Part shown: one piece after another, positions 1 to 64,000 of the stretch
Position numbering within the stretch: the stretch's first letter is position 1
Layout: every line of letters starts with the position of its first letter
NCBI GenBank assembly: GCA_002897895.1
Contig: BDSY01000041.1
Span: 1 to 64,000 of the forward strand
Origin: a bacterium BMS3Abin06
GTDB taxonomy: Bacteria; Nitrospirota; Thermodesulfovibrionia; UBA6902
Length of the DNA: 64,000 nt
Direction of reading: 5' to 3'
Position numbers and translations under genes: made by a program
The notes under the pieces: generated by a model
What the model saw: only the letters and a program-made list of their open reading frames with translations
Database searches by the model: none
Told to the model about the DNA's origin: nothing

Positions 1-11
1 AATCTACTCAT
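1..11 (-). CDS. Start of a gene leaving the window, possibly a Y1 transposase
   Basis: Only ATG-AGT-AGA-TT is visible (Met-Ser-Arg-then Phe or Leu). The start has a well-placed GGGAGG seven bases upstream, within the hairpin described above. Many IS200/IS605 TnpA proteins begin Met-Ser-Arg, which is compatible but far too little to identify the protein. Partial gene. Confidence 0.35.
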
Positions 12-12
12 T

Positions 13-56
13 AATGTACCTCCCTTTCTATCGGCACCTTTCAGGGGAGGTACATT
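13..56 (-). promoter_or_regulatory. Hairpin masking the ribosome binding site of the off-window gene
   Basis: AATGTACCTCCC (one arm) and GGGAGGTACATT (other arm) pair perfectly over 12 bp around a 20-nt loop. Read on the minus strand, GGGAGG lies 7 nt before an ATG at 11-9, so the stem would bury the ribosome binding site. In IS200 such a stem is known to repress transposase translation; assigning that role here is inference. Confidence 0.55.
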
Positions 57-117
57 ATAACTACTCCTACGGTTGAACCTTTTTATGGTACCACTACCAA
101 AGGTAGTGGTTTAAGCC

Positions 118-431
118 GATTAATTAACCCCAACGATCCGTTTCATGAACAGGTTGTTCCCCGTCGGTGTCAGTTGGCGGTGCCGGTAGCGATACGAATA
201 CGGACAACTGACACGGCTGTTAAAATGCAGAAAGCTGTAGAATAAATTTGACAAGGTCACACAGCACACTTGCTGCCGGAGTTGTATTTTCCTTCGCAGT
301 ATGTCGATTATTTTTATATTGTGCATTCATATCCTTTGCAGGGGGGTGTAATTCCGCCGATGTACCCACCAACACTTCAGGTCTTTACTTTCTCAAAGAC
401 AGATTGTTAAAATTTCTTTTGGAGGAAAAAT
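118..431. other. Intergenic stretch between IS end and greA
   Basis: No convincing gene. The two short ORFs here (120..326 minus and 248..439 plus) have unusual composition, no ribosome binding site and no recognisable family; the second overlaps the greA start. A TTGACA at 248 has no matching -10 box at the right spacing. The greA ribosome binding site GGAGG lies at the right-hand edge. Confidence 0.5.
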
Positions 432-905
432 ATGAATAAAATGCCGATAACACCCCAAGGCTATCAAAAGCTCAAAGAAGAACTCGACAAACTCCTTAAG
501 GTAGAGCGCCCGCAAAACATCAAGGCTATTGCTGAAGCGCGGGCACACGGTGATTTGTCGGAAAATGCGGAATATCACGCAGCAAAAGAAAGACAATCCT
601 TTATAGCGGGACGAATCCAGGAACTTCAATCCAGGCTCGCGCAATCGCAGGTAATAGACCCGGCCTCCATCTCACAGGACAAAATAGCATTTGGCGCCAC
701 AGTAAAGCTTCTTGACGTGGATTCGGACGAAGAAAAAAAGTATATGCTTGTCGGTCCTGATGAATCAGACATTAAGCAGGGAAGGATATCCATACAATCT
801 CCAATAGCAAGGTCTCTCATCGGCAAAGAAGAAGGTGATGTAGTCATAGTACAGGCGCCGGCAAAAACAATAGAATATGAGATATTAGAGATACGTTTTG
901 AGTAG
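432..905 (+). CDS. greA: Transcription elongation factor GreA
   Basis: 157 aa, the usual GreA length. The protein rescues backtracked RNA polymerase by inserting its N-terminal coiled coil into the secondary channel and stimulating transcript cleavage. The coiled coil spans about residues 10-75 and carries the GDLSENAEY tip with acidic residues at 41 and 44, the positions needed for cleavage in the family. The C-terminal FKBP-like domain (about 80-157) ends with the typical 'EYEILEIRF'. Start: ATG preceded by TTGGAGGAAAAAT. Its last codons overlap the next gene (pyrK-like) by 8 bases, suggesting co-transcription. Confidence 0.95.
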   Translation: MNKMPITPQGYQKLKEELDKLLKVERPQNIKAIAEARAHGDLSENAEYHAAKERQSFIAGRIQELQSRLAQSQVIDPASISQDKIAFGATVKLLDVDSDEEKKYMLVGPDESDIKQGRISIQSPIARSLIGKEEGDVVIVQAPAKTIEYEILEIRFE

Positions 906-1686
906 ACTGTTTAAGGCATCTGTATCAGAAAATAAAGAACTCATTAAAAATCACTACCTCTTAACCCTCAATCCTCTGAAGAAAATAAAAAAACCTGAAC
1001 CCGGTCAATTTTTCATGCTTTCAGTCGATAAAGGACTCGACCCGCTGCTTAAACGCCCTCTCAGCATACATCGCCTGACAGGCGGCAATCTCCAGTTTCT
1101 ATACAGAGTAGTCGGCAGTGGAACGAATATTCTGAGCGAAAAAAAAACGGGCGATATTCTGGAACTAATTGGCCCCCTGGGTAAGGGATTTCCTTTCAAA
1201 AAAACTCAAAAAAATATTATCCTGGTTGCAGGCGGTCTCGGGATAGCCCCAATTTTTGCTCTTGCAGAGACTCTTGCGAAAATACCCCCCCCCGCCCCCC
1301 CTGTACTCCTTTTCCAGGGTGCAAGAACTGAAGATGAAGTGCTGTGCATTGATAAATTAAAATCCATCGGCATTGACCCCATAATTTCCACTGATAACGG
1401 AACGCTGGGGGAAAAGGGTAATATTGTCAGTGTATTAAAAAAATATTTAACCCGGCACTCATTACCCGTTAACCGTTATATTTTATATGCATGCGGACCT
1501 GAACCAATGCTCAAATCACTTTCTTCGCTTGCAATCAAGCATAAATTAAAAGGATATATTGCACTTGAACAGCACATGGCCTGCGGACTCGGCACGTGTC
1601 TGGGATGTGTTGTTAATACTATTGACGGTTATAAACGCGTTTGCAAAGAAGGGCCGGTGTTTCCGATAGAGAAAATAGTCTGGTAA
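898..1686 (+). CDS. pyrK: Dihydroorotate dehydrogenase electron-transfer subunit PyrK
   Basis: 262 aa. PyrK carries FAD and a 2Fe-2S cluster and passes electrons from PyrD to NAD+ in pyrimidine synthesis. The FAD-binding barrel (about 1-100, with 'RPLSIHR') and NAD-binding part (GGLGIAP) are followed by the C-terminal cluster motif CGLGTCLGC plus a later Cys. The ORF start is a TTG overlapping greA; no better ATG precedes the conserved N-terminus. pyrD follows after 15 bases, as expected for the heterotetrameric type 1B enzyme. Odd: a C9-G-C7 tract at 1285-1301 encodes a Pro-rich stretch, a possible slippage site. Confidence 0.93.
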   Translation: MSRLFKASVSENKELIKNHYLLTLNPLKKIKKPEPGQFFMLSVDKGLDPLLKRPLSIHRLTGGNLQFLYRVVGSGTNILSEKKTGDILELIGPLGKGFPFKKTQKNIILVAGGLGIAPIFALAETLAKIPPPAPPVLLFQGARTEDEVLCIDKLKSIGIDPIISTDNGTLGEKGNIVSVLKKYLTRHSLPVNRYILYACGPEPMLKSLSSLAIKHKLKGYIALEQHMACGLGTCLGCVVNTIDGYKRVCKEGPVFPIEKIVW

Positions 1687-1701
1687 AAATTTAAATTTAA
1701 A

Positions 1702-2628
1702 ATGGCAAATAAAAAAACAGCAGACCTCAAGGTTAATTTAGGCAAACTAAAACTCAAAAATCCGGTAATGACCGCTTCGGGCACTTTTGGTTACGGGGAT
1801 GAGTATTCCGAATTTATTGATATCAATAAACTTGGCGCTGTTGTTGTGAAAGGACTTTCTCTCAAGCCTAAAGAAGGGAACCCGCCGCCGCGTATTGCAG
1901 AAACACCTGCGGGAATGCTCAATGCCATAGGCCTTCAAAATATAGGGATAGACAGTTTCATAAAGAAAAAACTCCCTTTTCTAAGGCAATTTAAGACCCC
2001 GGTGATAGTTAATTTCTTTGGCGATTCTATTGCAGAGTACGTAAAAACGGCTAAGAAATTAAATGCTATAAAAGGTATTCATGCACTCGAGATGAATATA
2101 TCATGTCCGAATAAACAGGCCGGCTGGAGCATCTTCGGAACAGACCCGAAGGTAACCTTTAAGGTTGTAAGTGAAGTCAGGAAAATGACAGACCTTACAC
2201 TTATTGTTAAGCTTTCACCCAATGTTACCGATATAGCACTTATGGCAAGGGTGGCTGAGGATGCGGGAGCTGATGCCGTATCTTTAATTAATACACTGAC
2301 AGGAATGGCCATTGATATAAAAACAAAAAGACCGAAGCTTGCAAACATAACCGGCGGTTTATCAGGGCCGGCTGTTAAGCCGGTAGCAGTCAGAATGGTT
2401 TGGGAATGTTATAAAAGTCTTAGTATACCTGTCATAGGAATGGGTGGTATAATATCTGCTGCTGATGCCATTGAATTTATACTTGCAGGAGCAAGCGCTG
2501 TAGCAGTCGGCACCGGAAATTTCATTAATCCGGAAGCAACGGTTAATATTATAAAAGGCATAAAATCCTTTATGCTGTCGGAAGGCATCAAATCAATAAA
2601 AGATTTAAGAGGATCAGTCAAATGTTAG
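1702..2628 (+). CDS. pyrD: Dihydroorotate dehydrogenase type 1B catalytic subunit
   Basis: 308 aa, typical for PyrDB. This FMN enzyme oxidises dihydroorotate to orotate, the fourth step of UMP synthesis, in the cytoplasm. The TIM-barrel signatures are present: 'NPVMTASGTFGYG' near residue 20, NISCPN near 130, and the FMN phosphate loops 'GGLSGPAVKP' and 'GMGGI' in the last third, with 'AVAVGT' near the end. The neighbouring pyrK supports assignment to the NAD-linked type 1B form. It overlaps the next gene by 7 bases. Confidence 0.95.
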   Translation: MANKKTADLKVNLGKLKLKNPVMTASGTFGYGDEYSEFIDINKLGAVVVKGLSLKPKEGNPPPRIAETPAGMLNAIGLQNIGIDSFIKKKLPFLRQFKTPVIVNFFGDSIAEYVKTAKKLNAIKGIHALEMNISCPNKQAGWSIFGTDPKVTFKVVSEVRKMTDLTLIVKLSPNVTDIALMARVAEDAGADAVSLINTLTGMAIDIKTKRPKLANITGGLSGPAVKPVAVRMVWECYKSLSIPVIGMGGIISAADAIEFILAGASAVAVGTGNFINPEATVNIIKGIKSFMLSEGIKSIKDLRGSVKC

Positions 2629-3428
2629 AATCACCTATAATTACCCTGACAACCGATTTCGGTCTCAAAGACCCTTTTGTCGGCTTGATGAAGGGAGTTA
2701 TTCTTGCCATAAATACGGATGCAAAGATAATAGATATCACCCATAATATCCAGCGACACAATATTTTCGAGGCATCCCAGGTAATGTCCATGAGTTACAG
2801 GTATTTCCCTCCGACCACAATCCATTTAGCTGTTGTTGACCCCGAAGTCGGCGGGCAGAGGAGACCATTGCTGGTTATTACGGAAGATCATTATTTTATA
2901 GGACCTGATAACGGGATATTCAGTCCGATATTTGAAGAATGCCGTTCTAATTTTTTCAAGGTCATTAATATATCTTCATCACACTATTTCCGGCCCATGA
3001 GCGGCTCAACATTCCATGGCCGTGATATATTTGCCCCTGTTGCAGCATGGTTGTCAAAAGGGGTGGATTCTCATAAGTTCGGTCAGGAAATCGATGATTA
3101 TGTCAAAATACCTTCTCCCCAACCTGCATTATCAAATCACAGTGTAACCGGCGAGATTGTCTCCATTGATAATTTCGGCAATGCCATATCAAACATAAAA
3201 AGAGATGATCTGGCAAAACTGGCTTCTTTTGAATCTGAATATAATTTCAGGGTAGTTTACAATAATAAAGATTTACCGCTTGTCAATTATTATGCTGAAA
3301 ATAAAAGTCCCGGTCTCTCATCAATCATTAACAGTTTCGGGCACATCGAGCTGTTTGTATACCGGGAGAGCGCTGCCGATAAATTTAATGTCAGGATTGG
3401 AGACAGCGTTACTGTTACACTTGTCTGA
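2622..3428 (+). CDS. SAM hydroxide adenosyltransferase (DUF62 family)
   Basis: 268 aa. Members of this family (relatives of fluorinase and chlorinase) use water/hydroxide to split S-adenosylmethionine into adenosine and methionine. Family signatures seen: 'TTDFGLKDPFVGLMKG' near the N-terminus, DPEVGG and GPDNG in the middle, and 'FHGRDIFAPVAA' before the C-terminal beta-rich domain (from about residue 170). There is no signal peptide. It overlaps pyrD by 7 bases and is 5 bases from the next gene, so it rides in the same operon; the physiological reason for that is unknown. Confidence 0.88.
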   Translation: MLESPIITLTTDFGLKDPFVGLMKGVILAINTDAKIIDITHNIQRHNIFEASQVMSMSYRYFPPTTIHLAVVDPEVGGQRRPLLVITEDHYFIGPDNGIFSPIFEECRSNFFKVINISSSHYFRPMSGSTFHGRDIFAPVAAWLSKGVDSHKFGQEIDDYVKIPSPQPALSNHSVTGEIVSIDNFGNAISNIKRDDLAKLASFESEYNFRVVYNNKDLPLVNYYAENKSPGLSSIINSFGHIELFVYRESAADKFNVRIGDSVTVTLV

Positions 3429-3433
3429 CTGAT

Positions 3434-4471
3434 ATGCAAATATTATTAATTGGAAATTTCGCCCTTCCGTACGAAGAAGAAAATCTTCATAACCTGTCGT
3501 TATTAAAAAAACTCGAAGAAGACGGCCATGAGTGCAGCGTTATAAATATTTCCGAAAACCCTTCTAATGAAGAAAGATTTACCGATGCAAAAAGTTTCCC
3601 AAGTTTTGTATTGAAATTGCTGCGCAACTGCCGCAAGAAAGATATAGTACATTTTTCAACAAAGGGGTATCTGCGGCTTGGTTTACTGAAACTCATGACA
3701 TCCATCCTTGCCGCCAAATTCTTTCGTATAAAATCAATTATTACTTTCCATTCAGAATTATTCTCGATCCTGGGACAAATGCGAAGCCCCTTTGGTGGAA
3801 CGCAGACACTGTTTACCTCCTTCTTCTTTGCGGACAAGATTATATTTGCCGACAGAGATACTTACGATGTGGCGACTATGTATATGAAAAAACCCAACTT
3901 CGAATTGATCCCTTCTTTTATTTATACCCCTGATAATATCGCAGAGAATGAGACTTCAACATTCAAAAAACTGAAAGACAAAGAAAAAGTCATCGTCTTT
4001 GCAAACGTGAGATATCCTTCTTTCCTTTTTGAGATACTGCAGGAGATGCTTACTAATTATCCGTTTCCGTCAGGCACAGGCATTGTGATATCATTCCCGG
4101 AAAAATATGCAGGTAAATTGCAGCATGCAATAGAGGAGACCGGAAGGGAGCTGATGGACAACCTGATTTTCATAGAGCCCGACGATATGCAGTCAATATT
4201 AACAGCTTATTCCAAAGCAGATATTATTTTAAGACCGCCAAGCTGTGAAGGCGCAACATATTTTGAAAGTTTTGCCGTATCAGCTAAAAAGACTTTGCAT
4301 TTAAATAATTATATATACTTCCCGGCTGGATTGCTTTTTATAAGAGAAGGGAAAACAGCGGAAATGTGTGTGAGAATAATCAATGCACTGCTATCTGTAG
4401 AATCCGCCGCGATACCTGAACTAAAAGCAGAAGATTCCTACAAAAAAACAATAAGAATCTACCGGGAATAA
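3434..4471 (+). CDS. Glycosyltransferase-like protein (GT-B fold, family 4-like)
   Basis: 345 aa. The N-terminal half has a Rossmann start ('ILLIGNFALPYEEE'), then 'DIVHFSTKGY' and 'SIITFHSELFS', as in GT4 acceptor domains. The C-terminal half has 'IFANVRYPSFLFEIL' and the donor-site-like 'ADIILRPPSCEGATYFESFA', where an acidic residue normally contacts the nucleotide sugar. The substrate cannot be read from sequence. It may act on a surface glycan or lipid carrier. It is the last gene of the greA-pyr run; 75 bases separate it from the next promoter. Confidence 0.65.
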   Translation: MQILLIGNFALPYEEENLHNLSLLKKLEEDGHECSVINISENPSNEERFTDAKSFPSFVLKLLRNCRKKDIVHFSTKGYLRLGLLKLMTSILAAKFFRIKSIITFHSELFSILGQMRSPFGGTQTLFTSFFFADKIIFADRDTYDVATMYMKKPNFELIPSFIYTPDNIAENETSTFKKLKDKEKVIVFANVRYPSFLFEILQEMLTNYPFPSGTGIVISFPEKYAGKLQHAIEETGRELMDNLIFIEPDDMQSILTAYSKADIILRPPSCEGATYFESFAVSAKKTLHLNNYIYFPAGLLFIREGKTAEMCVRIINALLSVESAAIPELKAEDSYKKTIRIYRE

Positions 4472-4512
4472 GACATATCTTTTTTTCATTCAGGGCCTGA
4501 AATTCATAATAC

Positions 4513-4539
4513 TTGACAAATTTAGTAGACTATTATAAC
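4513..4539 (+). promoter_or_regulatory. Promoter of the Rrf2-sulfur operon, possibly giving a leaderless mRNA
   Basis: TTGACA at 4513-4518 and TATAAC at 4534-4539 are separated by 15 bases, slightly short. The ATG of the Rrf2 gene begins 8 bases after the -10 box and has no Shine-Dalgarno sequence, so transcription would start at or next to the start codon. Autoregulation by the Rrf2 product is likely from family behaviour but no clear operator could be defined. Confidence 0.5.
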
Positions 4540-4546
4540 GTAAATT

Positions 4547-4972
4547 ATGTTAAGATTATCCACTAAAGGTCAGTATGGTGTCAGGGCAATGTTTGAACTG
4601 GCAAAGAACTATAAAAAAGGTCCGTTAACAATAAAGGAAATCGCCAGGCGACAGGGTGTTTCCGTTTCATATCTTGAGCAGCTCTTGAACAAGCTGCGTA
4701 AATCAGAATTGATCAGAAGCCGGAAAGGTCCCGGCGGTGGTTATGTAATAAACAGCAAACCGGAGGAAATCAGCGTTGGCCATATTCTGAACTCTCTTGA
4801 AGGGCCTGTGGCCATTACACAATGTCTTGATCCTTCAGCCAAGGGCTGCAAACGGGTTGAAGGCTGTGTTGCAAGATTGCTCTGGAAATCTCTCGGTGAA
4901 AAAATAGAAAATTTTCTCGATACGATAAACCTCAATGATCTGTTAAAAGAAGAAGCGAAATTGATCAGATAA
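4547..4972 (+). CDS. Rrf2-family Fe-S transcriptional regulator (IscR-like)
   Basis: 141 aa, normal Rrf2 length. The winged helix-turn-helix occupies residues 1-65 ('LSTKGQYGVRAMFELA', then a recognition helix 'SVSYLEQLLNKLRKS' and wing 'RSRKGPGGGY'). Three cysteines in the pattern C-x7-C-x5-C (about residues 90-105) match the cluster ligands of IscR-like regulators, so it probably senses Fe-S status. It heads the TusA-like/IscS-like/IscU operon with a 4-base gap, which fits control of Fe-S assembly. It may be translated from a leaderless mRNA. Confidence 0.88.
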   Translation: MLRLSTKGQYGVRAMFELAKNYKKGPLTIKEIARRQGVSVSYLEQLLNKLRKSELIRSRKGPGGGYVINSKPEEISVGHILNSLEGPVAITQCLDPSAKGCKRVEGCVARLLWKSLGEKIENFLDTINLNDLLKEEAKLIR

Positions 4973-4976
4973 GATT

Positions 4977-5276
4977 ATGGCTTTTGCGAAGGCTCGTCAA
5001 TTGAACAATAACCGGCTTAAATTTCTTAATGAACCTATGGAGGCAGATGCTGAAACAGATATAATCTATATGATGTGTCCAATGCATCTGCTTACCATAG
5101 AGGATAAAGTGAAAGAGATCAAAGCAGGACAGATATTATCCATTCTGACCGACTACGATGGAGCGCTTGAAGATATCCCGGAGTGGTGTGCCAAAACAGG
5201 CAATGAATTTCTGGGCATTTATGAAGATGCGGACCATTACAAATTTTATATAAAGAAAATAAAGGAGTCGCAATGA
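4977..5276 (+). CDS. TusA-like sulfurtransferase, variant CPxH motif
   Basis: 99 aa. TusA proteins carry sulfur as a persulfide on the Cys of a CPxP motif. Here the motif reads CPMH near residue 34, keeping the Cys and first Pro but losing the second Pro. The rest fits: 'IKAGQILSILTDYDGALEDIPEWC' and a C-terminal Lys-rich beta strand. About 30 extra residues precede the fold. The gene lies between the Rrf2 regulator and the IscS-like gene and overlaps the latter by 4 bases (ATGA), so translation is probably coupled. A role as sulfur relay or acceptor for the partner proteins is inferred. Confidence 0.75.
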   Translation: MAFAKARQLNNNRLKFLNEPMEADAETDIIYMMCPMHLLTIEDKVKEIKAGQILSILTDYDGALEDIPEWCAKTGNEFLGIYEDADHYKFYIKKIKESQ

Positions 5277-6469
5277 AAAAAATATATCTGGATCATGTGG
5301 CAACTAATCCGCTCCATCCGGAAGTTCTGGATGCAATGATGCCGTATTTCAAGGAGCATTACGGTAACCCGTTGAGCCTGTACGAACCCGGTATGAAAGC
5401 CAGAGAGGCTATTGAAAACGCAAGGGTAAGCACTGCTGAACTTATAAATGCAAAAGCAAGAGAAATAATTTTTACTGCAAGCGGAGCCGAATCCAATAAT
5501 TTTGCATTGAAAGGCATTGCATATGCATTTCAGAACAAAGGGAAACACATCATAGTTTCAAAAGTCGAACACCACTCTGTTTTAAACTCGGCACGGTTTC
5601 TTGAAAAGCAGGGCTTTGCCGTCACCTATCTGCCGGTTGACAATTACGGCCTTGTTAACCCTTCTGATGTTGAGAAGGCAATAACGGATGAAACTATACT
5701 GATATCAATAATCCATGCAAGTCCGGAAATCGGCACAATACAGCCGATTGCAGAAATCAGCAGGATCGCGAAAGAAAAGGGGATAATTGTTCACACCGAC
5801 TCTGTTGCATCAGCCGGAAATATTCCGGTTGATGTCCTGGAACTTAATGTTGACCTGATGACCTTTGCGGCACATCAGTTTTACGGGCCAAAGGGAGCCG
5901 CAGCTTTGTATGTAAGAGAAGGCACACGGATAGTCCCCCTGATTTATGGTGGAATACAGGAAGGAGGCCGCAGGGCCGGCACTGAAAATGTCCCTGCGAT
6001 TGTGGGCATGGGCAAAGCTGCTGAAATTACAAAAAGAGATTTACAAAAACGTATTGATCATGTAACACCACTGAGAGATAGTATAATAGGCAACACACTT
6101 AAGACAGACAAAGTAATTCTTACCGGACATCCTGAAAAGAGGCTGCCGGGTCATGCAAGTTTCGTTGTTGAATATATAGAAGGTGAAGCCATGCTGCTGA
6201 TGCTCGCCGCCAAAGGCATATACTCTGCAAGCGGTTCTGCATGCAGTTCAAAGGCACTGAAATCTTCACCGGTTCTGATTTCGATAGGAATCCCGGTACA
6301 CCTCGCCCAGGGTTCGGTTGTATTTACGCTTGGAGAAGGAACGACAGGGGAAGATATAAATTATTTTAATGAAACATTCCCTCAGATAATATCGCGTCTG
6401 AGAGAAATCTCGCCCTATGCTAAAGGATGGGAAGAAACGGAGGCCCCGGCATGTACAGCGAAAAAGTAA
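5273..6469 (+). CDS. IscS/NifS-like protein lacking the PLP-binding lysine
   Basis: 398 aa, full IscS length, with the fold and catalytic loop of a cysteine desulfurase ('SASGSACSSKAL', catalytic Cys near residue 324). However, the Schiff-base motif SxHKxxGPKG reads 'AAHQFYGPKG': codon CAG (Gln) replaces the Lys. Other PLP contacts also differ from E. coli IscS: the Thr of GATES is Ala (SGAES), the NNEIG loop is SPEIG, and HVDxxQ is HTDSVA. The His and Asp of the pocket remain. PLP chemistry by the normal mechanism is therefore doubtful. Archaeoglobus fulgidus IscS is a known case with Asp at this Lys, so a scaffold or sulfide-dependent role with IscU is possible. It overlaps iscU by 19 bases. 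Confidence 0.85.
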   Translation: MKKIYLDHVATNPLHPEVLDAMMPYFKEHYGNPLSLYEPGMKAREAIENARVSTAELINAKAREIIFTASGAESNNFALKGIAYAFQNKGKHIIVSKVEHHSVLNSARFLEKQGFAVTYLPVDNYGLVNPSDVEKAITDETILISIIHASPEIGTIQPIAEISRIAKEKGIIVHTDSVASAGNIPVDVLELNVDLMTFAAHQFYGPKGAAALYVREGTRIVPLIYGGIQEGGRRAGTENVPAIVGMGKAAEITKRDLQKRIDHVTPLRDSIIGNTLKTDKVILTGHPEKRLPGHASFVVEYIEGEAMLLMLAAKGIYSASGSACSSKALKSSPVLISIGIPVHLAQGSVVFTLGEGTTGEDINYFNETFPQIISRLREISPYAKGWEETEAPACTAKK

Positions 6470-6822
6470 TGGACCATTTTACAAATCCGAGGAATGTCGG
6501 AGAAATGGAAGACGCCGACGGAATAGGAGCAGAAGGGAACCCTGTATGCGGCGATGCAATGAAAATATTCATTAAGGTCAAAGATGACGTAATCACTGAT
6601 GTAAAATTTCAGACCTTTGGCTGCGGCGCTGCCATTGCAGTATCAAGCATGGTCACGGAAATGGCCAAAGGCATGACCCTTGATGAAGCATTGAAAATAA
6701 CAAAAAGCTCGCTTGCCGATGCACTTGACGGACTGCCTCCACAGAAAATGCACTGCTCCAATCTGGGGGCGGATGCCCTTCGTAAGGCAATAGAGGATTA
6801 TAAAAATAAACAAGGGAAATAG
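6451..6822 (+). CDS. iscU: Fe-S cluster assembly scaffold IscU/NifU-like
   Basis: 123 aa from the ATG at 6451 ('MYSEKVMDHFTNPRN'), the classic IscU start, rather than the upstream start in the ORF track. It builds 2Fe-2S and 4Fe-4S clusters on three Cys ligands, all present: GNPVCGD, 'FGCGAAIA' and 'MHCSNLGADAL'; the Asp after the first Cys is kept. The C-terminal LPPVK motif recognised by HscA is replaced by LPPQK. The reading frame begins within the end of the IscS-like gene, so the two proteins are made together. The stop is directly followed by the mqnD start. Confidence 0.92.
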   Translation: MYSEKVMDHFTNPRNVGEMEDADGIGAEGNPVCGDAMKIFIKVKDDVITDVKFQTFGCGAAIAVSSMVTEMAKGMTLDEALKITKSSLADALDGLPPQKMHCSNLGADALRKAIEDYKNKQGK

Positions 6823-7665
6823 ATGAAATCCGTTTCCCTTGGCTACTCGCCCTGTCCAAACGATACCTTTATTTTCTACGCGATGATTCATGGCAAAATT
6901 GAGGCTGAAAATCTGACATTCAAAGAGGTATTGCTGGACGTTGAAACACTTAACCGGAAGGCCCTTAATACAGAACTTGATCTGACCAAAATTTCATATC
7001 ATGCATTCGGGCATTTGCGTAAAAAATATTGCCTGCTCAGGGCGGGAGGAGCTCTCGGAAGGGGCTGCGGGCCTCTTGTAATATCGAAAAATGAATATAC
7101 TATGGAAGAATTGCGACGTAAAAAAATCGCAGTTCCGGGCAAGCTGACCACAGCATATTTACTCTTACAACTTTATGATTCAAACTTCAACACTCAGCTT
7201 TCAAATTTAGTGGTAATGCCTTTCCATGAAATTATCGATGCTGTAGCCGGGGATAAAGTTGATGCGGGATTAATAATACACGAAAGCAGATTTACCTATC
7301 CTTCATATGGATTAAAAGAAATTATTGACCTCGGCCAATGGTGGGAAAAGGAAACAGGACTTGCAATCCCCCTTGGAGGAATTATCGCAAAACACTCCCT
7401 TGGCCACTGCGTAAATAAAAAGATCAATAAAATATTAAGACAGAGTGTTGAATACGCATTCAGCAACCGTGCTGAACCGATGAGCTATATAAAAGAGCAC
7501 TCACAGGAGTTATTGGACGATGTCATCAACCGGCATATTAATCTTTATGTCAACGATTATTCCGTTGATGTCGGTCCGGAAGGGGAAAAGGCTGTAATTG
7601 AACTCCTCTCAAGGGCGGAAGAAGCCGGCATAATTCCCAAAACAAAACAGCCGGTATTTGTCTGA
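6823..7665 (+). CDS. mqnD: 1,4-dihydroxy-6-naphthoate synthase MqnD
   Basis: 280 aa. MqnD converts cyclic dehypoxanthinyl futalosine to 1,4-dihydroxy-6-naphthoate in the futalosine route to menaquinone. The family opening 'LGYSPCPNDTFIFYAMI' is diagnostic; the periplasmic-binding-protein fold continues with 'ISYHAFGHLRKKY', 'GRGCGPLV' and 'VPGKLTTAYLLLQL', with 'AGLIIHESRFTY' containing the active-site His region. It starts right after the iscU stop. Menaquinone synthesis includes radical-SAM Fe-S enzymes, which may explain its place behind Fe-S genes. The other mqn genes are not in the window. Confidence 0.92.
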   Translation: MKSVSLGYSPCPNDTFIFYAMIHGKIEAENLTFKEVLLDVETLNRKALNTELDLTKISYHAFGHLRKKYCLLRAGGALGRGCGPLVISKNEYTMEELRRKKIAVPGKLTTAYLLLQLYDSNFNTQLSNLVVMPFHEIIDAVAGDKVDAGLIIHESRFTYPSYGLKEIIDLGQWWEKETGLAIPLGGIIAKHSLGHCVNKKINKILRQSVEYAFSNRAEPMSYIKEHSQELLDDVINRHINLYVNDYSVDVGPEGEKAVIELLSRAEEAGIIPKTKQPVFV

Positions 7666-7733
7666 CATAACATTCAGCCCTCTCAAGCAGCCGCCATTCA
7701 AAGGCTTTTGCTTTACAATAGCAGCGCTTAGCG

Positions 7734-7774
7734 TATCCACTGTTGGCTCCGGATAAAACCTCACGGTTTTGCCC
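7734..7774. repeat. Short structured repeat with a GTGA-loop hairpin, copy 1
   Basis: This 41-bp stretch between the convergent mqnD and DAHP-synthase genes matches 25758-25798 at 30 of 41 positions with no gap. On the minus strand it forms AAAACC-GTGA-GGTTTT, a six-pair stem with a GNRA-type loop, followed by GGAGCC; the second copy conserves the loop and most of the stem. It could act in transcript ends or be a fragment of a mobile repeat. Confidence 0.4.
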
Positions 7775-7780
7775 GTAATC

Positions 7781-8854
7781 TTACTCTTTTTTATCCTCTT
7801 CCTGATGCCGGATGGCTTCCTCATGAATAACCTGGAAAAGCTGAAAGACAAACTCTTCAGATAAATCGTGTTCACTTCCTGAGGCAATTCTGCCGGCAAT
7901 AATCTCTTTCCAGCGTTGAGGCTGATACGTTGAGATATTATTCCTGCGTTTCAGGTCCCCCATTTTCCCGGCAATTTCCATTCGCTTGCCCAGCAGGGCA
8001 ATAAGGTGTTCGTCAATATTGTCAACTTCCATGCGAAGCTCTTTTATCCTGGTCCGGTACTCATTGCTGTCGCCTGTTTCACTCTTAATTGTCAAACGGT
8101 TGATTAATGAACGAAACTCTTCCGGAGTAAGCTGCTGTCCTGAATCACTTAAAGCTTTGGGCGGATTGATATGCACCTCAATCATTAAGCCGTCATACAG
8201 CAGGTCCAGGGCTTCCTGTGCGATAGAAAAAATCAACTCTGCTTTTCCGCAAATATGGCTGGGATCGCACAGCATTGGAATACCCGGAATCCGGCGCTTG
8301 AGCTCGATAGGTATTTTCCAGTTGGGAGCATTCCTGTACAAAACTTTTCTTGAAGTGCTGAATCCCCGGTGAATCACACCGATTTTTCTCAAACCGGCAT
8401 TATAAAGCCGCTCTACGGCGCCGATCCAGAGTTCGATGTCAGGACTTATCGGGTTTTTGACAAACACCGGTATGTCTGCGCCTTTTAATGCATCGGCGAG
8501 CGCCTGAACTGCAAATGGGTTCGCTGTTGTCCGGGCGCCGATCCAGAGAACATCCATATCATATTTCATACAGGCTTCAACATGTTCGGGGTTTGCAACT
8601 TCCGTCCCTACAGGCAGGTGGACTTCTTCACGCGCCCTGGCCAGCCATTTCAGACCCTTGATTCCAACTCCCTCAAAAGAACCGGGATGGGTTCTCGGCT
8701 TCCATATCCCTGCCCGGATAAAGCTGACTCCGCAATCCGCAAGCCCTCTGACTGTCTCAAGCAGTTGTTCCTCTGATTCAACGCTGCAGGGCCCGGCTGA
8801 AAGGAATATATCATTAACAGGCATTCCCCAGTCTTGCATATCAGTAAGTTCCAC
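7781..8854 (-). CDS. Bifunctional DAHP synthase / chorismate mutase
   Basis: 357 aa. The N-terminal part (1-260) is a type I-beta DAHP synthase that condenses PEP and erythrose-4-phosphate at the entry of the shikimate pathway: 'SAGPCSVESEEQL', 'RAGIWKPRTHPGSFEG', 'IGARTTANPF', 'VFVKNP' and 'LCDPSHICG'. The C-terminal part (about 265-357) is an AroQ-class chorismate mutase helix bundle ('RIKELRMEVDNIDEHLIALLGKRM'). The fused synthase-mutase order is best known from Bacteroidetes; mutase fusion often provides prephenate feedback control. No other aromatic-pathway genes adjoin it. Confidence 0.9.
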   Translation of the reverse strand: MELTDMQDWGMPVNDIFLSAGPCSVESEEQLLETVRGLADCGVSFIRAGIWKPRTHPGSFEGVGIKGLKWLARAREEVHLPVGTEVANPEHVEACMKYDMDVLWIGARTTANPFAVQALADALKGADIPVFVKNPISPDIELWIGAVERLYNAGLRKIGVIHRGFSTSRKVLYRNAPNWKIPIELKRRIPGIPMLCDPSHICGKAELIFSIAQEALDLLYDGLMIEVHINPPKALSDSGQQLTPEEFRSLINRLTIKSETGDSNEYRTRIKELRMEVDNIDEHLIALLGKRMEIAGKMGDLKRRNNISTYQPQRWKEIIAGRIASGSEHDLSEEFVFQLFQVIHEEAIRHQEEDKKE

Positions 8855-8913
8855 TTTCCCGCTCCTTTCGAGTTAAGCGTGTAACCGCTCAGGTAATTAC
8901 TTAAGCCTGAAAC

Positions 8914-9828
8914 CTAAATGTAAGTCAGCCAGGATTTATATGCCCTTGCCTCTCCTTTTACAATCCTGAAGAAAAGTTTTTGGAGTTTTCCGGTTACCGG
9001 ACCGGGTTTGCCGGTTCCGATTGTCCTGCCGTCTACCTCCCTTACAGGGGTCACTTCTGCCGCAGTTCCTGTAAAAAATGCCTCGTCCGCAATATAAATT
9101 TCATCTCTCGTAAAGTTTGTCTCGCAAACCTTTATCTTCGCTTTTTCCGCCATTTCCATTATGCTTTTTCTTGTAATACCTTCAAGAACCGACGGAAGCG
9201 GCGGTGTCATTAAAACACCGTTTCTCACAATGAATATATTCTGGCCGGTTCCCTCCGACACATAGCCGTTTGTATCAAGGATCAGGGCCTCGTCATACCC
9301 GCAGGCAGCGGCTTCGCTCTTTGCCAGGGTTGAATTAACATAGTCGCCGCAGGTCTTGCTTTTTGTCATGGTTACGTTAACATGAAGCCTTGCAAAAGAG
9401 GAGACCTTAATCCTGATTCCATTTTTAATCCCGTCTTCTCCAAGATAAGCGCCCCACGGCCAGACTGCTATGGCAATTCTGACAGGATTGTCTTTGGGGA
9501 GCAGACCCATTGCCCCATAGCCGAGATAAACAAGCGGGCGTATGTAACACTCTTTTAATTTATTGATTTTTATCGTATCAATAATTGCCTTCTCTATCTT
9601 TTCAGGTGAAAAAGGAGATTTAATATTCAGGATATGACAGGAATCAAACAGCCTGTCCACATGTTCTTTTAATCTGAAAACAGCTGACCCCTTTTTTGTT
9701 TTATAACATCTTATGCCTTCGAATGCGCCGGTGCCATAGTGCAGCGTGTGGGTTAAAATATGGACATTGGCATCAGCCCAGTCAACAAACTTTCCATCCA
9801 TCCATATCTTCTTTGATTCATTAACCAT
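8914..9828 (-). CDS. ilvE: Branched-chain amino acid aminotransferase
   Basis: 304 aa, fold-type IV PLP aminotransferase that interconverts Val, Leu and Ile with their 2-oxo acids. Seen: '[16 protein letters not shown]' at residues 27-42, the PLP lysine in '[15 protein letters not shown]', '[22 protein letters not shown]' and '[18 protein letters not shown]'. Length and order match IlvE rather than D-amino acid transaminase. It precedes the DAHP synthase on the same strand by 59 bases, so the two may share a transcript. Confidence 0.93.
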
Positions 9829-9915
9829 ATTGCCTCCCGAGAATTAAATAGTCCGCAGATTACGCAGATTCCAAAATTACGACTTAATTAAAAAAACATA
9901 AAAACAATTTCATTG

Positions 9916-10569
9916 TCAATAAATCTCCGTATCCTGCCATCCGGCTTTTCCGATAAGCGGGACAAAAACACAGGCCGTTGATATTGATTTTTCTATCCCT
10001 GCAGGTGTCTTTTTTATTTGATAAAGAATCTGTGAATATCTGCCGCCCACAGGAATTACGAGCCTTCCATTCATATTCAACTGTTCTATATAATGCTGAG
10101 GGATTTCCGGGGCTGCCGCAGTAACGATTATTCCATCAAAAGGGGCATGTTCAGGCAGTCCGAGACTTCCGTCCGAAACAATTACATGCACATTCCTGTA
10201 ATCAAGCTCCTTCAGTAATTTCCGGGCTCTGTCAGCGAGAGACGGAATTCTTTCAACCGTAAAAACCTCTGAGGCCAGCAATGACAGCACGGCAGACTGG
10301 TAACCGGAGCCGGTGCCTATTTCAAGAACCTTTTCACTTCCTTTTAATTTTAGCAGTTCAGTCATCACAGCTACCATATAAGGTTGAGAAATGGTCTGCC
10401 CTTCTCCAAGAGGAAGGGCGCAATCATCATAAGCGTTATCCTGTAAATGTTCTCCAACAAACCTGTGTCTCGGGACATTTTCCATAGCCGCAAGAACCCG
10501 TTCATCTTTAATCCCCCGGTCCCTTAACTGGTACTCAACCATTAAATGACGCTCTTTTTCATAAGCCAT
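9916..10569 (-). CDS. pcm: Protein-L-isoaspartate O-methyltransferase
   Basis: 217 aa when started at the ATG giving MAYEKER; the ORF track begins upstream at a non-ATG codon within the heptamer repeat region. Pcm methylates isoaspartyl residues in damaged proteins, starting their repair. Motifs: 'ENVPRHRFV', 'ALPLGEGQTISQPYMVAVM', the SAM loop 'VLEIGTGSGYQSAVL' and 'FDGIIVTAAAPEIP'. A 7-bp tandem repeat array lies immediately upstream, between this gene and the FAD dehydrogenase. Confidence 0.93.
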   Translation of the reverse strand: MAYEKERHLMVEYQLRDRGIKDERVLAAMENVPRHRFVGEHLQDNAYDDCALPLGEGQTISQPYMVAVMTELLKLKGSEKVLEIGTGSGYQSAVLSLLASEVFTVERIPSLADRARKLLKELDYRNVHVIVSDGSLGLPEHAPFDGIIVTAAAPEIPQHYIEQLNMNGRLVIPVGGRYSQILYQIKKTPAGIEKSISTACVFVPLIGKAGWQDTEIY

Positions 10570-10579
10570 AGCAATCAAC

Positions 10580-10646
10580 AATTCCTAATTCGTAATTCCT
10601 AATTCGTAATTCCTAATTCCTAATTCCTAATTCGTAATTCCTAATT
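10580..10646 (-). repeat. Heptamer tandem repeat ahead of pcm
   Basis: About nine and a half tandem units of AATTCCT or AATTCGT (AGGAATT/ACGAATT on the coding strand) fill the gap between the FAD dehydrogenase stop and the pcm start. The same unit family occurs ahead of kdsC (35482-35516) and queC (37231-37265). Unit number is likely to vary by slippage; a coding role is excluded because the array is non-coding here. Confidence 0.9.
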
Positions 10647-12026
10647 TCAGACTCTCTTCAAAATCTCTCTTGCCGCAATTATACCGGATGCCGAAGCCTG
10701 GATAAGTCCCCTGCTTACTCCGGCGCCGTCGCCTATTGCAAAGAGATTTTCAGTTTCAGTCTCAAGGTTGCTGTCGAGCTTGAGCTGTCTTGAATAAAAC
10801 TTGACTTCAACACCATACAAAAGAGTATGCTCACCGTTGACCCCGGGAGCAATTTTATCCATTTCATCAAGCATCTCGAGAATATTCGAGATATAACGAT
10901 GGGGCAGCACAAAGCTCAGGTCACCAGGGACTGCATCTGCAAGCGTTGGTTTCACACGGCCTTTTGCGATCCGTTCGGGATTTGATCTCCGGCCGGCCTG
11001 AAGGTCACCGAGTCTTTGCAGAATAACTCCCTTGCCTAAGAGGTTTGCGAGCCTTGCAACATACCTTCCGTATAAATGAGGCTCATCAAAAGGCTCTGTA
11101 AAATGAGTGCTTACAAGGAGCGCAAAATTCGTGTTTCCGGTTTTCTTGTTGGAATAGCTGTGACCGTTGACAATCCATACCCCCTTTACATATTCCTTGA
11201 CTACCTCGCCATAAGGATTTACGCAAAAGGTCCTGATTCTATCATTGAATTTCTTTGTATGGAAGATGAGCTTTGGTTCATAAATAACTTTTGTGAGAGG
11301 TTCAAGCACTGCTGCGGGCAATTCAACCCTGACCCCGATATCAACAGGATTTTTTAATAAGGAAAACCCTAATGACTTCGCTTGTTTCTCAAGCCACAAG
11401 GCCCCTTCCCTGCCGGGTGAGACTATCACGAAATCCGCAAAATAAGACTTCCCGTTCCCTGCTTCAACCCCGGCCGCTTTTCCATTTTCAACTAATATTT
11501 TTTTAACATTATTAGAAAACAGGATATCGATTTTTGAATTGAGTTCTTCTTTCATTTTCTTCAGAATTTCAGGGCACCGGTCAGTTCCAATGTGCCTGAT
11601 TTTAGTCGGTATCAGTGTTAATCCGTTTCTTTCTGCGGTCTCTTTAAGGGCATTAACTTTATCCATATCACCGCCGTAAACATTGGCAGGGGCGCCGTAT
11701 TTAACATATAATCCGTCAGTATAATCGATGAGTTCCTGCAGTTCTGTTTCACCTATATATCGTGCAAGGTTTCCGCCAATCTCTTTTGAAAGATTGAGCT
11801 TGCCGTCACTGAAAGCTCCTGCGCCTCCCCACCCGCATAATAGCCCGCACTCAGGGCATGCCTTGCATGAATGTTCACTTATTGCCGACGGGCAGATTCT
11901 TTTTTCAATATCAAGGCCTTTTTCAATAATAAGAACCCTGACTCCCTTGCCTGAAGATACAATCTCAAGTGCGGCAAAGATGCCGGCTGGCCCTGCGCCG
12001 ACTATTATGACATCGTAGTTTTTCAT
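10647..12026 (-). CDS. FAD-dependent dehydrogenase, uncharacterised (COG2509-type)
   Basis: 459 aa. The N-terminus has a dinucleotide fold (VGAGPAGIFAALE) and the C-terminus the FAD-closing motif 'ETENLFAIGDGAGVSRG'. Between them is a Cys-rich segment ('CPSAISEHSCKACPECG', about 45-65) followed by 'GWGGAGAFSDGKLNLS', typical of this family of uncharacterised dehydrogenases. Substrate is unknown. It is upstream of pcm on the same strand, separated only by the heptamer array, so it probably leads that transcript. Confidence 0.8.
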   Translation of the reverse strand: MKNYDVIIVGAGPAGIFAALEIVSSGKGVRVLIIEKGLDIEKRICPSAISEHSCKACPECGLLCGWGGAGAFSDGKLNLSKEIGGNLARYIGETELQELIDYTDGLYVKYGAPANVYGGDMDKVNALKETAERNGLTLIPTKIRHIGTDRCPEILKKMKEELNSKIDILFSNNVKKILVENGKAAGVEAGNGKSYFADFVIVSPGREGALWLEKQAKSLGFSLLKNPVDIGVRVELPAAVLEPLTKVIYEPKLIFHTKKFNDRIRTFCVNPYGEVVKEYVKGVWIVNGHSYSNKKTGNTNFALLVSTHFTEPFDEPHLYGRYVARLANLLGKGVILQRLGDLQAGRRSNPERIAKGRVKPTLADAVPGDLSFVLPHRYISNILEMLDEMDKIAPGVNGEHTLLYGVEVKFYSRQLKLDSNLETETENLFAIGDGAGVSRGLIQASASGIIAAREILKRV

Positions 12027-12319
12027 ATTTCCCGGTCCTCTTCTGATTTAAAATCTTTACCAATCGGTTGCATAAAACAATTATCAATTGGCAGGCTTTT
12101 TTTATTTTAACAAAACTGAATTTATTTACCCACTTATCAGTTCAATTTATAGTACTATAAAAAAATCAGTCTATAACTATAAGATTTTTTATTGATTTTA
12201 TTGAGTTAGTCGATTAAAATAAATATATCGTTTCAAAATAAAACGGTGCTGTTTCAGATTGAATCGATCCTGTATGGCCGGATTCTAAAAAATACATAAC
12301 AAAAAAGGAAAGGCGGATA

Positions 12320-13300
12320 ATGTTATCAATGAAAGTAAAATCTTCATGTGTGATCATTTCAACAATAGCTTTTTTAATATTATTCCTGGGTATTTCAACT
12401 GTTTTTGCAACAACAGGAGAGGTAGCGGCTGAGCCGGCTGCGGCTGAAGTTGCGCAGCATGCCTGGTGGTTCTGGCCCCTTATACTGCTGGTTCTTTCAT
12501 TTGTGCTCGGTATCTTTGCGGTGCTTGCAGGGGTCGGCGGCGGTGTGCTCTACGTGCCGATTGTCAGCGGCTTTTTGCCTTTCCATCTTGACTTTGTAAG
12601 GGGCGCGGGATTAATAGTGGCGCTTGCAGGCGCACTTGCCGCAGGCCCGGGACTTTTGCGAAAAGGCATGGCAGACCTGAGACTCGCTATTCCGATGGCA
12701 TTAATTGCTTCTACGTGCGCTATAATCGGTGCAATGATAGGTCTTGCACTTCCTACCAATATCGTACAAACCCTGCTTGGAGCAACTATTTTAGGAATTG
12801 TTGCAATCATGGTTAAGGCGAAAAAATCCGAATTTCCCAATGTGCCGAAACCGGATGCCTTATCACAGTCCCTGAGAATAATGGGAATATATCATGAGCC
12901 GACAATAGGCAAAGACATTAAATGGCAGATACACAGGACACCAATCGGGCTTGGACTTTTCGTTATAATAGGCGTTATGGCCGGCATGTTCGGGCTTGGA
13001 GCCGGATGGGCAAATGTTCCGGTTTTAAACCTCCTGCTGGGCGCGCCGATCAAGATTTCAGTTGCAACCAGTAAGTTTCTGCTTTCAATAACAGACACCT
13101 CGGCAGCATGGATTTATTTGAATAACGGGGCGGTCCTGCCATTAATGGTCGTTCCTTCGGTTGTGGGCATTATGCTTGGTTCGTTTATCGGCGTTAAAGT
13201 GCTTGCAGTTACAAAACCCGCTGTGATCAGAATTCTGGTTATAGTTGTTCTTGGTGTTGCAGGGCTTAAGGCCCTTTTAAAAGGATTAGAAATAGGGTAA
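12320..13300 (+). CDS. TauE/SafE-family sulfite/organosulfonate exporter-like permease
   Basis: 326 aa with an N-terminal hydrophobic segment (about 10-30) and at least seven more membrane helices. Duplicated TauE/SafE motifs are seen: 'GVGGGVLYVPIVSGF' near residue 73 and 'GLGAGWANVPVLNLLLG' near 223. The family moves anions such as sulfite or sulfonates across the inner membrane; which substrate is used here cannot be read. A run AAGGAAAGG precedes the ATG. A small membrane protein follows, a common pairing. Confidence 0.85.
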   Translation: MLSMKVKSSCVIISTIAFLILFLGISTVFATTGEVAAEPAAAEVAQHAWWFWPLILLVLSFVLGIFAVLAGVGGGVLYVPIVSGFLPFHLDFVRGAGLIVALAGALAAGPGLLRKGMADLRLAIPMALIASTCAIIGAMIGLALPTNIVQTLLGATILGIVAIMVKAKKSEFPNVPKPDALSQSLRIMGIYHEPTIGKDIKWQIHRTPIGLGLFVIIGVMAGMFGLGAGWANVPVLNLLLGAPIKISVATSKFLLSITDTSAAWIYLNNGAVLPLMVVPSVVGIMLGSFIGVKVLAVTKPAVIRILVIVVLGVAGLKALLKGLEIG

Positions 13301-13308
13301 TAAGAGTT

Positions 13309-13336
13309 AAGGAGTTTGAGAGTTTGAGAGTTAGGG
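13309..13336. repeat. Short octamer-like direct repeat
   Basis: GGAGTTTGAGAGTTTGAGAG shows a unit GAGTTTGA repeated twice and then a diverged third copy, in the gap before the small membrane protein gene. It resembles the intercistronic heptamer arrays elsewhere in the window in position but has a period of 8. Confidence 0.6.
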
Positions 13337-13371
13337 CAAATAATTAAAGCTAATTGAAACAGGAGGATAGA

Positions 13372-13782
13372 ATGGCTCAACAGGCGACTGAAGAACAGGT
13401 TTTATATGCAAATATTTTAAACAAAGGTATGCTGGTAGGCCTTCTTGGGCTTGTTGTTACATTTATAATATACGGGGCAGGTATCCTGGAACCTTTAATC
13501 CCCCTGGAACAGGTGCAAAACTACTGGGTAATGCCGGTAGGTGATTATCTCGAACAGACCGGTATTCATGCCGGATGGGCCTGGCTGGGGAAGCTGAAAT
13601 ACGGAGACATGCTCAATTTTCTACCGATTGCATTTCTTTCTCTTTTAACTATTGTCTGTTATCTCGCCATTATCCCCGGACTGCTGCGTAAAAAAGATAC
13701 TGCCTATGTAGTACTCGCTGTCGTTGAAGTCATTGTTCTTGCTGTAGCGGCATCAGGGGTATTAGGTTCAGGCGGCCATTAA
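13372..13782 (+). CDS. Small membrane protein paired with TauE/SafE permease
   Basis: 136 aa from the ATG giving MAQQATEEQ, chosen because AGGAGG lies a few bases before it; the upstream TTG start in the track has no such site. Three to four hydrophobic segments are visible (about 25-45, 88-108, 115-132). I do not recognise a named function with certainty; the pattern and position resemble the DUF1634-type proteins that accompany TauE/SafE permeases. The stop codon is followed three bases later by a 143-bp mobile repeat. Confidence 0.7.
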   Translation: MAQQATEEQVLYANILNKGMLVGLLGLVVTFIIYGAGILEPLIPLEQVQNYWVMPVGDYLEQTGIHAGWAWLGKLKYGDMLNFLPIAFLSLLTIVCYLAIIPGLLRKKDTAYVVLAVVEVIVLAVAASGVLGSGGH

Positions 13783-14120
13783 TTAGAGTCTGTGTATAAA
13801 TATAACAATTGAGCCGTCATTCCCGCATTTTGTTGAGCGGGAATCCAGTCTTTGCAGTGAGTTCCGGATGCCCGATTACAGACTTCGGGCATGACGAAAA
13901 TAAAAAACAGCAGTTTATATACAGACTCTATATATAGTTATTTTCATAACCATTCAGGTCTATATTCTGCTGCCGGATCTGCGACAAAAATAAAATGGTT
14001 TTACTCTCCTTTTATATTTATTTAAATATCAGTTAAACTAAAAAATCAAACCCTTAATATGGCTTAAATGCATAGCAATTACGCTTCAGTAGCCATTATA
14101 TTTATTCACAAGGAATAAAA
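13783..14120. other. Gene-free stretch with MITE
   Basis: Apart from the 143-bp mobile repeat, the remainder (13931-14120) is AT-rich with no ORF, no clear promoter and no RNA structure that I can support. A weak ribosome binding site AAGGAAT lies just before the next gene. Confidence 0.5.
13786..13928 (-). mobile_element. MITE family 1, copy A (143 bp)
   Basis: Ends are inverted repeats GAGTCTGTGTATAAA and TTTATATACAGACTC, flanked by TA on both sides, as with Tc1/mariner (IS630)-type insertions. The interior has two facing hairpins of GTCATNCCC...GGGNATCC type. It is the reverse complement of copy B (45141-45283), same length, about 94-95% identical. It lies directly after a stop codon. No protein is encoded. 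Confidence 0.85.
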
Positions 14121-15821
14121 ATGAAATCTGTTCCTCTATCTGCACAAAAAACAGAGTTGACCGTAATCCTCCTTGCATACGTAATTTTTGCCTTAATATC
14201 CGGTCTTGCTTACAGATACGCAATCAATCCGGACGGGATATCCCAGCTTCGCCTGGCAGGTTATATAGCAGAGGGCAATTTCCAGCGATCTGTAACTCTC
14301 AGCTGGTCGCCGCTTTTCATCTGGTTAATGTCGCCGTTCCTGTTTTTCGGTTTTGACGGGCTGACTGCTGCAAGGATAGTGATAGCATTCAGCGGAGCAG
14401 GGCTTCTCCTTGGCAGCCGGCTTTTAACGTTGCGGTTTGGTTTATCGCGGAATTTACGATTTATTGCTGTATTGATTTCAGCATTATTAATTTCCGACTG
14501 GACTGTTCGAAATATAGGTGCGGACCTGCCGGTAGCTGCTTTAACAATCTTTTATATATATCTGGTAACAGACCCGGATATTTTAACCGATAGAAAGATT
14601 GCATTTTTTTGCGGGATTACCGGTGGATTTTCTTACCTGGCACATCACTATGCCCTTCCGTTTTTTTTAGCCAGTTTTCCTGTAATGTTAATTTTAAGGG
14701 GATATATTGAGAGAGATAAAAAAGGATTTCCTTTAAAAAAAGTTTTAATGTCATCAATGGCCGGAATTGCAGGGTTATTAATTATATCATCCGTATGGAT
14801 CGGCATGGTATCCGCAAAATATGGGCATCTGGCGATCAGCAATAAAGGTTCAATTGCACATGCAGCGGTAGGGCCTAAGGATAAAGACAGGCGACATCCG
14901 TTTTTTGTCGGCGGGTTATATAAACCGAGAGATGCTTACGCAATTCATGTATTTGAGGACCCTTCGGAAGTAGAATTCAAGACCTGGTCGCCCTTTGAAA
15001 GCAGGGAGTACTTCATGTATCAGATCAAACTGATAAAAGACAATGCTGTCTACATACTCAATCATTTTGTTAATAAGAGTCCGTTTTTCACCTATGCTTT
15101 TATAATAGGAGTTTTGACTTTAATGCCGGTTGCTTTTTTATTGAACCCGCTGAACAATGAGAAGAGGTTTCTCTATATATGGGTTCTCATAACGTTCAGC
15201 ATTTACTGCTCCGGTTATCTATTGGTCGTAGCCAGATCCCCGAGGCGTTTTTATGCGCTTATGATTGTCTTCCTTTTCTTATCTTTTCATTTTCTGGAAG
15301 AATTAAGAAACGGCCTCAGAGATGTTATATCCGGCCGGAGGAAAAAAATATTAACTTATTATTTATTAATGATTGTTGTAATGGCCTTTGCGCTTAAACC
15401 CGGCATGCACCTTTTAAAATCCGCAAGGAATATTATTACCATTGAGCAAGTTAATCCATACAGAGAAATTGCGTCCCAGATCAGCACAATTCAGTTCCCT
15501 TCACCGTATGCAATAATAAGATCTTCTCAAAAGCCCCATACCGACACCTATATTGCATACTATTTAAAAAAACAATTACTGGGAAGGCCGTTATCCGGGG
15601 ATGTGGCCGGCATAACAAAAGAACTCGATGCAGTGAATGCGAAGTCGCTCGTGGTGTTTGATAATCCGGAGATTGTAGAAAAGCTGAGAAAAGACAGGAG
15701 ATATATTCATGCAGGCGCCCTAAGACTTAAAGATAGTAAAAGATATTTAAATGCAGTCAATATCAAACAGGATGAAATTAAAGGCTGGGATAAAGAAGTG
15801 AATATTTTTATATTAAAATAA
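14121..15821 (+). CDS. Polytopic membrane glycosyltransferase-like protein (GT39/ArnT-like)
   Basis: 566 aa with about 10-11 membrane helices and a long soluble C-terminal part (about 440-566). The first periplasmic loop carries 'INPDGISQLRLAGYIAEG' and 'SPLFIWLMSPF', echoing the acidic loop of lipid-linked-sugar transferases of the GT39/PMT/ArnT class. These use polyprenyl-phosphate sugars on the periplasmic side. Acceptor and donor are unknown. The following methyltransferase and deacetylase genes suggest a surface glycan locus. Confidence 0.55.
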   Translation: MKSVPLSAQKTELTVILLAYVIFALISGLAYRYAINPDGISQLRLAGYIAEGNFQRSVTLSWSPLFIWLMSPFLFFGFDGLTAARIVIAFSGAGLLLGSRLLTLRFGLSRNLRFIAVLISALLISDWTVRNIGADLPVAALTIFYIYLVTDPDILTDRKIAFFCGITGGFSYLAHHYALPFFLASFPVMLILRGYIERDKKGFPLKKVLMSSMAGIAGLLIISSVWIGMVSAKYGHLAISNKGSIAHAAVGPKDKDRRHPFFVGGLYKPRDAYAIHVFEDPSEVEFKTWSPFESREYFMYQIKLIKDNAVYILNHFVNKSPFFTYAFIIGVLTLMPVAFLLNPLNNEKRFLYIWVLITFSIYCSGYLLVVARSPRRFYALMIVFLFLSFHFLEELRNGLRDVISGRRKKILTYYLLMIVVMAFALKPGMHLLKSARNIITIEQVNPYREIASQISTIQFPSPYAIIRSSQKPHTDTYIAYYLKKQLLGRPLSGDVAGITKELDAVNAKSLVVFDNPEIVEKLRKDRRYIHAGALRLKDSKRYLNAVNIKQDEIKGWDKEVNIFILK

Positions 15822-15852
15822 TGGTTACAAAAAAGAGCTAAGGTTGTAGTTA

Positions 15853-16002
15853 CTTAAGAGTACCGAGTTCTCTTTTAACATGTTGATTCTAAAGAAAACG
15901 TCATGACCACGCAGTTGTCATTCCCGCTTGTCGGGAATCCGGGAAAATCAAAGGGTTATAGATTCCGGACAAGCCGGAATGACAGAACTCGGTACTGTCG
16001 AG
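15853..16002 (-). mobile_element. MITE family 2, copy 1 (150 bp)
   Basis: Imperfect terminal inverted repeats CTTAAGAGTACCGAGTTCT and CTCGACAGTACCGAGTTCT bound a 150-bp element with two internal hairpins. GTAGTTA occurs immediately outside both ends (15846-15852 and 16003-16009), a 7-bp target duplication. Reverse complement of copies 2 and 3, nearly identical. The small minus-strand ORF 15901..16164 in the track is only this repeat read through. Confidence 0.92.
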
Positions 16003-16028
16003 GTAGTTATTAAAGAATTTTGAAAAAC

Positions 16029-16904
16029 ATGGCTCAAATTGCAAACAAGTGCCCTGTCTGTAATGGGCGGAGATGTTCCCGCTCTTATGTAATACGGGGG
16101 TATACATATTATTCCTGTAATTCTTGTGGAATGCTCTACATAAGCGACAGGAAAAAGGCTTCAAACCCTGATAATGAACAATATGACAATGACTATTTTA
16201 AAGATACCCTGAAAGAAGGCATGAGCGGATACATGGACTATGCAAAACAATCCCGGCCGCTCCGCATGAACTTCAAAAATCTTATATCACGTATTTATCC
16301 TCATTTATCCCCTGATACGTCTAAATCAGTGCTTGATGTGGGCTGCGCCTATGGTTTCTTTCTTGATGAGATGCGTAAGATAGGAATGTCTGTCCATGGA
16401 TTGGATTTGTCAGAGAATGCAATACAGTGGATGGAGAAAGAATTAGGTATTAAAGGGACAGTCGGCTTGTCTTTTGACGCCCCTGACGGCCCATTTGACA
16501 TAGTAACTGCAATAGAAGTCATTGAGCATGCTCCTGATCCACATTCATTTCTCGATGATCTTTACAAACGATTAAGGAAGGACGGATTACTGGTGATTAG
16601 AACCGGGGCTAATGACACCACTGCCGCACGTTTGTTTGGAAAGCGGTGGTGGTACCTGAACCCACCCGATCATTGTGCAATATTCAGCAGGTTTGCACTC
16701 GAAAAGTTAATATCGGATAGAGGATTTGCCCTGCTCGAACATAGTATTATCCCCTTTGACCGGGTAGGATTGAATAACATGTTTCTGAAATTGGCGCGCA
16801 TGTTTGAATCTGAACGATTAGGCCGGCTCGCATCAAAATTACCGGCTCTTGTTGTACCGGTTCCCCATTACTCTACACAACTCCTGATTGCAAGGAAGCG
16901 TTAA
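16029..16904 (+). CDS. SAM-dependent methyltransferase with N-terminal zinc ribbon
   Basis: 291 aa from the ATG giving MAQIANKCP; a TTG nine bases upstream is the alternative. Residues 5-38 form a zinc ribbon (CPVCNGRRC, CNSCGMLY). The class I methyltransferase core follows with the SAM loop 'SVLDVGCAYGFFLDEM' near 95-110 and 'FDIVTAIEVIEHAPDPHSFL'. Such zinc-ribbon methyltransferases are common in polysaccharide gene clusters. The true substrate is unknown. The gene begins 26 bases after a MITE that separates it from the membrane protein gene. Confidence 0.8.
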   Translation: MAQIANKCPVCNGRRCSRSYVIRGYTYYSCNSCGMLYISDRKKASNPDNEQYDNDYFKDTLKEGMSGYMDYAKQSRPLRMNFKNLISRIYPHLSPDTSKSVLDVGCAYGFFLDEMRKIGMSVHGLDLSENAIQWMEKELGIKGTVGLSFDAPDGPFDIVTAIEVIEHAPDPHSFLDDLYKRLRKDGLLVIRTGANDTTAARLFGKRWWYLNPPDHCAIFSRFALEKLISDRGFALLEHSIIPFDRVGLNNMFLKLARMFESERLGRLASKLPALVVPVPHYSTQLLIARKR

Positions 16905-16917
16905 TGTTAATAAAACT

Positions 16918-17757
16918 ATGATACTTATGTCTGTAGACATCGAATCCTGGGTACATCGTCCGGTTTTTAATATTCCCCCCTGTGAGCAGACAAAGCAACT
17001 CGATGAAGGACATGTTTTAAAATCAAGCAGAATTATTTTGAAGCTTTTCAAAAAGTATCAAACAAAAGCGACTTTTTTTATATTAGGAACTGTTGCCGAG
17101 TGGTACCCGGAACTCATTGAAGAAATAAAAAATGATGGCCATGAAATCAGCATCCATGGGTATACGCACAAAGGTCTTGGTGACCATAACAGAAGGAGCT
17201 TTGATGAAGAAATAAAAAGAACAGTATCAATATTGAAAAAGTATGGAGTGAAACCCCTCGGATACAGGTCTCCTTTTTTCACAAGGGCTGATTTCCTGTA
17301 TGAAGTCCTGAAGAAAAACGGAATCGTATATGATTCATCAATATTTCCGATAAAAACCCCACTCTATGACGGTACGTCTTATGACTGTACTCCTTTCATA
17401 ATAGATCATGGTATACTTGAAATTCCCTGCAGCATTTTAAAAATTAAAAAATTAAGATTGCCTGTTGGAGGATTTTATCTGCGATTGTTCGGCAGGCGAA
17501 TGAATTATTACTTATTAAAGGAAATAGAGAAAAGGAATGGAATAGCGGTTATGTATTTTCATCCGTGGGAAATACTGGATATTCCTGAAAATATATATAT
17601 CGGGAATGGCAAAAAAATAAAGTTGCCTTTTGTGAAAAAGAAGTTTGCTTACTATAAAATTCCAATGATAAAAGAAATTGAATATTTAGTAAAAAAAATA
17701 AAGTTTACAAATTTTAAAGGGGCTGTCGGACATATCAATGAAACATTACTGGGATAG
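16918..17757 (+). CDS. Polysaccharide deacetylase (NodB-homology)
   Basis: 279 aa from the ATG at 16918; a TTG at 16888 overlapping the previous gene is possible. NodB-domain metal enzymes remove N-acetyl groups from glycans. Motifs: the Asp of 'SVDIES' near the N-terminus, 'KATFFILGTVAEW', the zinc pair in HGYTHKG, 'GYRSPFFTRA' and a C-terminal 'FHPWEI'. The pattern resembles deacetylases of exosortase-associated exopolysaccharide loci. No signal peptide is evident. It overlaps the next methyltransferase gene by 20 bases. Confidence 0.85.
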   Translation: MILMSVDIESWVHRPVFNIPPCEQTKQLDEGHVLKSSRIILKLFKKYQTKATFFILGTVAEWYPELIEEIKNDGHEISIHGYTHKGLGDHNRRSFDEEIKRTVSILKKYGVKPLGYRSPFFTRADFLYEVLKKNGIVYDSSIFPIKTPLYDGTSYDCTPFIIDHGILEIPCSILKIKKLRLPVGGFYLRLFGRRMNYYLLKEIEKRNGIAVMYFHPWEILDIPENIYIGNGKKIKLPFVKKKFAYYKIPMIKEIEYLVKKIKFTNFKGAVGHINETLLG

Positions 17758-18376
17758 AGAAATAGAGAAGTTTGATAAGATATATGAAAACGAGAAAAAT
17801 ATATTAGAACGATTTATTGATATTTTTCGAAAAGATGTAATTTTTGAAAGAGCAGAAATTGTATTCAGATTTGCGGGTAAATTAGATAGTAACTCTACTG
17901 TCGTTGATCTGGGCTGCGGCACCGGCAGGCAGGCGATTAAATTAGCACGGATGGGCTTCAAAGTTTATGGTTTTGATATATCTGAAAGAGCTATTGAGCT
18001 GGCACGATCCCAGATAAAAGATGAAAAAATAAATCTGGACTTTGAGAATTGTGATGTTGTTAAAAAAGAATATCCCGAGTGTGAACTGATTGTCGGTTTA
18101 GGATTAATGGATTATTTGACTACCGATGAAATTTTACTTATTCTCAGACAAATCAAACAACTGAACTGTAGATTCATCTTTTCGTTTCCGTACAGGTGTA
18201 TAAAAAGTTATATCCGATTTTTATATAGATACTTAACCGGAACAAAAATTTATTTCCATAGTCCCGAAGAAATATCAGAGCTATTCAGGTCGGTTGGAAT
18301 AGATAATGTAAAGATGATTTCAGAAAATCTAAGCGCCAGCGTGGTGGCCCACAATTTTGATGAAAAGCCGGTATGA
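17738..18376 (+). CDS. SAM-dependent methyltransferase
   Basis: 212 aa. The class I SAM loop 'VVDLGCGTGRQAIKLARMG' sits near residue 55, followed by the acidic residue in 'VYGFDISERAIELA' and a later 'LIVGLGLMDYL' strand. Substrate is unknown. Overlap with the deacetylase gene and the AT-rich composition of both suggest that they moved or were acquired together. Confidence 0.8.
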   Translation: MKHYWDREIEKFDKIYENEKNILERFIDIFRKDVIFERAEIVFRFAGKLDSNSTVVDLGCGTGRQAIKLARMGFKVYGFDISERAIELARSQIKDEKINLDFENCDVVKKEYPECELIVGLGLMDYLTTDEILLILRQIKQLNCRFIFSFPYRCIKSYIRFLYRYLTGTKIYFHSPEEISELFRSVGIDNVKMISENLSASVVAHNFDEKPV

Positions 18377-18521
18377 TTCAGTTAAAGTGTTTAATTGACA
18401 TCCTTTACTTTTCTTTTTCTTTCTTAAATAATCCCAAAAGTTAAATATATTTTGTATACTATAAAGTTGTAAATACGATTGTATTTCCAAATTGAAAATT
18501 AAATCCTGGAAGAAATCTTCT

Positions 18522-19409
18522 ATGAATCTGAATCTCTACATGAAGGAAAAAAGAAAGCTCATAGACAGTTTCCTTGAAAATCATATTTCCATGAAAAAGA
18601 AGCAGGAAGATTGTCCCGGGAGCTTGTGCGATGCCATGGGTTACGCATTAATGGCCGGAGGCAAAAGGGTGCGGCCCATTTTGTCCATTGCCGCTTACGA
18701 GGCGGTAGGGGGAGAGTCGGATAACATTCTGCCGGTTGCAGCCTCCCTTGAACTGATTCATACTTACTCACTGATCCATGATGACCTCCCTTCCATGGAT
18801 AACGACGATTTCAGAAGAAATCAACCGACAACGCACAAGGTCTTCGGGGAAGCCGCTGCAATACTTGCGGGCGATGCCCTGCTGACGGATGCCTTCAATA
18901 TTATTTCAGAGACGGATGCCGGGCCGGAGACATTAATAAAAATCATCGGGGAATTAACATACGCCTGCGGCTCCTGCGGCCTGGTCGGAGGCCAGACTGC
19001 GGATCTCTTCTTTGAGGGTAAAAAGGCCGGGGAAAAAGATATTCTTTATATCCATACTCATAAAACAGGGGCGCTTATCAGGGCTTCTCTCCGTGCCGGT
19101 GCGCTGACAGGCAATGCCTCTCAGGCCGGGCTTGACGCACTGACGGAATATGGTGAAAAAGTGGGGCTTGCATTTCAGATTGTTGATGATATTCTCGATA
19201 TAACCGGTACAAAGGAAGAGATGGGGAAATCAACGGGTGCGGATAATGCCAAAGGGAAGAACACATATCCCTCAATATTCGGACTGAAAGAATCATGGAA
19301 AATTGCCGAAGGACTCATAAATGATTCCCTTGAAGCGATAAAAGGGTTTAATAAAAAAGCAGAACCACTGGCGGCAATTGCCGGTTATATTTTATCAAGG
19401 CGGAATTAA
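18522..19409 (+). CDS. ispA: Polyprenyl (farnesyl/geranylgeranyl) diphosphate synthase
   Basis: 295 aa from the ATG giving MNLNLYMKE, preceded by GGAAGAA; the track's TTG start adds ten residues. Condenses isopentenyl diphosphate with allylic diphosphates. First Asp-rich motif 'LIHDDLPSMDNDD' near 85-97, second in 'FQIVDDILDITGT', with 'GGKRVRP' and 'KGKNTYPSIFG' conserved. The two residues between DD and D (DDxxxxD with 'LPSM') give the bacterial IspA type. dxs follows after 3 bases, a classic isoprenoid operon. Confidence 0.93.
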   Translation: MNLNLYMKEKRKLIDSFLENHISMKKKQEDCPGSLCDAMGYALMAGGKRVRPILSIAAYEAVGGESDNILPVAASLELIHTYSLIHDDLPSMDNDDFRRNQPTTHKVFGEAAAILAGDALLTDAFNIISETDAGPETLIKIIGELTYACGSCGLVGGQTADLFFEGKKAGEKDILYIHTHKTGALIRASLRAGALTGNASQAGLDALTEYGEKVGLAFQIVDDILDITGTKEEMGKSTGADNAKGKNTYPSIFGLKESWKIAEGLINDSLEAIKGFNKKAEPLAAIAGYILSRRN

Positions 19410-19412
19410 CTT

Positions 19413-21290
19413 ATGCTTTTAGAAAATATTAAAAGTCCGGAAGATATTAAAGACCTCCCGATCCCTGAGCTGAAAGATCTCGCAGAGGAGCTGAGGGATA
19501 CAATTATAGAGACCGTTGCAACCAACGGCGGACACCTTGCATCGAATCTCGGCACCGTAGATATTACTATAGCCCTTCATTATGTCTTCAACTCTCCCAC
19601 AGATAAAATAATATGGGATGTCGGGCATCAGGCTTATGCGCATAAACTCCTTACAGGGAGATTCAATGCATTCCCGACTATAAGAAAGTACGGCGGCATC
19701 TCCGGTTTTCCAAAAAGGGCTGAAAGCCCTCATGATGCCTTTGGTACGGGCCACAGCTCAACGTCGATTTCCGCAGCCCTTGGAATTTTAGAGGGGAGGG
19801 ACCAGAACAAAGAGAAATTCAATGTAATTCCTGTCATAGGTGACGGCGCTTTAACCGCGGGTCTTGCATTTGAAGGCCTGAACAATACAGGACATTTAAA
19901 GAAAAACCTCATAGTCATACTCAATGATAACGAGATGTCGATCTCTCCCAATGTCGGAGCTCTTTCCGCTTACCTGCGCAGAATGATGATGGGTGATTTA
20001 TACACGAAACTTAAAAAGGAGACAAAACTCTTTCTGGAGCGCATCCCTGCTGTTGGTGAACCGGTCCTCAAGATAGCGCAAAAAGCGGAAGGTACGGTAA
20101 AAGGACTTGTTGTCCCGGGGTTATTGTTTGAAGAACTGGGTTTTCAATATGTCGGCCCTGTGGATGGACATAAAATTGATTCACTTATTGAAACATTAGA
20201 AACATTTAAAGATTTTCCGGGACCGGTTCTGATACATGCAATCACAAAAAAAGGCAAGGGATATAAGCCGGCAGAGAAGCATCCGGGACTCTTTCACGGA
20301 ATCGGTCCGTTTAACATTGAGACAGGAGAACAATTTTCGTCATCAAAAAAATCATACAGTGAAATCTTCGGCAGTTGTCTTACAAAACTCGCACAGGATG
20401 ATGATCGTATCATTGCCATCACTGCCGCGATGACTGAAGGTACAGGCCTTTCAGAATTTGTGAGAACATTCCCGAAGAGATTTTATGATGTCGGAATTGC
20501 CGAACCCCATGCGGTTACTTTTGCCGCAGGACTTGCAACACAGGGGCTGAAACCCGTTGTGGCAATCTATTCAACATTCCTGCAGAGGGCATATGACGAG
20601 ATCGTGCATGACGTATGCCTGCAAAACCTGCCGGTGGTCTTTGCTATTGACAGGGCAGGTATTGTCGGGGATGACGGACCTACACATAACGGGACATTCG
20701 ACCTCTCTTATCTCAGGCATATCCCGAACCTGGTTGTTATGGCCCCTAAAGACGGATATGAGTTCAGATGCATGATCGGGAAGGCTTTATCTCTTGACGC
20801 GCCTGTCGCAATAAGGTATCCAAGAGGCACTGTAACCGACGGTCGGGAGAATGACGAGCTGCAGGATATCCCGGTCGGCAAATCTGAAGTTATATGCGAA
20901 GGGCAAGACATACTGATCATTGCTGCAGGAAATACCGTTACCCCTTCGGTTGATGCTTCCGGACTCCTTAAGGAAACTGATATTAATGCGTGCGTAATCA
21001 ATGCGAGATTTATAAAGCCCATAGATATGGATATGATCTCAGCCCGTGCAAGAGAGATTAAATATGTTCTCACGGTTGAGGAAAATGCTGTTTCAGGCGG
21101 CTTTGGAAGCGCTGTACTGGAAAAGCTTGCAGATGCCGGGGTCGAAGGGGTGAAACTTAAAATACTCGGACTTCCGGACAGGTTTATTGAACAGGGCCCG
21201 CAAACTTTGTTAAGGCAGAAACTGGGAATAGATGCAGAAGGAATTGCAAGAGAGGCGTTAACCCTGGTTCGTAGTATTCATCATGCCTGA
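19413..21290 (+). CDS. dxs: 1-deoxy-D-xylulose-5-phosphate synthase
   Basis: 625 aa, full length. Thiamine-diphosphate enzyme that makes DXP from pyruvate and glyceraldehyde-3-phosphate, first step of the MEP pathway. Seen: 'DVGHQAYAHKLLTGR', 'GTGHSSTSISAALG', the ThDP motif 'VIGDGALTAGLAFEGLN...N', then 'FYDVGIAEPHAVTFAAGLA' with the catalytic Glu, and the transketolase C-domain ending 'GLPDRFIEQG'. Lies between ispA and tlyA, overlapping tlyA by 8 bases. Confidence 0.97.
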   Translation: MLLENIKSPEDIKDLPIPELKDLAEELRDTIIETVATNGGHLASNLGTVDITIALHYVFNSPTDKIIWDVGHQAYAHKLLTGRFNAFPTIRKYGGISGFPKRAESPHDAFGTGHSSTSISAALGILEGRDQNKEKFNVIPVIGDGALTAGLAFEGLNNTGHLKKNLIVILNDNEMSISPNVGALSAYLRRMMMGDLYTKLKKETKLFLERIPAVGEPVLKIAQKAEGTVKGLVVPGLLFEELGFQYVGPVDGHKIDSLIETLETFKDFPGPVLIHAITKKGKGYKPAEKHPGLFHGIGPFNIETGEQFSSSKKSYSEIFGSCLTKLAQDDDRIIAITAAMTEGTGLSEFVRTFPKRFYDVGIAEPHAVTFAAGLATQGLKPVVAIYSTFLQRAYDEIVHDVCLQNLPVVFAIDRAGIVGDDGPTHNGTFDLSYLRHIPNLVVMAPKDGYEFRCMIGKALSLDAPVAIRYPRGTVTDGRENDELQDIPVGKSEVICEGQDILIIAAGNTVTPSVDASGLLKETDINACVINARFIKPIDMDMISARAREIKYVLTVEENAVSGGFGSAVLEKLADAGVEGVKLKILGLPDRFIEQGPQTLLRQKLGIDAEGIAREALTLVRSIHHA

Positions 21291-22035
21291 AAAGACCGCA
21301 AAAAAAGTCCGCCTCGATAAATTATTATTTGAAAAAGCCATTGTTGAAAGCAGGGAAAAAGCGAGGGCAGTAATATTGGAAGGCAATGTCCTTGTAAACG
21401 GCATGGTTGTTGACAAGGCAGGCGCTCTTGTAAAACCCGATGCTGCTTTATCGGTAAAAAGTAAAATGCCGTATGTAGGCCGCGGGGGATTAAAGCTTGA
21501 ACACGCAATAGAATATTTCGGCATTGAAATTAAAGGCAAAACAGCAATGGATGTCGGCGCTTCAACAGGAGGCTTTACCGACTGTCTTTTGCAGCACGGC
21601 GCTAAAAAAGTTTATGCAATTGACGTGGGTTACGGGCAGTTTAGCTGGATATTGCGAAATAATGATAAAATCGTCCTGCTCGAAAAAACCAACATAAGGT
21701 ATCTTGACAAGGCTCTCATTTATGATGAGATAGACATTGCAACCATAGACGTATCATTCATCTCGCTCCTGAAGGTTTTGCCAAAAGTTCTGGAATTTCT
21801 GAAACCCTCAGGAGAGATAGCGGCGCTGATAAAACCGCAGTTTGAAGCAGGCAGAAAAGACGTGGGCAAGGGCGGCGTAGTCAGAGATGAGAAGAAACGG
21901 CTTGAGATTATTGAAAAGATTAAAAATGAATCGGAAAAAATGGGAGTTGAAGTTAAGGGAATCACAGAGTCACCACTCAAAGGCCCAAAAGGAAATGTGG
22001 AGTATTTTATATATTTAAAGAAAAAACAGGTATAA
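21283..22035 (+). CDS. tlyA: TlyA-family rRNA 2'-O-methyltransferase
   Basis: 250 aa. An S4 RNA-binding domain (1-65, 'VRLDKLLFEKAIVESREKAR') precedes an FtsJ-like methyltransferase with 'AMDVGASTGGFTDCLLQHGAKKVYAIDVGYGQ' split over residues 87-118 and 'LIKPQFEAGR'. Family members methylate ribosomal RNA cytidines (2'-O) or have haemolysin annotations. Following dxs in this way is a common bacterial gene order. Confidence 0.9.
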   Translation: MPEKTAKKVRLDKLLFEKAIVESREKARAVILEGNVLVNGMVVDKAGALVKPDAALSVKSKMPYVGRGGLKLEHAIEYFGIEIKGKTAMDVGASTGGFTDCLLQHGAKKVYAIDVGYGQFSWILRNNDKIVLLEKTNIRYLDKALIYDEIDIATIDVSFISLLKVLPKVLEFLKPSGEIAALIKPQFEAGRKDVGKGGVVRDEKKRLEIIEKIKNESEKMGVEVKGITESPLKGPKGNVEYFIYLKKKQV

Positions 22036-22165
22036 GATTGAAAAATTCCCTTTATTTAATGATAGTTCTATCAAAAAATCCTTAATATTTCTTCGTTATC
22101 AGCGTATTCCCCCCTGTCCTTACCGGCAGTTTAAGCTTTATCTTTTTTGTGCCGAATAAGTCTGT

Positions 22166-22639
22166 ATGCAGACATTAGAGACTATTGAAAGCCTAAGCAG
22201 CAGACTGAAAGAAGTATTCAAGTTTTTCAAGACCCTGTCCGGTGATGAAATCCAGGTTTTTTTAAGTTTCTGTGACAACAGGCAGGTAGATAAAGGAAAG
22301 ACTCTCTGGCAGGAAGGAGACAGCGACAATTACGCCGCCTTTGTCATATCCGGGAAATTAGGCATAAAAAAGAAGACGGAGTTCGAGGGGAAATATATGA
22401 TTGTCGGCACCTTTGCAAGGGGAACCGTTGTCGGCGAACTTTGCCTCCTCACGGATCATCCAAGATCCGTTACAGCGGTTGTGCTTGAAGCCGCCGACTT
22501 AGTGATCCTTACCAGCAGCAACTTTGAGAAGCTTATAACAGAACGGCCCATGCTGGGGTTAAAGCTTCTCAAACATATTTTTTTAGTGACATCCAGACGT
22601 CTCAACAGATCTACCGACCGGATAGCCAGGATATTTTAA
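22166..22639 (+). CDS. Cyclic-nucleotide-binding domain protein
   Basis: 157 aa, a single Crp-type beta-barrel domain without a DNA-binding helix-turn-helix. The phosphate-binding cassette is recognisable as 'GELCLLTDHPRSVTA' (about 92-106). The N-terminal helix 'LSGDEIQVFLSFCD' is typical of such sensor modules. It lies 38 bases ahead of mlaE on the same strand and may tune the lipid transporter; ligand unknown. No clear Shine-Dalgarno is seen before its ATG. Confidence 0.75.
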   Translation: MQTLETIESLSSRLKEVFKFFKTLSGDEIQVFLSFCDNRQVDKGKTLWQEGDSDNYAAFVISGKLGIKKKTEFEGKYMIVGTFARGTVVGELCLLTDHPRSVTAVVLEAADLVILTSSNFEKLITERPMLGLKLLKHIFLVTSRRLNRSTDRIARIF

Positions 22640-22677
22640 AGGCAATAGTGATTTAATCAAAGACGTAATACGGGATA

Positions 22678-23466
22678 ATGCTGAATTATTTTGAAAAATT
22701 GGGCGCTGATACCCTTTATCATCTGAATCAGACCGGGAGAATGGGGATATTCCTCTTTTATTCCCTGCTGAGCATAATAAGGCCTCCTTACAAGATTTTT
22801 CCAATTATAAAACAGACCTATGTTATCGGTGCGCTTTCAATATTCGTGATTATTTTCACAGGCGCCTTCAGCGGCATGGTTCTCGGACTTCAGGGCTATC
22901 ATACCCTCAGCAAATTCGGGGCAGAGGGCCTTCTGGGTTCTGCCGTCGCCCTGAGCCTCATCAGGGAATTAGGGCCTGTCCTGGCAGCTCTTATGGTAAC
23001 AGGCCGCGCCGGGTCCGCCATTTGTGCGGAGATAGGAATTATGCGCATTTCAGAACAGGTCGATGCCCTTGAATGCATGGCAATTGATCCGCATAAATAT
23101 ATCATTGCCCCTAAATTCATTGCAGGAATAATCTCCCTGCCGCTGCTGACCGCAATTTTTGATGTGACAGGGATAATGGGCGGATATTTAGTGGGGGTCG
23201 GCATGCTGGGCGGCAATGCAGGAACTTATTTTTCAAGTATGTATAAAGATGTGGAGTTCAGCGACATCTACATGGGACTTGTGAAGTCTCTCTGTTTCGG
23301 TGTACTGATTATATGGATTTGTGCTTCCAAAGGCTACTATGTCCATCTGAACAGGGGGGGCGGATTCGGGGCCGAGGGTGTGAGCTCGGCAACCACCAAT
23401 GCCGTGGTTTTATCATCGGTCAGTATACTTTTATTTGATTATTTTTTAACATCGGTGCTTTTATGA
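22678..23466 (+). CDS. mlaE: Lipid-transport ABC permease MlaE
   Basis: 262 aa, five to six membrane helices. MlaE is the inner-membrane permease of the Mla/Ttg2 phospholipid transport system that maintains outer-membrane lipid asymmetry. Family signatures: 'SGMVLGLQGYHTLSKFGAEGLLGSAVALSLIRELGPVL' across 65-102 and 'EIGIMRISEQVDALECMAIDP' at the coupling helix. It is followed, with a 4-base overlap, by the ATPase gene. Confidence 0.93.
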   Translation: MLNYFEKLGADTLYHLNQTGRMGIFLFYSLLSIIRPPYKIFPIIKQTYVIGALSIFVIIFTGAFSGMVLGLQGYHTLSKFGAEGLLGSAVALSLIRELGPVLAALMVTGRAGSAICAEIGIMRISEQVDALECMAIDPHKYIIAPKFIAGIISLPLLTAIFDVTGIMGGYLVGVGMLGGNAGTYFSSMYKDVEFSDIYMGLVKSLCFGVLIIWICASKGYYVHLNRGGGFGAEGVSSATTNAVVLSSVSILLFDYFLTSVLL

Positions 23467-24233
23467 ACGATAACGCGATTGTTGAATTAATTGATATAAA
23501 AAAATCATTCGGCTCACAGCAGGTTTTGCGGGGAGTCAACCTCAGGATCATGGAAGGAAAAACAACTGTTATTGTTGGTGGAAGCGGGCAGGGGAAGAGC
23601 CTGATTATCAAACATATATTAGGGCTTGTTACGCCGGACAGCGGAAGGGCGCTGGTATACGGGAAGGAATTAAATAAAATCAGCAAAAAGGAACTGAAGG
23701 ATATCAGGACTAATTTCGGCGTCCTCTTTCAGAATTCCGCACTCTTTGATTCAATGACGGTTTATGATAACGTTGCGCTTCCGCTGAGAGAGAGGACGAG
23801 GATTACAGAAGAGGAGACTGAAAGAATCGTCAATGAGAAACTGAAAATGATGGACGTTGAAGGCACTAATAAGAAGTATCCCGCACAACTCAGCGGGGGC
23901 ATGAAAAAGAGGGTCGGTCTTGCACGTGCTCTTGTACTGGACCCTAAGATTGTTTTTTTTGATGAGCCGACAACGGGCCTGGATGCTGCAAAGAGCAATG
24001 AGATATACCGAGTATTTTCCAGGACTCAAAAAAAATTGGGCTATACATCCGTTATTGTCAGCCATGATGTGCCGAAGATATTTAAACTGGCCGATTATGT
24101 AGCCTTACTGCACAACGGAATTGTGCGGGATTGTCTGACCCCTGATGAATTTCAGCTTTCAGATGATCCGGTAATCAAAGACTATGTCGAAACAACGATG
24201 GGGCCGGTTTATTCAAGTGAAATGGAGGTTTGA
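23463..24233 (+). CDS. mlaF: Lipid-transport ABC ATPase MlaF
   Basis: 256 aa. Walker A 'GGSGQGKSLIIKHILG' (a Gln replaces the usual Ser/Cys), Q-loop 'FGVLFQNSALFDSMTVYDNVALPL', signature LSGGMKKRVGLARAL, Walker B 'IVFFDEPTTGLD' and switch His 'VIVSHDVPK' are all present. Powers phospholipid movement by MlaE. The next gene, mlaD, starts one base after the stop. Confidence 0.94.
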   Translation: MNDNAIVELIDIKKSFGSQQVLRGVNLRIMEGKTTVIVGGSGQGKSLIIKHILGLVTPDSGRALVYGKELNKISKKELKDIRTNFGVLFQNSALFDSMTVYDNVALPLRERTRITEEETERIVNEKLKMMDVEGTNKKYPAQLSGGMKKRVGLARALVLDPKIVFFDEPTTGLDAAKSNEIYRVFSRTQKKLGYTSVIVSHDVPKIFKLADYVALLHNGIVRDCLTPDEFQLSDDPVIKDYVETTMGPVYSSEMEV

Positions 24234-24234
24234 T

Positions 24235-24675
24235 ATGAAAAAGATAAATATTGAGACAGGTGTGGGAATTTTCTTAATTGCCGGGCTTCTCTGCCTCGGG
24301 TACCTTTCAGTAAAGCTGGGAGATGTAAATCTTTTCGGTAGTGACAGGTATCTTGTCAGTGCGCGTTTTGCGAATGTATCCGGCCTTAAGGAAGGCGCAA
24401 GTGTAGAAGTTGCGGGCGTTTCTGTAGGTAAAGTCTCGAAAATCAATCTGGATGATTACGAAGCCCTGGTGGAGCTGGAAATAGATCCTGATATCAAGCT
24501 TCAGGAAGATGCCATTGCCTCAATAAGGACTCAGGGTATCATTGGTGATAAGTATGTAAAGATTAAGGTTGGAGGTTCCGAAGAGTATATTGACGAGGGT
24601 GGAGAATTGCTGGAGACCGAGTCGGCTATTGAATTGGAAGAACTTGTCAGTAAGTATATCTTTGAGAAGGAATAG
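24235..24675 (+). CDS. mlaD: MCE-domain lipid-binding protein MlaD
   Basis: 146 aa from the ATG preceded by GGAGGTTTGAT; the track's longer start runs inside mlaF. A single N-terminal membrane helix (about 8-26, 'GVGIFLIAGLLCLGYLS') anchors one MCE domain ('VSARFANVSGLKEGASVEVAGVSVGKV', then the loop 'IRTQGIIGDKYVKI'). In the family this domain forms a periplasmic hexamer that threads lipids. Normal length for MlaD. Confidence 0.93.
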   Translation: MKKINIETGVGIFLIAGLLCLGYLSVKLGDVNLFGSDRYLVSARFANVSGLKEGASVEVAGVSVGKVSKINLDDYEALVELEIDPDIKLQEDAIASIRTQGIIGDKYVKIKVGGSEEYIDEGGELLETESAIELEELVSKYIFEKE

Positions 24676-24732
24676 ATAGATAAGAAAACCCCGTTCAGGT
24701 AATGAAATTAATAAATATATAAGAGGTGAATT

Positions 24733-25350
24733 ATGAAATTAAGAAAGACTCTGTTATTTATGATTGTTGCAATATACAGCTTGAGTTTTCCTGCTGCGAA
24801 AGCCGCTGCAAACACGCCGACAGATGCTGTTAAATATACAGTAGACTCTGTTCTAAACCTATTAAAAGATAAAGAGCTGTCTGCTCCCGACAAAAAAGAG
24901 GAGAGGCGCACCAGGATAAGCTCTTTAATAAGAGAGCGATTTGATTTCAGGGAAATGGCCAGGCGTTCTCTGGCGAGACACTGGAAAAAGAGAACGCCTG
25001 AGGAGGAAAAGGAGTTTGTAGCTATTTTTTCCGACCTTTTGGAGGCGTCTTATATCAGCAAGATTGAGGCATATACAGATGAAAGAGTTACATTTGATAA
25101 AGAGGTAATTAAAGGTAAAGGCAAATACGGAGTAGTCAGTACTACTATCGCGACAAAGGCCGTTGATATTCCGATTGATTATAAAGTTAAATTCAAAAAC
25201 GGCAAGTGGTGGATCTATGACGTTGTGGTAGAGGGAGTCAGTTTCGTCAGTACTTACAGAAGCCAGTATAACAAGGTTATCGTTAAAGAATCTTTTGCGA
25301 AATTGATACAGAGAATGAAGAATAAACTCAATGAAGTAAATGCCATATAA
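24733..25350 (+). CDS. mlaC: Periplasmic phospholipid carrier MlaC/Ttg2D
   Basis: 205 aa with a signal peptide (1-25, cleavage around AKAAA). Family pattern: 'IRERFDFREMARRSLARHWKKRTPEEEKEF', 'FSDLLEASYISKIEAYTDERV', 'PIDYKVKFKNGKWWIYDVVVEGVSFVSTYRSQY'. The protein shuttles a phospholipid between outer-membrane MlaA and the MlaFEDB complex. RBS GAGGTG precedes the ATG. It closes the mlaEFDC run; mlaB and mlaA are not in the window. Confidence 0.92.
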   Translation: MKLRKTLLFMIVAIYSLSFPAAKAAANTPTDAVKYTVDSVLNLLKDKELSAPDKKEERRTRISSLIRERFDFREMARRSLARHWKKRTPEEEKEFVAIFSDLLEASYISKIEAYTDERVTFDKEVIKGKGKYGVVSTTIATKAVDIPIDYKVKFKNGKWWIYDVVVEGVSFVSTYRSQYNKVIVKESFAKLIQRMKNKLNEVNAI

Positions 25351-26062
25351 TTGAAATATCTCACACCGGCAGTGCCTGGGGAAAATCATATACTGATTGT
25401 TTCTAATTGAGTCCCTTTGTAAATTTTATAAATATAACACCCTGCGGTTTCTGCCGCAGTTCCATGTTTATGAGGATATTATTGTAGAGATCAAATCAAA
25501 GTCACGGATAAACGTAGAGAAAGTTATGGTCGAGCCTTTAGAGAAAAGATAAACCTCTAAATTAATCACATGGTAAGACCGCATAGGATAGAAATATGAA
25601 GGTGCTGTATATCATATGCGAGAAGAACGAGCGGGGTCTTGATTTTGTGCATTTAATCGTTTCAGCACTTTTGCAAGTGTGCTCTTCCCCTGCTTGATTT
25701 TAGCCGCCCGTGTTTCTGTTTGTCAGATCACGGCTTTGCCACAGGCTTTGGCTTAAGCCCCTACTGCCGGCTCCAGGCAAAACCTCACGCTTTCGCCCTT
25801 GCCATCGTCTTGTACTTCTGCTAATATCAATAAAATCCTATTAACAGGGTTCATGTATAGGGGAATTGGTTTCATTATTTCCGAAACCTCACCCCATTAG
25901 TTCACGCCCATACCGGGCGTAAACAGTTTCGTGTGCCTAATGCAGATCAGCGGTGTTGATTTGGATCTGAATTGTTTTATTGTTTCCAATCGTTTCATTT
26001 GCGTGTTTTTTTCATGGTCTGTATAAGTGATGCAGTCTTAGCTTAAAATAAAGGAGGAGATA
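25351..26062. other. 712-bp gene-free stretch with decayed sequence
   Basis: No ORF longer than about 35 codons. It contains copy 2 of the GTGA-hairpin repeat (25758-25798), a GGTTTC/GAAACC palindrome around 25869-25892 and a GCCCATACCGGGC hairpin near 25909-25919. Short minus-strand open pieces are present but interrupted by stops. It looks like the remains of a mobile element or gene, which I cannot name. The last 20 bases hold the ribosome binding site AAAGGAGGAG of the next gene. Confidence 0.5.
25758..25798. repeat. Short structured repeat with a GTGA-loop hairpin, copy 2
   Basis: Matches 7734-7774 at 30 of 41 positions without gaps. On the minus strand GGCGAAAGC-GTGA-GGTTTTGCC forms a stem with one mismatch and a GNRA-type loop. 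Differences between the two copies partly keep pairing. Confidence 0.4.
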
Positions 26063-26269
26063 ATGACTACTATCCAAATCAAGAAAATGTCTACTATTGA
26101 GCGCTTACAAGTGATGGAAGAACTATGGGATGCTTTATGCCATGAAGAGCAAGAAATAAAATCCCCGGCATGGCATGGAAAAATTCTTAAAGAAAGAAAA
26201 AAGAAAATTGAAAGCGGTGAAGCTGAGTTCATTTCTATTGATGAACTAAAAGCAGGCGTCCGCCGATGA
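26063..26269 (+). CDS. Antitoxin of the 'addiction module component' family (TIGR02574)
   Basis: 68 aa, normal for this family, with the characteristic 'MSTIERLQVMEELWDALCHEE' and C-terminal 'HGKILKERKKKIESGEAEFISIDELKAGV'. It should bind and neutralise the ParE/RelE-type product of the next gene, with which it overlaps by 4 bases. RBS AAAGGAGGAGATA is strong. The Asp/Glu-rich C-terminus is the usual toxin-wrapping part. Confidence 0.85.
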   Translation: MTTIQIKKMSTIERLQVMEELWDALCHEEQEIKSPAWHGKILKERKKKIESGEAEFISIDELKAGVRR

Positions 26270-26577
26270 AAGTAAGGAAAGTAATTGCCTTAAAAGAAGT
26301 AGTAGTGGATTTGGAAGAAGGACGACGTTTTTATGATGAAAAAGAACAAGGTGTTGGTGACTATTTCTTTGATAGTTTAATTTCTGACCTTGAATCTTTA
26401 AAACTTTATGCAGGAATTCATAGTAAACGGCTTGGTTTTTATCGAATGTTTTCAAAGAGATTTCCATTTGCTATTTACTATGAAATTAACAAGGATATTG
26501 CAAGTGTTGTTGCTGTTTTGGATATGAGACGCCATCCTTCCTGGATTCGTGGAAAATTGGATAAAAGAAAAAGCTGA
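26266..26577 (+). CDS. RelE/ParE-family toxin
   Basis: 103 aa. Fold pattern of the family is seen: 'DLEEGRRFYDEKEQGVGDYFFDSL' (helical hairpin) followed by beta strands with 'RMFSKRFPFAIYYEIN' and the ending 'VVAVLDMRRHPSWIRGKL'. Target (ribosome-bound mRNA or gyrase) cannot be told. Partner antitoxin lies directly upstream. A C-terminal fragment of a second such toxin follows 20 bases later. Confidence 0.85.
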   Translation: MKVRKVIALKEVVVDLEEGRRFYDEKEQGVGDYFFDSLISDLESLKLYAGIHSKRLGFYRMFSKRFPFAIYYEINKDIASVVAVLDMRRHPSWIRGKLDKRKS

Positions 26578-26596
26578 TCGGATAAGCCCCCCGCTT

Positions 26597-26674
26597 GAAA
26601 ACGATACTGCTTTTGTATATGCTGTTCTTGATTGTCGCCGAAGCCCCGCATGGATAAGGAAAAAGCTAAGATAA
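26597..26674 (+). pseudogene. C-terminal relic of a second RelE/ParE toxin
   Basis: The frame reads about 25 residues ending 'AVLDCRRSPAWIRKKLR' and a stop, closely matching the last residues of the intact toxin just upstream ('AVLDMRRHPSWIRGKL'). There is no start or N-terminal half. It is best explained as the tail of a related toxin gene left after deletion or recombination with its neighbour. Confidence 0.8.
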
Positions 26675-26714
26675 CAAGAGCAACCCTTTTACGTTATCTT
26701 TTAAAAAAGGCCAC

Positions 26715-26747
26715 TTGACATTACCCAATGTGATACTATAATATCAC
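26715..26747 (+). promoter_or_regulatory. Consensus promoter and operator of the Phd/RelE module
   Basis: TTGACA (26715-26720) and TATAAT (26737-26742) have a 16-base spacer, both exact consensus. An inverted repeat GTGATA...TATCAC (26730-26735, 26742-26747) overlaps the -10 box, a natural operator for the antitoxin. The ATG begins 9 bases after the -10 box with no Shine-Dalgarno, so the mRNA is probably leaderless or nearly so. Confidence 0.8.
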
Positions 26748-26751
26748 TATT

Positions 26752-27009
26752 ATGAAAACTGAAATAGTAACAACATTAAAAAGACAAGCTACAAAAATCC
26801 TTGCAGAGTTGCATGAAACGAAAGAAACAGTACTGATTACCGAGCACGGAAAGCCTTCTGCTTATCTGGTTGACGCTGACGCATTTGAAATGATGGAAAA
26901 TCGAATGCAGATTCTCGAAGGCATTGCCAGAGGTGAACGGGCAATATTGGAAAACCGGGTTTTGAAGCATTCTGATGCAAAGCGGAAAATGAAAAAATGG
27001 CTCGTCTGA
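26752..27009 (+). CDS. Phd/YefM-family antitoxin
   Basis: 85 aa. N-terminal Phd fold: 'TTLKRQATKILAELHETKETVLITEHGKPSAYLVDADAFEMM', typical of DNA-binding antitoxins that autorepress. The C-terminal tail ('LKHSDAKRKMKKWL') should wrap the toxin. Preceded by a consensus promoter with an overlapping palindrome and no ribosome binding site. Overlaps its toxin gene by 13 bases. Confidence 0.9.
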   Translation: MKTEIVTTLKRQATKILAELHETKETVLITEHGKPSAYLVDADAFEMMENRMQILEGIARGERAILENRVLKHSDAKRKMKKWLV

Positions 27010-27317
27010 TCTGGACGGAACCCGCACTACTCGATCTCGAAGAAATTGCTGAATATATTGCGCTGGATAATCCGAGTGCTGCAAAAAAACTTGTGCGAAC
27101 GGTCTTTCAAAAGCTTGAACGTCTTGAGCAACATCCTCAATCCGGTCGCAAACCACCTGAAATAAAAAAGACCTCTTACAGAGAAGTGATTCTTGATCCA
27201 TGTCGCATTTTCTACAGGATTGACAAGAAAGATATTTATATTCTGCATGTGATGCGGGGAGAACGCCGGCTACGAAAGTACTTATTGGAAGAACGAAGAA
27301 AAGAAATACAAAGCTAA
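26997..27317 (+). CDS. RelE/ParE-family toxin
   Basis: 106 aa. The sequence matches the ParE/RelE plasmid-stabilisation type: 'IWTEPALLDLEEIAEYIALDNPSAAKKLV', 'LEQHPQSGRKPPE', 'YREVILDPCRIFYRIDKKDIYILHVMRGERRL'. The Arg-rich C-terminal strand is usual. Partner of the preceding Phd-type antitoxin, with overlapping frames ensuring co-translation. It is not closely similar to the first toxin at 26266. Confidence 0.9.
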   Translation: MARLIWTEPALLDLEEIAEYIALDNPSAAKKLVRTVFQKLERLEQHPQSGRKPPEIKKTSYREVILDPCRIFYRIDKKDIYILHVMRGERRLRKYLLEERRKEIQS

Positions 27318-27404
27318 TCGGATATCGGGGGCGGTTCCCAAAGCACGTTGGCCCGTAGGCGGACAATAATATCAGAGACATCACAAGATACCCCTTTGGG
27401 GCGA

Positions 27405-27511
27405 ACGATTCAACGACGCTTGCGGTGGAATTATGCACTCAGGGGGATTCGATAGAAGACGCCATTTTAAAAAAGCTAAATGTTGTTTTTATTTTGCAAA
27501 AAGTTCAAGAA
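27405..27511 (+). pseudogene. Possible HicB-type antitoxin fragment
   Basis: One frame reads 'LAVELCTQGDSIEDAILK' and then diverges. The core resembles the 'PELDVxTQGDSIEEALxNLxEA' segment of HicB antitoxins. No start, no further domain and no toxin gene are visible, and the reading frame runs into the MITE. Based on a short motif only. Confidence 0.4.
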
Positions 27512-27661
27512 CTCGACAGTACCGAGTTCTGTCATTCCGGCTTGTCCGGAATCTATAACCCTTTGATTTTCCCGGATTCCCGACAGGCGGGAATGACAAC
27601 TGCGTGGTCATGACGTTTTCTTTAGAATCAACATGTTAAAAGAGAACTCGGTACTCTTAAG
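27512..27661 (+). mobile_element. MITE family 2, copy 2 (150 bp)
   Basis: Same 150-bp sequence as 53792-53941 with a few changes and reverse complement of 15853-16002. TTCAAGAA flanks both ends (27504-27511 and 27662-27669), an apparent 8-bp target duplication. Terminal inverted repeats CTCGACAGTACCGAGTTCT / AGAACTCGGTACTCTTAAG. It lies right after the HicB-like relic. Confidence 0.93.
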
Positions 27662-27863
27662 TTCAAGAAATGAAATATTATATTGTCCCCATTAATTGTT
27701 TTCATGACATCGATAATTTTTTTATTGACACGGAAATAAATTAGTGATACATTCTCTAAAAGAAAGAGGAGTCATTTATTCCTCTCAGTTTTAAAGAAAC
27801 AAAATTCTATTTACATCAAATAACTAAAATAGACTTTCTAAGAAGGGGAAGGGGCGATCTTAA

Positions 27864-28193
27864 ATGGAAAAAAGGGGTGCTAAGAGAAAACCTGTAAGTT
27901 TAGAGGCCAAACTTATCTGTAACGGCAAAGATTATCCTGCGTTTATAGAGAATATTTCCGAATGTGGTTTACATATGATAACTGCCTCAAAGAAGAGCAT
28001 AATGTCTTTTATTCCTGAAATGCAACTTAACTTAAAATTTCAATCCCCTTCAGGAAATAAAACAGATCTGTATTGCGAGATAAGATGGGTACATATAAAT
28101 AAAACTCCAATCCATGGTTTAACATACAGAATGGGTACGGAAATTTTGGAACAACCTCCGGAATACATGGATTTTTTCAACACTCTGAAATAA
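27864..28193 (+). CDS. PilZ-domain protein (c-di-GMP receptor candidate)
   Basis: 109 aa, one PilZ domain. Binding motifs are partly kept: a basic N-terminal 'KRGAKRKPV' in place of RxxxR, and 'ENISECGLHM' for D/NxSxxG. The remainder forms the beta barrel with 'EIRWVHINKTPIHGLTYRMG'. In the family it would link c-di-GMP level to motility or surface functions. Stands alone; the next gene is on the opposite strand, 21 bases away. Confidence 0.75.
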   Translation: MEKRGAKRKPVSLEAKLICNGKDYPAFIENISECGLHMITASKKSIMSFIPEMQLNLKFQSPSGNKTDLYCEIRWVHINKTPIHGLTYRMGTEILEQPPEYMDFFNTLK

Positions 28194-28214
28194 GTCCTGA
28201 TAAACCTTTACGTC

Positions 28215-29507
28215 TTAATCAAACTTTCCAATACAAAGACAGGCATTCTGCCCGCCAAAACCAAAGGAATTTGAGATAGCAATTTTGTGTTCTTTTCTTC
28301 TGGCCTCGTTAGGCACGTAATCGAGGTTACACTTCGGGTCGCGGGATTCATGATTTATGGTAGGCAGGATGATTGAGCGGTTGATTCCCGCGATAGTCAG
28401 AATACACTCAATCGCGCCTGCTGCGGCTATGGCATGGCCGAGCATTGACTTGTTTGAGCTTACCGGGATTTGATTTGCTCTCTCTCCGAATACTTCTTTT
28501 ATCGCCCGTGTTTCAGTCAGATCATTTTGTGTGGTGGATGTCCCATGTGCATTAATATAATCAATATCATCCGGGCTTAATGATGCATCTTCCAGGGCGG
28601 CCTTCATGGCTATTACAGCTCCTAATCCTTTAGGGTGAGTGTCGGTTATCCTGTATGCGTCAGCAGAAGAACCGTAGCCCTTCAGCTCTCCCAATATCCG
28701 GGCGCCTCTTGAACGGGCATGCCCCAGCTCTTCCAGGATCAGGGCGCCGGCGCCCTCTGACATGACAAAGCCGTTTCGCCTCCGGTCAAAAGGTCTGGAT
28801 GCCTTCTGTGGTTCGGTATATTTTTCACAAAGCGCTTTTAATAAAATGAAGCCGATCATGCCCGGAAAGTCTATTGTCGCTTCACAGCCGCCGGCAATCA
28901 TCACATCACATTTATTGTCCTGAATTAGTCTGATTGATTCTCCAATCGCCTGAGAGCCCGCTGCACAGGCTGAAACAGGGGAAAGGAGAGGGCCCTTGCA
29001 ATTGAATAGAATTGCAAGCAGGGACGGCGCTACATCAGGTTTTCTCCTGAAAAAATGAAGGTACGGATAACCGCCTGCCTTCATCAGACCATTCATGTCC
29101 CAGTTTCCTTCACCACCATAAAATTTGAGAAGGAATTTGATATTTTCTACAGAAGGGTTATCGCCGTGAGAACCGATTGAGACGCCTATCCTGCTGCGGT
29201 TTTCGATTTCATCAAGCCCTGACTGTTTTGCAGCCTCTGATGCGGCAATCCTCATCAGCCTCAGACCGCGGGATGAAAATTTTCTTAATTTCCGGTCTGA
29301 ATTCCTTTCAAATTCCTCAATCCATTTGTTGTCAACTTCACCTGCAATCCGGCAGGGTAGGCCTGTGGTATCAAAAGAGGAGATGTAATCGATACCGGAA
29401 AGACCTTTGCTGCAATTTTCAAAGGTTTCTTCAGTGTTTTTCCCTGAAGCGGTAATCATGCCGTAACCGGTAATGACAACCCTTCGTTTAGAACAGGTAA
29501 CAGACAT
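28215..29507 (-). CDS. Beta-ketoacyl-ACP synthase (KAS II/FabF-like)
   Basis: 430 aa. Catalytic triad of condensing enzymes is present: Cys in 'SACAAGSQAIGES', His in 'NAHGTSTTQND' and His in 'SNKSMLGHAIAAAGA'. C-terminal 'NSFGFGGQNACLCI' is typical. It would elongate an acyl chain held by the ACP made from the gene directly upstream, one base apart. With the SDR gene this forms a compact cluster separate from a standard fab operon, so a specialised acyl product is possible. Confidence 0.88.
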   Translation of the reverse strand: MSVTCSKRRVVITGYGMITASGKNTEETFENCSKGLSGIDYISSFDTTGLPCRIAGEVDNKWIEEFERNSDRKLRKFSSRGLRLMRIAASEAAKQSGLDEIENRSRIGVSIGSHGDNPSVENIKFLLKFYGGEGNWDMNGLMKAGGYPYLHFFRRKPDVAPSLLAILFNCKGPLLSPVSACAAGSQAIGESIRLIQDNKCDVMIAGGCEATIDFPGMIGFILLKALCEKYTEPQKASRPFDRRRNGFVMSEGAGALILEELGHARSRGARILGELKGYGSSADAYRITDTHPKGLGAVIAMKAALEDASLSPDDIDYINAHGTSTTQNDLTETRAIKEVFGERANQIPVSSNKSMLGHAIAAAGAIECILTIAGINRSIILPTINHESRDPKCNLDYVPNEARRKEHKIAISNSFGFGGQNACLCIGKFD

Positions 29508-29508
29508 A

Positions 29509-30072
29509 TCAGAAGATATTTTTTTCCTCCTGTACCTTTGTCAGCCACTCTTTAATCAAGTCGTCGCCGTTAGTGTAAACTGCATTTTCACCGCATGAGC
29601 CGCATTTTACTTTGCCCCCGTCGTCAGACTTCCACGCTGAATTACCGCAGGCCGGGCATTTTTCAGGAAGGCTGTCAAGAATGTCCATAACCCCCTGTAC
29701 AATTGATTGTGCTGTAACTAAGGCAGGGACTTCGTCCATATCCATGCCGGGCTTTAAATCAGGCATGTTATCGCCAAAGCGGATTTTAAGCAGCTCAATC
29801 GCTTTTTCCGTTAACAGGCCGTTTTCATCTATGGCAGCGCCTTCACCAAACATTTCTTCTATGTGTTCAAGGACAAAATGGCGGGCCATTTTTATTCCAA
29901 AGGCCTGTTCCAGTCTGTAATTTATATCCAGGAAATCAAGAGACTCGGCCCCGATATCATTTATCAGGGAAGTCCCGGGCCTGATCGAGTTCTCATCAGC
30001 TCTGAGTGTTTCGACAATGGCCTTTTTCAGCTCCTGAAATACCTTTTCTTCTGTAATAAGATTATGACTCAT
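29509..30072 (-). CDS. Acyl carrier protein fused to a C-terminal zinc ribbon
   Basis: 187 aa, more than twice an ordinary ACP. Residues 1-85 form the ACP, with the phosphopantetheine Ser44 in 'IGAESLDFLDINYRLEQAFGI'. A helical linker (85-135) follows, then a zinc ribbon CPACG...CGSCG (about 138-165) and a short acidic tail. The zinc-ribbon fusion is unusual; I infer a docking or protein-binding role. Cotranscribed with the ketosynthase and probably the SDR gene upstream. Confidence 0.85.
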   Translation of the reverse strand: MSHNLITEEKVFQELKKAIVETLRADENSIRPGTSLINDIGAESLDFLDINYRLEQAFGIKMARHFVLEHIEEMFGEGAAIDENGLLTEKAIELLKIRFGDNMPDLKPGMDMDEVPALVTAQSIVQGVMDILDSLPEKCPACGNSAWKSDDGGKVKCGSCGENAVYTNGDDLIKEWLTKVQEEKNIF

Positions 30073-30174
30073 AATGCCTCCTTAAATTATATTTATCTTT
30101 TAATTATCAGTTGGGATCAGGAATTTATTGACAGTTATTCCTTATTCGAATAACTGTTAACCGGTAAAGAATCG

Positions 30175-30942
30175 CTATACTGTTGATCTGTAAATTGAAT
30201 TACTCAGCCCCCTGTCAACCACAATAGTCTGGCCGTTAATTCCTCTGCCCGCACTGCTGCATAAGAAAAATACCGCATCCGCTATTTCATCCGGTTCTAC
30301 GAATAACTCTTCCGGCAGCGCCTCAATCCCATCCCAGAACTGTCTTAATACTTTAAAGGAATCGGTTTTCACAATTCCTCCGCAAACCGCGTTAACAGAT
30401 ATCTGTTTTACCCTGAGGCTTTCAGCACAGTCTCTGACTACAGACTCCATGGCCGCCTTCATACTTCCAAGAGGGTAGGCCGGGTTATAAAAACGGCTTC
30501 CAAGGCTTGAAATAAATACTATTGCCCCTCTGGTTTTTTCAAGAAGGGGCAGGGCTTCCTGAATGCAGAATATATTTCCTAAGTAATTGGTTTCAACGAG
30601 CTGTCTCAGTTCTCTTTCGAAAAGTTTTTCAATGGGTTTAAAAGGAGCCTTCGCAGCATTCAGGATGAGATAATCCAGTCTTCCGAAATTTTCCCTTATC
30701 TCATTAAACAGGTTTTTTACTGAATTTTTCAGTGCAATGTCGGCCTGAACCATCCTGGTACGGCACCCCATTTTTTCTATCTCTTTGCATAATTCTTCTG
30801 CCTGGGTCTGAGATGAGCCGCCTGCTTTCCGGTAGTTGACAATAATATCCGACCCTTCCATAGCAAATTTCCTTGCTATTGCCTTGCCTATGCCTCTTGA
30901 ACTACCGGTCACTAATGCGACTTTATCTTTTAATGTCTGCAT
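30175..30942 (-). CDS. SDR oxidoreductase, FabL-like enoyl-ACP reductase candidate
   Basis: 255 aa. NAD(P)-binding 'VTGSSRGIGKAIARKFA', then 'LDYLILNAAKAPF' and 'IVFISSLGSRFYNPAYPLGSMKAAMES'. The spacing of Tyr and Lys (Y-x5-K here) is longer than the classical YxxxK and resembles enoyl reductases such as FabL (Y-x6-K). C-terminus 'GINGQTIVVDRGLS' is standard. Probably reduces acyl-ACP intermediates bound to the neighbouring ACP-zinc-ribbon protein; a ketoreductase role cannot be excluded. Confidence 0.75.
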   Translation of the reverse strand: MQTLKDKVALVTGSSRGIGKAIARKFAMEGSDIIVNYRKAGGSSQTQAEELCKEIEKMGCRTRMVQADIALKNSVKNLFNEIRENFGRLDYLILNAAKAPFKPIEKLFERELRQLVETNYLGNIFCIQEALPLLEKTRGAIVFISSLGSRFYNPAYPLGSMKAAMESVVRDCAESLRVKQISVNAVCGGIVKTDSFKVLRQFWDGIEALPEELFVEPDEIADAVFFLCSSAGRGINGQTIVVDRGLSNSIYRSTV

Positions 30943-31146
30943 AACCCGTCTATTTTATAAAAAAGATGGTTTTTAGTAAACCGCAGGAAAGAAACAAATC
31001 AATATTTACTTTCTCTGCCTTGCAATTAAAACCTTTCTCCGTTTATCGTGAATCGCCCCCGGAAATTTTAAACCCTTGATATAAATTGAGATTTCTATTA
31101 CTATCATTGAATTGCTATATTGCGAACAGGAGGAGTGAAAAAATAT

Positions 31147-31686
31147 ATGAAAAGAGAGAGTTTAATATATACATTAGTGTTTTTAGCGGGTGCTTTTCTT
31201 TTTGTATCCCATATGACCGGCGGCAATGCTGAAGCATTTAATCCCTTGCTGTCGAATAGTAGAACAGGAGCTGAGGCAACTGATTTCACTTTAAAGGATT
31301 TATCAGGTAAAAAGTTTACCCTTTCATCATTTAAAGGCAAACCCGTACTCCTGAATTTCTGGGCAACGTGGTGTCCGTATTGCAGAAAAGAAAGGGCGCA
31401 TCTTAATTCTATTTATAAAGACTACAGGGAAAAGGGGCTGATTATATTATCGGTTTCAACAGACAGGTCTGCCGGGCTGGTTAAAAGATTTTTAGAAGAT
31501 GTGCCGGCTGACTTTACGGTTCTTTTCGATAGTAACGGCAGTGTGGCGTCATCCTACAATGTAAGGGGGCTCCCGACATCTTTTCTCATAAATCGTGAAG
31601 GGATTATTGAGCAGAAGTTTATGGGCTTCAGAGAGTGGACGAGCAGCGGCTCAAGAAAACTTCTTGATAAATTTATTGATAATTAG
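31147..31686 (+). CDS. TlpA-like membrane-anchored thiol-disulfide oxidoreductase
   Basis: 179 aa from the ATG giving MKRESLIY; AGGAGG lies about 13 bases upstream, and an earlier GTG is too close to it. A signal or anchor helix (about 5-28) precedes a thioredoxin fold with active site 'FWATWCPYCRKE', 'VSTDRSAGLVKRFL', and cis-Pro region 'VRGLPTSFLI'. WCPYC is typical of reductive TlpA/ResA-type proteins that act outside the inner membrane, for example in cytochrome c maturation. Alone on its strand, then a promoter and gcvH. Confidence 0.88.
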   Translation: MKRESLIYTLVFLAGAFLFVSHMTGGNAEAFNPLLSNSRTGAEATDFTLKDLSGKKFTLSSFKGKPVLLNFWATWCPYCRKERAHLNSIYKDYREKGLIILSVSTDRSAGLVKRFLEDVPADFTVLFDSNGSVASSYNVRGLPTSFLINREGIIEQKFMGFREWTSSGSRKLLDKFIDN

Positions 31687-31695
31687 TTTCGTTTC

Positions 31696-31724
31696 TTGAC
31701 AAAATCTTTTTCTATGATTAGAAT
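31696..31724 (+). promoter_or_regulatory. Promoter of gcvH-lpd
   Basis: TTGACA (31696-31701) and TAGAAT (31719-31724) are spaced by 17 bases, close to consensus. The gcvH start lies 62 bases further with an AGGAGG ribosome binding site. No riboswitch-like structure is evident in the 5' leader. Confidence 0.75.
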
Positions 31725-31786
31725 TTCACTCACCTGATAAATCCTGTTGGGAACTAAACCAAGTAACCTAAACCAAGGAGGGAAAC

Positions 31787-32179
31787 ATGTATCCTGATAA
31801 TCTCAAATATCATAAAGAACATGCCTGGGTAAAAGTTGCAGGAAATAAGGCAACTGTCGGGATTTCATTTTATGCACAGGAGACACTTGGTGATATCGTA
31901 TATGTTGATACACCCGAGCTGGAATCATCTATTGAGGCCGGAACAGAGCTTACCCAGATAGAATCTACAAAGGCTACCTCACCGGTAATAAGCCCTGTGA
32001 GCGGAACGGTCGTTGAATTTAATGAAGAATTGTCGGACTCCCCGGAAATAATCAACGAAGACCCTTACGAAAAAGGCTGGATCGCTGTTATTGAAATGGA
32101 AGATGATTCAGAGCTTGATAATCTGATGGATGCCGCTGATTATGAAAAATATCTTGAAGAAGAGGTGAAACTTAAATAA
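31787..32179 (+). CDS. gcvH: Glycine cleavage system H protein (lipoyl carrier)
   Basis: 130 aa. The lipoyl domain keeps 'GISFYAQETLGDIVYVDTPE' and the lipoylated Lys in 'IESTKATSPVISPVSG'. The C-terminal region 'EDPYEKGWIAVIEM' is typical. H protein carries the aminomethyl group between P, T and L proteins; gcvP and gcvT are not in the window, so a different use of the lipoyl carrier is possible. AGGAGG precedes the ATG. The lpd gene starts on the last base of the stop codon. Confidence 0.9.
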   Translation: MYPDNLKYHKEHAWVKVAGNKATVGISFYAQETLGDIVYVDTPELESSIEAGTELTQIESTKATSPVISPVSGTVVEFNEELSDSPEIINEDPYEKGWIAVIEMEDDSELDNLMDAADYEKYLEEEVKLK

Positions 32180-33564
32180 TGAAAATTACAGTTCTGGGAG
32201 CGGGGCCGGGTGGTTATGTTGCAGCAATCAAGGCTGCCCAGCTTGGAGCTGAAGTCACGGTCATTGAAGAAAGTGAAGTCGGCGGCACCTGCCTTAACCG
32301 GGGATGTATACCGACCAAGACATTGATAGCATCAGCGGAAGTCCTCCATAAGGCAAGGAATGCGAAAAGTTACGGGCTGGAGCTTGAAGGCACGGTTTCT
32401 CCCAATATCCGGAAGATAGTTGAGAGAAAGGACAGGGTAGTCGGCGTTCAGGTCAAGGGTATACGGGGGCTCTTTAAATCGTGGGGTGTCGGGCTTGTGG
32501 AAGGAAGGGGCGTAATTGCGGATCCCGGGAAGGTAAATGTTACCCTTAAAGACGGATCGACTGAAGAAGTTGAAACCGACAGGATTATAATTGCTACCGG
32601 TTCCAGGCCTGCACAGATACCTGTTTTCCCCTTTGACGGTGAAAAAATTCTCTCCAGTGATAATGCTATAAGTCCGGATTCAATCCCTCAAAGCCTCCTT
32701 ATTGTAGGTGCAGGAGTTATCGGATGTGAGTTTGCCTTCATATATAAAGAGTTTGGAGCTGAAGTGACAATGGTTGAAATGATGCCTCATGCAATATCAA
32801 CCGAGGATGAGGAGATATCCCTGATTCTTGAAAGGGAATTGAAGAAAAATAAAATCAAACTCCTGGCCGGCATTGGTGTTGAGAAAGTCGATGTCAAAGG
32901 AGACGGTGTTTCCGTTCAACTCTCAAACGGCAAGACCATTGAGGCTGAGAAAGTCCTTGTTTCCATCGGAAGGGCGGTAAACACTGAAGGCATTGGGCTT
33001 GAAGCCGCAGGTGTTAAAACAGGGCAGAGGGGCGAGATCATTGTAGACAGCAGGATGCAGACAAATATTGAAGGGATTTATGCTATAGGAGACGTTATCG
33101 GCGGTATTATGCTTGCGCACCTGGCCTCAAAAGAGGGGATCGTTGCAGTAGAAAATGCAATGGGCGGAACCTCTGAAGTTAATTATAATGTGATACCCGC
33201 AGCGATTTTTACAAGCCCTGAAGTCGGCTCCGTAGGCCTGAGGGAAAAACAGGCTGCTGAGAAAGGGATTAAGTATAAAGTCGGAAGGTTCCAGTTCAGG
33301 TCGCTCGGAAAGGCCCATGCAATGGGTGAGATAGCCGGACTTTTCAAGATCATTTCAGAGGAAGAAACCGATAAAATACTCGGCGCTCACATAATAGGGC
33401 CTCATGCCTCGGATTTGATACATGAAATTGCAGTTGCCATGGGAAAGGGGCTTACTGTGAAAGATATAGCCAACACTATTCATGCACATCCTACACTTGC
33501 AGAGGGCATTATGGAAGCTGCTGAAGATGTACATGATGCTGCAATTCACTGTCCGAAGAAATAG
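32179..33564 (+). CDS. lpd: Dihydrolipoyl dehydrogenase
   Basis: 461 aa. Reoxidises dihydrolipoamide with NAD+. The redox motif 'GGTCLNRGCIPTK' with both Cys, FAD site 'LGAGPGGYVAAIKAAQLGAEV', NAD site 'VGAGVIGCEFAFIYKEFG', 'YAIGDV' and the C-terminal 'AHPTLAEGIMEAA' with the catalytic His-Glu pair are present. Forms an operon with gcvH (one-base overlap). Confidence 0.95.
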   Translation: MKITVLGAGPGGYVAAIKAAQLGAEVTVIEESEVGGTCLNRGCIPTKTLIASAEVLHKARNAKSYGLELEGTVSPNIRKIVERKDRVVGVQVKGIRGLFKSWGVGLVEGRGVIADPGKVNVTLKDGSTEEVETDRIIIATGSRPAQIPVFPFDGEKILSSDNAISPDSIPQSLLIVGAGVIGCEFAFIYKEFGAEVTMVEMMPHAISTEDEEISLILERELKKNKIKLLAGIGVEKVDVKGDGVSVQLSNGKTIEAEKVLVSIGRAVNTEGIGLEAAGVKTGQRGEIIVDSRMQTNIEGIYAIGDVIGGIMLAHLASKEGIVAVENAMGGTSEVNYNVIPAAIFTSPEVGSVGLREKQAAEKGIKYKVGRFQFRSLGKAHAMGEIAGLFKIISEEETDKILGAHIIGPHASDLIHEIAVAMGKGLTVKDIANTIHAHPTLAEGIMEAAEDVHDAAIHCPKK

Positions 33565-33665
33565 GGCCAAACCATATTTCCTCACCATAAGAGAGTGCAT
33601 TAATATTGCATAGTTAACTTATCAAGATTAAACGATAAATCGAATATTGTACATAAATTATTGAA

Positions 33666-34499
33666 ATGGCGACAAGAGAAGTAAAAGTCGGAAATATCTT
33701 AATCGGCGGCAGAAACCCCCTTGCCTTTATTGCCGGCCCGTGCGTTATTGAAGATGAAGATTCGACTCTGAAAAATGCCGGGAAACTTAAAGAGTACTCT
33801 GACAGCAAAGGCATTCCTCTAATATTCAAAAGCTCCTATGATAAGGCCAACAGGTCATCTGTTAATTCCTTCAGAGGCCCGGGCATTAAAAAAGGCTTGG
33901 ATATTCTGCATAAGGTCAAAAATGAAACAGGGCTTCCGGTCATATCCGACGTCCACTCAATTGAGGAAGTTGACGAAGCAGCCCGGATACTCGATATCTT
34001 GCAGATTCCCGCATTCTTATGCAGGCAGACGGATTTAATTATTGCAGCAGCCGGGACAGGGAAACCTGTTAATGTCAAGAAAGGCCAGTTCATGGCCCCT
34101 GCAGATGCCCGGAACATCATCGATAAAGTGCTTTCAACCGGGAATAAGGATTTAATCCTGACTGAAAGAGGAGTGACGTTTGGATATAATAATCTTGTTG
34201 TGGATATGCGTTCAATTCCCATTATGCAGGGCTTTGGTTTTCCTGTGATTTATGACGCCACTCACAGTGTTCAGCTGCCCGGGGGAGAGGGAACCAGTTC
34301 CGGAGGGCAGAGAGAGTTCATAGAGACTCTTGCAAGGGCTGCTGTATCTGCAGGGTGTGATGCTGTTTTTATGGAAGTACATGAGTACCCTGATAAAGCC
34401 CCGTGCGACGGCCCGAATATGCTGCCGCTCGAAAGATTTTCCGTCCTGGCAGCACGGCTGATGGAACTGCATCAATTAATTAAGGGATGGCAGGGGTAA
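33666..34499 (+). CDS. kdsA: 3-deoxy-8-phosphooctulonate synthase KdsA
   Basis: 277 aa. Condenses arabinose-5-phosphate with PEP to Kdo-8-phosphate for the lipopolysaccharide core. Motifs: 'FIAGPCVIEDED', 'FKSSYDKANRSSVNSFRGPG', 'DVHSIEEV', 'PAFLCRQTDLI', 'NVKKGQFMAP', 'YDATHSVQLPGG' and 'MEVHEYPDKAPCDGPN'. Overlaps the kdsD frame by 13 bases. With kdsD and kdsC it forms the Kdo precursor pathway. Confidence 0.96.
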   Translation: MATREVKVGNILIGGRNPLAFIAGPCVIEDEDSTLKNAGKLKEYSDSKGIPLIFKSSYDKANRSSVNSFRGPGIKKGLDILHKVKNETGLPVISDVHSIEEVDEAARILDILQIPAFLCRQTDLIIAAAGTGKPVNVKKGQFMAPADARNIIDKVLSTGNKDLILTERGVTFGYNNLVVDMRSIPIMQGFGFPVIYDATHSVQLPGGEGTSSGGQREFIETLARAAVSAGCDAVFMEVHEYPDKAPCDGPNMLPLERFSVLAARLMELHQLIKGWQG

Positions 34500-35479
34500 A
34501 CCGGACAAAGATGAAGGAGCTTATTGATCAGGCTAAAAATATATTAAGGATAGAAGCAGAGGCGGTAAATGCACTTATTAACCGTATTGACGAAGCATTT
34601 GCAGAAGCTGTTGATATCATGTCTTTGTGCACAGGCAAGATCGTGGTTACGGGCATGGGTAAATCCGGTCTTGTCGGTAAAAAAATAGCTGCAACCCTTG
34701 CATCTACAGGGAGCCCGGCCTTATTCCTGAATCCTGCTGAAGGCAGCCACGGTGATGTCGGCATGGTCTCAAAAGGTGATGTTGTGCTTGCGATATCAAA
34801 CAGCGGTGAAACAGAAGAGATTATAAGAATACTTCCGACCCTCAAGAGACTGGATATCAGGATTATTGCCATGACAGGGAATTCTCAATCAGTGCTTACA
34901 AAGATATCGGATGTTTCCCTTGATGTCTCGGTTAAGGAAGAGGCTTGCCCCATGGGACTTGCGCCCACGGCATCTACAACCGCTGCCCTTGCAATGGGGG
35001 ATGCCCTGGCCATTACACTTCTGAACAAAAAAGGCTTCACAGAGGATGATTTTGCATTTTTCCACCCCGGTGGAAACCTTGGCCGAAAACTGCTTCTGAC
35101 TGTTGAGGACCTTATGCATACAGGTGAGGCAATTCCGTCAGTGCATTCAGGGACGCTTATGAAGAAAGCCATAATAGAGATTTCCTCCAAGAGACTGGGT
35201 ATAACATCAGTAGTGGATGATAATAATAAATTACTGGGTGTTATAACAGACGGTGATCTCAGGAGGGAGATAGAAAAACGGGGTTCGGCTTTCTTTTCTC
35301 TCAAGGCAGGGGATGTTATGACCCACCGTCCGAAAACTATTAGAAAAAACATGCTTGCGGCAAAGGCTGTGTCATTGATGGAGAAGCACTCGATAACGGT
35401 TCTCATTGTTGCCGATGAAAAGGATAATATAGAAGGAGTAATTCATTTACATGACCTGCTGAAGTCGGGGATTGTTTGA
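34487..35479 (+). CDS. kdsD: Arabinose-5-phosphate isomerase KdsD (SIS + two CBS)
   Basis: 330 aa. Converts ribulose-5-phosphate to arabinose-5-phosphate. SIS domain (about 35-180) with 'VTGMGKSGLVGKKIAATLASTGSPALFLNPAEGSHGD' spread over its start and 'APTASTTAALAMGDALA'; two CBS repeats follow ('LMHTGEAIPSV', 'VMTHRPKTI'). The first ATG overlaps kdsA; an internal ATG at 34511 is an alternative start. A heptamer array follows directly after the stop. Confidence 0.93.
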   Translation: MAGVNRTKMKELIDQAKNILRIEAEAVNALINRIDEAFAEAVDIMSLCTGKIVVTGMGKSGLVGKKIAATLASTGSPALFLNPAEGSHGDVGMVSKGDVVLAISNSGETEEIIRILPTLKRLDIRIIAMTGNSQSVLTKISDVSLDVSVKEEACPMGLAPTASTTAALAMGDALAITLLNKKGFTEDDFAFFHPGGNLGRKLLLTVEDLMHTGEAIPSVHSGTLMKKAIIEISSKRLGITSVVDDNNKLLGVITDGDLRREIEKRGSAFFSLKAGDVMTHRPKTIRKNMLAAKAVSLMEKHSITVLIVADEKDNIEGVIHLHDLLKSGIV

Positions 35480-35481
35480 TG

Positions 35482-35516
35482 AATTACGAATTACGAATTA
35501 GGAATTACGAATCAGG
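35482..35516 (+). repeat. Heptamer tandem repeat ahead of kdsC
   Basis: Five units of 7 bp: AATTACG, AATTACG, AATTAGG, AATTACG, AATCAGG, filling the gap between the kdsD stop and the kdsC start. Same unit family and same coding-strand orientation as the arrays ahead of queC and pcm. Confidence 0.92.
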
Positions 35517-35524
35517 AACTTGCT

Positions 35525-36055
35525 ATGACCAATAAAAGGATTAAAGAAAAGGCCGGGAAAATAAAACTGCTTATTCTTGACGTTGACGGCGTTATGACTG
35601 ACGGAAGCATTATCCTTGATAATGAAGGCAATGAATTGAAAAGATTTCATGTAAGAGACGGACATGGTATAAAAATGATTCAGAAAGCAGGTATAACAGT
35701 CGGGATTATTACCGGAAGAAAATCAAATGTTCTTAAATTAAGAGCAAAAGAACTCGGGATTAAAGAGGTTTATCAGAAGGTTTTTAAAAAATCGCTGGTC
35801 TATGAAAAGCTTCTTGAAAAATATGAATGCAAAGATGATAATGTGGCTTTTATGGGCGATGATATAGTAGACCGGGAGCTTTTTAAAAGGGCGGGGCTCA
35901 CTGCCGCTCCTGCCGACGCCGAGGAATATGCAAAAAACTGGGCTGACCTTGTCACAAAAAGGGGAGGGGGCAGGGGGGCCGTAAGGGAGTTTGTGGATTT
36001 GATCCTGAGATCATCAGGACTCTGGGAAAAGGTTTCAGGGGAATCCCTTGATTAA
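35525..36055 (+). CDS. kdsC: Kdo-8-phosphate phosphatase KdsC
   Basis: 176 aa HAD-family phosphatase. Nucleophile motif 'LLILDVDGVMTDGSI', motif II in 'GIITGRKS' and motif III 'VAFMGDDIVDRELFKRAGLTAAP' are seen. Removes phosphate from Kdo-8-P before activation by KdsB (absent here). The start at 35525 has no clear ribosome binding site because the heptamer array occupies the upstream region. Confidence 0.93.
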   Translation: MTNKRIKEKAGKIKLLILDVDGVMTDGSIILDNEGNELKRFHVRDGHGIKMIQKAGITVGIITGRKSNVLKLRAKELGIKEVYQKVFKKSLVYEKLLEKYECKDDNVAFMGDDIVDRELFKRAGLTAAPADAEEYAKNWADLVTKRGGGRGAVREFVDLILRSSGLWEKVSGESLD

Positions 36056-36058
36056 CAT

Positions 36059-36580
36059 ATGATTAACATACCTACAGTTATTACATTTAGCAGAATCGTA
36101 ATAATCCTGCCGTTTATTTTAGTTGCCCCGGACCATCCATTGCTTGGAGCAGTGCTCTTTGCGGTTGCAGCCTTAACCGACCTTCTTGACGGATATATTG
36201 CAAGAAAATCAAAACAGGTCACAAAGTTAGGAATCCTCCTTGATCCCATAGCCGATAAGCTGCTGGTAATAGCCGCTCTTATCGTGCTTGTTGATATGGA
36301 GATTGTTCAGGCATGGATAGCCATTATTATCATAGCGAGGGAGTTTATTGTAACAGGACTGAGGGTTGTCGCCCTTACCATGGATATTATAATCCCTGCT
36401 GAAATGGGCGGCAAGCTGAAAGTAACCGCACAAATTTCGTCCATACTTGTTCTCTTTGTGGATAAGTCATTCATGTTTGCCGATTTATACGCCATTGGAA
36501 TTACACTGCTCTGGATAGCCATGATCCTCGGTATTGTATCGGGGATTCAGTATTTCATTTTATTCTGGAAACGTGTATGA
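36059..36580 (+). CDS. pgsA: CDP-diacylglycerol-glycerol-3-phosphate phosphatidyltransferase
   Basis: 173 aa, multi-pass membrane enzyme that makes phosphatidylglycerol phosphate. The CDP-alcohol phosphotransferase motif is intact as 'DLLDGYIARKSKQVTKLGILLDPIADKLL'. N-terminal 'NIPTVITFSRIVIILPF' is family-typical. Overlaps plsY by 4 bases, linking two phospholipid steps. Confidence 0.95.
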   Translation: MINIPTVITFSRIVIILPFILVAPDHPLLGAVLFAVAALTDLLDGYIARKSKQVTKLGILLDPIADKLLVIAALIVLVDMEIVQAWIAIIIIAREFIVTGLRVVALTMDIIIPAEMGGKLKVTAQISSILVLFVDKSFMFADLYAIGITLLWIAMILGIVSGIQYFILFWKRV

Positions 36581-37236
36581 TAAGCGCCGCCCTTTCATTT
36601 AACTACTTCTTATATCTGATAATCCCTGCTGCCTTTTTATTGGGCTCTGTTCCTTTTGGGATACTTTTTACCCGAAGCAGGGGAATAGACATAAGAAGCA
36701 CAGGCAGTAAAAATATCGGGGCTACGAATGTTTTGAGAGCAGCTGGAAAAGCGCCGGCCCTCATGACCCTGGCCGGTGATTTACTAAAGGGGGCCTTATC
36801 GGTCATGCTTTGCAGGGTCATAATAATGAATCTGAACCTCGGCGATCAACCCCCGGAATTTGCCGTCACAGTTGAAGACCTCTGGATGGGAATTGCGGGA
36901 CTGGCTGCTGTACTGGGGCACATGTTTTCAGTATTCCTTTCATTTAAGGGAGGAAAAGGGGTAGCTACAGGCTTTGGTGTGTTATTGGTTTACAGTCCTT
37001 TGGTTGCAGGCATAATGCTTCTTGTCTGGCTTTCTGTTGCATTCATTTTCAGGTATTCCTCATTGGCGGCAATAATTGCGGTTGCTGCAATGCCGTTTAT
37101 GTTGGCATTGTTTAAATCTTCAGCTATTAAAATTACATTTGGTATATTGCTTGCCGTTCTGATAATCTTTAAACACAGGGCCAATATCAGGAACATCATT
37201 GCAGGGACGGAGTCAGGGATTGGGAAGAATAATTAG
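36577..37236 (+). CDS. plsY: Acylphosphate:glycerol-3-phosphate acyltransferase PlsY
   Basis: 219 aa, several membrane helices. Transfers an acyl group from acylphosphate to glycerol-3-phosphate. Family motifs: 'LLGSVPFGILFTRSRGIDIRSTGSKNIGATNVLRAAG' (about 20-56), 'FLSFKGGKGVATGFG' and a late 'IIFKHRANIRNI'. Its stop codon TAG lies inside the first unit of the downstream heptamer array. Confidence 0.94.
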   Translation: MISAALSFNYFLYLIIPAAFLLGSVPFGILFTRSRGIDIRSTGSKNIGATNVLRAAGKAPALMTLAGDLLKGALSVMLCRVIIMNLNLGDQPPEFAVTVEDLWMGIAGLAAVLGHMFSVFLSFKGGKGVATGFGVLLVYSPLVAGIMLLVWLSVAFIFRYSSLAAIIAVAAMPFMLALFKSSAIKITFGILLAVLIIFKHRANIRNIIAGTESGIGKNN

Positions 37237-37265
37237 GAATTAGGAATTAGGAATTAGGAATTACG
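37231..37265 (+). repeat. Heptamer tandem repeat ahead of queC
   Basis: Five units: AATTAGG four times then AATTACG. It begins in the last codons of plsY, supplies the plsY stop codon and ends one base before the queC ATG, replacing any normal ribosome binding site. Same family as the arrays at 10580-10646 and 35482-35516. Confidence 0.93.
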
Positions 37266-37266
37266 A

Positions 37267-38022
37267 ATGTCATTTAAAGATATGAAACTTGCAGTAGTTC
37301 TTTTGAGCGGCGGTGTTGATTCCACAACTACGTTGGCTATAGCCAAAGCTGAAGGCCGTGAAATATATGCCCTGAGTTTTGCCTATGGACAGAGGCATAA
37401 GATAGAACTTGAATCAGCCCGCAGGATCGCAGAAAAATTCAATGTAAAAAAATATCGTGTTGTCAATTTCGATCTCAGGGACATAGGCGGTTCTGCGCTT
37501 ACTTCTGATATGGAAGTGCCTAAATCCATGAAACGGGGAAGCGGAGAAACGGAGAGACGGAGAAATGAACATGTTATCCCCGTGTCGGATAGCATCCCCG
37601 TTACATATGTTCCGGCCAGAAATACTATCTTCCTCTCCTTTGCCCTGGCATGGGCGGAAACACTTGAAGCTGAAGATATTTTTATCGGGGCAAATGCCGT
37701 TGATTACAGCGGCTATCCTGATTGCAGGCCTGAATTTATCAAGGCTTTTGAAGATATGGCAAACCTGGCCACAAAAGCATCTGTTGAAGGAAAGGTTAAG
37801 TTCAAAATACAGGTTCCGTTAATAAAACTCACCAAAGCTGAAATAATCAAAAAAGGGACTGAACTTGGTGTTGACTATTCCCTGACCTGGAGTTGTTACG
37901 ACCCTGTTACAGAACAGAACAAAGAATCAGGACAATATAAGCCGTGCATGCGATGCGACAGTTGCCGGTTAAGGGCCAAAGGATTTAAGGAAGCAGGGGT
38001 AAAAGACCCTTTAATAACTTAA
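37267..38022 (+). CDS. queC: 7-cyano-7-deazaguanine synthase QueC
   Basis: 251 aa. ATP-dependent conversion of CDG to preQ0 in queuosine synthesis. PP-loop '[17 protein letters not shown]', '[18 protein letters not shown]', '[13 protein letters not shown]', and zinc site 'SCYDP...[10 protein letters not shown]'. An internal ATG at 37282 (MKLAVVLL) is nearer to usual QueC starts. Odd: an insertion of about 10-15 residues ('[13 protein letters not shown]') before the [11 protein letters not shown] strand is encoded by a low-complexity (A)CGGAGA-type repeat, 37533-37565. Confidence 0.93.
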
Positions 38023-38155
38023 AGCAAATCATTTGCCTGCAGCCATCATCCAAGGCATCAAAACAGTAGTAATAATCCCGCTCAACAGTCCCGGCTTCAG
38101 CCCGCTCTCCGGGAATGAAAGACTGATTGCTATCAGTAGCTGTTAATGTTAAAGG

Positions 38156-41100
38156 TTAACTCAAAAGAAAATTGAAATCGGATTTGGAAATTGAGAGGTT
38201 TTTTTTGCTTCCTTTTGTATCGTCCATAACAGCTTTGTAAAGGGCGAGCTTCTTTTTCTTCAGCTTCATCATCTTCTCTTCTATTGTGTGATGTGTGAGT
38301 ATCCTCGTGACCGTTACCTTGTTTTTCTGGCCTATCCGGTGCGCCCTGTCGGATGCCTGGTTTTCTACTGCAGGGTTCCACCACGGGTCAAGGTGAAAGA
38401 CATAGGATGCCTTTGTGAGGTTCAGTCCCTGTCCGCCTGCCTTGAGGCTCAGGAGGAATACGGCAGGGCCTTTTTCAGACTGGAATTTTTCGATGAGCTT
38501 TTTTCTCTTGCCCACAGGTGTAGAGCCGTCTAACCTGATGAAATCCATCCTGTTTTTTCCAAGGTCTTTTTCGAGTATATCCAGAAATGATGTGAACTGT
38601 GAAAATACAAGTGAGCTGTGGTCTTCGTCCTGAAGTTCTTTAAGCTGGGCAATAAGGAAATCAATCTTGGGCGAGGCTTCTTTTATGTCTCCGGATATCA
38701 GGGCCGGGGAGACGCATAACTGCCTGAGTTTTAAAATCGCCGTAAGGGCAATAATCTTTGCCTGTGCCGCTGTCTTGCTTTTGTAAGCATCGTCGATTTT
38801 TGATTTGACCTGCTCCACGGTCTTTTTGTAAAGGGCCTTCTGCTTTTCAGTCAGTTCAAGGTAGATATCGTTCTCTATCTTCGGGGGCAGCTCTTTTAAT
38901 ATCTTCTCCTTGGTCCTTCGAAGGACAAACGGTCTTGTCCTGTTAATTATCATGTCCAGGGCAGGTGAGGCATCCTGTTTTATCAGGGGTTTGAATTTCT
39001 CGTATTCACCTAACAGTCCGGGAAGGACAAGGTCAATGATCGAGTAGTATTCCCCGACGTGGTTTTCAAGCGGCGTGCCTGTCACTGCCATATTGAAATT
39101 GGCGCTGAGCTGCCTCACGGCCCCTGTTGTATCAGCGTATATGTTTTTTATTGCCTGGGCCTCGTCAAATATGATTACATCAAAGCGGATATTTTTGAGC
39201 TTTTCAATGTCCCTGCGCACAAGGCCGTATGTTGTAAGCACGATATCATATCCTTCAAATGAGGTGTCCCGTTCTTTGCCTGTATAGAGATATATCTTCA
39301 GCCGCGGATAGAATCTGTTTATCTCGTTTTCCCAGTTAAAGAGGAGACTCGGCGGGACTACTATAAGGTGTGCAGATGATTTTTCTTTGACGGGAAATTT
39401 AACCAGACCTTCCTTTATCCCGCCGAGCAGGGTAATTGCCTGGATAGTTTTTCCTAATCCCATGTCATCAGCGAGGCATGAGCCGAACCTGTTCTCGTAG
39501 AGAAATGAAAGCCAGTAGTAGCCCTCTTTCTGATACGGCCTGAGCTTTGCTTTCAGTTTTGAGGGCAGGGGGCGTGCATTGATTTTTTCAAAGCGGCCCA
39601 GGCGTTCCATTATCTCTTCATCTTCGGGAGGGAGCTTGACCTTAACCCCGCTGCGCCTGAGCTCTACCCAGTCCAGAATCTGAAGCCTCGGGACCCGTAC
39701 TATCTCTTTTTCCCTTGCGCTGCTCTTTGACAGGTTTCCGTTTTGGTATATCGTTGAGATAATATTGAATATTCTCTGTGCATTGGTGTCCATTATCCGT
39801 ATGGCGCCGTCCCTGTCCGCTACTGTTTTTTTCCTGAGCATCTCCATCCATTCTGCTTCGTCAACGAGTTTGCCGTCGCACCTGATCTGGGGTTTGATCT
39901 CAAACCAGTCTATCCCTGTTCTCCTGTTTGCATCAAAGGCAAAGTCCCACTTTGATTCGAGCACTCGCCGGCTATTGAAGAATAACTCAATATTGTGCTC
40001 CCTGAATTTTTCATAAAGCAGCGGCAGTTTTTCATACAGGACTTGAGACGGTACCTGCATTTCATCGTGTTCGGAAATGCCTTTAAATATCTGCCAGCCG
40101 AAAATCTCATAGGGGATTTTGTAAAGCATGGCCTCTTTTTCTTTATCAACAGGAGATACAATCCAGTTTCCGTCATGTAACTGCAATTGTTTTTCATTAG
40201 CCAGAAAGACCCCGAGGTAATCATTGAGGAATCTGCGGGCCTCACGTTTTATCGGGGCGCGTTTAAAGTCTCCTTGCGACAGAACATCCTTAATTGTCCT
40301 GATCGCGCCTGTTTTTGTATTGGCTGAGATCATCTCAAAGAATGCCCTGTACAGGAATGCCCTCCGTTTATTAGCCCTTAAGAAGCTGCTGAGTCTGTAA
40401 TCTATTGACCTGAAGAAATCGAAGAGATTAAATGAAGGGGACTGTATTAAACCGTTGAGGCTGCATTCGGCCTTTATTATAAAAAAATCACCTTTTTGTT
40501 TTGCCGGAGTGACGGTTGCCCGGTACGTATGTGTGGCTTCCGTTATTTTGCATTCACTGCCCTGCGTTCTCATGATCAGGTCATCAGGTATCACTTTATC
40601 CGCAGGCGGTGAAGGAAAGATGATCTGGATTTTTTTAAACCTCCGTGCCGCTATCCTGAATGATTCCTTTGGCGCTTTCATAGTGAAATCATCGTCATAA
40701 CCGGTGAAGTCCAGTAAGTTATTCCAAAGCCTCCAGCCAATGGTGTTTTTTAAATATCCTGTCTTTCCCGCGTCAAGAGCAATAATAAAATCATTTTCAA
40801 TAAAAAAATTGCCGATCTCCCTGCCTTTGTCAATGCAGAGTTTTTGCACTATTACATGATTTTTCTTTGTATCTATTTCTGTTTTGCATGAGTAAGACAG
40901 AGATTCATCAAATTCAAGTGCTTTCTCCCTGCCGCCGGTTTTAAGGATAACCGGATGTTTATTGCCGTATTCGCGGAGGTATCTTTTAAAGTAGTAAAGT
41001 GAATAAGAGGGCGCTGATACTAATGATTCAAGCTCCATGGGGGTGCCTTTTGCATAAGGACGTACTCTCCTGTTATGGTTCATAACATATACTTCGGGAC

Positions 41101-41578
41101 CTGAAGAATTCAGTTCGAGAGTGATGGAATATCCGGCGGACTCGGCTGATTTATCCGGTATCGGTGCTGCGGCAACCGTGTTGAAGAAACGCGCGGATAT
41201 GGAATTTCTGTACTCAAGATCCTGTGACGGATATCTGAAAGAGGCAGGCTGCAAGATGTTTTTTATCGTGATGAGCGTGCAGATAACATGCCTGCATTGA
41301 GTGTACGGCGTCCATGCAGGGCAGTTGCAGAATAGCGAAAGATAATTGCCGGTCTGAGAAATATCAACCGTATAATGCCTGCCACCGCGTACTATGGCAG
41401 TGAGCGTAGAGAGATCATCATTCCATTTGAAGTCCAGCAGGCTCTTGGTTTTATAATAATCAAACCCTCGAAGCACATACTCCTTTGGGGCCATGGAATA
41501 AATTGAATTGGCCTGAAAAGATTCAAGGGCATTAAACAGGTTTTTTTGATTAACGTCGATTATATTATCATTTAACAT
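38156..41578 (-). CDS. SNF2-family helicase with N-terminal SWIM zinc finger
   Basis: 1140 aa. SWIM domain near residues 85-105 ('FCNCPAWTPYTQCRHV'), a long middle region, then a SWI2/SNF2 ATPase: motif I 'DDMGLGKTIQAITLL' near 700, DEAQ in 'VIIFDEAQAIKN', 'TGTPLENHVGEYYSI', and the C-terminal helicase half with 'SQFTSFLDILEKDL', 'LSLKAGGQGLNLTKAS' and 'RAHRIGQKNKVTVTR'. Such proteins move along DNA, displacing or remodelling nucleoprotein; the exact role in bacteria is mostly unknown (HepA/RapA-related). Stands alone on the minus strand. Confidence 0.9.
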   Translation of the reverse strand: MLNDNIIDVNQKNLFNALESFQANSIYSMAPKEYVLRGFDYYKTKSLLDFKWNDDLSTLTAIVRGGRHYTVDISQTGNYLSLFCNCPAWTPYTQCRHVICTLITIKNILQPASFRYPSQDLEYRNSISARFFNTVAAAPIPDKSAESAGYSITLELNSSGPEVYVMNHNRRVRPYAKGTPMELESLVSAPSYSLYYFKRYLREYGNKHPVILKTGGREKALEFDESLSYSCKTEIDTKKNHVIVQKLCIDKGREIGNFFIENDFIIALDAGKTGYLKNTIGWRLWNNLLDFTGYDDDFTMKAPKESFRIAARRFKKIQIIFPSPPADKVIPDDLIMRTQGSECKITEATHTYRATVTPAKQKGDFFIIKAECSLNGLIQSPSFNLFDFFRSIDYRLSSFLRANKRRAFLYRAFFEMISANTKTGAIRTIKDVLSQGDFKRAPIKREARRFLNDYLGVFLANEKQLQLHDGNWIVSPVDKEKEAMLYKIPYEIFGWQIFKGISEHDEMQVPSQVLYEKLPLLYEKFREHNIELFFNSRRVLESKWDFAFDANRRTGIDWFEIKPQIRCDGKLVDEAEWMEMLRKKTVADRDGAIRIMDTNAQRIFNIISTIYQNGNLSKSSAREKEIVRVPRLQILDWVELRRSGVKVKLPPEDEEIMERLGRFEKINARPLPSKLKAKLRPYQKEGYYWLSFLYENRFGSCLADDMGLGKTIQAITLLGGIKEGLVKFPVKEKSSAHLIVVPPSLLFNWENEINRFYPRLKIYLYTGKERDTSFEGYDIVLTTYGLVRRDIEKLKNIRFDVIIFDEAQAIKNIYADTTGAVRQLSANFNMAVTGTPLENHVGEYYSIIDLVLPGLLGEYEKFKPLIKQDASPALDMIINRTRPFVLRRTKEKILKELPPKIENDIYLELTEKQKALYKKTVEQVKSKIDDAYKSKTAAQAKIIALTAILKLRQLCVSPALISGDIKEASPKIDFLIAQLKELQDEDHSSLVFSQFTSFLDILEKDLGKNRMDFIRLDGSTPVGKRKKLIEKFQSEKGPAVFLLSLKAGGQGLNLTKASYVFHLDPWWNPAVENQASDRAHRIGQKNKVTVTRILTHHTIEEKMMKLKKKKLALYKAVMDDTKGSKKNLSISKSDFNFLLS

Positions 41579-41675
41579 AACTGATTCCTGTTGAGGAAAT
41601 TCCAGGTTGTTACACTGGTACTAAATTACACCAGATACCCCCCGGAGTTCAAGTGCGTGGTCAACCGGACGGGCA

Positions 41676-41697
41676 GGGGCAATTCATAAATTGCCCC
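41676..41697. other. Perfect 9-bp hairpin between divergent genes
   Basis: GGGGCAATT-CATA-AATTGCCCC forms a perfect stem with a 4-base loop between the divergently oriented helicase and glutaredoxin genes. There is no T-run on either side, so it is not a typical terminator. It could be a regulator binding site or mRNA leader structure. Confidence 0.5.
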
Positions 41698-41782
41698 TGA
41701 ATCTTGCCGCAACATCGTTTTTCAGTGCGCACTTGCGTACATGCATATTCTATGGTATTAAGTAATTAAAAGGAGGCGGCTC

Positions 41783-42019
41783 ATGAGTGATAAAAACATA
41801 GTTGTCTACAGCCAGCCGGGCTGAATTTTCTGCGAAAAAGTGAAAGAGTATCTTTCACAAAAAAAGGTTGAATTCACTGAACGTGATGTCTCAAAAGATG
41901 CGGAAGCCGTAATTGACTTAAAGAATATGGGAGTTATGACTACACCGGTTACCGTAATTGAGGACCAGGTAGTGGTCGGCTTTGACCGGCAGAAAATTGA
42001 ACAACTGCTGGGTATCTGA
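41783..42019 (+). CDS. Selenocysteine-containing glutaredoxin (UxxC)
   Basis: Not in the ORF track because codon 14 is TGA (41822-41824). Read as Sec the 78-aa product is a complete glutaredoxin: strand 'IVVYSQPG', active site U14-I-F-C17 in place of C-x-x-C, helix 'EKVKEYLSQKKVEF', cis-Pro motif 'MTTPVTVI' and 'VGFDRQKIEQLLG'. No other stop occurs. AAAAGGAGG is well placed before the ATG. A hairpin (GTGAAAG, loop AGTAT, CTTTCAC) begins 15 nt after the TGA with a G as second loop base, 24 nt after the UGA, fitting a bacterial SECIS. The window also has a Sec-type formate dehydrogenase. Sec should lower the active-site pKa and strengthen reductase activity. A stop mutation is the alternative. 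Confidence 0.87.
41840..41858 (+). promoter_or_regulatory. Candidate bacterial SECIS element of the glutaredoxin
   Basis: Seven perfect base pairs GTGAAAG/CTTTCAC close a five-base AGTAT loop. bSECIS elements sit just 3' of the UGA and need a G among the first two loop bases; here G is second. Spacing UGA to that G is 24 nt, within the known range. The segment also encodes KVKEYLS, the normal helix of the protein. Confidence 0.7.
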
Positions 42020-42047
42020 ATATTTGCTATTGAAGCAGGTTCAGAGG

Positions 42048-42251
42048 TTATCCGGCTATCCTGTAACCGGCGTTCCTGACGGCATCTGTAATTGTATCCG
42101 TATCTGTCTTTGACTCGTCATAAACAACCTTTGCAGTACCTACCGCAACTTCCGAGGCGCTTACTCCTTCAACGCCCTCAATGGCCTTTTTGACACTCAT
42201 TACACAATGCCCGCAGCTCATGCCGTCTATTTTCAATGTGATTTCAGACAT
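42048..42251 (-). CDS. CopZ-like copper chaperone (HMA domain)
   Basis: 67 aa from the ATG preceded by GGAGGGATGAA; the track's start adds eight residues. Ferredoxin-like heavy-metal-associated domain with 'IDGMSCGHCVMSVKKAIEG' as the Cu(I)-binding CxxC. Expected to hand copper to the ATPase CopA encoded 200 bases away on the opposite strand. Convergent with the Sec-glutaredoxin gene, 28 bases apart. Confidence 0.88.
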   Translation of the reverse strand: MSEITLKIDGMSCGHCVMSVKKAIEGVEGVSASEVAVGTAKVVYDESKTDTDTITDAVRNAGYRIAG

Positions 42252-42452
42252 TTCATCCCTCCATGATTGATTCAATAACCGATTGTTTTCTTAATCCAAA
42301 ATTTACAACTAAATTGTGAAGAAAATATGAAAGAAAAATTTGTAATACCTATTTTTAACGGGTTTGATGATATAATTTTTATGGAGAGAACAAATCATCT
42401 TTTCCCCCGGACGAATACAGAGGGATAGAAAGGCTTTAAAGGAAGGAGCATC

Positions 42453-45125
42453 ATGGTTAAAGATCCGGTTTGCGGTATGGAGATTGAAGAGAAAAGCGCC
42501 GCAGGGATGTCTGAATATAAAGGCAGGATTTATTATTTTTGCGCAAAACCCTGCAAGGAAGATTTCGATAAAGACCCTGATAGATTTGTAAAAGACGGGG
42601 CAGGAGAAGCATGTCCCCTGCCGGAACTGTCAAAAGAAGAGGTTATACAGCCGGATGAAAGATCAACCGGGTCCAAAAGGATAGACATCCCCATAACCGG
42701 CATGACCTGTGCGTCGTGCGCATCCAGAATTCAGAATGTGCTTTCAAGACTTAATGGAGTAGAAAGCGCTGCGGTAAATTTTGCTGCTGAAAGGGCAACA
42801 GTGTTTTACAATCCATCGCAAGCTTCGGTTGATGATTTTATAAGCACGATCAAGGACCAGGGATATGGAGTTTCAGCCTCAAGGGTTACCATTCCGATAA
42901 AAGGTATGTCTTGCGCTTCATGTGTAAAAAAAGTACAGGATTCTCTCCTCTCATTAAACGGCGTTTTTTCAGCCAGAGTAAATCCGGCAACGGAAAAAGC
43001 AACTGTTGAATACTCAACTGCACAGGTTGGGATGAGGGATTTTAAAAAGGCCATCAGGGATACAGGTTATGACATCGTGGAGATTGAAGAGGGGGAGGAC
43101 ATAGTTGAGAAAGAAAAAAGAGAGAGGGAGAAGGAGTATAAGAAACTAAAAACCAGGGTCATCGCCGGAGCCGCACTTACTCTCCCGATATTCCTTCTTG
43201 TATTCTGGGAAAGAGCAGGGCTGTCCGCAATTGTAGACATACCTCAACAAACAGGCTTTCTGCTTCAATTTATAATCCAGACGCCTGTCCAGTTCTGGGT
43301 GGGCCGGCAGTTCTATACAGGCGCTATAGCCGCTGCACGCCACAGAACTACAAATATGAATACCCTGATAGCCGTGGGAACATCGGCTGCGTATGTTTAC
43401 AGCGTGACAGCGACTTTTTTCCCCTCTGTGTTTGAGATAGAGGGTTATGCAGCTCACGTGTATTTTGATACGGCTGCAACGATTATTGTGCTTATCCTGC
43501 TCGGAAGGCTGTTTGAGGCGCGGGCAAAAGGCAAGACTTCCGAGGCAATAAAAAAACTTATGGGCCTTCAGCCCAGAACAGCGAGAGTTGTCAGAGACGG
43601 CCGGGAACAGGATATACCGATAGAAGAAGTAGAAACAGGGGATATTATTATTGTCAGGCCGGGTGAGAAGATTCCGGTAGACGGAATCATAAGAGAGGGA
43701 TATTCATCAGTTGATGAGTCCATGATTTCAGGTGAATCCATACCTGTTGAAAAAAAAGCCGGTGATGAGGTAATCGGGGCTACTATAAATAAAACAGGCT
43801 CATTTAAATTTGAGGCAACCAAGGTCGGCAGGGACACCATGCTGTCTCAAATTATCAGCATGGTTCAGGAGGCGCAGGGTTCCAGGCCGCCGATAGCCAG
43901 GCTTGCGGATAAAATAGCGTCGATTTTTGTTCCGGCAGTAATCGGCATTGCTTCAATAACTTTTATAATATGGTTTTTCTTTGGGCCTGAGCCGGCATTA
44001 ACCTATGCGCTATTAAATTTTATAGCTGTTATGATCATAGCCTGTCCGTGCGCACTTGGCCTTGCTACACCAACATCGATAATGGTAGGAACGGGTAAAG
44101 GCGCTGAAAACGGCATATTGATACGTGGCGCAGAGGCGCTTGAAACAGCGCATAAAATAAATACTATTGTCTTTGATAAGACCGGCACATTGACAAAGGG
44201 GGAGCCGGTGGTTACGGACGTAATTGTGAGTCAAAAGTCAGGAGTCAGGAGTCGGGAAATATTATTTTACGCGGCCTCTGCTGAAAAGGGTTCCGAGCAT
44301 CCTCTTGGAGAGGCTATAGTAAATAAAGCAAAAGAAAAAAATATCGATCTGAAAGACCCGTCTGTTTTCCAGGCTGTTCCAGGTCACGGGATTAAAGCAA
44401 AAGTTGATAGTAAAAATGTACTTCTCGGGAATGCGGATTTTATTGAAGATGAAAAAATAAATATTGATGATCTCAAAAGTAAGTCTGAAGAACTTTCCGG
44501 TGAAGGGAAAACACCTGTGTATATTGCAGTGGACGGAATTGCGATCGGGATAGTAGCTGTTGCCGATACATTAAAAGATAATTCTGTTGCAGCGATAAAG
44601 GCGCTTCGTAAACTCGGCGTTGAAACTGTAATGATCACGGGTGACAACAAAAGGACTGCTATGGCTATTGCAAAGCAGGTCGGGATAGACAGGGTTTTGG
44701 CAGGGGTATTGCCCCCGGACAAGGCAAAAGAAGTTAAGAAGCTCCAATCGGAAAACAAGGTTGTCGGCATGGTTGGCGACGGCATCAATGACGCGCCCGC
44801 GCTTGCGCAGGCGGATGTGGGCATAGCAATTGGAACAGGCGCCGACGTTGCAATGGAGGCATCCGATATTACTTTAATAGGCGGTGACCTGAAGGGGGTT
44901 GTTGCATCAATAGCCCTTTCAAAGGCAACGATCAGAAACATCAAGCAAAATCTTTTCTGGGCCTTTGCTTACAATACAGTATTAATTCCTGTTGCAGCAG
45001 GTATTCTCTTCCCCTTCTTCGGAATACTCCTGAATCCGATGTTTGCAGCGGCGGCAATGGGGATGTCTTCGGTTACAGTGGTGACAAATGCGTTGAGATT
45101 GAGGAAGTTTAAATTCAGTATTTGA
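42453..45125 (+). CDS. copA: Copper-exporting P-type ATPase with YHS and two HMA domains
   Basis: 890 aa. Domains: YHS (1-47, '[11 protein letters not shown]', '[10 protein letters not shown]'), HMA1 (about 75-140, GMTCASC), HMA2 (about 145-210, GMSCASC), eight membrane helices, the ion motif '[12 protein letters not shown]', phosphorylation site [11 protein letters not shown], 'SEHPLGEAI' and '[20 protein letters not shown]'. Exports Cu(I) across the inner membrane. The N-terminal YHS fusion is less common and may receive copper. A heptamer (AGTCAGG) repeat at 44236-44256 encodes an extra 'SQKSGVRSR' before the HP motif. RBS GGAAGGAG. Confidence 0.95.
44236..44256 (+). repeat. Heptamer repeat inside copA
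   Basis: AGTCAGG, AGTCAGG, AGTCGGG in tandem within the copA nucleotide-binding domain. It adds Lys-Ser-Gly-Val-Arg-Ser-Arg-like residues in a surface loop. Three units (21 bp) keep the frame; a change of one unit would not. Confidence 0.8.
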
Positions 45126-45140
45126 AGAATGTTTTAAATA

Positions 45141-45283
45141 GAGTCTGTGTATAAACTGCTGTTTTTTATTTTCGTCATGCCCGAAGTCTGTAATCGGGCA
45201 TCCAGAACTCACTGAAAAGACTGGATTCCCGCTCAACAGAATGCGGGAATGACGGCTCAATTGTTATGTTTATACACAGGCTT
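45141..45283 (+). mobile_element. MITE family 1, copy B (143 bp)
   Basis: Reverse complement of copy A at 13786-13928, same length. TA on both sides (45139-45140, 45284-45285). It lies 15 bases after the copA stop and its right edge supplies one base of the stop codon of the convergent cytochrome gene. Internal hairpins could work as a bidirectional terminator here. Confidence 0.87.
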
Positions 45284-46653
45284 TATTTAAGACTCAATAT
45301 TTTCCGGGTAGAAGCGATCTCACTGACCTTTGCTTCCGGTAGACCCAACTGCTTTGCAAATGAGCCCGGATAACGAAGATAATACAAGCCGGCGGTTAAC
45401 TCCAGGCTGCCTTTTGCATTTTCCGGGACTTTAAAGCGATAAGTTTCTTTTCTAATTTCCGAGGCATTCAGCCGGTTATCAAATATGATTTTAAACGCAT
45501 CGTAGGAGAAAAGAGTCTGCTCCCCGTTTTTGTCCAGACAAACAGCCCGATATATACGGCTACCTTTCAGGATGCCCTTTGCTAAAATTTGATCATCAAA
45601 TTTTCCTTTGCCGCTTACATCATACATATCTGTTTTCATATCGGAGCCGGCTGGAATAGAGATAACATTATCTCCAACAGAGGCATTGAGATCAAGAAAC
45701 AATAGCCTGAGTTCTGCGCTGCCTGAGGGCATTTTATGCCCTGTCCTTGAGTTATCAACAAAGACATCTATCATTATCTCATCACCGGGCGATGCAGTAG
45801 TCTTATCGATTTCCATGGTCAATGTTAATGCCCCGGTAACCTCTGATTCAGAGTGTGCCCCAGGAAACCTGTGAGTGTAAAGTTTTGCCCTGTATGGTGC
45901 ATAGCCCGGCCTCATCTGTGCTGCTTTGCCTGATTCATATATAGGCAGTCCTCCAGCCAGAAATCCCAGAATGTTCATATGGCAGTCCTGGCACTGAATA
46001 CCCTCTTTAGCGTAGCTACTGTTTCTCCATTCTGTAAATGTTGAAATTATTTCAAGACCGTGATGGTTGGTGCGGTTGTGGCATATAGCACAAAATTCAC
46101 TTTTTGTTTGAAGTTCGGAGTATACATGGTGCCAATTTGTCTCATGTTTGAAAGGCCCTAATTTCCGGTAGCCCGGCGTCGAGATGTAATTTGCGTTTCC
46201 CGGACTTTTTCCTTTATATCCGCTGATAGTGTGGCAAAAATCGCAGATAACTCCGGACATGTCCGGATCAACCTCTTCTTTTGAGACTATGTATCTCTGT
46301 TTTTTTGCGTAAGTAACAGGGGCATGGCAGGCTATACAGGCCTTTGCCTCTTCAGCAAGGCCGTCTTTGGCAAGATCGGGCAGTAGTTTTTTGAAGTACG
46401 CAGCCTGGAAAACAGGATTCTCAAAGGAGTTTGCATGCATGGACTCCAAGTGTTGATAAAAGATTTTATCATGGCAGCCCTGGCATAAAGATGACGGCCA
46501 ATATTCACCGGGCCCGGGCATGCCGGATTTCGGAGGCATGGCCTGGGGAGCTTTTGCAGATTGCGCAGAGACAAAGGCTGAAATAACAGATAGAAACATG
46601 GTCACTGTAATTGCCGTCAAAGCGTATTTTATGTTTGATTTGTAATTCATCAT
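45283..46653 (-). CDS. Periplasmic pentaheme cytochrome c (c554-like)
   Basis: 456 aa from the ATG giving MMNYKSN; the track's TTG start lies in the upstream MITE. Signal peptide 1-31 ('TAITVTMFLSVISAFVSAQ'). Five CxxCH heme motifs in the first half: CQGCH, CIACH, CDFCH, CAICH, CQDCH. The second half (about 260-456) is a heme-free beta-rich domain. Heme spacing resembles cytochrome c554-type multiheme proteins that carry electrons in the periplasm; the partner is unknown. The stop codon TAA coincides with the edge of a MITE insertion. Confidence 0.88.
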   Translation of the reverse strand: MMNYKSNIKYALTAITVTMFLSVISAFVSAQSAKAPQAMPPKSGMPGPGEYWPSSLCQGCHDKIFYQHLESMHANSFENPVFQAAYFKKLLPDLAKDGLAEEAKACIACHAPVTYAKKQRYIVSKEEVDPDMSGVICDFCHTISGYKGKSPGNANYISTPGYRKLGPFKHETNWHHVYSELQTKSEFCAICHNRTNHHGLEIISTFTEWRNSSYAKEGIQCQDCHMNILGFLAGGLPIYESGKAAQMRPGYAPYRAKLYTHRFPGAHSESEVTGALTLTMEIDKTTASPGDEIMIDVFVDNSRTGHKMPSGSAELRLLFLDLNASVGDNVISIPAGSDMKTDMYDVSGKGKFDDQILAKGILKGSRIYRAVCLDKNGEQTLFSYDAFKIIFDNRLNASEIRKETYRFKVPENAKGSLELTAGLYYLRYPGSFAKQLGLPEAKVSEIASTRKILSLK

Positions 46654-46666
46654 AAATTCTAATATA

Positions 46667-46811
46667 TGAGGCTCTTGCAAAAGTCTTGTTTTGTCATTCC
46701 CGAGGTAGTAATCGGGAATCCGGTTTATTTAAAAAACAAAGACTTCTGGATACCCGTTTTCACGGGTATGACGGCACAAGTTATTTTGCAGGGACTTTTG
46801 CAAGAGCCCCA
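46667..46811 (+). mobile_element. MITE family 3, copy A (145 bp)
   Basis: Ends TGAGGCTCTTGCAAAAGTC and GACTTTTGCAAGAGCCCCA are inverted repeats. Reverse complement of copy B (52260-52404), same length. Two facing hairpins inside (GTCATTCCCG...CGGGAATCC and GGATACCCG...CGGGTATGAC). It lies 13 bases upstream of the cytochrome start codon and probably forms or displaces its promoter. Confidence 0.87.
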
Positions 46812-46980
46812 TAAATATTATATAACACTTTTAAGGCCTCCGTAGTCTTTGAAAAAGTTCCGAATTGATTTGATGTTGGGTGCATCGGGAAAAAACTAAT
46901 TTACAATCCCCATAGAAAGAGTTATATTATCACATTCAAGCACAGCGGTTTCGTTCAATCTGTGAAGAAAGGACATATCA
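46812..46980. other. Remainder of intergenic region between cytochrome and methyltransferase genes
   Basis: With the MITE, 46654-46980 is 327 bases without a gene. Nothing further can be supported except GAAGAAAGGA before the next GTG start. Confidence 0.4.
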
Positions 46981-47238
46981 GTGTCAACAATTAATGAACA
47001 TAGATTGTTTGAAGTGCTCGCAAAAGATGTAAATCTTAGATTTATAGAACCGCATATATATTCAATTTTCCACAATGGTGAAAACCCGAACTTCTTTGAT
47101 AAGATGGCTCGTTTCTACGACATAGTGATATGCAACCCATTATACAACCGTCTCATGTGGGGATATTCAGTGAAAAACTATACCACATTGGTTCAAGACG
47201 CCCTCACAACAAAGCAGTGCTGTGACGAACCAGACTGA
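46981..47238 (+). pseudogene. N-terminal fragment of a methyltransferase
   Basis: 85 codons from a GTG. The last half, 'FFDKMARFYDIVICNPLYNRLMWGYSVKNY', matches the opening region seen before the SAM-binding motif in class I methyltransferases, but the SAM motif itself never follows and the frame ends in 'KQCCDEPD'. Probably a truncated gene; a small functional protein cannot be excluded. The next gene encodes a complete, only distantly similar methyltransferase. Confidence 0.55.
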
Positions 47239-47277
47239 CCTTTTCAGGGAGTGTCTTTATCAGGCATGGAGGGAAGC

Positions 47278-48054
47278 ATGACTGGTATTAAAATCCAAAA
47301 ACAAAAGTTTCTTAACCAGGTTATAAAAATGAAAAGCACAAAAAAAGATACAAAAGAATGGTTTAAAGAGTGGGCGAATGAATACGATGATACTCTCGGC
47401 AAAATTAAAAGGCATCATCATTTACTCAACCTTGTTGTTAAATTATCTAATGTTAAAAAAAATCAAAAGGTGCTTGATGTCGGCTGTGGCACAGGTCTTT
47501 TGTCTTTGAAATTTCTTGAAAAAGCGGACTGTTTCATTACGGGGATAGACAGTTCATTGGAAATGCTTTCATTATTCATTGAAAAAATAAACAAGCTTTC
47601 TCTTTCTGACAGGATTGTTTATAAACTTGAAGACGCAGGGTCCCTTAATTTCAAAAAAAATTCATTTGATATAGTTGCTTCGACAGTAACATTGCATCAT
47701 CTAAAGAATAAATATTCCACAATAAAAAAGATTCATAATATTTTAAAACCTGGAGGAAGGTTTGTTTTAGGTGACATTGATATGGATACTACCGGCAGGA
47801 TAACAGATCCAAAACGGTTATTGAGAATGCTTGAATGGTTAAAAGAAGAGTTTGCCCTTGCTTTAAATGAAGGTGGAGTAGAAGCATTCAGCCGGATGTA
47901 TGATAATGGGAAAAAGCATATTTTAAATGATGGTGAATATTGTATCGGTTTTAAACAGTGGAAAGAATTATGCAAAAGAACTGAATTCAGAAAGGTCACA
48001 GTTAAATCTTTACCTGACTTTAAATGGTTTAAAGTGCTGGTTGCCATTAAATAA
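47278..48054 (+). CDS. SAM-dependent methyltransferase
   Basis: 258 aa from the ATG preceded by ATGGAGGGAAGC; longer starts in the track are less likely. SAM loop 'KVLDVGCGTGLLSLKFLEKA' near residue 62, acidic 'ITGIDSSLEMLS', 'FDIVASTVTLHHLKN' and 'LKPGGRFVLGDID'. Similar to UbiE/arsenite-type small-molecule methyltransferases; substrate unknown. Followed by a Cdd1-like relic on the other strand. A short fragment of the same gene type recurs at 54046-54085. Confidence 0.82.
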   Translation: MTGIKIQKQKFLNQVIKMKSTKKDTKEWFKEWANEYDDTLGKIKRHHHLLNLVVKLSNVKKNQKVLDVGCGTGLLSLKFLEKADCFITGIDSSLEMLSLFIEKINKLSLSDRIVYKLEDAGSLNFKKNSFDIVASTVTLHHLKNKYSTIKKIHNILKPGGRFVLGDIDMDTTGRITDPKRLLRMLEWLKEEFALALNEGGVEAFSRMYDNGKKHILNDGEYCIGFKQWKELCKRTEFRKVTVKSLPDFKWFKVLVAIK

Positions 48055-48060
48055 AAAAAC

Positions 48061-48125
48061 TTTATGATTTCGGCTTGTCCGAACACTCCGGGCATGGCAG
48101 CAAAAAGACATTGTGCCTGATCCAC
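48061..48125 (-). pseudogene. Internally deleted remnant of a Cdd1-like locus
   Basis: 48061-48092 matches the 3' end and downstream flank of the intact Cdd1-like gene (54158-54418), while 48093-48125 matches the segment just upstream of that gene (54446-54478; 30 or more of 33 bases). The middle of the gene is missing. Read together, the two pieces look like a deletion joining both ends of a second copy. Confidence 0.65.
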
Positions 48126-48265
48126 TGAAAAGATTTCTTCCTGAGTTCAGCAAAGATTTCATCCGGCGAGGTTTCTTTTGACAAATCCCTGGAAATGATA
48201 TATATCGCATATTTTTTTAGAATCTTTTTTAAACCTTTTTCTTTTTTTTGTGTCTAAATAAGTAA

Positions 48266-48811
48266 ATGAAAGAAGACCTGAACCTGATTGAAAAATATCT
48301 CGCAGGCAATGAAGAGGCGGTCGAGATGCTTGTAATGAAATATCAGAAGATGATCTATGCCCTTGCCTGCAGAATGGTCAATGACATGGAAGAGGCAAAG
48401 GATATTACACAGAAAACATTCATTCAGGCGATAAAAAGCATTAAGGGGTTCAAAAAAAAGGCTTCTTTTAAGACATGGCTGTACAGGATAGCAGTAAATA
48501 CAAGTCTGAATCACATGAGAAAAGACGGGCATAAAGAGATAGAGCTTGATGAATCAGCTATCGGGAATCAGTCCGGTGCACTGTCTTTAATGATTAAGCG
48601 GGAAAGGGAAAATCTTATTAAAAAGAGGTTGGATGAACTTCCGAAACAGCAGAGACTCGCCATTATTCTTAGAACCTATGAGGGGCTAAGTTGTTGTGAA
48701 ACTTCACAAATAATGGGATGTTCCGAGGGCGCTGTAAAGGCGCATTATCATTTTGGTGTGAAAAAATTAAAGGAAATTTTAGAGGGGAGAAGATATGACA
48801 TACACTCATGA
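48266..48811 (+). CDS. RNA polymerase ECF sigma factor
   Basis: 181 aa. Region 2 (about 15-85, 'EEAKDITQKTFIQAIKSIKGFKKKASFKTWLYRIAVNTSLNHMRK') and region 4 (about 120-175, 'LPKQQRLAIILRTYEGLSCCETSQIMGCSEGAVKAHYHFGVKKLKE') are intact; no region 3. It directs transcription of a stress or envelope regulon. The anti-sigma gene overlaps it by 17 bases. Confidence 0.93.
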   Translation: MKEDLNLIEKYLAGNEEAVEMLVMKYQKMIYALACRMVNDMEEAKDITQKTFIQAIKSIKGFKKKASFKTWLYRIAVNTSLNHMRKDGHKEIELDESAIGNQSGALSLMIKRERENLIKKRLDELPKQQRLAIILRTYEGLSCCETSQIMGCSEGAVKAHYHFGVKKLKEILEGRRYDIHS

Positions 48812-49373
48812 CAGGATAAAAGAAATGCTCCCGGACTATGTAAATGGCCTTGTTTCGGAAAAGGCAGGGAAAGATATAGAAACGCATTTAAAAGAGTGTT
48901 CCGGTTGTGCAGGGGAAGTCTCTTTTATTTCAGAGCTTATAAAAGTGGAAGTGCCTGATCCGGGAGAGCTTTACTGGAAGACTCTGCCTCAAAAGATGCG
49001 GGCGATTTCTACTCAGAGGGATGAAAAGAGGTTTTCTTTCAGCTCGTTATTAAGGCCGGCCCCTGTCTTTGCAACGACCTTATTAATTGCAATCGTTATT
49101 ATATCTTCCGTTTACATAATAAATACAAAATCGAACGGGATTGACTTTTTGTTCGAGGACCCACTGGCTTTTCAGGCCATTGATATAAACGGTATTTCCG
49201 AAGAGGATTTGTCAGCCGCTATTGGAGAAACTATTAAAGAAAATACAACCGAAATATTTTACACGGAAGATTTCAGTCCACATTCCTATTTCATGGAATT
49301 TGCTTCCCTGAACTCATGGGAGCTGGAAGGCATCTATGAGGTATTAAAGGGAGAACAACAAACAGGAGGTTAA
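48795..49373 (+). CDS. Anti-sigma factor with zinc-finger (zf-HC2) and one membrane helix
   Basis: 192 aa. The ZAS-like motif H-x3-C-x2-C appears in 'IETHLKECSGCAGEV' (about 30-45). One membrane helix (about 93-113, 'VFATTLLIAIVIISSVYII') places the C-terminal 80 residues outside the membrane as sensor. It should hold the preceding ECF sigma factor inactive. The next gene starts 2 bases after the stop with AGGAGG. Confidence 0.88.
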   Translation: MTYTHDRIKEMLPDYVNGLVSEKAGKDIETHLKECSGCAGEVSFISELIKVEVPDPGELYWKTLPQKMRAISTQRDEKRFSFSSLLRPAPVFATTLLIAIVIISSVYIINTKSNGIDFLFEDPLAFQAIDINGISEEDLSAAIGETIKENTTEIFYTEDFSPHSYFMEFASLNSWELEGIYEVLKGEQQTGG

Positions 49374-49375
49374 AA

Positions 49376-49942
49376 ATGAAAAAAAACATAATTAAAATTT
49401 TGCTGATATTCTTTCTGGCGCTCGGCTTTAGCGCTGACGGCATGGCATCGCCTGACAGGGACGACCATAACAGGCCGCCCTCAAAGGAGCAGATGGAGAG
49501 GGTCAGGAAGAGGATAGAGACCATGAGGATGTGGAAGCTCACTAAAGCCCTTGACCTTGATGAAAAGACCGCTGCCCGGCTTTTCCCGTTACTCAATAAG
49601 TATGACAAGAAGAGGGCTGAGATTGAGAGGGATATTAAAGATAATATGATGGATCTCAGAGAAGCACTGGAAGATGAAAAAGAAAGTAAACTGAGAGACC
49701 TCATTGAAAGGCTTGAGAAGAGCCACAAGGCGCTTCAGAGTTTAAATGACGAGGAAAGAACGGAATTGAAGCAGATCCTTACAGTCAGGCAGCAGGCAAA
49801 GTACCTCATCTTCCTGCAGGAGTTCAACAGGGAGATCAGGCATATAATTGCAGAGGCAAGGAAGAAACGGCCTGGGAGGTTTAGAAAGGAGAGACAGGAG
49901 CGAGATTTTCCTGATCACCCGTTCCCTCCCGAGGAACGATGA
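49376..49942 (+). CDS. Periplasmic Spy/CpxP/ZraP-like helical protein
   Basis: 188 aa, signal peptide 1-22. The mature part is almost fully charged and alpha-helical with 'LTKALDLDEKTAARLFPLLNKYDKKRAEIE' and a late 'LTVRQQAKYLIFLQEFNREI', echoing the LTxxQ repeats of Spy/CpxP proteins. As third gene after sigma and anti-sigma it probably senses or buffers envelope stress. C-terminal tail is basic and Pro-rich. Exact family membership is inferred from pattern. Confidence 0.7.
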   Translation: MKKNIIKILLIFFLALGFSADGMASPDRDDHNRPPSKEQMERVRKRIETMRMWKLTKALDLDEKTAARLFPLLNKYDKKRAEIERDIKDNMMDLREALEDEKESKLRDLIERLEKSHKALQSLNDEERTELKQILTVRQQAKYLIFLQEFNREIRHIIAEARKKRPGRFRKERQERDFPDHPFPPEER

Positions 49943-49996
49943 GATATAAAACAACAGAAGGAATCCCCTGTCATAATCGTATTGAGAAAGAGTTAT

Positions 49997-51487
49997 ATGT
50001 TTAATGTAATGAGAATGACCGTTGTTTTGTTTCTCTTTTTATTGACCGCATGCGGTGGAAGTCAGAGTGGAGGTGAGAGTGGTGATACGAGTGCAACTAC
50101 AACTTCAACTGGAGGCAGTCTGACAACACTGGAGTACGAGGATTCGCCGTTCGGCTTTCATCCTGCTTTAGTCAACAGGTTCGGTTACAGTGATAATGGT
50201 TATGTAGATGCCCGGAAGATTGGTGTCAGGTGGAACAGGCCGAGTCTTTATACCTTCTGGTTTAAGGTGCAACCGGATATTAATGACCCTGCTTATCACT
50301 GGGAAGAATATGATACTCTTTACGGAAATGTTCCTGAAGGGATAAACATACTTGCAAATATTGCAACGCAGCCGCGAAGTTATGATGCAGGTTATGAAAT
50401 TCCGGGTAGTTATTTGCCTGTTGATGAGGGTAAATACACTGCCTTTGTCAAAGCCACGGTAGAACGCTATGACGGTGACGGTATCGGTGAAGAAGATTTC
50501 AACGGTGGTGTTTTCCCCAACCCCATTAAATACTGGCAGGTGGATAATGAACCGAATGCATTAACAAAAACAGGTTATGCAGGGTTGCAGCAGATAACAT
50601 ATATGGCTATCAAAGAGGCATGTTCAGATTGTCAGGTTCTCATAGGCGGGGCAACCGGGTTTCCTGATAATTTTGCAGACAATTTTTCAGTGTATGCTCA
50701 AATTCTATCTGATCTGAACGGTCAGTATGTTGATATATTCGATTTTCACTGGTACGGGTTTGCTGACGGGGATTATCACGAAAGTAAGGATGCGTGTGAC
50801 CTTGTGAGGTCGAAACTGAATGAATATGGTTTTGGGAATATCCCTGTATGGATAACCGAGATGGGCAGTCATAGCGGCACAATAACCTGGGAAGACCCCT
50901 ATAATGGTTTATATCAAACCGAAGCCCAGCAGGCAGAAGACTATTTAAAGCGTTTTATCTATCCTCTGTCTTTCGGGGTTAAAAAAATCTTCCCCGCCTT
51001 TGGATTAATTGAAGGGTTTAAACAGAATAATGGATATTTTGACCACACCGGTCTGCTATATGACGGGGAAGACCCTGATGTTGGTGATGATAAGGGCCTG
51101 GGTATTAAGAAACTCGGCTACTACAGTTACAAACTGATGACGGAAAAACTCGAAGGTTCTGATTGGGATAAGATCCGGACAATACAGGAATCCGGCAATG
51201 TTCATATCTATAAATTTACCAAAGACAATAATTCCATTTATGTTGCCTGGTGGGATTATTTTGATGAGGCGGGTTATCAAGAAGGCGATACAAAGACAAT
51301 TGCTTTTGATATTGATTTTACAGGTGATGCCTTGATTACCGATGCTGTTCCCAATGCTGTTTCAGGAGCGGTTTTAGATGAGAATAACTATCCGGATTTC
51401 TTTGAAACAGAAACCAAATCAGTAACTAACGGCCAGGTAACTATAACCCTTGGTGAAAATCCTGTGTTTGTGGAAGCAGCACAGTGA
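49997..51487 (+). CDS. Lipoprotein glycoside hydrolase (clan GH-A fold)
   Basis: 496 aa from the ATG giving MFNVMRM; a TTG at 49982 is the alternative. The lipobox LLTAC near residue 17-21 predicts a lipoprotein. A low-complexity Ser/Thr/Gly linker (22-45) precedes a TIM-barrel: acid/base Glu in 'YWQVDNEPNAL' and nucleophile Glu in 'VWITEMGSHSG', the spacing of clan GH-A retaining enzymes. C-terminal beta domain from about 400. The substrate glycan is not readable. It may be independent of the sigma operon upstream (54-base gap). Confidence 0.8.
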   Translation: MFNVMRMTVVLFLFLLTACGGSQSGGESGDTSATTTSTGGSLTTLEYEDSPFGFHPALVNRFGYSDNGYVDARKIGVRWNRPSLYTFWFKVQPDINDPAYHWEEYDTLYGNVPEGINILANIATQPRSYDAGYEIPGSYLPVDEGKYTAFVKATVERYDGDGIGEEDFNGGVFPNPIKYWQVDNEPNALTKTGYAGLQQITYMAIKEACSDCQVLIGGATGFPDNFADNFSVYAQILSDLNGQYVDIFDFHWYGFADGDYHESKDACDLVRSKLNEYGFGNIPVWITEMGSHSGTITWEDPYNGLYQTEAQQAEDYLKRFIYPLSFGVKKIFPAFGLIEGFKQNNGYFDHTGLLYDGEDPDVGDDKGLGIKKLGYYSYKLMTEKLEGSDWDKIRTIQESGNVHIYKFTKDNNSIYVAWWDYFDEAGYQEGDTKTIAFDIDFTGDALITDAVPNAVSGAVLDENNYPDFFETETKSVTNGQVTITLGENPVFVEAAQ

Positions 51488-51762
51488 AACTCAATAAGGA
51501 GAAGACACCTCAACTTTAGAAGTCAGAATAACTATGCAAGATGCTCAAGAGTTGAAGCAGCCACTTTCCCTTTGAGTGCAAAAAATTTCATAAATTGTCC
51601 CCGGCAAGTATAAACTACCGGAAAACGGCAAACAGAAATACCCACCCTAAAGAGCAAAACCGCAGGAATAACCGGTTATTTTGAGGATGTTGTGATTGAG
51701 GAGCAGCCGAAGACGACCCGAAGATGAGATGTGAGAATGGCATTTTATTTTTGGGCGGGCCC

Positions 51763-51984
51763 TTAGGCTGCAATTAATTCTAATTTCTCTTTTGTCTCAG
51801 CAGGAAGGCGTATAGGTGCAAAATAATCTGAAGGATACAAATAATCTTCCCCGGATTCATCTATAACTCGTATCTGATGATGTTTTTCTGCTGCCTTATC
51901 CACTAATACTTCATATATCTTCTTAGTCTCTAATGATGCTTTATATCCACGATTGTTTACACAAACCATAAAATGTTTTTTCAT
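51763..51984 (-). CDS. Small conserved hypothetical protein
   Basis: 73 aa. Contains 'VCVNNRGYKASLETKKIYEVLVDKAAEKHHQIRVIDESG' and 'EDYLYPSDYFAPI'. I recognise the pattern of a short, widely found uncharacterised protein whose genes lie near toxin-antitoxin or mobile regions, but no function is known to me. AAGGAGAGC precedes the ATG. No neighbours on this strand. Confidence 0.65.
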   Translation of the reverse strand: MKKHFMVCVNNRGYKASLETKKIYEVLVDKAAEKHHQIRVIDESGEDYLYPSDYFAPIRLPAETKEKLELIAA

Positions 51985-52154
51985 AAGCTCTCCTTCAAAT
52001 TCTTAATTCCATGTCTAACAGCAATTCTTTCTACTTCCCTTATTTTTCCGACTACCTTGAAGTACATATTTAATTTTAACAGATTTCATAAGAATATCAT
52101 AAATACAGGACAATTCACTATGGAGCAAATTATTTATAGCTGCTATCCCGGTTC

Positions 52155-52259
52155 TCTACAGGTCCCTAATGCCTGTTCAATATCCTGCTTATGCTCATTC
52201 TTTCCTTTCTAAACCCTGACAGTTGGTCTGCCAAAAATTTCATAAATTCCTTTACATCG
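52155..52259 (-). pseudogene. 3' relic of an unknown small gene, cut by a MITE
   Basis: Minus strand reads 'DVKEFMKFLADQLSGFRKE' in one frame, continuing after a shift as 'EHKQDIEQALGTCREPG' to a stop. The last part (CCCTAATGCCTGTTCAATATCC on the plus strand, 52164-52185) recurs exactly at 55304-55325. MITE family 3 copy B abuts the upstream side. Family not recognised. Confidence 0.45.
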
Positions 52260-52404
52260 TGAGGCTCTTGCAAAAGTCCCTGCAAAAAGACCTGTGCCGT
52301 CATACCCGTGGAAACGGGTATCCAGAAGTCTTTGTTTTTTAAAGAAACTGGATTCCCGATTACTAACTCGGGAATGACAAAACAAGACTTTTGCAAGAGC
52401 CTCA
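52260..52404 (-). mobile_element. MITE family 3, copy B (145 bp)
   Basis: Same length and ends as copy A (46667-46811) in opposite orientation. TGAGGCTCTTGCAAAAGTC and GACTTTTGCAAGAGCCTCA bound it; TCG is found on both sides, a possible 3-bp target duplication not shared by copy A. Two facing internal hairpins are conserved. Confidence 0.87.
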
Positions 52405-52772
52405 TCGTAAGAAAACAATAATTGTATCTCTTTACTGCGAGTAAACCCCTGAAATTTTCCGATCCAATTTTTCAACGTATAATGCTCTTGAATTAAACAG
52501 TAAGGGTAACTGCTCAGGTCTCCCTCTTTGGCAAAGAGGGGATAAAGAAAATATACCGGAGTAGATACCATTAGCTTAAAAATACACCGGAGAATTTCCT
52601 TGCTGCTGCATAGAAAAAAATACGTTACCGAATTTATGAACCGGGGTCCTTAGGTGAATAATGTCTTACTTTTATTTCAGCTTTAAGATTATCACAAGCC
52701 GTATTCCAGCCTGATGCTTTTTTACCAGAAGCGCATCAAAACGAGTCTTTATGTCTGGTGGAATATTCATGA

Positions 52773-52826
52773 ATGGTATTATCCAACATGATAGATAACA
52801 TTACAAATATGGTGTTATCCAGCATG
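52773..52826 (+). repeat. Pair of 18-bp direct repeats
   Basis: ATGGTATTATCCAACATG and ATGGTGTTATCCAGCATG (16 of 18 identical) start 36 bases apart. They lie in a non-coding stretch about 120 bases before the small frameshifted gene. Could be binding sites of a regulator; equally a local duplication. Confidence 0.6.
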
Positions 52827-52948
52827 TCTTGGGATTTCTACTAATAAAATCCCAAAAAAAAATAGCAATATAAATTGTAAGTTACAATGCTGATCTGGTA
52901 TTATCTGAAAAATCACATACGCACGTTAGATGATAACTAAGGAGACAC

Positions 52949-53126
52949 ATGAGAACACCAAGAGTCAATGATAGTATTCCAGTTTTTATTATGACTGAGT
53001 TTAGAAATCTGATTAATGACGGATGCATCTGTTAAGCTCTTTGATAAGACTATTGAAGAAATGGTTGAACACTTTGATGCAAAAAGATTATTCAAAATTA
53101 AAGATAAAAAAATAATGAATATTTAA
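52949..53126 (+). pseudogene. Small frameshifted gene, unknown family
   Basis: After AAGGAGACAC an ATG opens 'MRTPRVNDSIPVFIMTEFRNLIN' that stops soon; a shift of frame continues as 'DASVKLFDKTIEEMVEHFDAKRLFKIKDKKIMNI' to a stop, giving about 58 residues in total. Alternatively the second part is a separate 36-aa ORF (53016-53126). Not recognised. The stop lies at the base of an attC-like palindrome. Confidence 0.4.
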
Positions 53127-53239
53127 CCAAACAAGGGTATGCGTGCCAGCAGTCCTCTTTTTGGTTTTGGATGGTTTTATGTTTGCAAACATCTTTTTGC
53201 ATTTCAAAATCCTTTCGGGCACGCAACCCTTAGTTCGGC
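53126..53239. repeat. attC-like imperfect palindrome (114 bp)
   Basis: Outer arms ACCAAACAAGGGTATGCGTGCC and GGGCACGCAACCCTTAGTTCGGC pair over about 18 positions with one unpaired base on the left arm, and the centre has a 14-bp palindrome ATGTTTGCAAACAT. The ends (ACCAAAC, GTTCGGC) each differ by one position from integron RYYYAAC and GTTRRRY boxes. It lies after one small gene and just before another. No integrase is in the window. Confidence 0.4.
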
Positions 53240-53261
53240 GATACATCAAAAAAGGAGAATG

Positions 53262-53636
53262 ATGAGAAAGATAATTATTCTATTAATAGCTATTTCGACT
53301 ATTTCGATTTATCAAGCTTATGCTAATGACAGAGACCTTGATAAGCAACTTAGAAACAAATGGAATTTAATGATTACATATTTAAAGGAAGGCAATAAAG
53401 AGAAAGCATTAGAACTAATAGATCCCTTCACAAGGAAAGACTATGCAGTAATGTTTGAAGCACTAAAAGACCAAATGCCACAAATAGTTTCTACTCCAGT
53501 TGATTTTAAGCTTATAGAAATTCGGGATAATTTTGCAAAATACGAATTAATAACTAAAGAAAAGGGGATTCTATATTCATATGAGGTGATATTTTTTGAA
53601 AGAATAAAAGGACAATGGTTTATTTCAGAATTTTAG
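53262..53636 (+). CDS. Small secreted protein, function unknown
   Basis: 124 aa from the ATG giving MRKIIILL, chosen because GGAG lies four bases upstream; the track's start at 53139 crosses the palindrome. Signal peptide 1-21 (cleavage near AYA). The mature part begins 'NDRDLDKQLRNKWNLMITYLKEGNKEKALELI' and has an alpha-then-beta (NTF2-like) look with 'YSYEVIFFERIKGQWFISEF'. Family not certain. It sits directly after an attC-like palindrome, as an integron cassette gene would. Confidence 0.65.
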   Translation: MRKIIILLIAISTISIYQAYANDRDLDKQLRNKWNLMITYLKEGNKEKALELIDPFTRKDYAVMFEALKDQMPQIVSTPVDFKLIEIRDNFAKYELITKEKGILYSYEVIFFERIKGQWFISEF

Positions 53637-53791
53637 CAATGTTTTTAATTTAATGTATCAACTCCGTGCACAATGAACGAGTGCCACCTCTCTCCATTCT
53701 TCAGGCAATGTAAATATCTGGGAGTTGAAGAAAAAAACATTGTAAAATCTCTAGGATGAAGACCTACTATTAAAAACTAAAAAGTGAAGAA

Positions 53792-53941
53792 CTCGACAGT
53801 ACCGAGTTCTGTCATTCCGGCTTGTCCGGAATCTATAACCCTTTGATTTTCCCGGATTCCCGACAAGCGGGAATGACAACTGCGTGGTCATGACGTTTTC
53901 TTTAGAATCAACATCTTAAAAGAGAACTCGGTACTCTTAAG
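53792..53941 (+). mobile_element. MITE family 2, copy 3 (150 bp)
   Basis: Nearly identical to 27512-27661. TGAAGAA repeats at both edges (53785-53791, 53942-53948), a 7-bp target duplication. Terminal inverted repeats CTCGACAGTACCGAGTTCT / AGAACTCGGTACTCTTAAG intact. Confidence 0.93.
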
Positions 53942-54045
53942 TGAAGAACTTGAAGACAATTTAAAAGATATTTTTCAGGAAATTACCAGCGGAAATATTC
54001 CTTGTGTGCGTAAAGTCGCAGAACTCCAGGTCTCTTGAAAAGAAA

Positions 54046-54085
54046 TATCCCACAATAAAAAAGATTCATATTTTTAAAAAAGCAT
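54046..54085 (+). pseudogene. Fragment of a methyltransferase gene
   Basis: AATATCCCACAATAAAAAAGATTCATA differs from 47711-47737 of the methyltransferase gene by one base over 27, and the similarity weakens thereafter. In the intact gene this encodes 'YSTIKKIH'. It lies just downstream of the Cdd1-like gene end, in the same arrangement as the complete methyltransferase next to the Cdd1 remnant at 48061. Confidence 0.55.
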
Positions 54086-54157
54086 TTATAAGTGCCGACA
54101 ATAAAGGACGAGGGGAGGGCACCTCCTGTTAGTTTTACTTTAAAGAAAAAAACAACT

Positions 54158-54418
54158 TTATAATTTAGGCTTGTCCGAACACTCCGGCCAGGGTCTGCCT
54201 GTCTTTGCTCCTCTGAAGACATAAAGAACACATCTATCAACATGACAGCCAAGTTTTTCTTGCAGTCTTCGATAAAGATCTTCAGGGTCGGCGTTGATTG
54301 CTTCCTCTGGCGTGCGGATGCCGATAAGATACAATTTTTTGGCAATAGCGGGTCCAACATTGGTTAAGCTTTGAAGATTTTTTAATATAGCTTTTTTTGA
54401 TTGTTCAGACATTTTCAT
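54158..54418 (-). CDS. Cdd1-like helix-hairpin-helix protein ('pathogenicity locus' family)
   Basis: 86 aa. Helix-hairpin-helix core 'LQSLTNVGPAIAKKLYLIGIRTPEEAINADPEDLYRRLQEKLG' then 'CVLYVFRGA' and the ending 'PWPECSDKPKL', as in the Cdd1 family, a small putative DNA-binding protein of unclear role. A 19-residue open frame ('DQAQCPFADMERLREDYL') directly upstream ends one base before its ATG and may be a translated leader. A deleted second copy lies at 48061-48125. Confidence 0.8.
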   Translation of the reverse strand: MKMSEQSKKAILKNLQSLTNVGPAIAKKLYLIGIRTPEEAINADPEDLYRRLQEKLGCHVDRCVLYVFRGAKTGRPWPECSDKPKL

Positions 54419-54501
54419 TCAAAGATAGTCCTCCCTTAGACGTTCCATGTCAGCAAAAGGACATTGTGCCTGATCCACAGCATGATGTTAATTACAGCCC
54501 A

Positions 54502-55254
54502 TCAGGCTACAAGTCTGGCAATGTCTCTGTAAGTTACAAACACTGTGAGGATAATAAACAGCAGTATTCCAACTACACTCACCGTTTGGTGAATCTTCAG
54601 ACTCAGAGGTTTTCGCCTTAACGCCTCAATGAGAAGCATGAATAAATGTCCGCCGTCAAGGGCGGGCAGGGGAAGGAGATTAATAATGCCCAGACTGATA
54701 CTTAAAAAACCGCTAAAGTATAGCAGGCTTATAAAACCTTTGCCCGCTGCCTTGCCCGCTAATGAAGCAATCCCTAAAGGCCCTGCCAATCCTTCAGCAG
54801 TACCATTGCCTGAAAAAAGGTCAAAGAAAAATCCTGCTGTGCCGGCAAATACTTCCCATACAGTATTAGCGCTCATTGATATGGATTCGCTCAGGGGATA
54901 ATGTTTTCCGAAAACAAATACCAATATAAAAATCAAAAAGGCAAATAATATGTTAAACACAGACCCTGCCGACATTATCAGCGCACGATTGAAATATGAA
55001 GTATTAAACAAGTCAACTGACTCTCCTGCACCTTCCTTTGAAAAGCTCACAAAGCCGCCGAGCGGAAGCAGCCGGAGGGTAAACTCTGTTTCTTTATGCC
55101 GGAAGAGTGTAATTATTTTCGGGCTGAAAGGGAAGCCGATAGAAAATTCATACGCTTTTACTCCTGCCTTTCTCGCAGCAATAAAGTGGCCGAATTCATG
55201 AACCAGTACAATAATGGTGAAAGCAAAAATAAACGCAAATAAAGAAACCATCAT
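54502..55254 (-). CDS. Membrane metalloprotease, M50/RseP-like without PDZ domain
   Basis: 250 aa, four or so membrane helices. Zinc motif HEFGH near residue 19 and the second ligand region 'LLPLPALDGGHLF' near 200. 'GPLGIASLAGKAA' is typical of the RseP/RasP group. It is far shorter than RseP (about 450 aa): no PDZ domain lies between the two catalytic halves. Could cleave an anti-sigma or other membrane protein; the zinc-finger anti-sigma in this window is an untested candidate. TGGAGG precedes the ATG. Confidence 0.85.
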   Translation of the reverse strand: MMVSLFAFIFAFTIIVLVHEFGHFIAARKAGVKAYEFSIGFPFSPKIITLFRHKETEFTLRLLPLGGFVSFSKEGAGESVDLFNTSYFNRALIMSAGSVFNILFAFLIFILVFVFGKHYPLSESISMSANTVWEVFAGTAGFFFDLFSGNGTAEGLAGPLGIASLAGKAAGKGFISLLYFSGFLSISLGIINLLPLPALDGGHLFMLLIEALRRKPLSLKIHQTVSVVGILLFIILTVFVTYRDIARLVA

Positions 55255-55287
55255 ATATATCCTCCATTAAATGAATTATTTTTTTAA

Positions 55288-55364
55288 ATGTTCTCTACGT
55301 GGCCCCTAATGCCTGTTCAATATCCGATAAAAGATCCGCACTGTCTTCAATTATTGCTGAAGAA
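55288..55364 (-). other. Short stretch after the diaphorase gene with a shared 3' relic
   Basis: Minus-strand frame 'DSSAIIEDSADLLSDIEQALGAT' and stop follows the diaphorase gene with a shifted frame. The final 22 bases plus flank (GTTCTCTAC...CCCTAATGCCTGTTCAATATCC on the plus strand) match 52156-52185, so both are 3' remnants of one gene type. No intact gene. Confidence 0.4.
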
Positions 55365-56606
55365 TCAGCTATTCCGGAGAAAAGCTTCGAATTCACTTCT
55401 GAACTTCTTGACCATTGTCTCAATGGGCATGGCAGCGGCATATCCAAATGCACATATAGTAGAGCCTTTTATGTAACGGCATAATCGCAGGATCTGCTCA
55501 ATATCTTTTTCAGTTCCGCTTCCCGTGACTATCCTCTCAATTAAGAATTTAATCATATTTGTCCCCTCACGGCAGGGTGCGCATTGGCCGCAGGATTCAT
55601 GAGCATAGAATTTTGCCGTCTTTTGCGCAATAAGGGGAATGGAGGTATCTTCATCTAAAACAATAATACCCCCTGAGCCAAGCATGGTACCAACGGAATG
55701 AAGGGACTGGAAATCCATATCAACATCTATCTCATCATGTTTAAGGATTGGAGAGGAAAGCCCCCCCGGTATGACCGCCTTCAGACGCTTTCCGTCTTTT
55801 ATACCACCGGCAGCTTCATAAATTAGTTTTTTCAGAGACGTTCCCATTGGATACTCATAAAGTCCGGGGTTGTTGACATGCCCGCTGATCCCGAAGAGTT
55901 TTGTGCCTCCCCTTCCAAGTTTCCCGATGGCCTTGAATGCCTCAGGGCCGTTTTCAATAATAAAAGGAATAAATGAAAGGGTTGTAACATTATGGATTAC
56001 AGTTGATTCGCCGTAAAGTCCTGCTGCTGCCGGAAACGGCGGCTTCAATCTCGGACGACCGGCTTTGCCTTCGAGCGATTCTATAAGGGCGGTCTCTTCA
56101 CCGCATACATAAGCTCCTGCACCCCTGAATACATCTATGAAAAAAGAAAAACCGGAATCCATGATGTTATTTCCAAGAAAGCCTTTTGCCTGGGCCTCTT
56201 CAATTGCCTTCACGAGCGCCTTTGCCATCCGCAGGTATTCGCCCCGGATATAGATAAAGCCGTGATGTGCTCCGGTTGCACAGGCGGCAATGGTCATCCC
56301 CTCGATCAGGAGATGAGGATCAGATTCCATAATATATCTGTCCTTGAACGTGCCCGGTTCTCCTTCATCTGCATTGCAGATGAGATAGACTGTCTTTTTC
56401 CTGTATTTTGTCAGTAACTTCCACTTTGCAGCGGCAGGGAATCCCGCGCCTCCTCTTCCCCTGAGTCCCGACTCTTCAACTATTGAAGTGATCTCTTCCG
56501 GAGACAATGAAAGGGCCTTCTTAAGCGCTGCATATCCTCCGCGACCTGAATATATCTCTATTGATTGCGAATCCGGGATCTCTTTATTTTTCAGCAGGAT
56601 TTTCAT
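55365..56606 (-). CDS. Formate dehydrogenase diaphorase subunit, NuoF-like
   Basis: 413 aa. NADH/FMN-binding subunit: 'GRGGAGFPAAAKW' (NAD/FMN Gly-rich), 'CNADEGEPGTFKDRYIM', 'YIRGEYLRMAKAL', 'GAGAYVCGEETALIESLEGK', and the 4Fe-4S site 'SCGQCAPCREGT...STICAFG'. With the 2Fe-2S subunit and FdhA it forms an NAD-linked formate dehydrogenase. Overlaps the preceding gene by 23 bases. Confidence 0.92.
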   Translation of the reverse strand: MKILLKNKEIPDSQSIEIYSGRGGYAALKKALSLSPEEITSIVEESGLRGRGGAGFPAAAKWKLLTKYRKKTVYLICNADEGEPGTFKDRYIMESDPHLLIEGMTIAACATGAHHGFIYIRGEYLRMAKALVKAIEEAQAKGFLGNNIMDSGFSFFIDVFRGAGAYVCGEETALIESLEGKAGRPRLKPPFPAAAGLYGESTVIHNVTTLSFIPFIIENGPEAFKAIGKLGRGGTKLFGISGHVNNPGLYEYPMGTSLKKLIYEAAGGIKDGKRLKAVIPGGLSSPILKHDEIDVDMDFQSLHSVGTMLGSGGIIVLDEDTSIPLIAQKTAKFYAHESCGQCAPCREGTNMIKFLIERIVTGSGTEKDIEQILRLCRYIKGSTICAFGYAAAMPIETMVKKFRSEFEAFLRNS

Positions 56607-57072
56607 ATTCCCTTATTGAGTCGATTATCTCATCTGCTTTATTAAAATCCAGATTTTCGTAATGATCCGCATTAATCATCATTGCCGGTGCATACCCGCA
56701 TGCCCCGAGACATTCTACAGCCTCTAAGCTGAATAAGCCGTCCGGGGTTGATTCCCCCTCTCTGATACCGAGTTTTTTTGATATATAATCAAAGAGCGTC
56801 TCCTTTTCAATTAATGAGCATGAGACATTTGTGCAGACCTGAATATGATATTTGCCTCCTGGCTTTAAGTTCAGCATTGAGTAAAAACTTGCAGTACTGA
56901 ATATCCGCGCTTCCGGAAGATTTAATATTTCAGACAGATCCTCCATGTCGCTCCCGGAAATATAACCGTTTTCCTTTTGGATCAGACAAAGGGACGGCAC
57001 AAGGGCAGAGTCTCTGCATGGAAACTTTTTCATAAACCCCGCAATGGTTATTCTTGTATCTTTGTCAATCAT
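56584..57072 (-). CDS. Formate dehydrogenase 2Fe-2S subunit, NuoE-like
   Basis: 162 aa from the ATG that overlaps the fdhA stop (ATGA); the track's start is 8 residues longer. Thioredoxin-like 2Fe-2S domain with Cys pairs in 'QVCTNVSCSLIE' and 'VECLGACGYAPAM'. Relays electrons between FdhA and the flavin subunit. GGAGAAGG is a good ribosome binding site within the end of fdhA. Confidence 0.92.
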   Translation of the reverse strand: MIDKDTRITIAGFMKKFPCRDSALVPSLCLIQKENGYISGSDMEDLSEILNLPEARIFSTASFYSMLNLKPGGKYHIQVCTNVSCSLIEKETLFDYISKKLGIREGESTPDGLFSLEAVECLGACGYAPAMMINADHYENLDFNKADEIIDSIREYENPAEK

Positions 57073-59759
57073 GCCTTCTCCAGACGTATGGCGCATGCCT
57101 TATATTCCGCTGTGCCTGCAACAGGGTCAAAGGCATTATTGGTAATAACATTTGCGCAGGCCTCATGAAAATGAAAAGTCATAAAACAGACTCCCGAAGG
57201 CACTCGGTCGGTTACCCATACCCTGACTTTTACCTTGCCTCTGCGTGAGACAGCCATTACATAATCTCTGTCTTTAACATCAAGTTTCCCGGCGTCTTCC
57301 GGATTTATTTCCATTAATTCTTCGGGATGTATTTCATCAAATCCCGCGCATCTTCTTGTCTGTGTTCCGGTGTGGTACTGCCAGAGACGTCTTCCGGTAG
57401 TAAGCACAAACGGGTATTCTTCATCAGGACACTCAGCAGCCGGTTTCCACTCTGCAGGATAAAATCTGGCCCGGCCTTTTGGGAATGATCCATTTTTGTA
57501 AAGGTATTTTGTTCCGGTATGTTCAATGTCCGGGCACGGCCACTGAATGCCTTCATGTTCAATTCTTTCATAGGTTATTCCGGAAACAGAAGGGGTTAAT
57601 TGACGGATTTCTTCCCATATCTGCTCTGCTGATCCGTATCCCATATCGCAGCCCATCCGTCCGGCAATCTCACCCGTAATCCACCAGTCGTCCTTTGCCA
57701 TCCCCGGTGGCTCCACGGCCTTTCTTACTCGCTGTATACGTCTTTCAGTGTTCGTAAATGTCCCTTCTGTTTCAGCATAGCATGCAGCAGGCAAAACAAC
57801 ATCTGCGTATTCTGTGGTTTCATTCATGAAAATATCCTGCACTATAAGCAGATCAACATTCTCCAGTGCCTTGATAGTGTGTGCCTGATTCGGTTCAGAC
57901 ATCACGACATTTTCACCTGCCAGGTAGAGTGCCTTTACATCACCGCAATGGATACCGTCGAACATGGCGGGTATCTTTGTGCCCTCTGAATCCGGCAGGG
58001 ATTTTACTCCCCAGGCCTCTATAAATTTTTTTATTATTTCAGGATCAGCCGCCTTTTGATAGCCGGTGTAGACATCGGGCAAAACCCCCATATCGCAGGC
58101 GCCCTGAACATTGTTCTGTCCTCTCAATGGATTCACACCCCCGCTTTCGATCCCCACATTGCCGAGAAGCATCTGCAGGTTGGCACAGGTTCTGACATTA
58201 TCAGTGCCGGTGATGTGCTCTGTAATCCCAAGAGTATAGAAGAGTGCGACTTTTTCAGCTTTGCCGAGGATACTGGCAAGCTCCCTGATCTCATCTGTTG
58301 TGAGTCCGCATATCCCGGAGGCATATTCAGGGGAATATCCGCTTACAGTTTCTTTTAATTGATCGAATCCATCAGTATATTTATCAACAAACTCTCTGTC
58401 ATACCATTCATTTTTAATGATCTCATGCATAACTGCATTAAGGAGCGCTATATCAGAGCCGACCCTGTGCTGAAAATGTCTCGCCGCCCATCGTGTGAGC
58501 TCTATTTTTCTTGGATCTATTACTATAAGCCGGCTTCCTTTTTTCACCGCCCTTTTCATGAAGTAGGAAATTACAGGATGGGACTCTGATGTATTGGAAC
58601 CGATCACAACGATAACCGGCACATTTTCAATTTCACGGATGGAATTTGTCATTGCTCCTGCACCGAGCGTGGAAGCCAGACCGGCTACCGTGGGGGCATG
58701 TCAGGTTCGTGCACAGTGGTCAACATTATTTGTGCCGATAACTGCGCGCATGAATTTCATCATTACGTAGTTGCTCTCGTTTGTAGACCTTGCGCACCCG
58801 ATTCCTACTATGGCATCAGGGCCGTGGGCTTTTTTTATTTCCAGGAGTTTCCCTGCGGTAAAATCCAAAGCCTCTTCCCAGCTTACTTCTTCCAGTTTTC
58901 CGTTCTTTCTCAAAAGAGGCGATTTCAGGCGGTCCGATGAATGGACAAAATCATATCCGAATCTGCCCTTGATGCAGAGCGCGCCGTAATTCGGCTCCAC
59001 ATCTTCAACCCCGCTTACCTTTATAATCTCATTCTCCTTTACATGGAGGTTTATCTGGCATCCGACTCCGCAGTACGGACAGGTAGTTCTGCTTTTTTCT
59101 GTTTCCCATGCCCTGGCTTTTCCAACGGCCTTTTTTTCAATCAGCGCCCCGGTCGGGCAGAGCTGTACGCATTCACCGCATACTGCACAGGAGGATTTGC
59201 CCATTGGTTTGTTTGTATCACAGATGACCGTCATTTTACTTCCCCGGAAACCCATATCAAGCACTTCATTAACCGTAATATCATTGCATCCGGTAATGCA
59301 TCTGTAGCACTGGATGCATTTATTCATGTCCCTGATTATCATGGGGCTTGATGTATCAACAGGCATATCTTTTTCTACAACCGGGAAACCGGATTTTTCT
59401 ATTCCGAGATAATACGCAACCTCCTGGAGCTCACAGACGCCGTTTGCCTCGCATGAAATGCAGTTGTGTTTTCCATTTGAGAGGTATAGTTCAACAATCA
59501 TCTTCCTGGTCTCGGCAATTCTCTTTGTATTCGTATGTATTACCATGCCGTCTTTTGCCTCAAGAGAACATGAGACCTGCAGTCCAGGCATATGCTCAAC
59601 TTCAACAACACAAATTCTGCACTTGCCTGCCTGTCCGGTTTTTGGATGGTAACAAAGGGTGGGGATATAAATTCCGTTCTGCCTTGCTGCATTCAGTATG
59701 GAATTTCCTTTTACAGCCTGAACGGGTTTGCCGTCAATGTGAAGGGATATCTTTTCCAA
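57069..59759 (-). CDS. fdhA: Selenocysteine formate dehydrogenase catalytic subunit
   Basis: The track splits this gene into 57069..58652 and 58701..59759; both are in one frame joined through TGA at 58703-58701. Read as Sec353 ('DHCART-U-HAPTVAGL') it is an 896-aa Mo/W-bis-MGD enzyme oxidising formate. Order: 2Fe-2S domain (about 1-75, 'TLCYHPKTGQAGKCRICVVE'), His-Cys3 cluster near 100-115, two 4Fe-4S clusters ('KCIQCYRCITGC', 'CAVCGECVQLCPTG'), the 'CPYCGVGC' cluster near 230 and the catalytic domain. GGTCT-loop hairpin follows the UGA. NuoE- and NuoF-like genes downstream make the NAD-linked complex. Confidence 0.95.
58674..58688 (-). promoter_or_regulatory. Candidate bacterial SECIS element of fdhA
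   Basis: On the minus strand GGTAGCC-GGTCT-GGCTTCC forms a stem with one T-T mismatch around a GGTCT loop, the same apical loop as E. coli fdhF. The first loop G lies 19 nt after the TGA, the spacing SelB needs. Confidence 0.75.
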
Positions 59760-59778
59760 AATTTTGACAGATTAACGA

Positions 59779-60720
59779 TTAAGGATCGGATCTTACTTTC
59801 CTGAAGTATTCAATAGTCTTTTTAAGCCCGTCCTCAAGTCTAACCTTAGGATTCCACTTGAGAGCCTTTTTGGCAAGAGTGATTTTAGGTTGACGCTGAG
59901 TAGGGTCATCATGCGGCAAGGGTTTGAAAATGATCCTGGATTTTGACCCGGTTAATTCAATAACCTTGTGGGCAAGTTCAAGAATTGTAAATTCCACCGG
60001 GTTGCCGAGATTTACCGGACCTGTAACATCATCCGGTGAGTTCATAAGTTTTACAAACCCGTCGATCAGGTCATCAACATAACAAAAGCTCCGTGTCTGT
60101 TTTCCTTTACCGTATACTGTAATGGGTTTTCCTTTCAGGGCCTGCATGATGAAGTTGCTCACCACACGGCCGTCATCCGGATGCATCCTCGGGCCATAGG
60201 TGTTAAATATCCTTGCGACTTTTATTTTGAGATTATGCTGGCGATTGTAATCAAAGAAGAGAGTTTCGGCACACCGTTTCCCTTCATCATAGCATGAGCG
60301 GAAACCAATAGGATTTACATTACCCCAGTATGATTCCGGCTGAGGATGAATCCGGGGGTCTCCGTAAACCTCGGAAGTTGATGCCTGAAAAATTTTAGCC
60401 TTTACCCTCTTGGCAAGCCCGAGCATATTGATAGCGCCATTGACGGATGTCTTGGTTGTCTGAACCGGATCAAACTGATAATGAATAGGTGAAGCCGGGC
60501 ATGCGAGATTGTAAATCTCATCAACTTCAACATAAAGAGGAAAACAGATATCATGTCTGATAATTTCAAACAAAGGGTTTTTGAGATAGTTGACAATGTT
60601 AGACCGGCTGCCTGTATAAAAATTATCAACGCACAAAACTTCATGACCTTCATTCAACAATTTTTCACATAGATGTGATCCGAGAAAACCTGCACCACCT
60701 GTAATAAGTATTCTTTTCAT
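59779..60720 (-). CDS. UDP-glucuronate decarboxylase (UXS)
   Basis: 313 aa short-chain NAD-dependent epimerase/decarboxylase. Converts UDP-glucuronate to UDP-xylose for surface glycans. '[16 protein letters not shown]' (NAD), catalytic '[26 protein letters not shown]' and 'SCYDEGKR' (Tyr-x3-Lys), '[11 protein letters not shown]', '[13 protein letters not shown]' identify UXS rather than GalE. It is directly upstream of fdhA on the same strand (19 bases), probably chance adjacency. Confidence 0.92.
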
Positions 60721-60826
60721 ATTGTCATCACCTCAGAAAATAGATTGTCTTCTAATATACACAAAATGAACAAATTAGTTCATTATCTTTTTACATGGTC
60801 AGTAATTCCCGGTAAAAACCGGTGCA

Positions 60827-60904
60827 AGATTGCTTCATCGCTGAAGCTCTTCGCAATGACATCGCGAAAACCTTTTCTGTTATTGCGAGCGGAGAGAAGC
60901 AATC
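60827..60904. repeat. REP-like palindromic repeat (AGATTGCTTC type)
   Basis: AGATTGCTTC...CGCAATGAC and TTATTGCGAGC...GAAGCAATCT form a long imperfect palindrome. Elements with the same core ('gcgaagcaatct', 'attgcgagcg') are very common in many bacterial genomes. A small CCGG-TAAAAA-CCGG hairpin lies just before it. Intergenic between UXS and PilZ. Confidence 0.75.
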
Positions 60905-61019
60905 TCAATGCGTTACAAATTCACCGAAAATTGCCGGGTTTATTGCGGCTCCCCCGGACATCGGCAGGTTTAATTGAGGAATAAGCTCAAGACTTAATTT
61001 CATTCATCCGATATAAAGG

Positions 61020-61472
61020 TTGATGGATACTAATGGCCGCGGCAGAAGAAGACACAGACGGGTAACATTTGTCTATCCCGTTGAATTCAGGATACTCTTG
61101 CCGGATTTTGAGAACAGGTCTTTCAGGGGGTTGTTTTCGCTTATATCATTGAGCGGAGCCTTGTTTCAGTTTAAAGATAAATACGGACTGATAGAAGCGG
61201 CTAAAGTTATTAATTCCCGCGTAAAACTCAAAATTGCACTGCCCCAGGGGGAGCAAATCTTCCTCTTTGCGAGGATACGATCTGTGAGAAGAGCGGATTC
61301 AAAACACGACTTATCTTTCATGTTCGGGGTTGAATTCGAAGACCTGGCTGAATGGCAACTGGGAATAATCGAGAGTATCATCAGTTTGAGAAACAGGGAT
61401 CAAAAAATGATGTGGAATCTCTGGGACGGCTACGCAGGGCAAGGTAAGAGGCAGGGAGAGCATGGAAGATGA
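61020..61472 (+). CDS. PilZ-domain protein paired with a MinD-like ATPase
   Basis: 150 aa. Basic N-terminus 'GRGRRRHRRV' followed by 'YPVEFRIL' and 'SLISLSGALFQF' (for D/NxSxxG) fits a PilZ c-di-GMP receptor. The remainder is a beta barrel with 'IRSVRRADSKHDLSFMFGVEF'. Its end overlaps the MinD-like gene by 11 bases, suggesting linked function in polar organelle, motility or chemotaxis control. Confidence 0.75.
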   Translation: MMDTNGRGRRRHRRVTFVYPVEFRILLPDFENRSFRGLFSLISLSGALFQFKDKYGLIEAAKVINSRVKLKIALPQGEQIFLFARIRSVRRADSKHDLSFMFGVEFEDLAEWQLGIIESIISLRNRDQKMMWNLWDGYAGQGKRQGEHGR

Positions 61473-62373
61473 ACTGAAAAAAAGGCTCTGGGCAATAGGC
61501 GGCGGCAAAGGGGGTGTCGGTAAAAGTATTACCACCGTGATGCTGGGCGCGATGCTGGCAAGGCTCGGGAAAAAGGTGCTTCTGGTAGATGCGGACCTCG
61601 GCGGCAGCAATTTGCATACATTTCTGGGGATCAGGTATCCTGCACATACACTCGCGGATTTTATTCACCGGAAGGTGGAAGACATAGATCACGTTATTAT
61701 GGATACCCGGATTAAGAATTTAACACTTATCTGCGGCGCTGATGATATCCTTGGCCTGGCTAACCCCAAGTATACCCAAAAAATGCGAATATTTAATCAA
61801 TTAAAAAAAATAAAGGCTGATATGATCCTGCTTGATCTTGGCGCCGGGACATCTTTTACAACAATAGACTTCTTCCTTTATGCCCCAAATAAGATTATTG
61901 TCCTTTCTCCTGTTATTACTTCCCTGCAGAATGCCTACGGATTTATCAAGAGCAGCCTCTACCGCGGGATAAACAGGCTCTTCAGCAATGACCCGCAGTG
62001 CCTTGATCTTGTCAATAGAGGAATGGGTTTAGTTGAAGTTGACAGGATTGAATCTATAGATGAGTTGAAGAGCGCTGTCAGGTCCATAGGAGAAGAACAG
62101 CATAATAAACTCTCCGGATACCTTGATGAATTCAGGGTAAATCTTATCGTTAATAATGTAAAAAATGGCAATGAAACCAATATTGGCTGCATCCTTCAGA
62201 GTGTTGCCAATAATTACCTCAGCCTGAATCCCGGGTATCTGGGACATATAAATTTCGACCCCATGCTGGATAAGCATATCAACGAAATGTCGGCCTTTTC
62301 GAGCAATTGTGGTACCGGCATATCCGGCAGCTGCATCTACGACATAGCAAACAAGATCATAAAGCAGACCTGA
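61462..62373 (+). CDS. MinD/ParA-like ATPase (FlhG/FleN type)
   Basis: 303 aa. Deviant Walker A 'GGGKGGVGKSITTVMLG' (signature Lys early), switch I 'VDADLGGSNLHTFLG', switch II 'DMILLDLGAGTSFTTIDFF' and 'PNKIIVLSPVITSLQNAYGFIKSSLYRG' resemble FleN/FlhG-like ATPases that number or place flagella or other polar machines. The typical C-terminal amphipathic helix is not evident. Convergent with the chemotaxis receptor gene. Confidence 0.85.
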   Translation: MEDELKKRLWAIGGGKGGVGKSITTVMLGAMLARLGKKVLLVDADLGGSNLHTFLGIRYPAHTLADFIHRKVEDIDHVIMDTRIKNLTLICGADDILGLANPKYTQKMRIFNQLKKIKADMILLDLGAGTSFTTIDFFLYAPNKIIVLSPVITSLQNAYGFIKSSLYRGINRLFSNDPQCLDLVNRGMGLVEVDRIESIDELKSAVRSIGEEQHNKLSGYLDEFRVNLIVNNVKNGNETNIGCILQSVANNYLSLNPGYLGHINFDPMLDKHINEMSAFSSNCGTGISGSCIYDIANKIIKQT

Positions 62374-62434
62374 GAATGCCCGGCTTGTCAGCCGGATTAT
62401 CTGTGAGTAAACCCGGTCGGGTTGTCAGGAATAA

Positions 62435-64000
62435 CTATGCTGGGATGCTGTTTACGCGCTCATCATTCTTCAATGTTCCATCCGGATGATCTTCAGCGGT
62501 TTTACTTACTTTAAATCCTTTTGTGGAGTTCTTTAGCTCAGTTGCTACAATGGCAAGGTTTTGAATTTCATTAAACACATCCTTTGACATCTTCTGCATA
62601 TTGTTTGATATATCTGCTGTGCGATCTATGTTCCCTGCCACTTCACCTGCTGCTGCCGACTGCTCATCAACCGCTGTGGCAATCCGGGTTATCTGGTCAC
62701 GAGCCCTTGCCACCGATTCTACAATGGATTGCAGGGAATTCCCGAGGTCCCTGATATATTCCGTTGCCTTTGTAACCTCTTCTGATGCCTCCCCCATGGA
62801 CCTGGTTGTCTGCTCGGATTCTTTCTGCACTACCCCGATTTTTTCTGATATCTCTGCGGTTGCCTTTATGGTGCTCTCTGCAAGTTTTTTCACTTCATCG
62901 GCAACAACTGCAAAACCCCTTCCCTGTTCGCCGGCCCTTGCAGCCTCAATAGCCGCATTAAGGGCAAGAAGGTTTGTCTGGTCTGCTATGCTGCTTATTA
63001 CCGTTACTATCTCCCCTATTTCGAGTACGCTTTTATTCAGTTTTTCTATCTCTGCAGCAAGTTCTACGGTAGATGTGTAAACACGCTCCACTGTCTCTAC
63101 AGTTCCGAGGGCCGCTTCTTTGCCTTTCTCAGCAGTATGAATTGCCTCAGAAGACGTGTCTGCCGCCACTAATGCATTTTGCGCAATCTCTGTAATTGTC
63201 TGGCTCAGTTCCTCTGTGGCGGCGGCAGCCTGTGTTGTCTGATCATGCTGCTCCCGGGCCCCATTTGATGTCTGCTCCGCCCTCTCCTGCAAGATATCCA
63301 CAGCAGATACAACTCTGGCAGATGATGCGAGTATGCGGTTTATTATATCACTGAAAGACTGAACCATTAAATTGAAGTTCCGGGCAATATCTCCTATTTC
63401 ATTGTTTGCCCTGTAATCAACGCTTACTCCCAAATCTCCTTTGCCTACAGCGACTATCCTGCCCGATATGTTTTCAATAGGGCGTATTATTAATTTAAAC
63501 AGCGCAACTCCCGCAAGGATCAGTATAACGACCGTAACTGAAGTTGAAACAATTATAAAAACACCTGTCCTCTTAAGAAATGCGCTGCGCTCTTCATTAA
63601 CGCCGTCCAGGTTTTCCTGGTATATATTTGCCAGCCCCCCGATGAGCGGTTCGATGGAATCCGCAGCGACGCTGAAATTGTCCACATAATATTCCTGCTT
63701 TGATTCCGGATTCCCTATTTTGACAAGCTCATTGGCGCTCCGGAAGAGCTCCTGATTTTTACGGACGAGCGCTTCGACTATTACCTTCTCTTCAGCATCC
63801 ATAGGCTTATGGCTCTCAAGGTATTTTGCCAGAGAGGATTTTTTGTGATCGAGCTCCCCTTCAAACGGCCAGTCCTCAATCACATAATCAGTCATCATAT
63901 TCATCCAGGGAATAAGCTCCAGATAGCTTCGCATAAGATGATTCTTCATCTCCAACAAATGGTTTCCTCTCTCTTCCAGGGTCTTCAGTTTACCTGACAT
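62435..64000 (-). CDS. Methyl-accepting chemotaxis protein (5' end off window)
   Basis: 521 aa visible; the ATG at the window edge gives no first membrane helix, so the true start probably lies beyond. Residues 1-140 are a helical periplasmic sensor with '[19 protein letters not shown]'; membrane helix about 148-170; HAMP about 170-225 ('[19 protein letters not shown]'); signalling tip '[22 protein letters not shown]' and '[10 protein letters not shown]' near 345-375. Methylation Glu/Gln pairs flank it. It feeds CheA/CheW, not in the window. Confidence 0.9.

Follow-up and report, generated by a model that had tools for sequence, protein, structure and literature searches.

RESULTS AND DISCUSSION

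A glutaredoxin gene interrupted by UGA

The window analyzed here, the whole 64,000-nucleotide stretch of DNA, carries a 78-codon reading frame for a small glutaredoxin that is broken at codon 14 by a TGA, with a hairpin close behind that codon, a copZ-like gene, and, farther along, a copA-like gene for a copper-transporting ATPase (Table 1). Translation from the ATG at 41783 to the stop TGA at 42017 to 42019 bears out the frame described in the initial annotation: the TGA falls at the first catalytic position, is the only in-frame stop inside the frame, and, when read as selenocysteine (Sec, U), gives a product that begins MSDKNIVVYSQPGUIFCEKVKEYLSQ and keeps the TTPV motif. The strong ribosome binding site claimed for the gene is likewise present. 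A mechanical list of open reading frames in the window contains no entry at 41783 to 42019, in keeping with the remark that callers miss this gene; ordinary gene finders overlook it because its selenocysteine is encoded by the stop codon UGA.

Table 1. Coordinates of features in the window
Feature	Position	Strand	Evidence or remark
Ribosome binding site AGGAGG	41771-41776	+	6 nt upstream of the ATG; closest relatives have a similar site
Predicted Sec-glutaredoxin coding sequence	41783-42019	+	78 codons plus stop TGA
UGA predicted to be read as Sec, residue 14, first catalytic position of UIFC	41822-41824	+	TGA in 10 of 10 family genes
Codon of resolving Cys17 (UxxC)	41831-41833	+	Invariant in alignment A2
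Bacterial SECIS hairpin, 8 pairs, loop GUA	41840-41858	+	RNAfold; within published bSECIS constraints
Codon of Pro55, expected cis-proline of the thioredoxin fold (TTP)	41945-41947	+	Invariant in alignment A2
copZ-like copper chaperone (GMSCGHC)	42048-42275	-	NCBIfam CopZ families, E value 5.5e-18, under curated cutoff
copA-like Cu(I) P-type ATPase	42453-45125	+	TIGR01511, 650.7 bits versus cutoff of 397
Sec codon of formate dehydrogenase alpha subunit	58701-58703	-	HCART-U-HAPTVAGL

Profile searches, run with Cys in place of Sec, matched the product to PF00462 (56.8 bits versus a cutoff of 22.9). Within NCBIfam its closest relations are the YruB-type glutaredoxins (78.1 bits, under the cutoff of 88.55) and the NrdH-redoxins (55.9 bits, under the cutoff of 85.75), whose fold it shares; it differs from both in having Sec for Cys. 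Membership in the UXX-star glutaredoxin-like selenoproteins, small Sec proteins of which some are thought to bind metal (PMC13188914), was considered and rejected, with scores below the cutoffs for NF041114 (57 versus 66), NF041211 (51.6 versus 100), and NF041212 (26.4 versus 72). The window protein also keeps Cys17 in its UxxC site, whereas UXX-star proteins are defined by having no Cys at the fourth position.

The AlphaFold model of the glutaredoxin (pLDDT of 89.5) has as its best PDB match cGrx1 of Clostridium (Alkaliphilus) oremlandii (7c10; TM score of 0.92). This is the closest solved relative, a protein of the same size and fold with a UxxC/CxxC active site (PDB entries 7c10 and 7c12), with 37 of 75 aligned residues identical and the same C-terminal VVVGFDRxKIExLLG. 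Native cGrx1 reportedly bears Sec, and it is treated in the literature as a selenoprotein glutaredoxin. Compared with cGrx1, the window protein comes from another phylum and has copper genes adjacent, and no glutathione synthetase was found in the draft genome. The initial annotation described Sec-glutaredoxins as known from a few bacteria, and they are indeed an established kind, because reviews list them (PMC1794560, PMC13188914). A 2006 survey describes glutaredoxins in the Sec form from Geobacter, Alkaliphilus, and Moorella, with no mention of Nitrospirae in its text (PMC1794560).

Conservation of the UGA codon

A search of the 37 genomes of the family found such genes in eight of them, ten in all counting that of the window; the nearest relative, from MAG HyVt-268 within the same genus, is 82 to 83% identical. 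All ten have exactly one TGA, at codon 14, and never TAA, TAG, or a Cys codon at that site. Differences behind the TGA lie mostly at third codon positions (4, 4, and 15 at the three positions between the window gene and L094), a bias that argues for translation of the downstream part. Homologues from other families of the class are about 40% identical to the window protein and have mostly TGA at the site, with TGC or TGT in a few. An alignment of homologues had been proposed as a check, with Cys or Sec expected at position 14 and the lack of both in close relatives as the outcome that would speak against the idea; the close homologues all have Sec, and the distant ones have Sec or Cys. In the tree, the Sec proteins of both groups fall into one supported set together with three Cys members; distant Cys paralogues lie outside this set, and many inner forks are unresolved. 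The genomes G378 and G411 each have a second Sec-glutaredoxin gene.

A conserved SECIS hairpin

Folded alone in RNAfold, the sequence behind the UGA forms the hairpin GUGAAAGA-GUA-UCUUUCAC (41840 to 41858) at -8.6 kcal/mol; the bare-stem energy from our own script, which omits dangling ends, is -7.1. The hairpin starts 15 nt after the UGA, and the G at 41848, the first loop position, lies 24 nt downstream. The structure originally proposed, seven pairs with the loop AGUAU at the same distance and with the same G, is this hairpin minus its closing A-U pair. Published constraints for bacterial SECIS elements (bSECIS) call for a stem of 4 to 16 pairs, a loop of 3 to 9 nt with a G in its first two positions, a distance of 16 to 37 nt between UGA and loop, and a minimum free energy of at most -7.5 kcal/mol (PMC13188914). 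When the region was folded, as the initial annotation had advised, all values lay inside these limits: 8 pairs, the loop GUA, a distance of 23 nt, and the RNAfold energy given above.

Taken alone, the hairpin proves little, because an equally good one at an allowed distance follows 2.4% of codon positions in the other ORFs of the window; it is the conservation of the TGA, the codons, and the pairing that makes it significant. Codons 20 to 25 (GTG AAA GAG TAT CTT TCA) are nearly frozen across the ten family genes. Where two of these genes share a residue, the codon is identical in 96% of pairs at codons 20 to 25 versus 46% elsewhere, and none of 20,000 random sets of six comparable columns matched this codon identity. 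Among 24 Sec-glutaredoxin sequences, pairing holds in 95.3% of stem cells, with covariation at the first pair (C-G in 13 sequences, G-C in 9) and at the last (A-U in 17 sequences, G-C in 3). None of the slid versions and none of 500 shuffles, which ignore kinship, scored as high for covariation. The hairpin does not fold in the Cys homologues L027, L028, and L032. One TGA-containing glutaredoxin, L029 (G252:C54:50127-50351), is the sister of a Cys form and has no conserved hairpin; it may use a different SECIS or represent a transition between Sec and Cys.

Selenium machinery

In the draft genome that contains the window (G000; 2.98 Mb, 92% complete), selA (626 bits) and selB (358 bits) are adjacent on contig 23, and selD (359 bits) is on contig 25. 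The initial annotation had named selA, selB, selC, and selD as the genes to look for and a genome devoid of sel genes as grounds for abandoning its proposal. Three of the four are there, and the gene for tRNA-Sec (selC) was not found in the draft or in the other genome of the genus (78% complete). Rfam matches to tRNA-Sec in G000 were all ordinary tRNAs, among them tRNA-Ser and tRNA-Leu; patterns for the anticodon arm, a gapped version, and the 3' half gave no tRNA-Sec in this genome; and an Rfam scan of the 64-kb window returned nothing. A selC gene inside or beside selB has been reported for some Nitrospirae (PMC8124441), and no tRNA-like match lies inside or beside selB in G000.

Most relatives have tRNA-Sec, which is highly conserved (92% mean identity in alignment A3). 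It occurs together with the same glutaredoxin gene in G178, G368, and G378, and its 5' half is present in G140. Because some relatives have the tRNA-Sec gene in pieces or truncated where a contig ends (L073 in G140:C48, L072 and L078 in G401, L077 and L080 in G209), its absence from G000 is likely an assembly gap. In G140, the first 44 nt of tRNA-Sec run into unrelated DNA, where a pair of small genes by eye resembles a toxin-antitoxin system, and mobile elements may use the tRNA-Sec gene as an integration site.

Other candidates for Sec incorporation were seen along the way. The use of Sec that the initial annotation read in the window's formate dehydrogenase holds up (Table 1); the FdhA gene (57069 to 59759, minus strand) is split at the UGA into two entries in the mechanical ORF list. 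SelD of G000 (L018:1402-2439) is a Sec protein itself, with Sec at codon 15 (TCGUAAKIG), and a strong hairpin follows its UGA (-10.0 kcal/mol in our own scan). At the Syntrophaceae loci L015:4962-5310 and L016:1545-1890, an in-frame TGA lies in an ArsC-like protein (WSR-U-STCRQ), and these are probably ArsC-type selenoproteins.

Recoding of the UGA

At the level of sequence comparison, the proof of UGA recoding at this locus is unusually clean, as protein, codon, and hairpin evidence come together, and the gene at 41783 to 42019 almost certainly encodes a glutaredoxin with selenocysteine as its first active-site residue. If the TGA were a real stop, the gene would be a decaying pseudogene or would contain a sequencing error in TGC, which is a single base away from TGA, and the silence of ORF callers would be in order. 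This is very improbable and already refuted by the conservation of the TGA, since ten genes share this codon across eight genomes that were assembled separately, with frames intact on both sides and with selection on both the protein and the hairpin. Genome-wide reassignment of UGA, for instance to Trp or Gly, would likewise open the frame. However, 17 of the 46 genes counted in the window end in TGA, as does the glutaredoxin gene, and this use of TGA as a stop refutes reassignment, to which we attach practically no credence; the Sec machinery is present, moreover, and the residue aligns with a catalytic Cys.

For translation as a selenoprotein, ribosomes would start at 41783, SelB on the hairpin 15 nt downstream would deliver Sec-tRNA(Sec) at the codon 14 UGA, and translation would then continue to 42019. 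Sec insertion by SelB and the SECIS is supported at the level of sequence. Judging from the family, the product would present a U-x-x-C site on a glutaredoxin/NrdH fold, where the selenolate would attack a disulfide and Cys17 would resolve the mixed bond.

Copper genes near Sec-glutaredoxins

The copZ-like gene is convergent to the glutaredoxin gene. The CopA-like protein has two HMA domains with CASC and a CPC motif, and its gene, which has the same orientation as the glutaredoxin gene, lies 434 nt farther downstream. With copZ on the other strand between them, the glutaredoxin and copA do not form a simple operon in the window. Three of the ten genes in the window's own family are near copper genes, namely, the window's, that of G178, which is clustered with a CsoR-family repressor, DUF302, and copA, and that of G396, with copZ only. 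The other seven have no copper neighbor in the stretch read, and two of those contigs end near the gene.

In two other families of the class, 20 loci were read, and 19 were informative, one contig ending too soon. At 17 of these 19 loci, the glutaredoxin gene is followed by a copA gene in the same orientation; the other 2 have none. All 12 loci of family f15 have the two genes abutting or overlapping within about 25 nt, with junctions as in translational coupling. The loci are related and so do not count as 17 independent events; the arrangement is kept across many genera, which argues for shared function. The link to copper handling, marked as inference in the initial annotation, thus gains real support from the conserved copA adjacency in other families. 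Most genes of the window's own family are without a copper neighbor, and the proteins encoded in the copA operons share only about 40% identity with the window protein.

Based on this conserved neighborhood, a copper role for the Sec-glutaredoxin has roughly an even chance of being correct. The likely clients would be the CXXC metal-binding sites of CopA and CopZ, which could be kept reduced or handed Cu(I). For this class, we put at fifty-fifty the more specific prediction that the Sec-glutaredoxin is a dedicated CopA partner made in tandem with the pump, its selenol reducing CXXC sites or passing on Cu(I). A plausible alternative, somewhat short of an even chance, is a selenol-thiol reductase of general use, without a special role in copper handling, serving clients such as methionine sulfoxide reductase, peroxiredoxin, or NrdH-type proteins, with the copper genes of the window as incidental neighbors. 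Members of the window's own family have varied neighbors (TrxR-like, cNMP/rhodanese, purine synthesis, and GGDEF genes), in agreement with such a general function, and the characterized relative cGrx1, going by the title of the work on it, reportedly reduces a selenoprotein MsrA. The copA genes directly downstream at the 17 loci of the two other families and the CsoR/DUF302/copA cluster in G178 speak against it.

The partnership with CopA would have a functional analogy in human glutaredoxin-1, a glutaredoxin acting on the HMA domains of the copper P-type ATPases ATP7A and ATP7B, which transfers copper to ATP7B domains (PMC7057996). The likeness is in function only and offers a chemical precedent, with no argument from homology; the human protein is a Cys enzyme, is glutathione-linked, and is not encoded beside the pump. 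If the partnership is real, bacteria of this class would have a selenium-based equivalent of the human Grx1-ATP7A/B link. No report of a Sec-glutaredoxin with CopA, or in Nitrospirota, was found in the open-access literature searched. Sec-glutaredoxins themselves being known already, the main interest lies in the CopA partnership predicted from gene order: a selenoprotein tied to copper export by conserved tandem genes would offer a testable reason for paying selenium in a small redox protein.

Recharging of the glutaredoxin

The probable enzyme for recharging the glutaredoxin is thioredoxin reductase, which does the same for NrdH-redoxins. A search for the glutathione synthetase GshB (PF02955) gave no match in the draft genome with controls positive, and a true thioredoxin reductase is present in G000; this combination makes the NrdH-like route the preferred one. 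Two relatives have a gene for a TrxR-like flavoprotein next to the Sec-glutaredoxin gene, in divergent orientation. A second type of Sec-glutaredoxin locus within the family (L098, L101, and L102) lies beside genes for cNMP-binding/rhodanese proteins, with a TrxR-like flavoprotein in two genomes.
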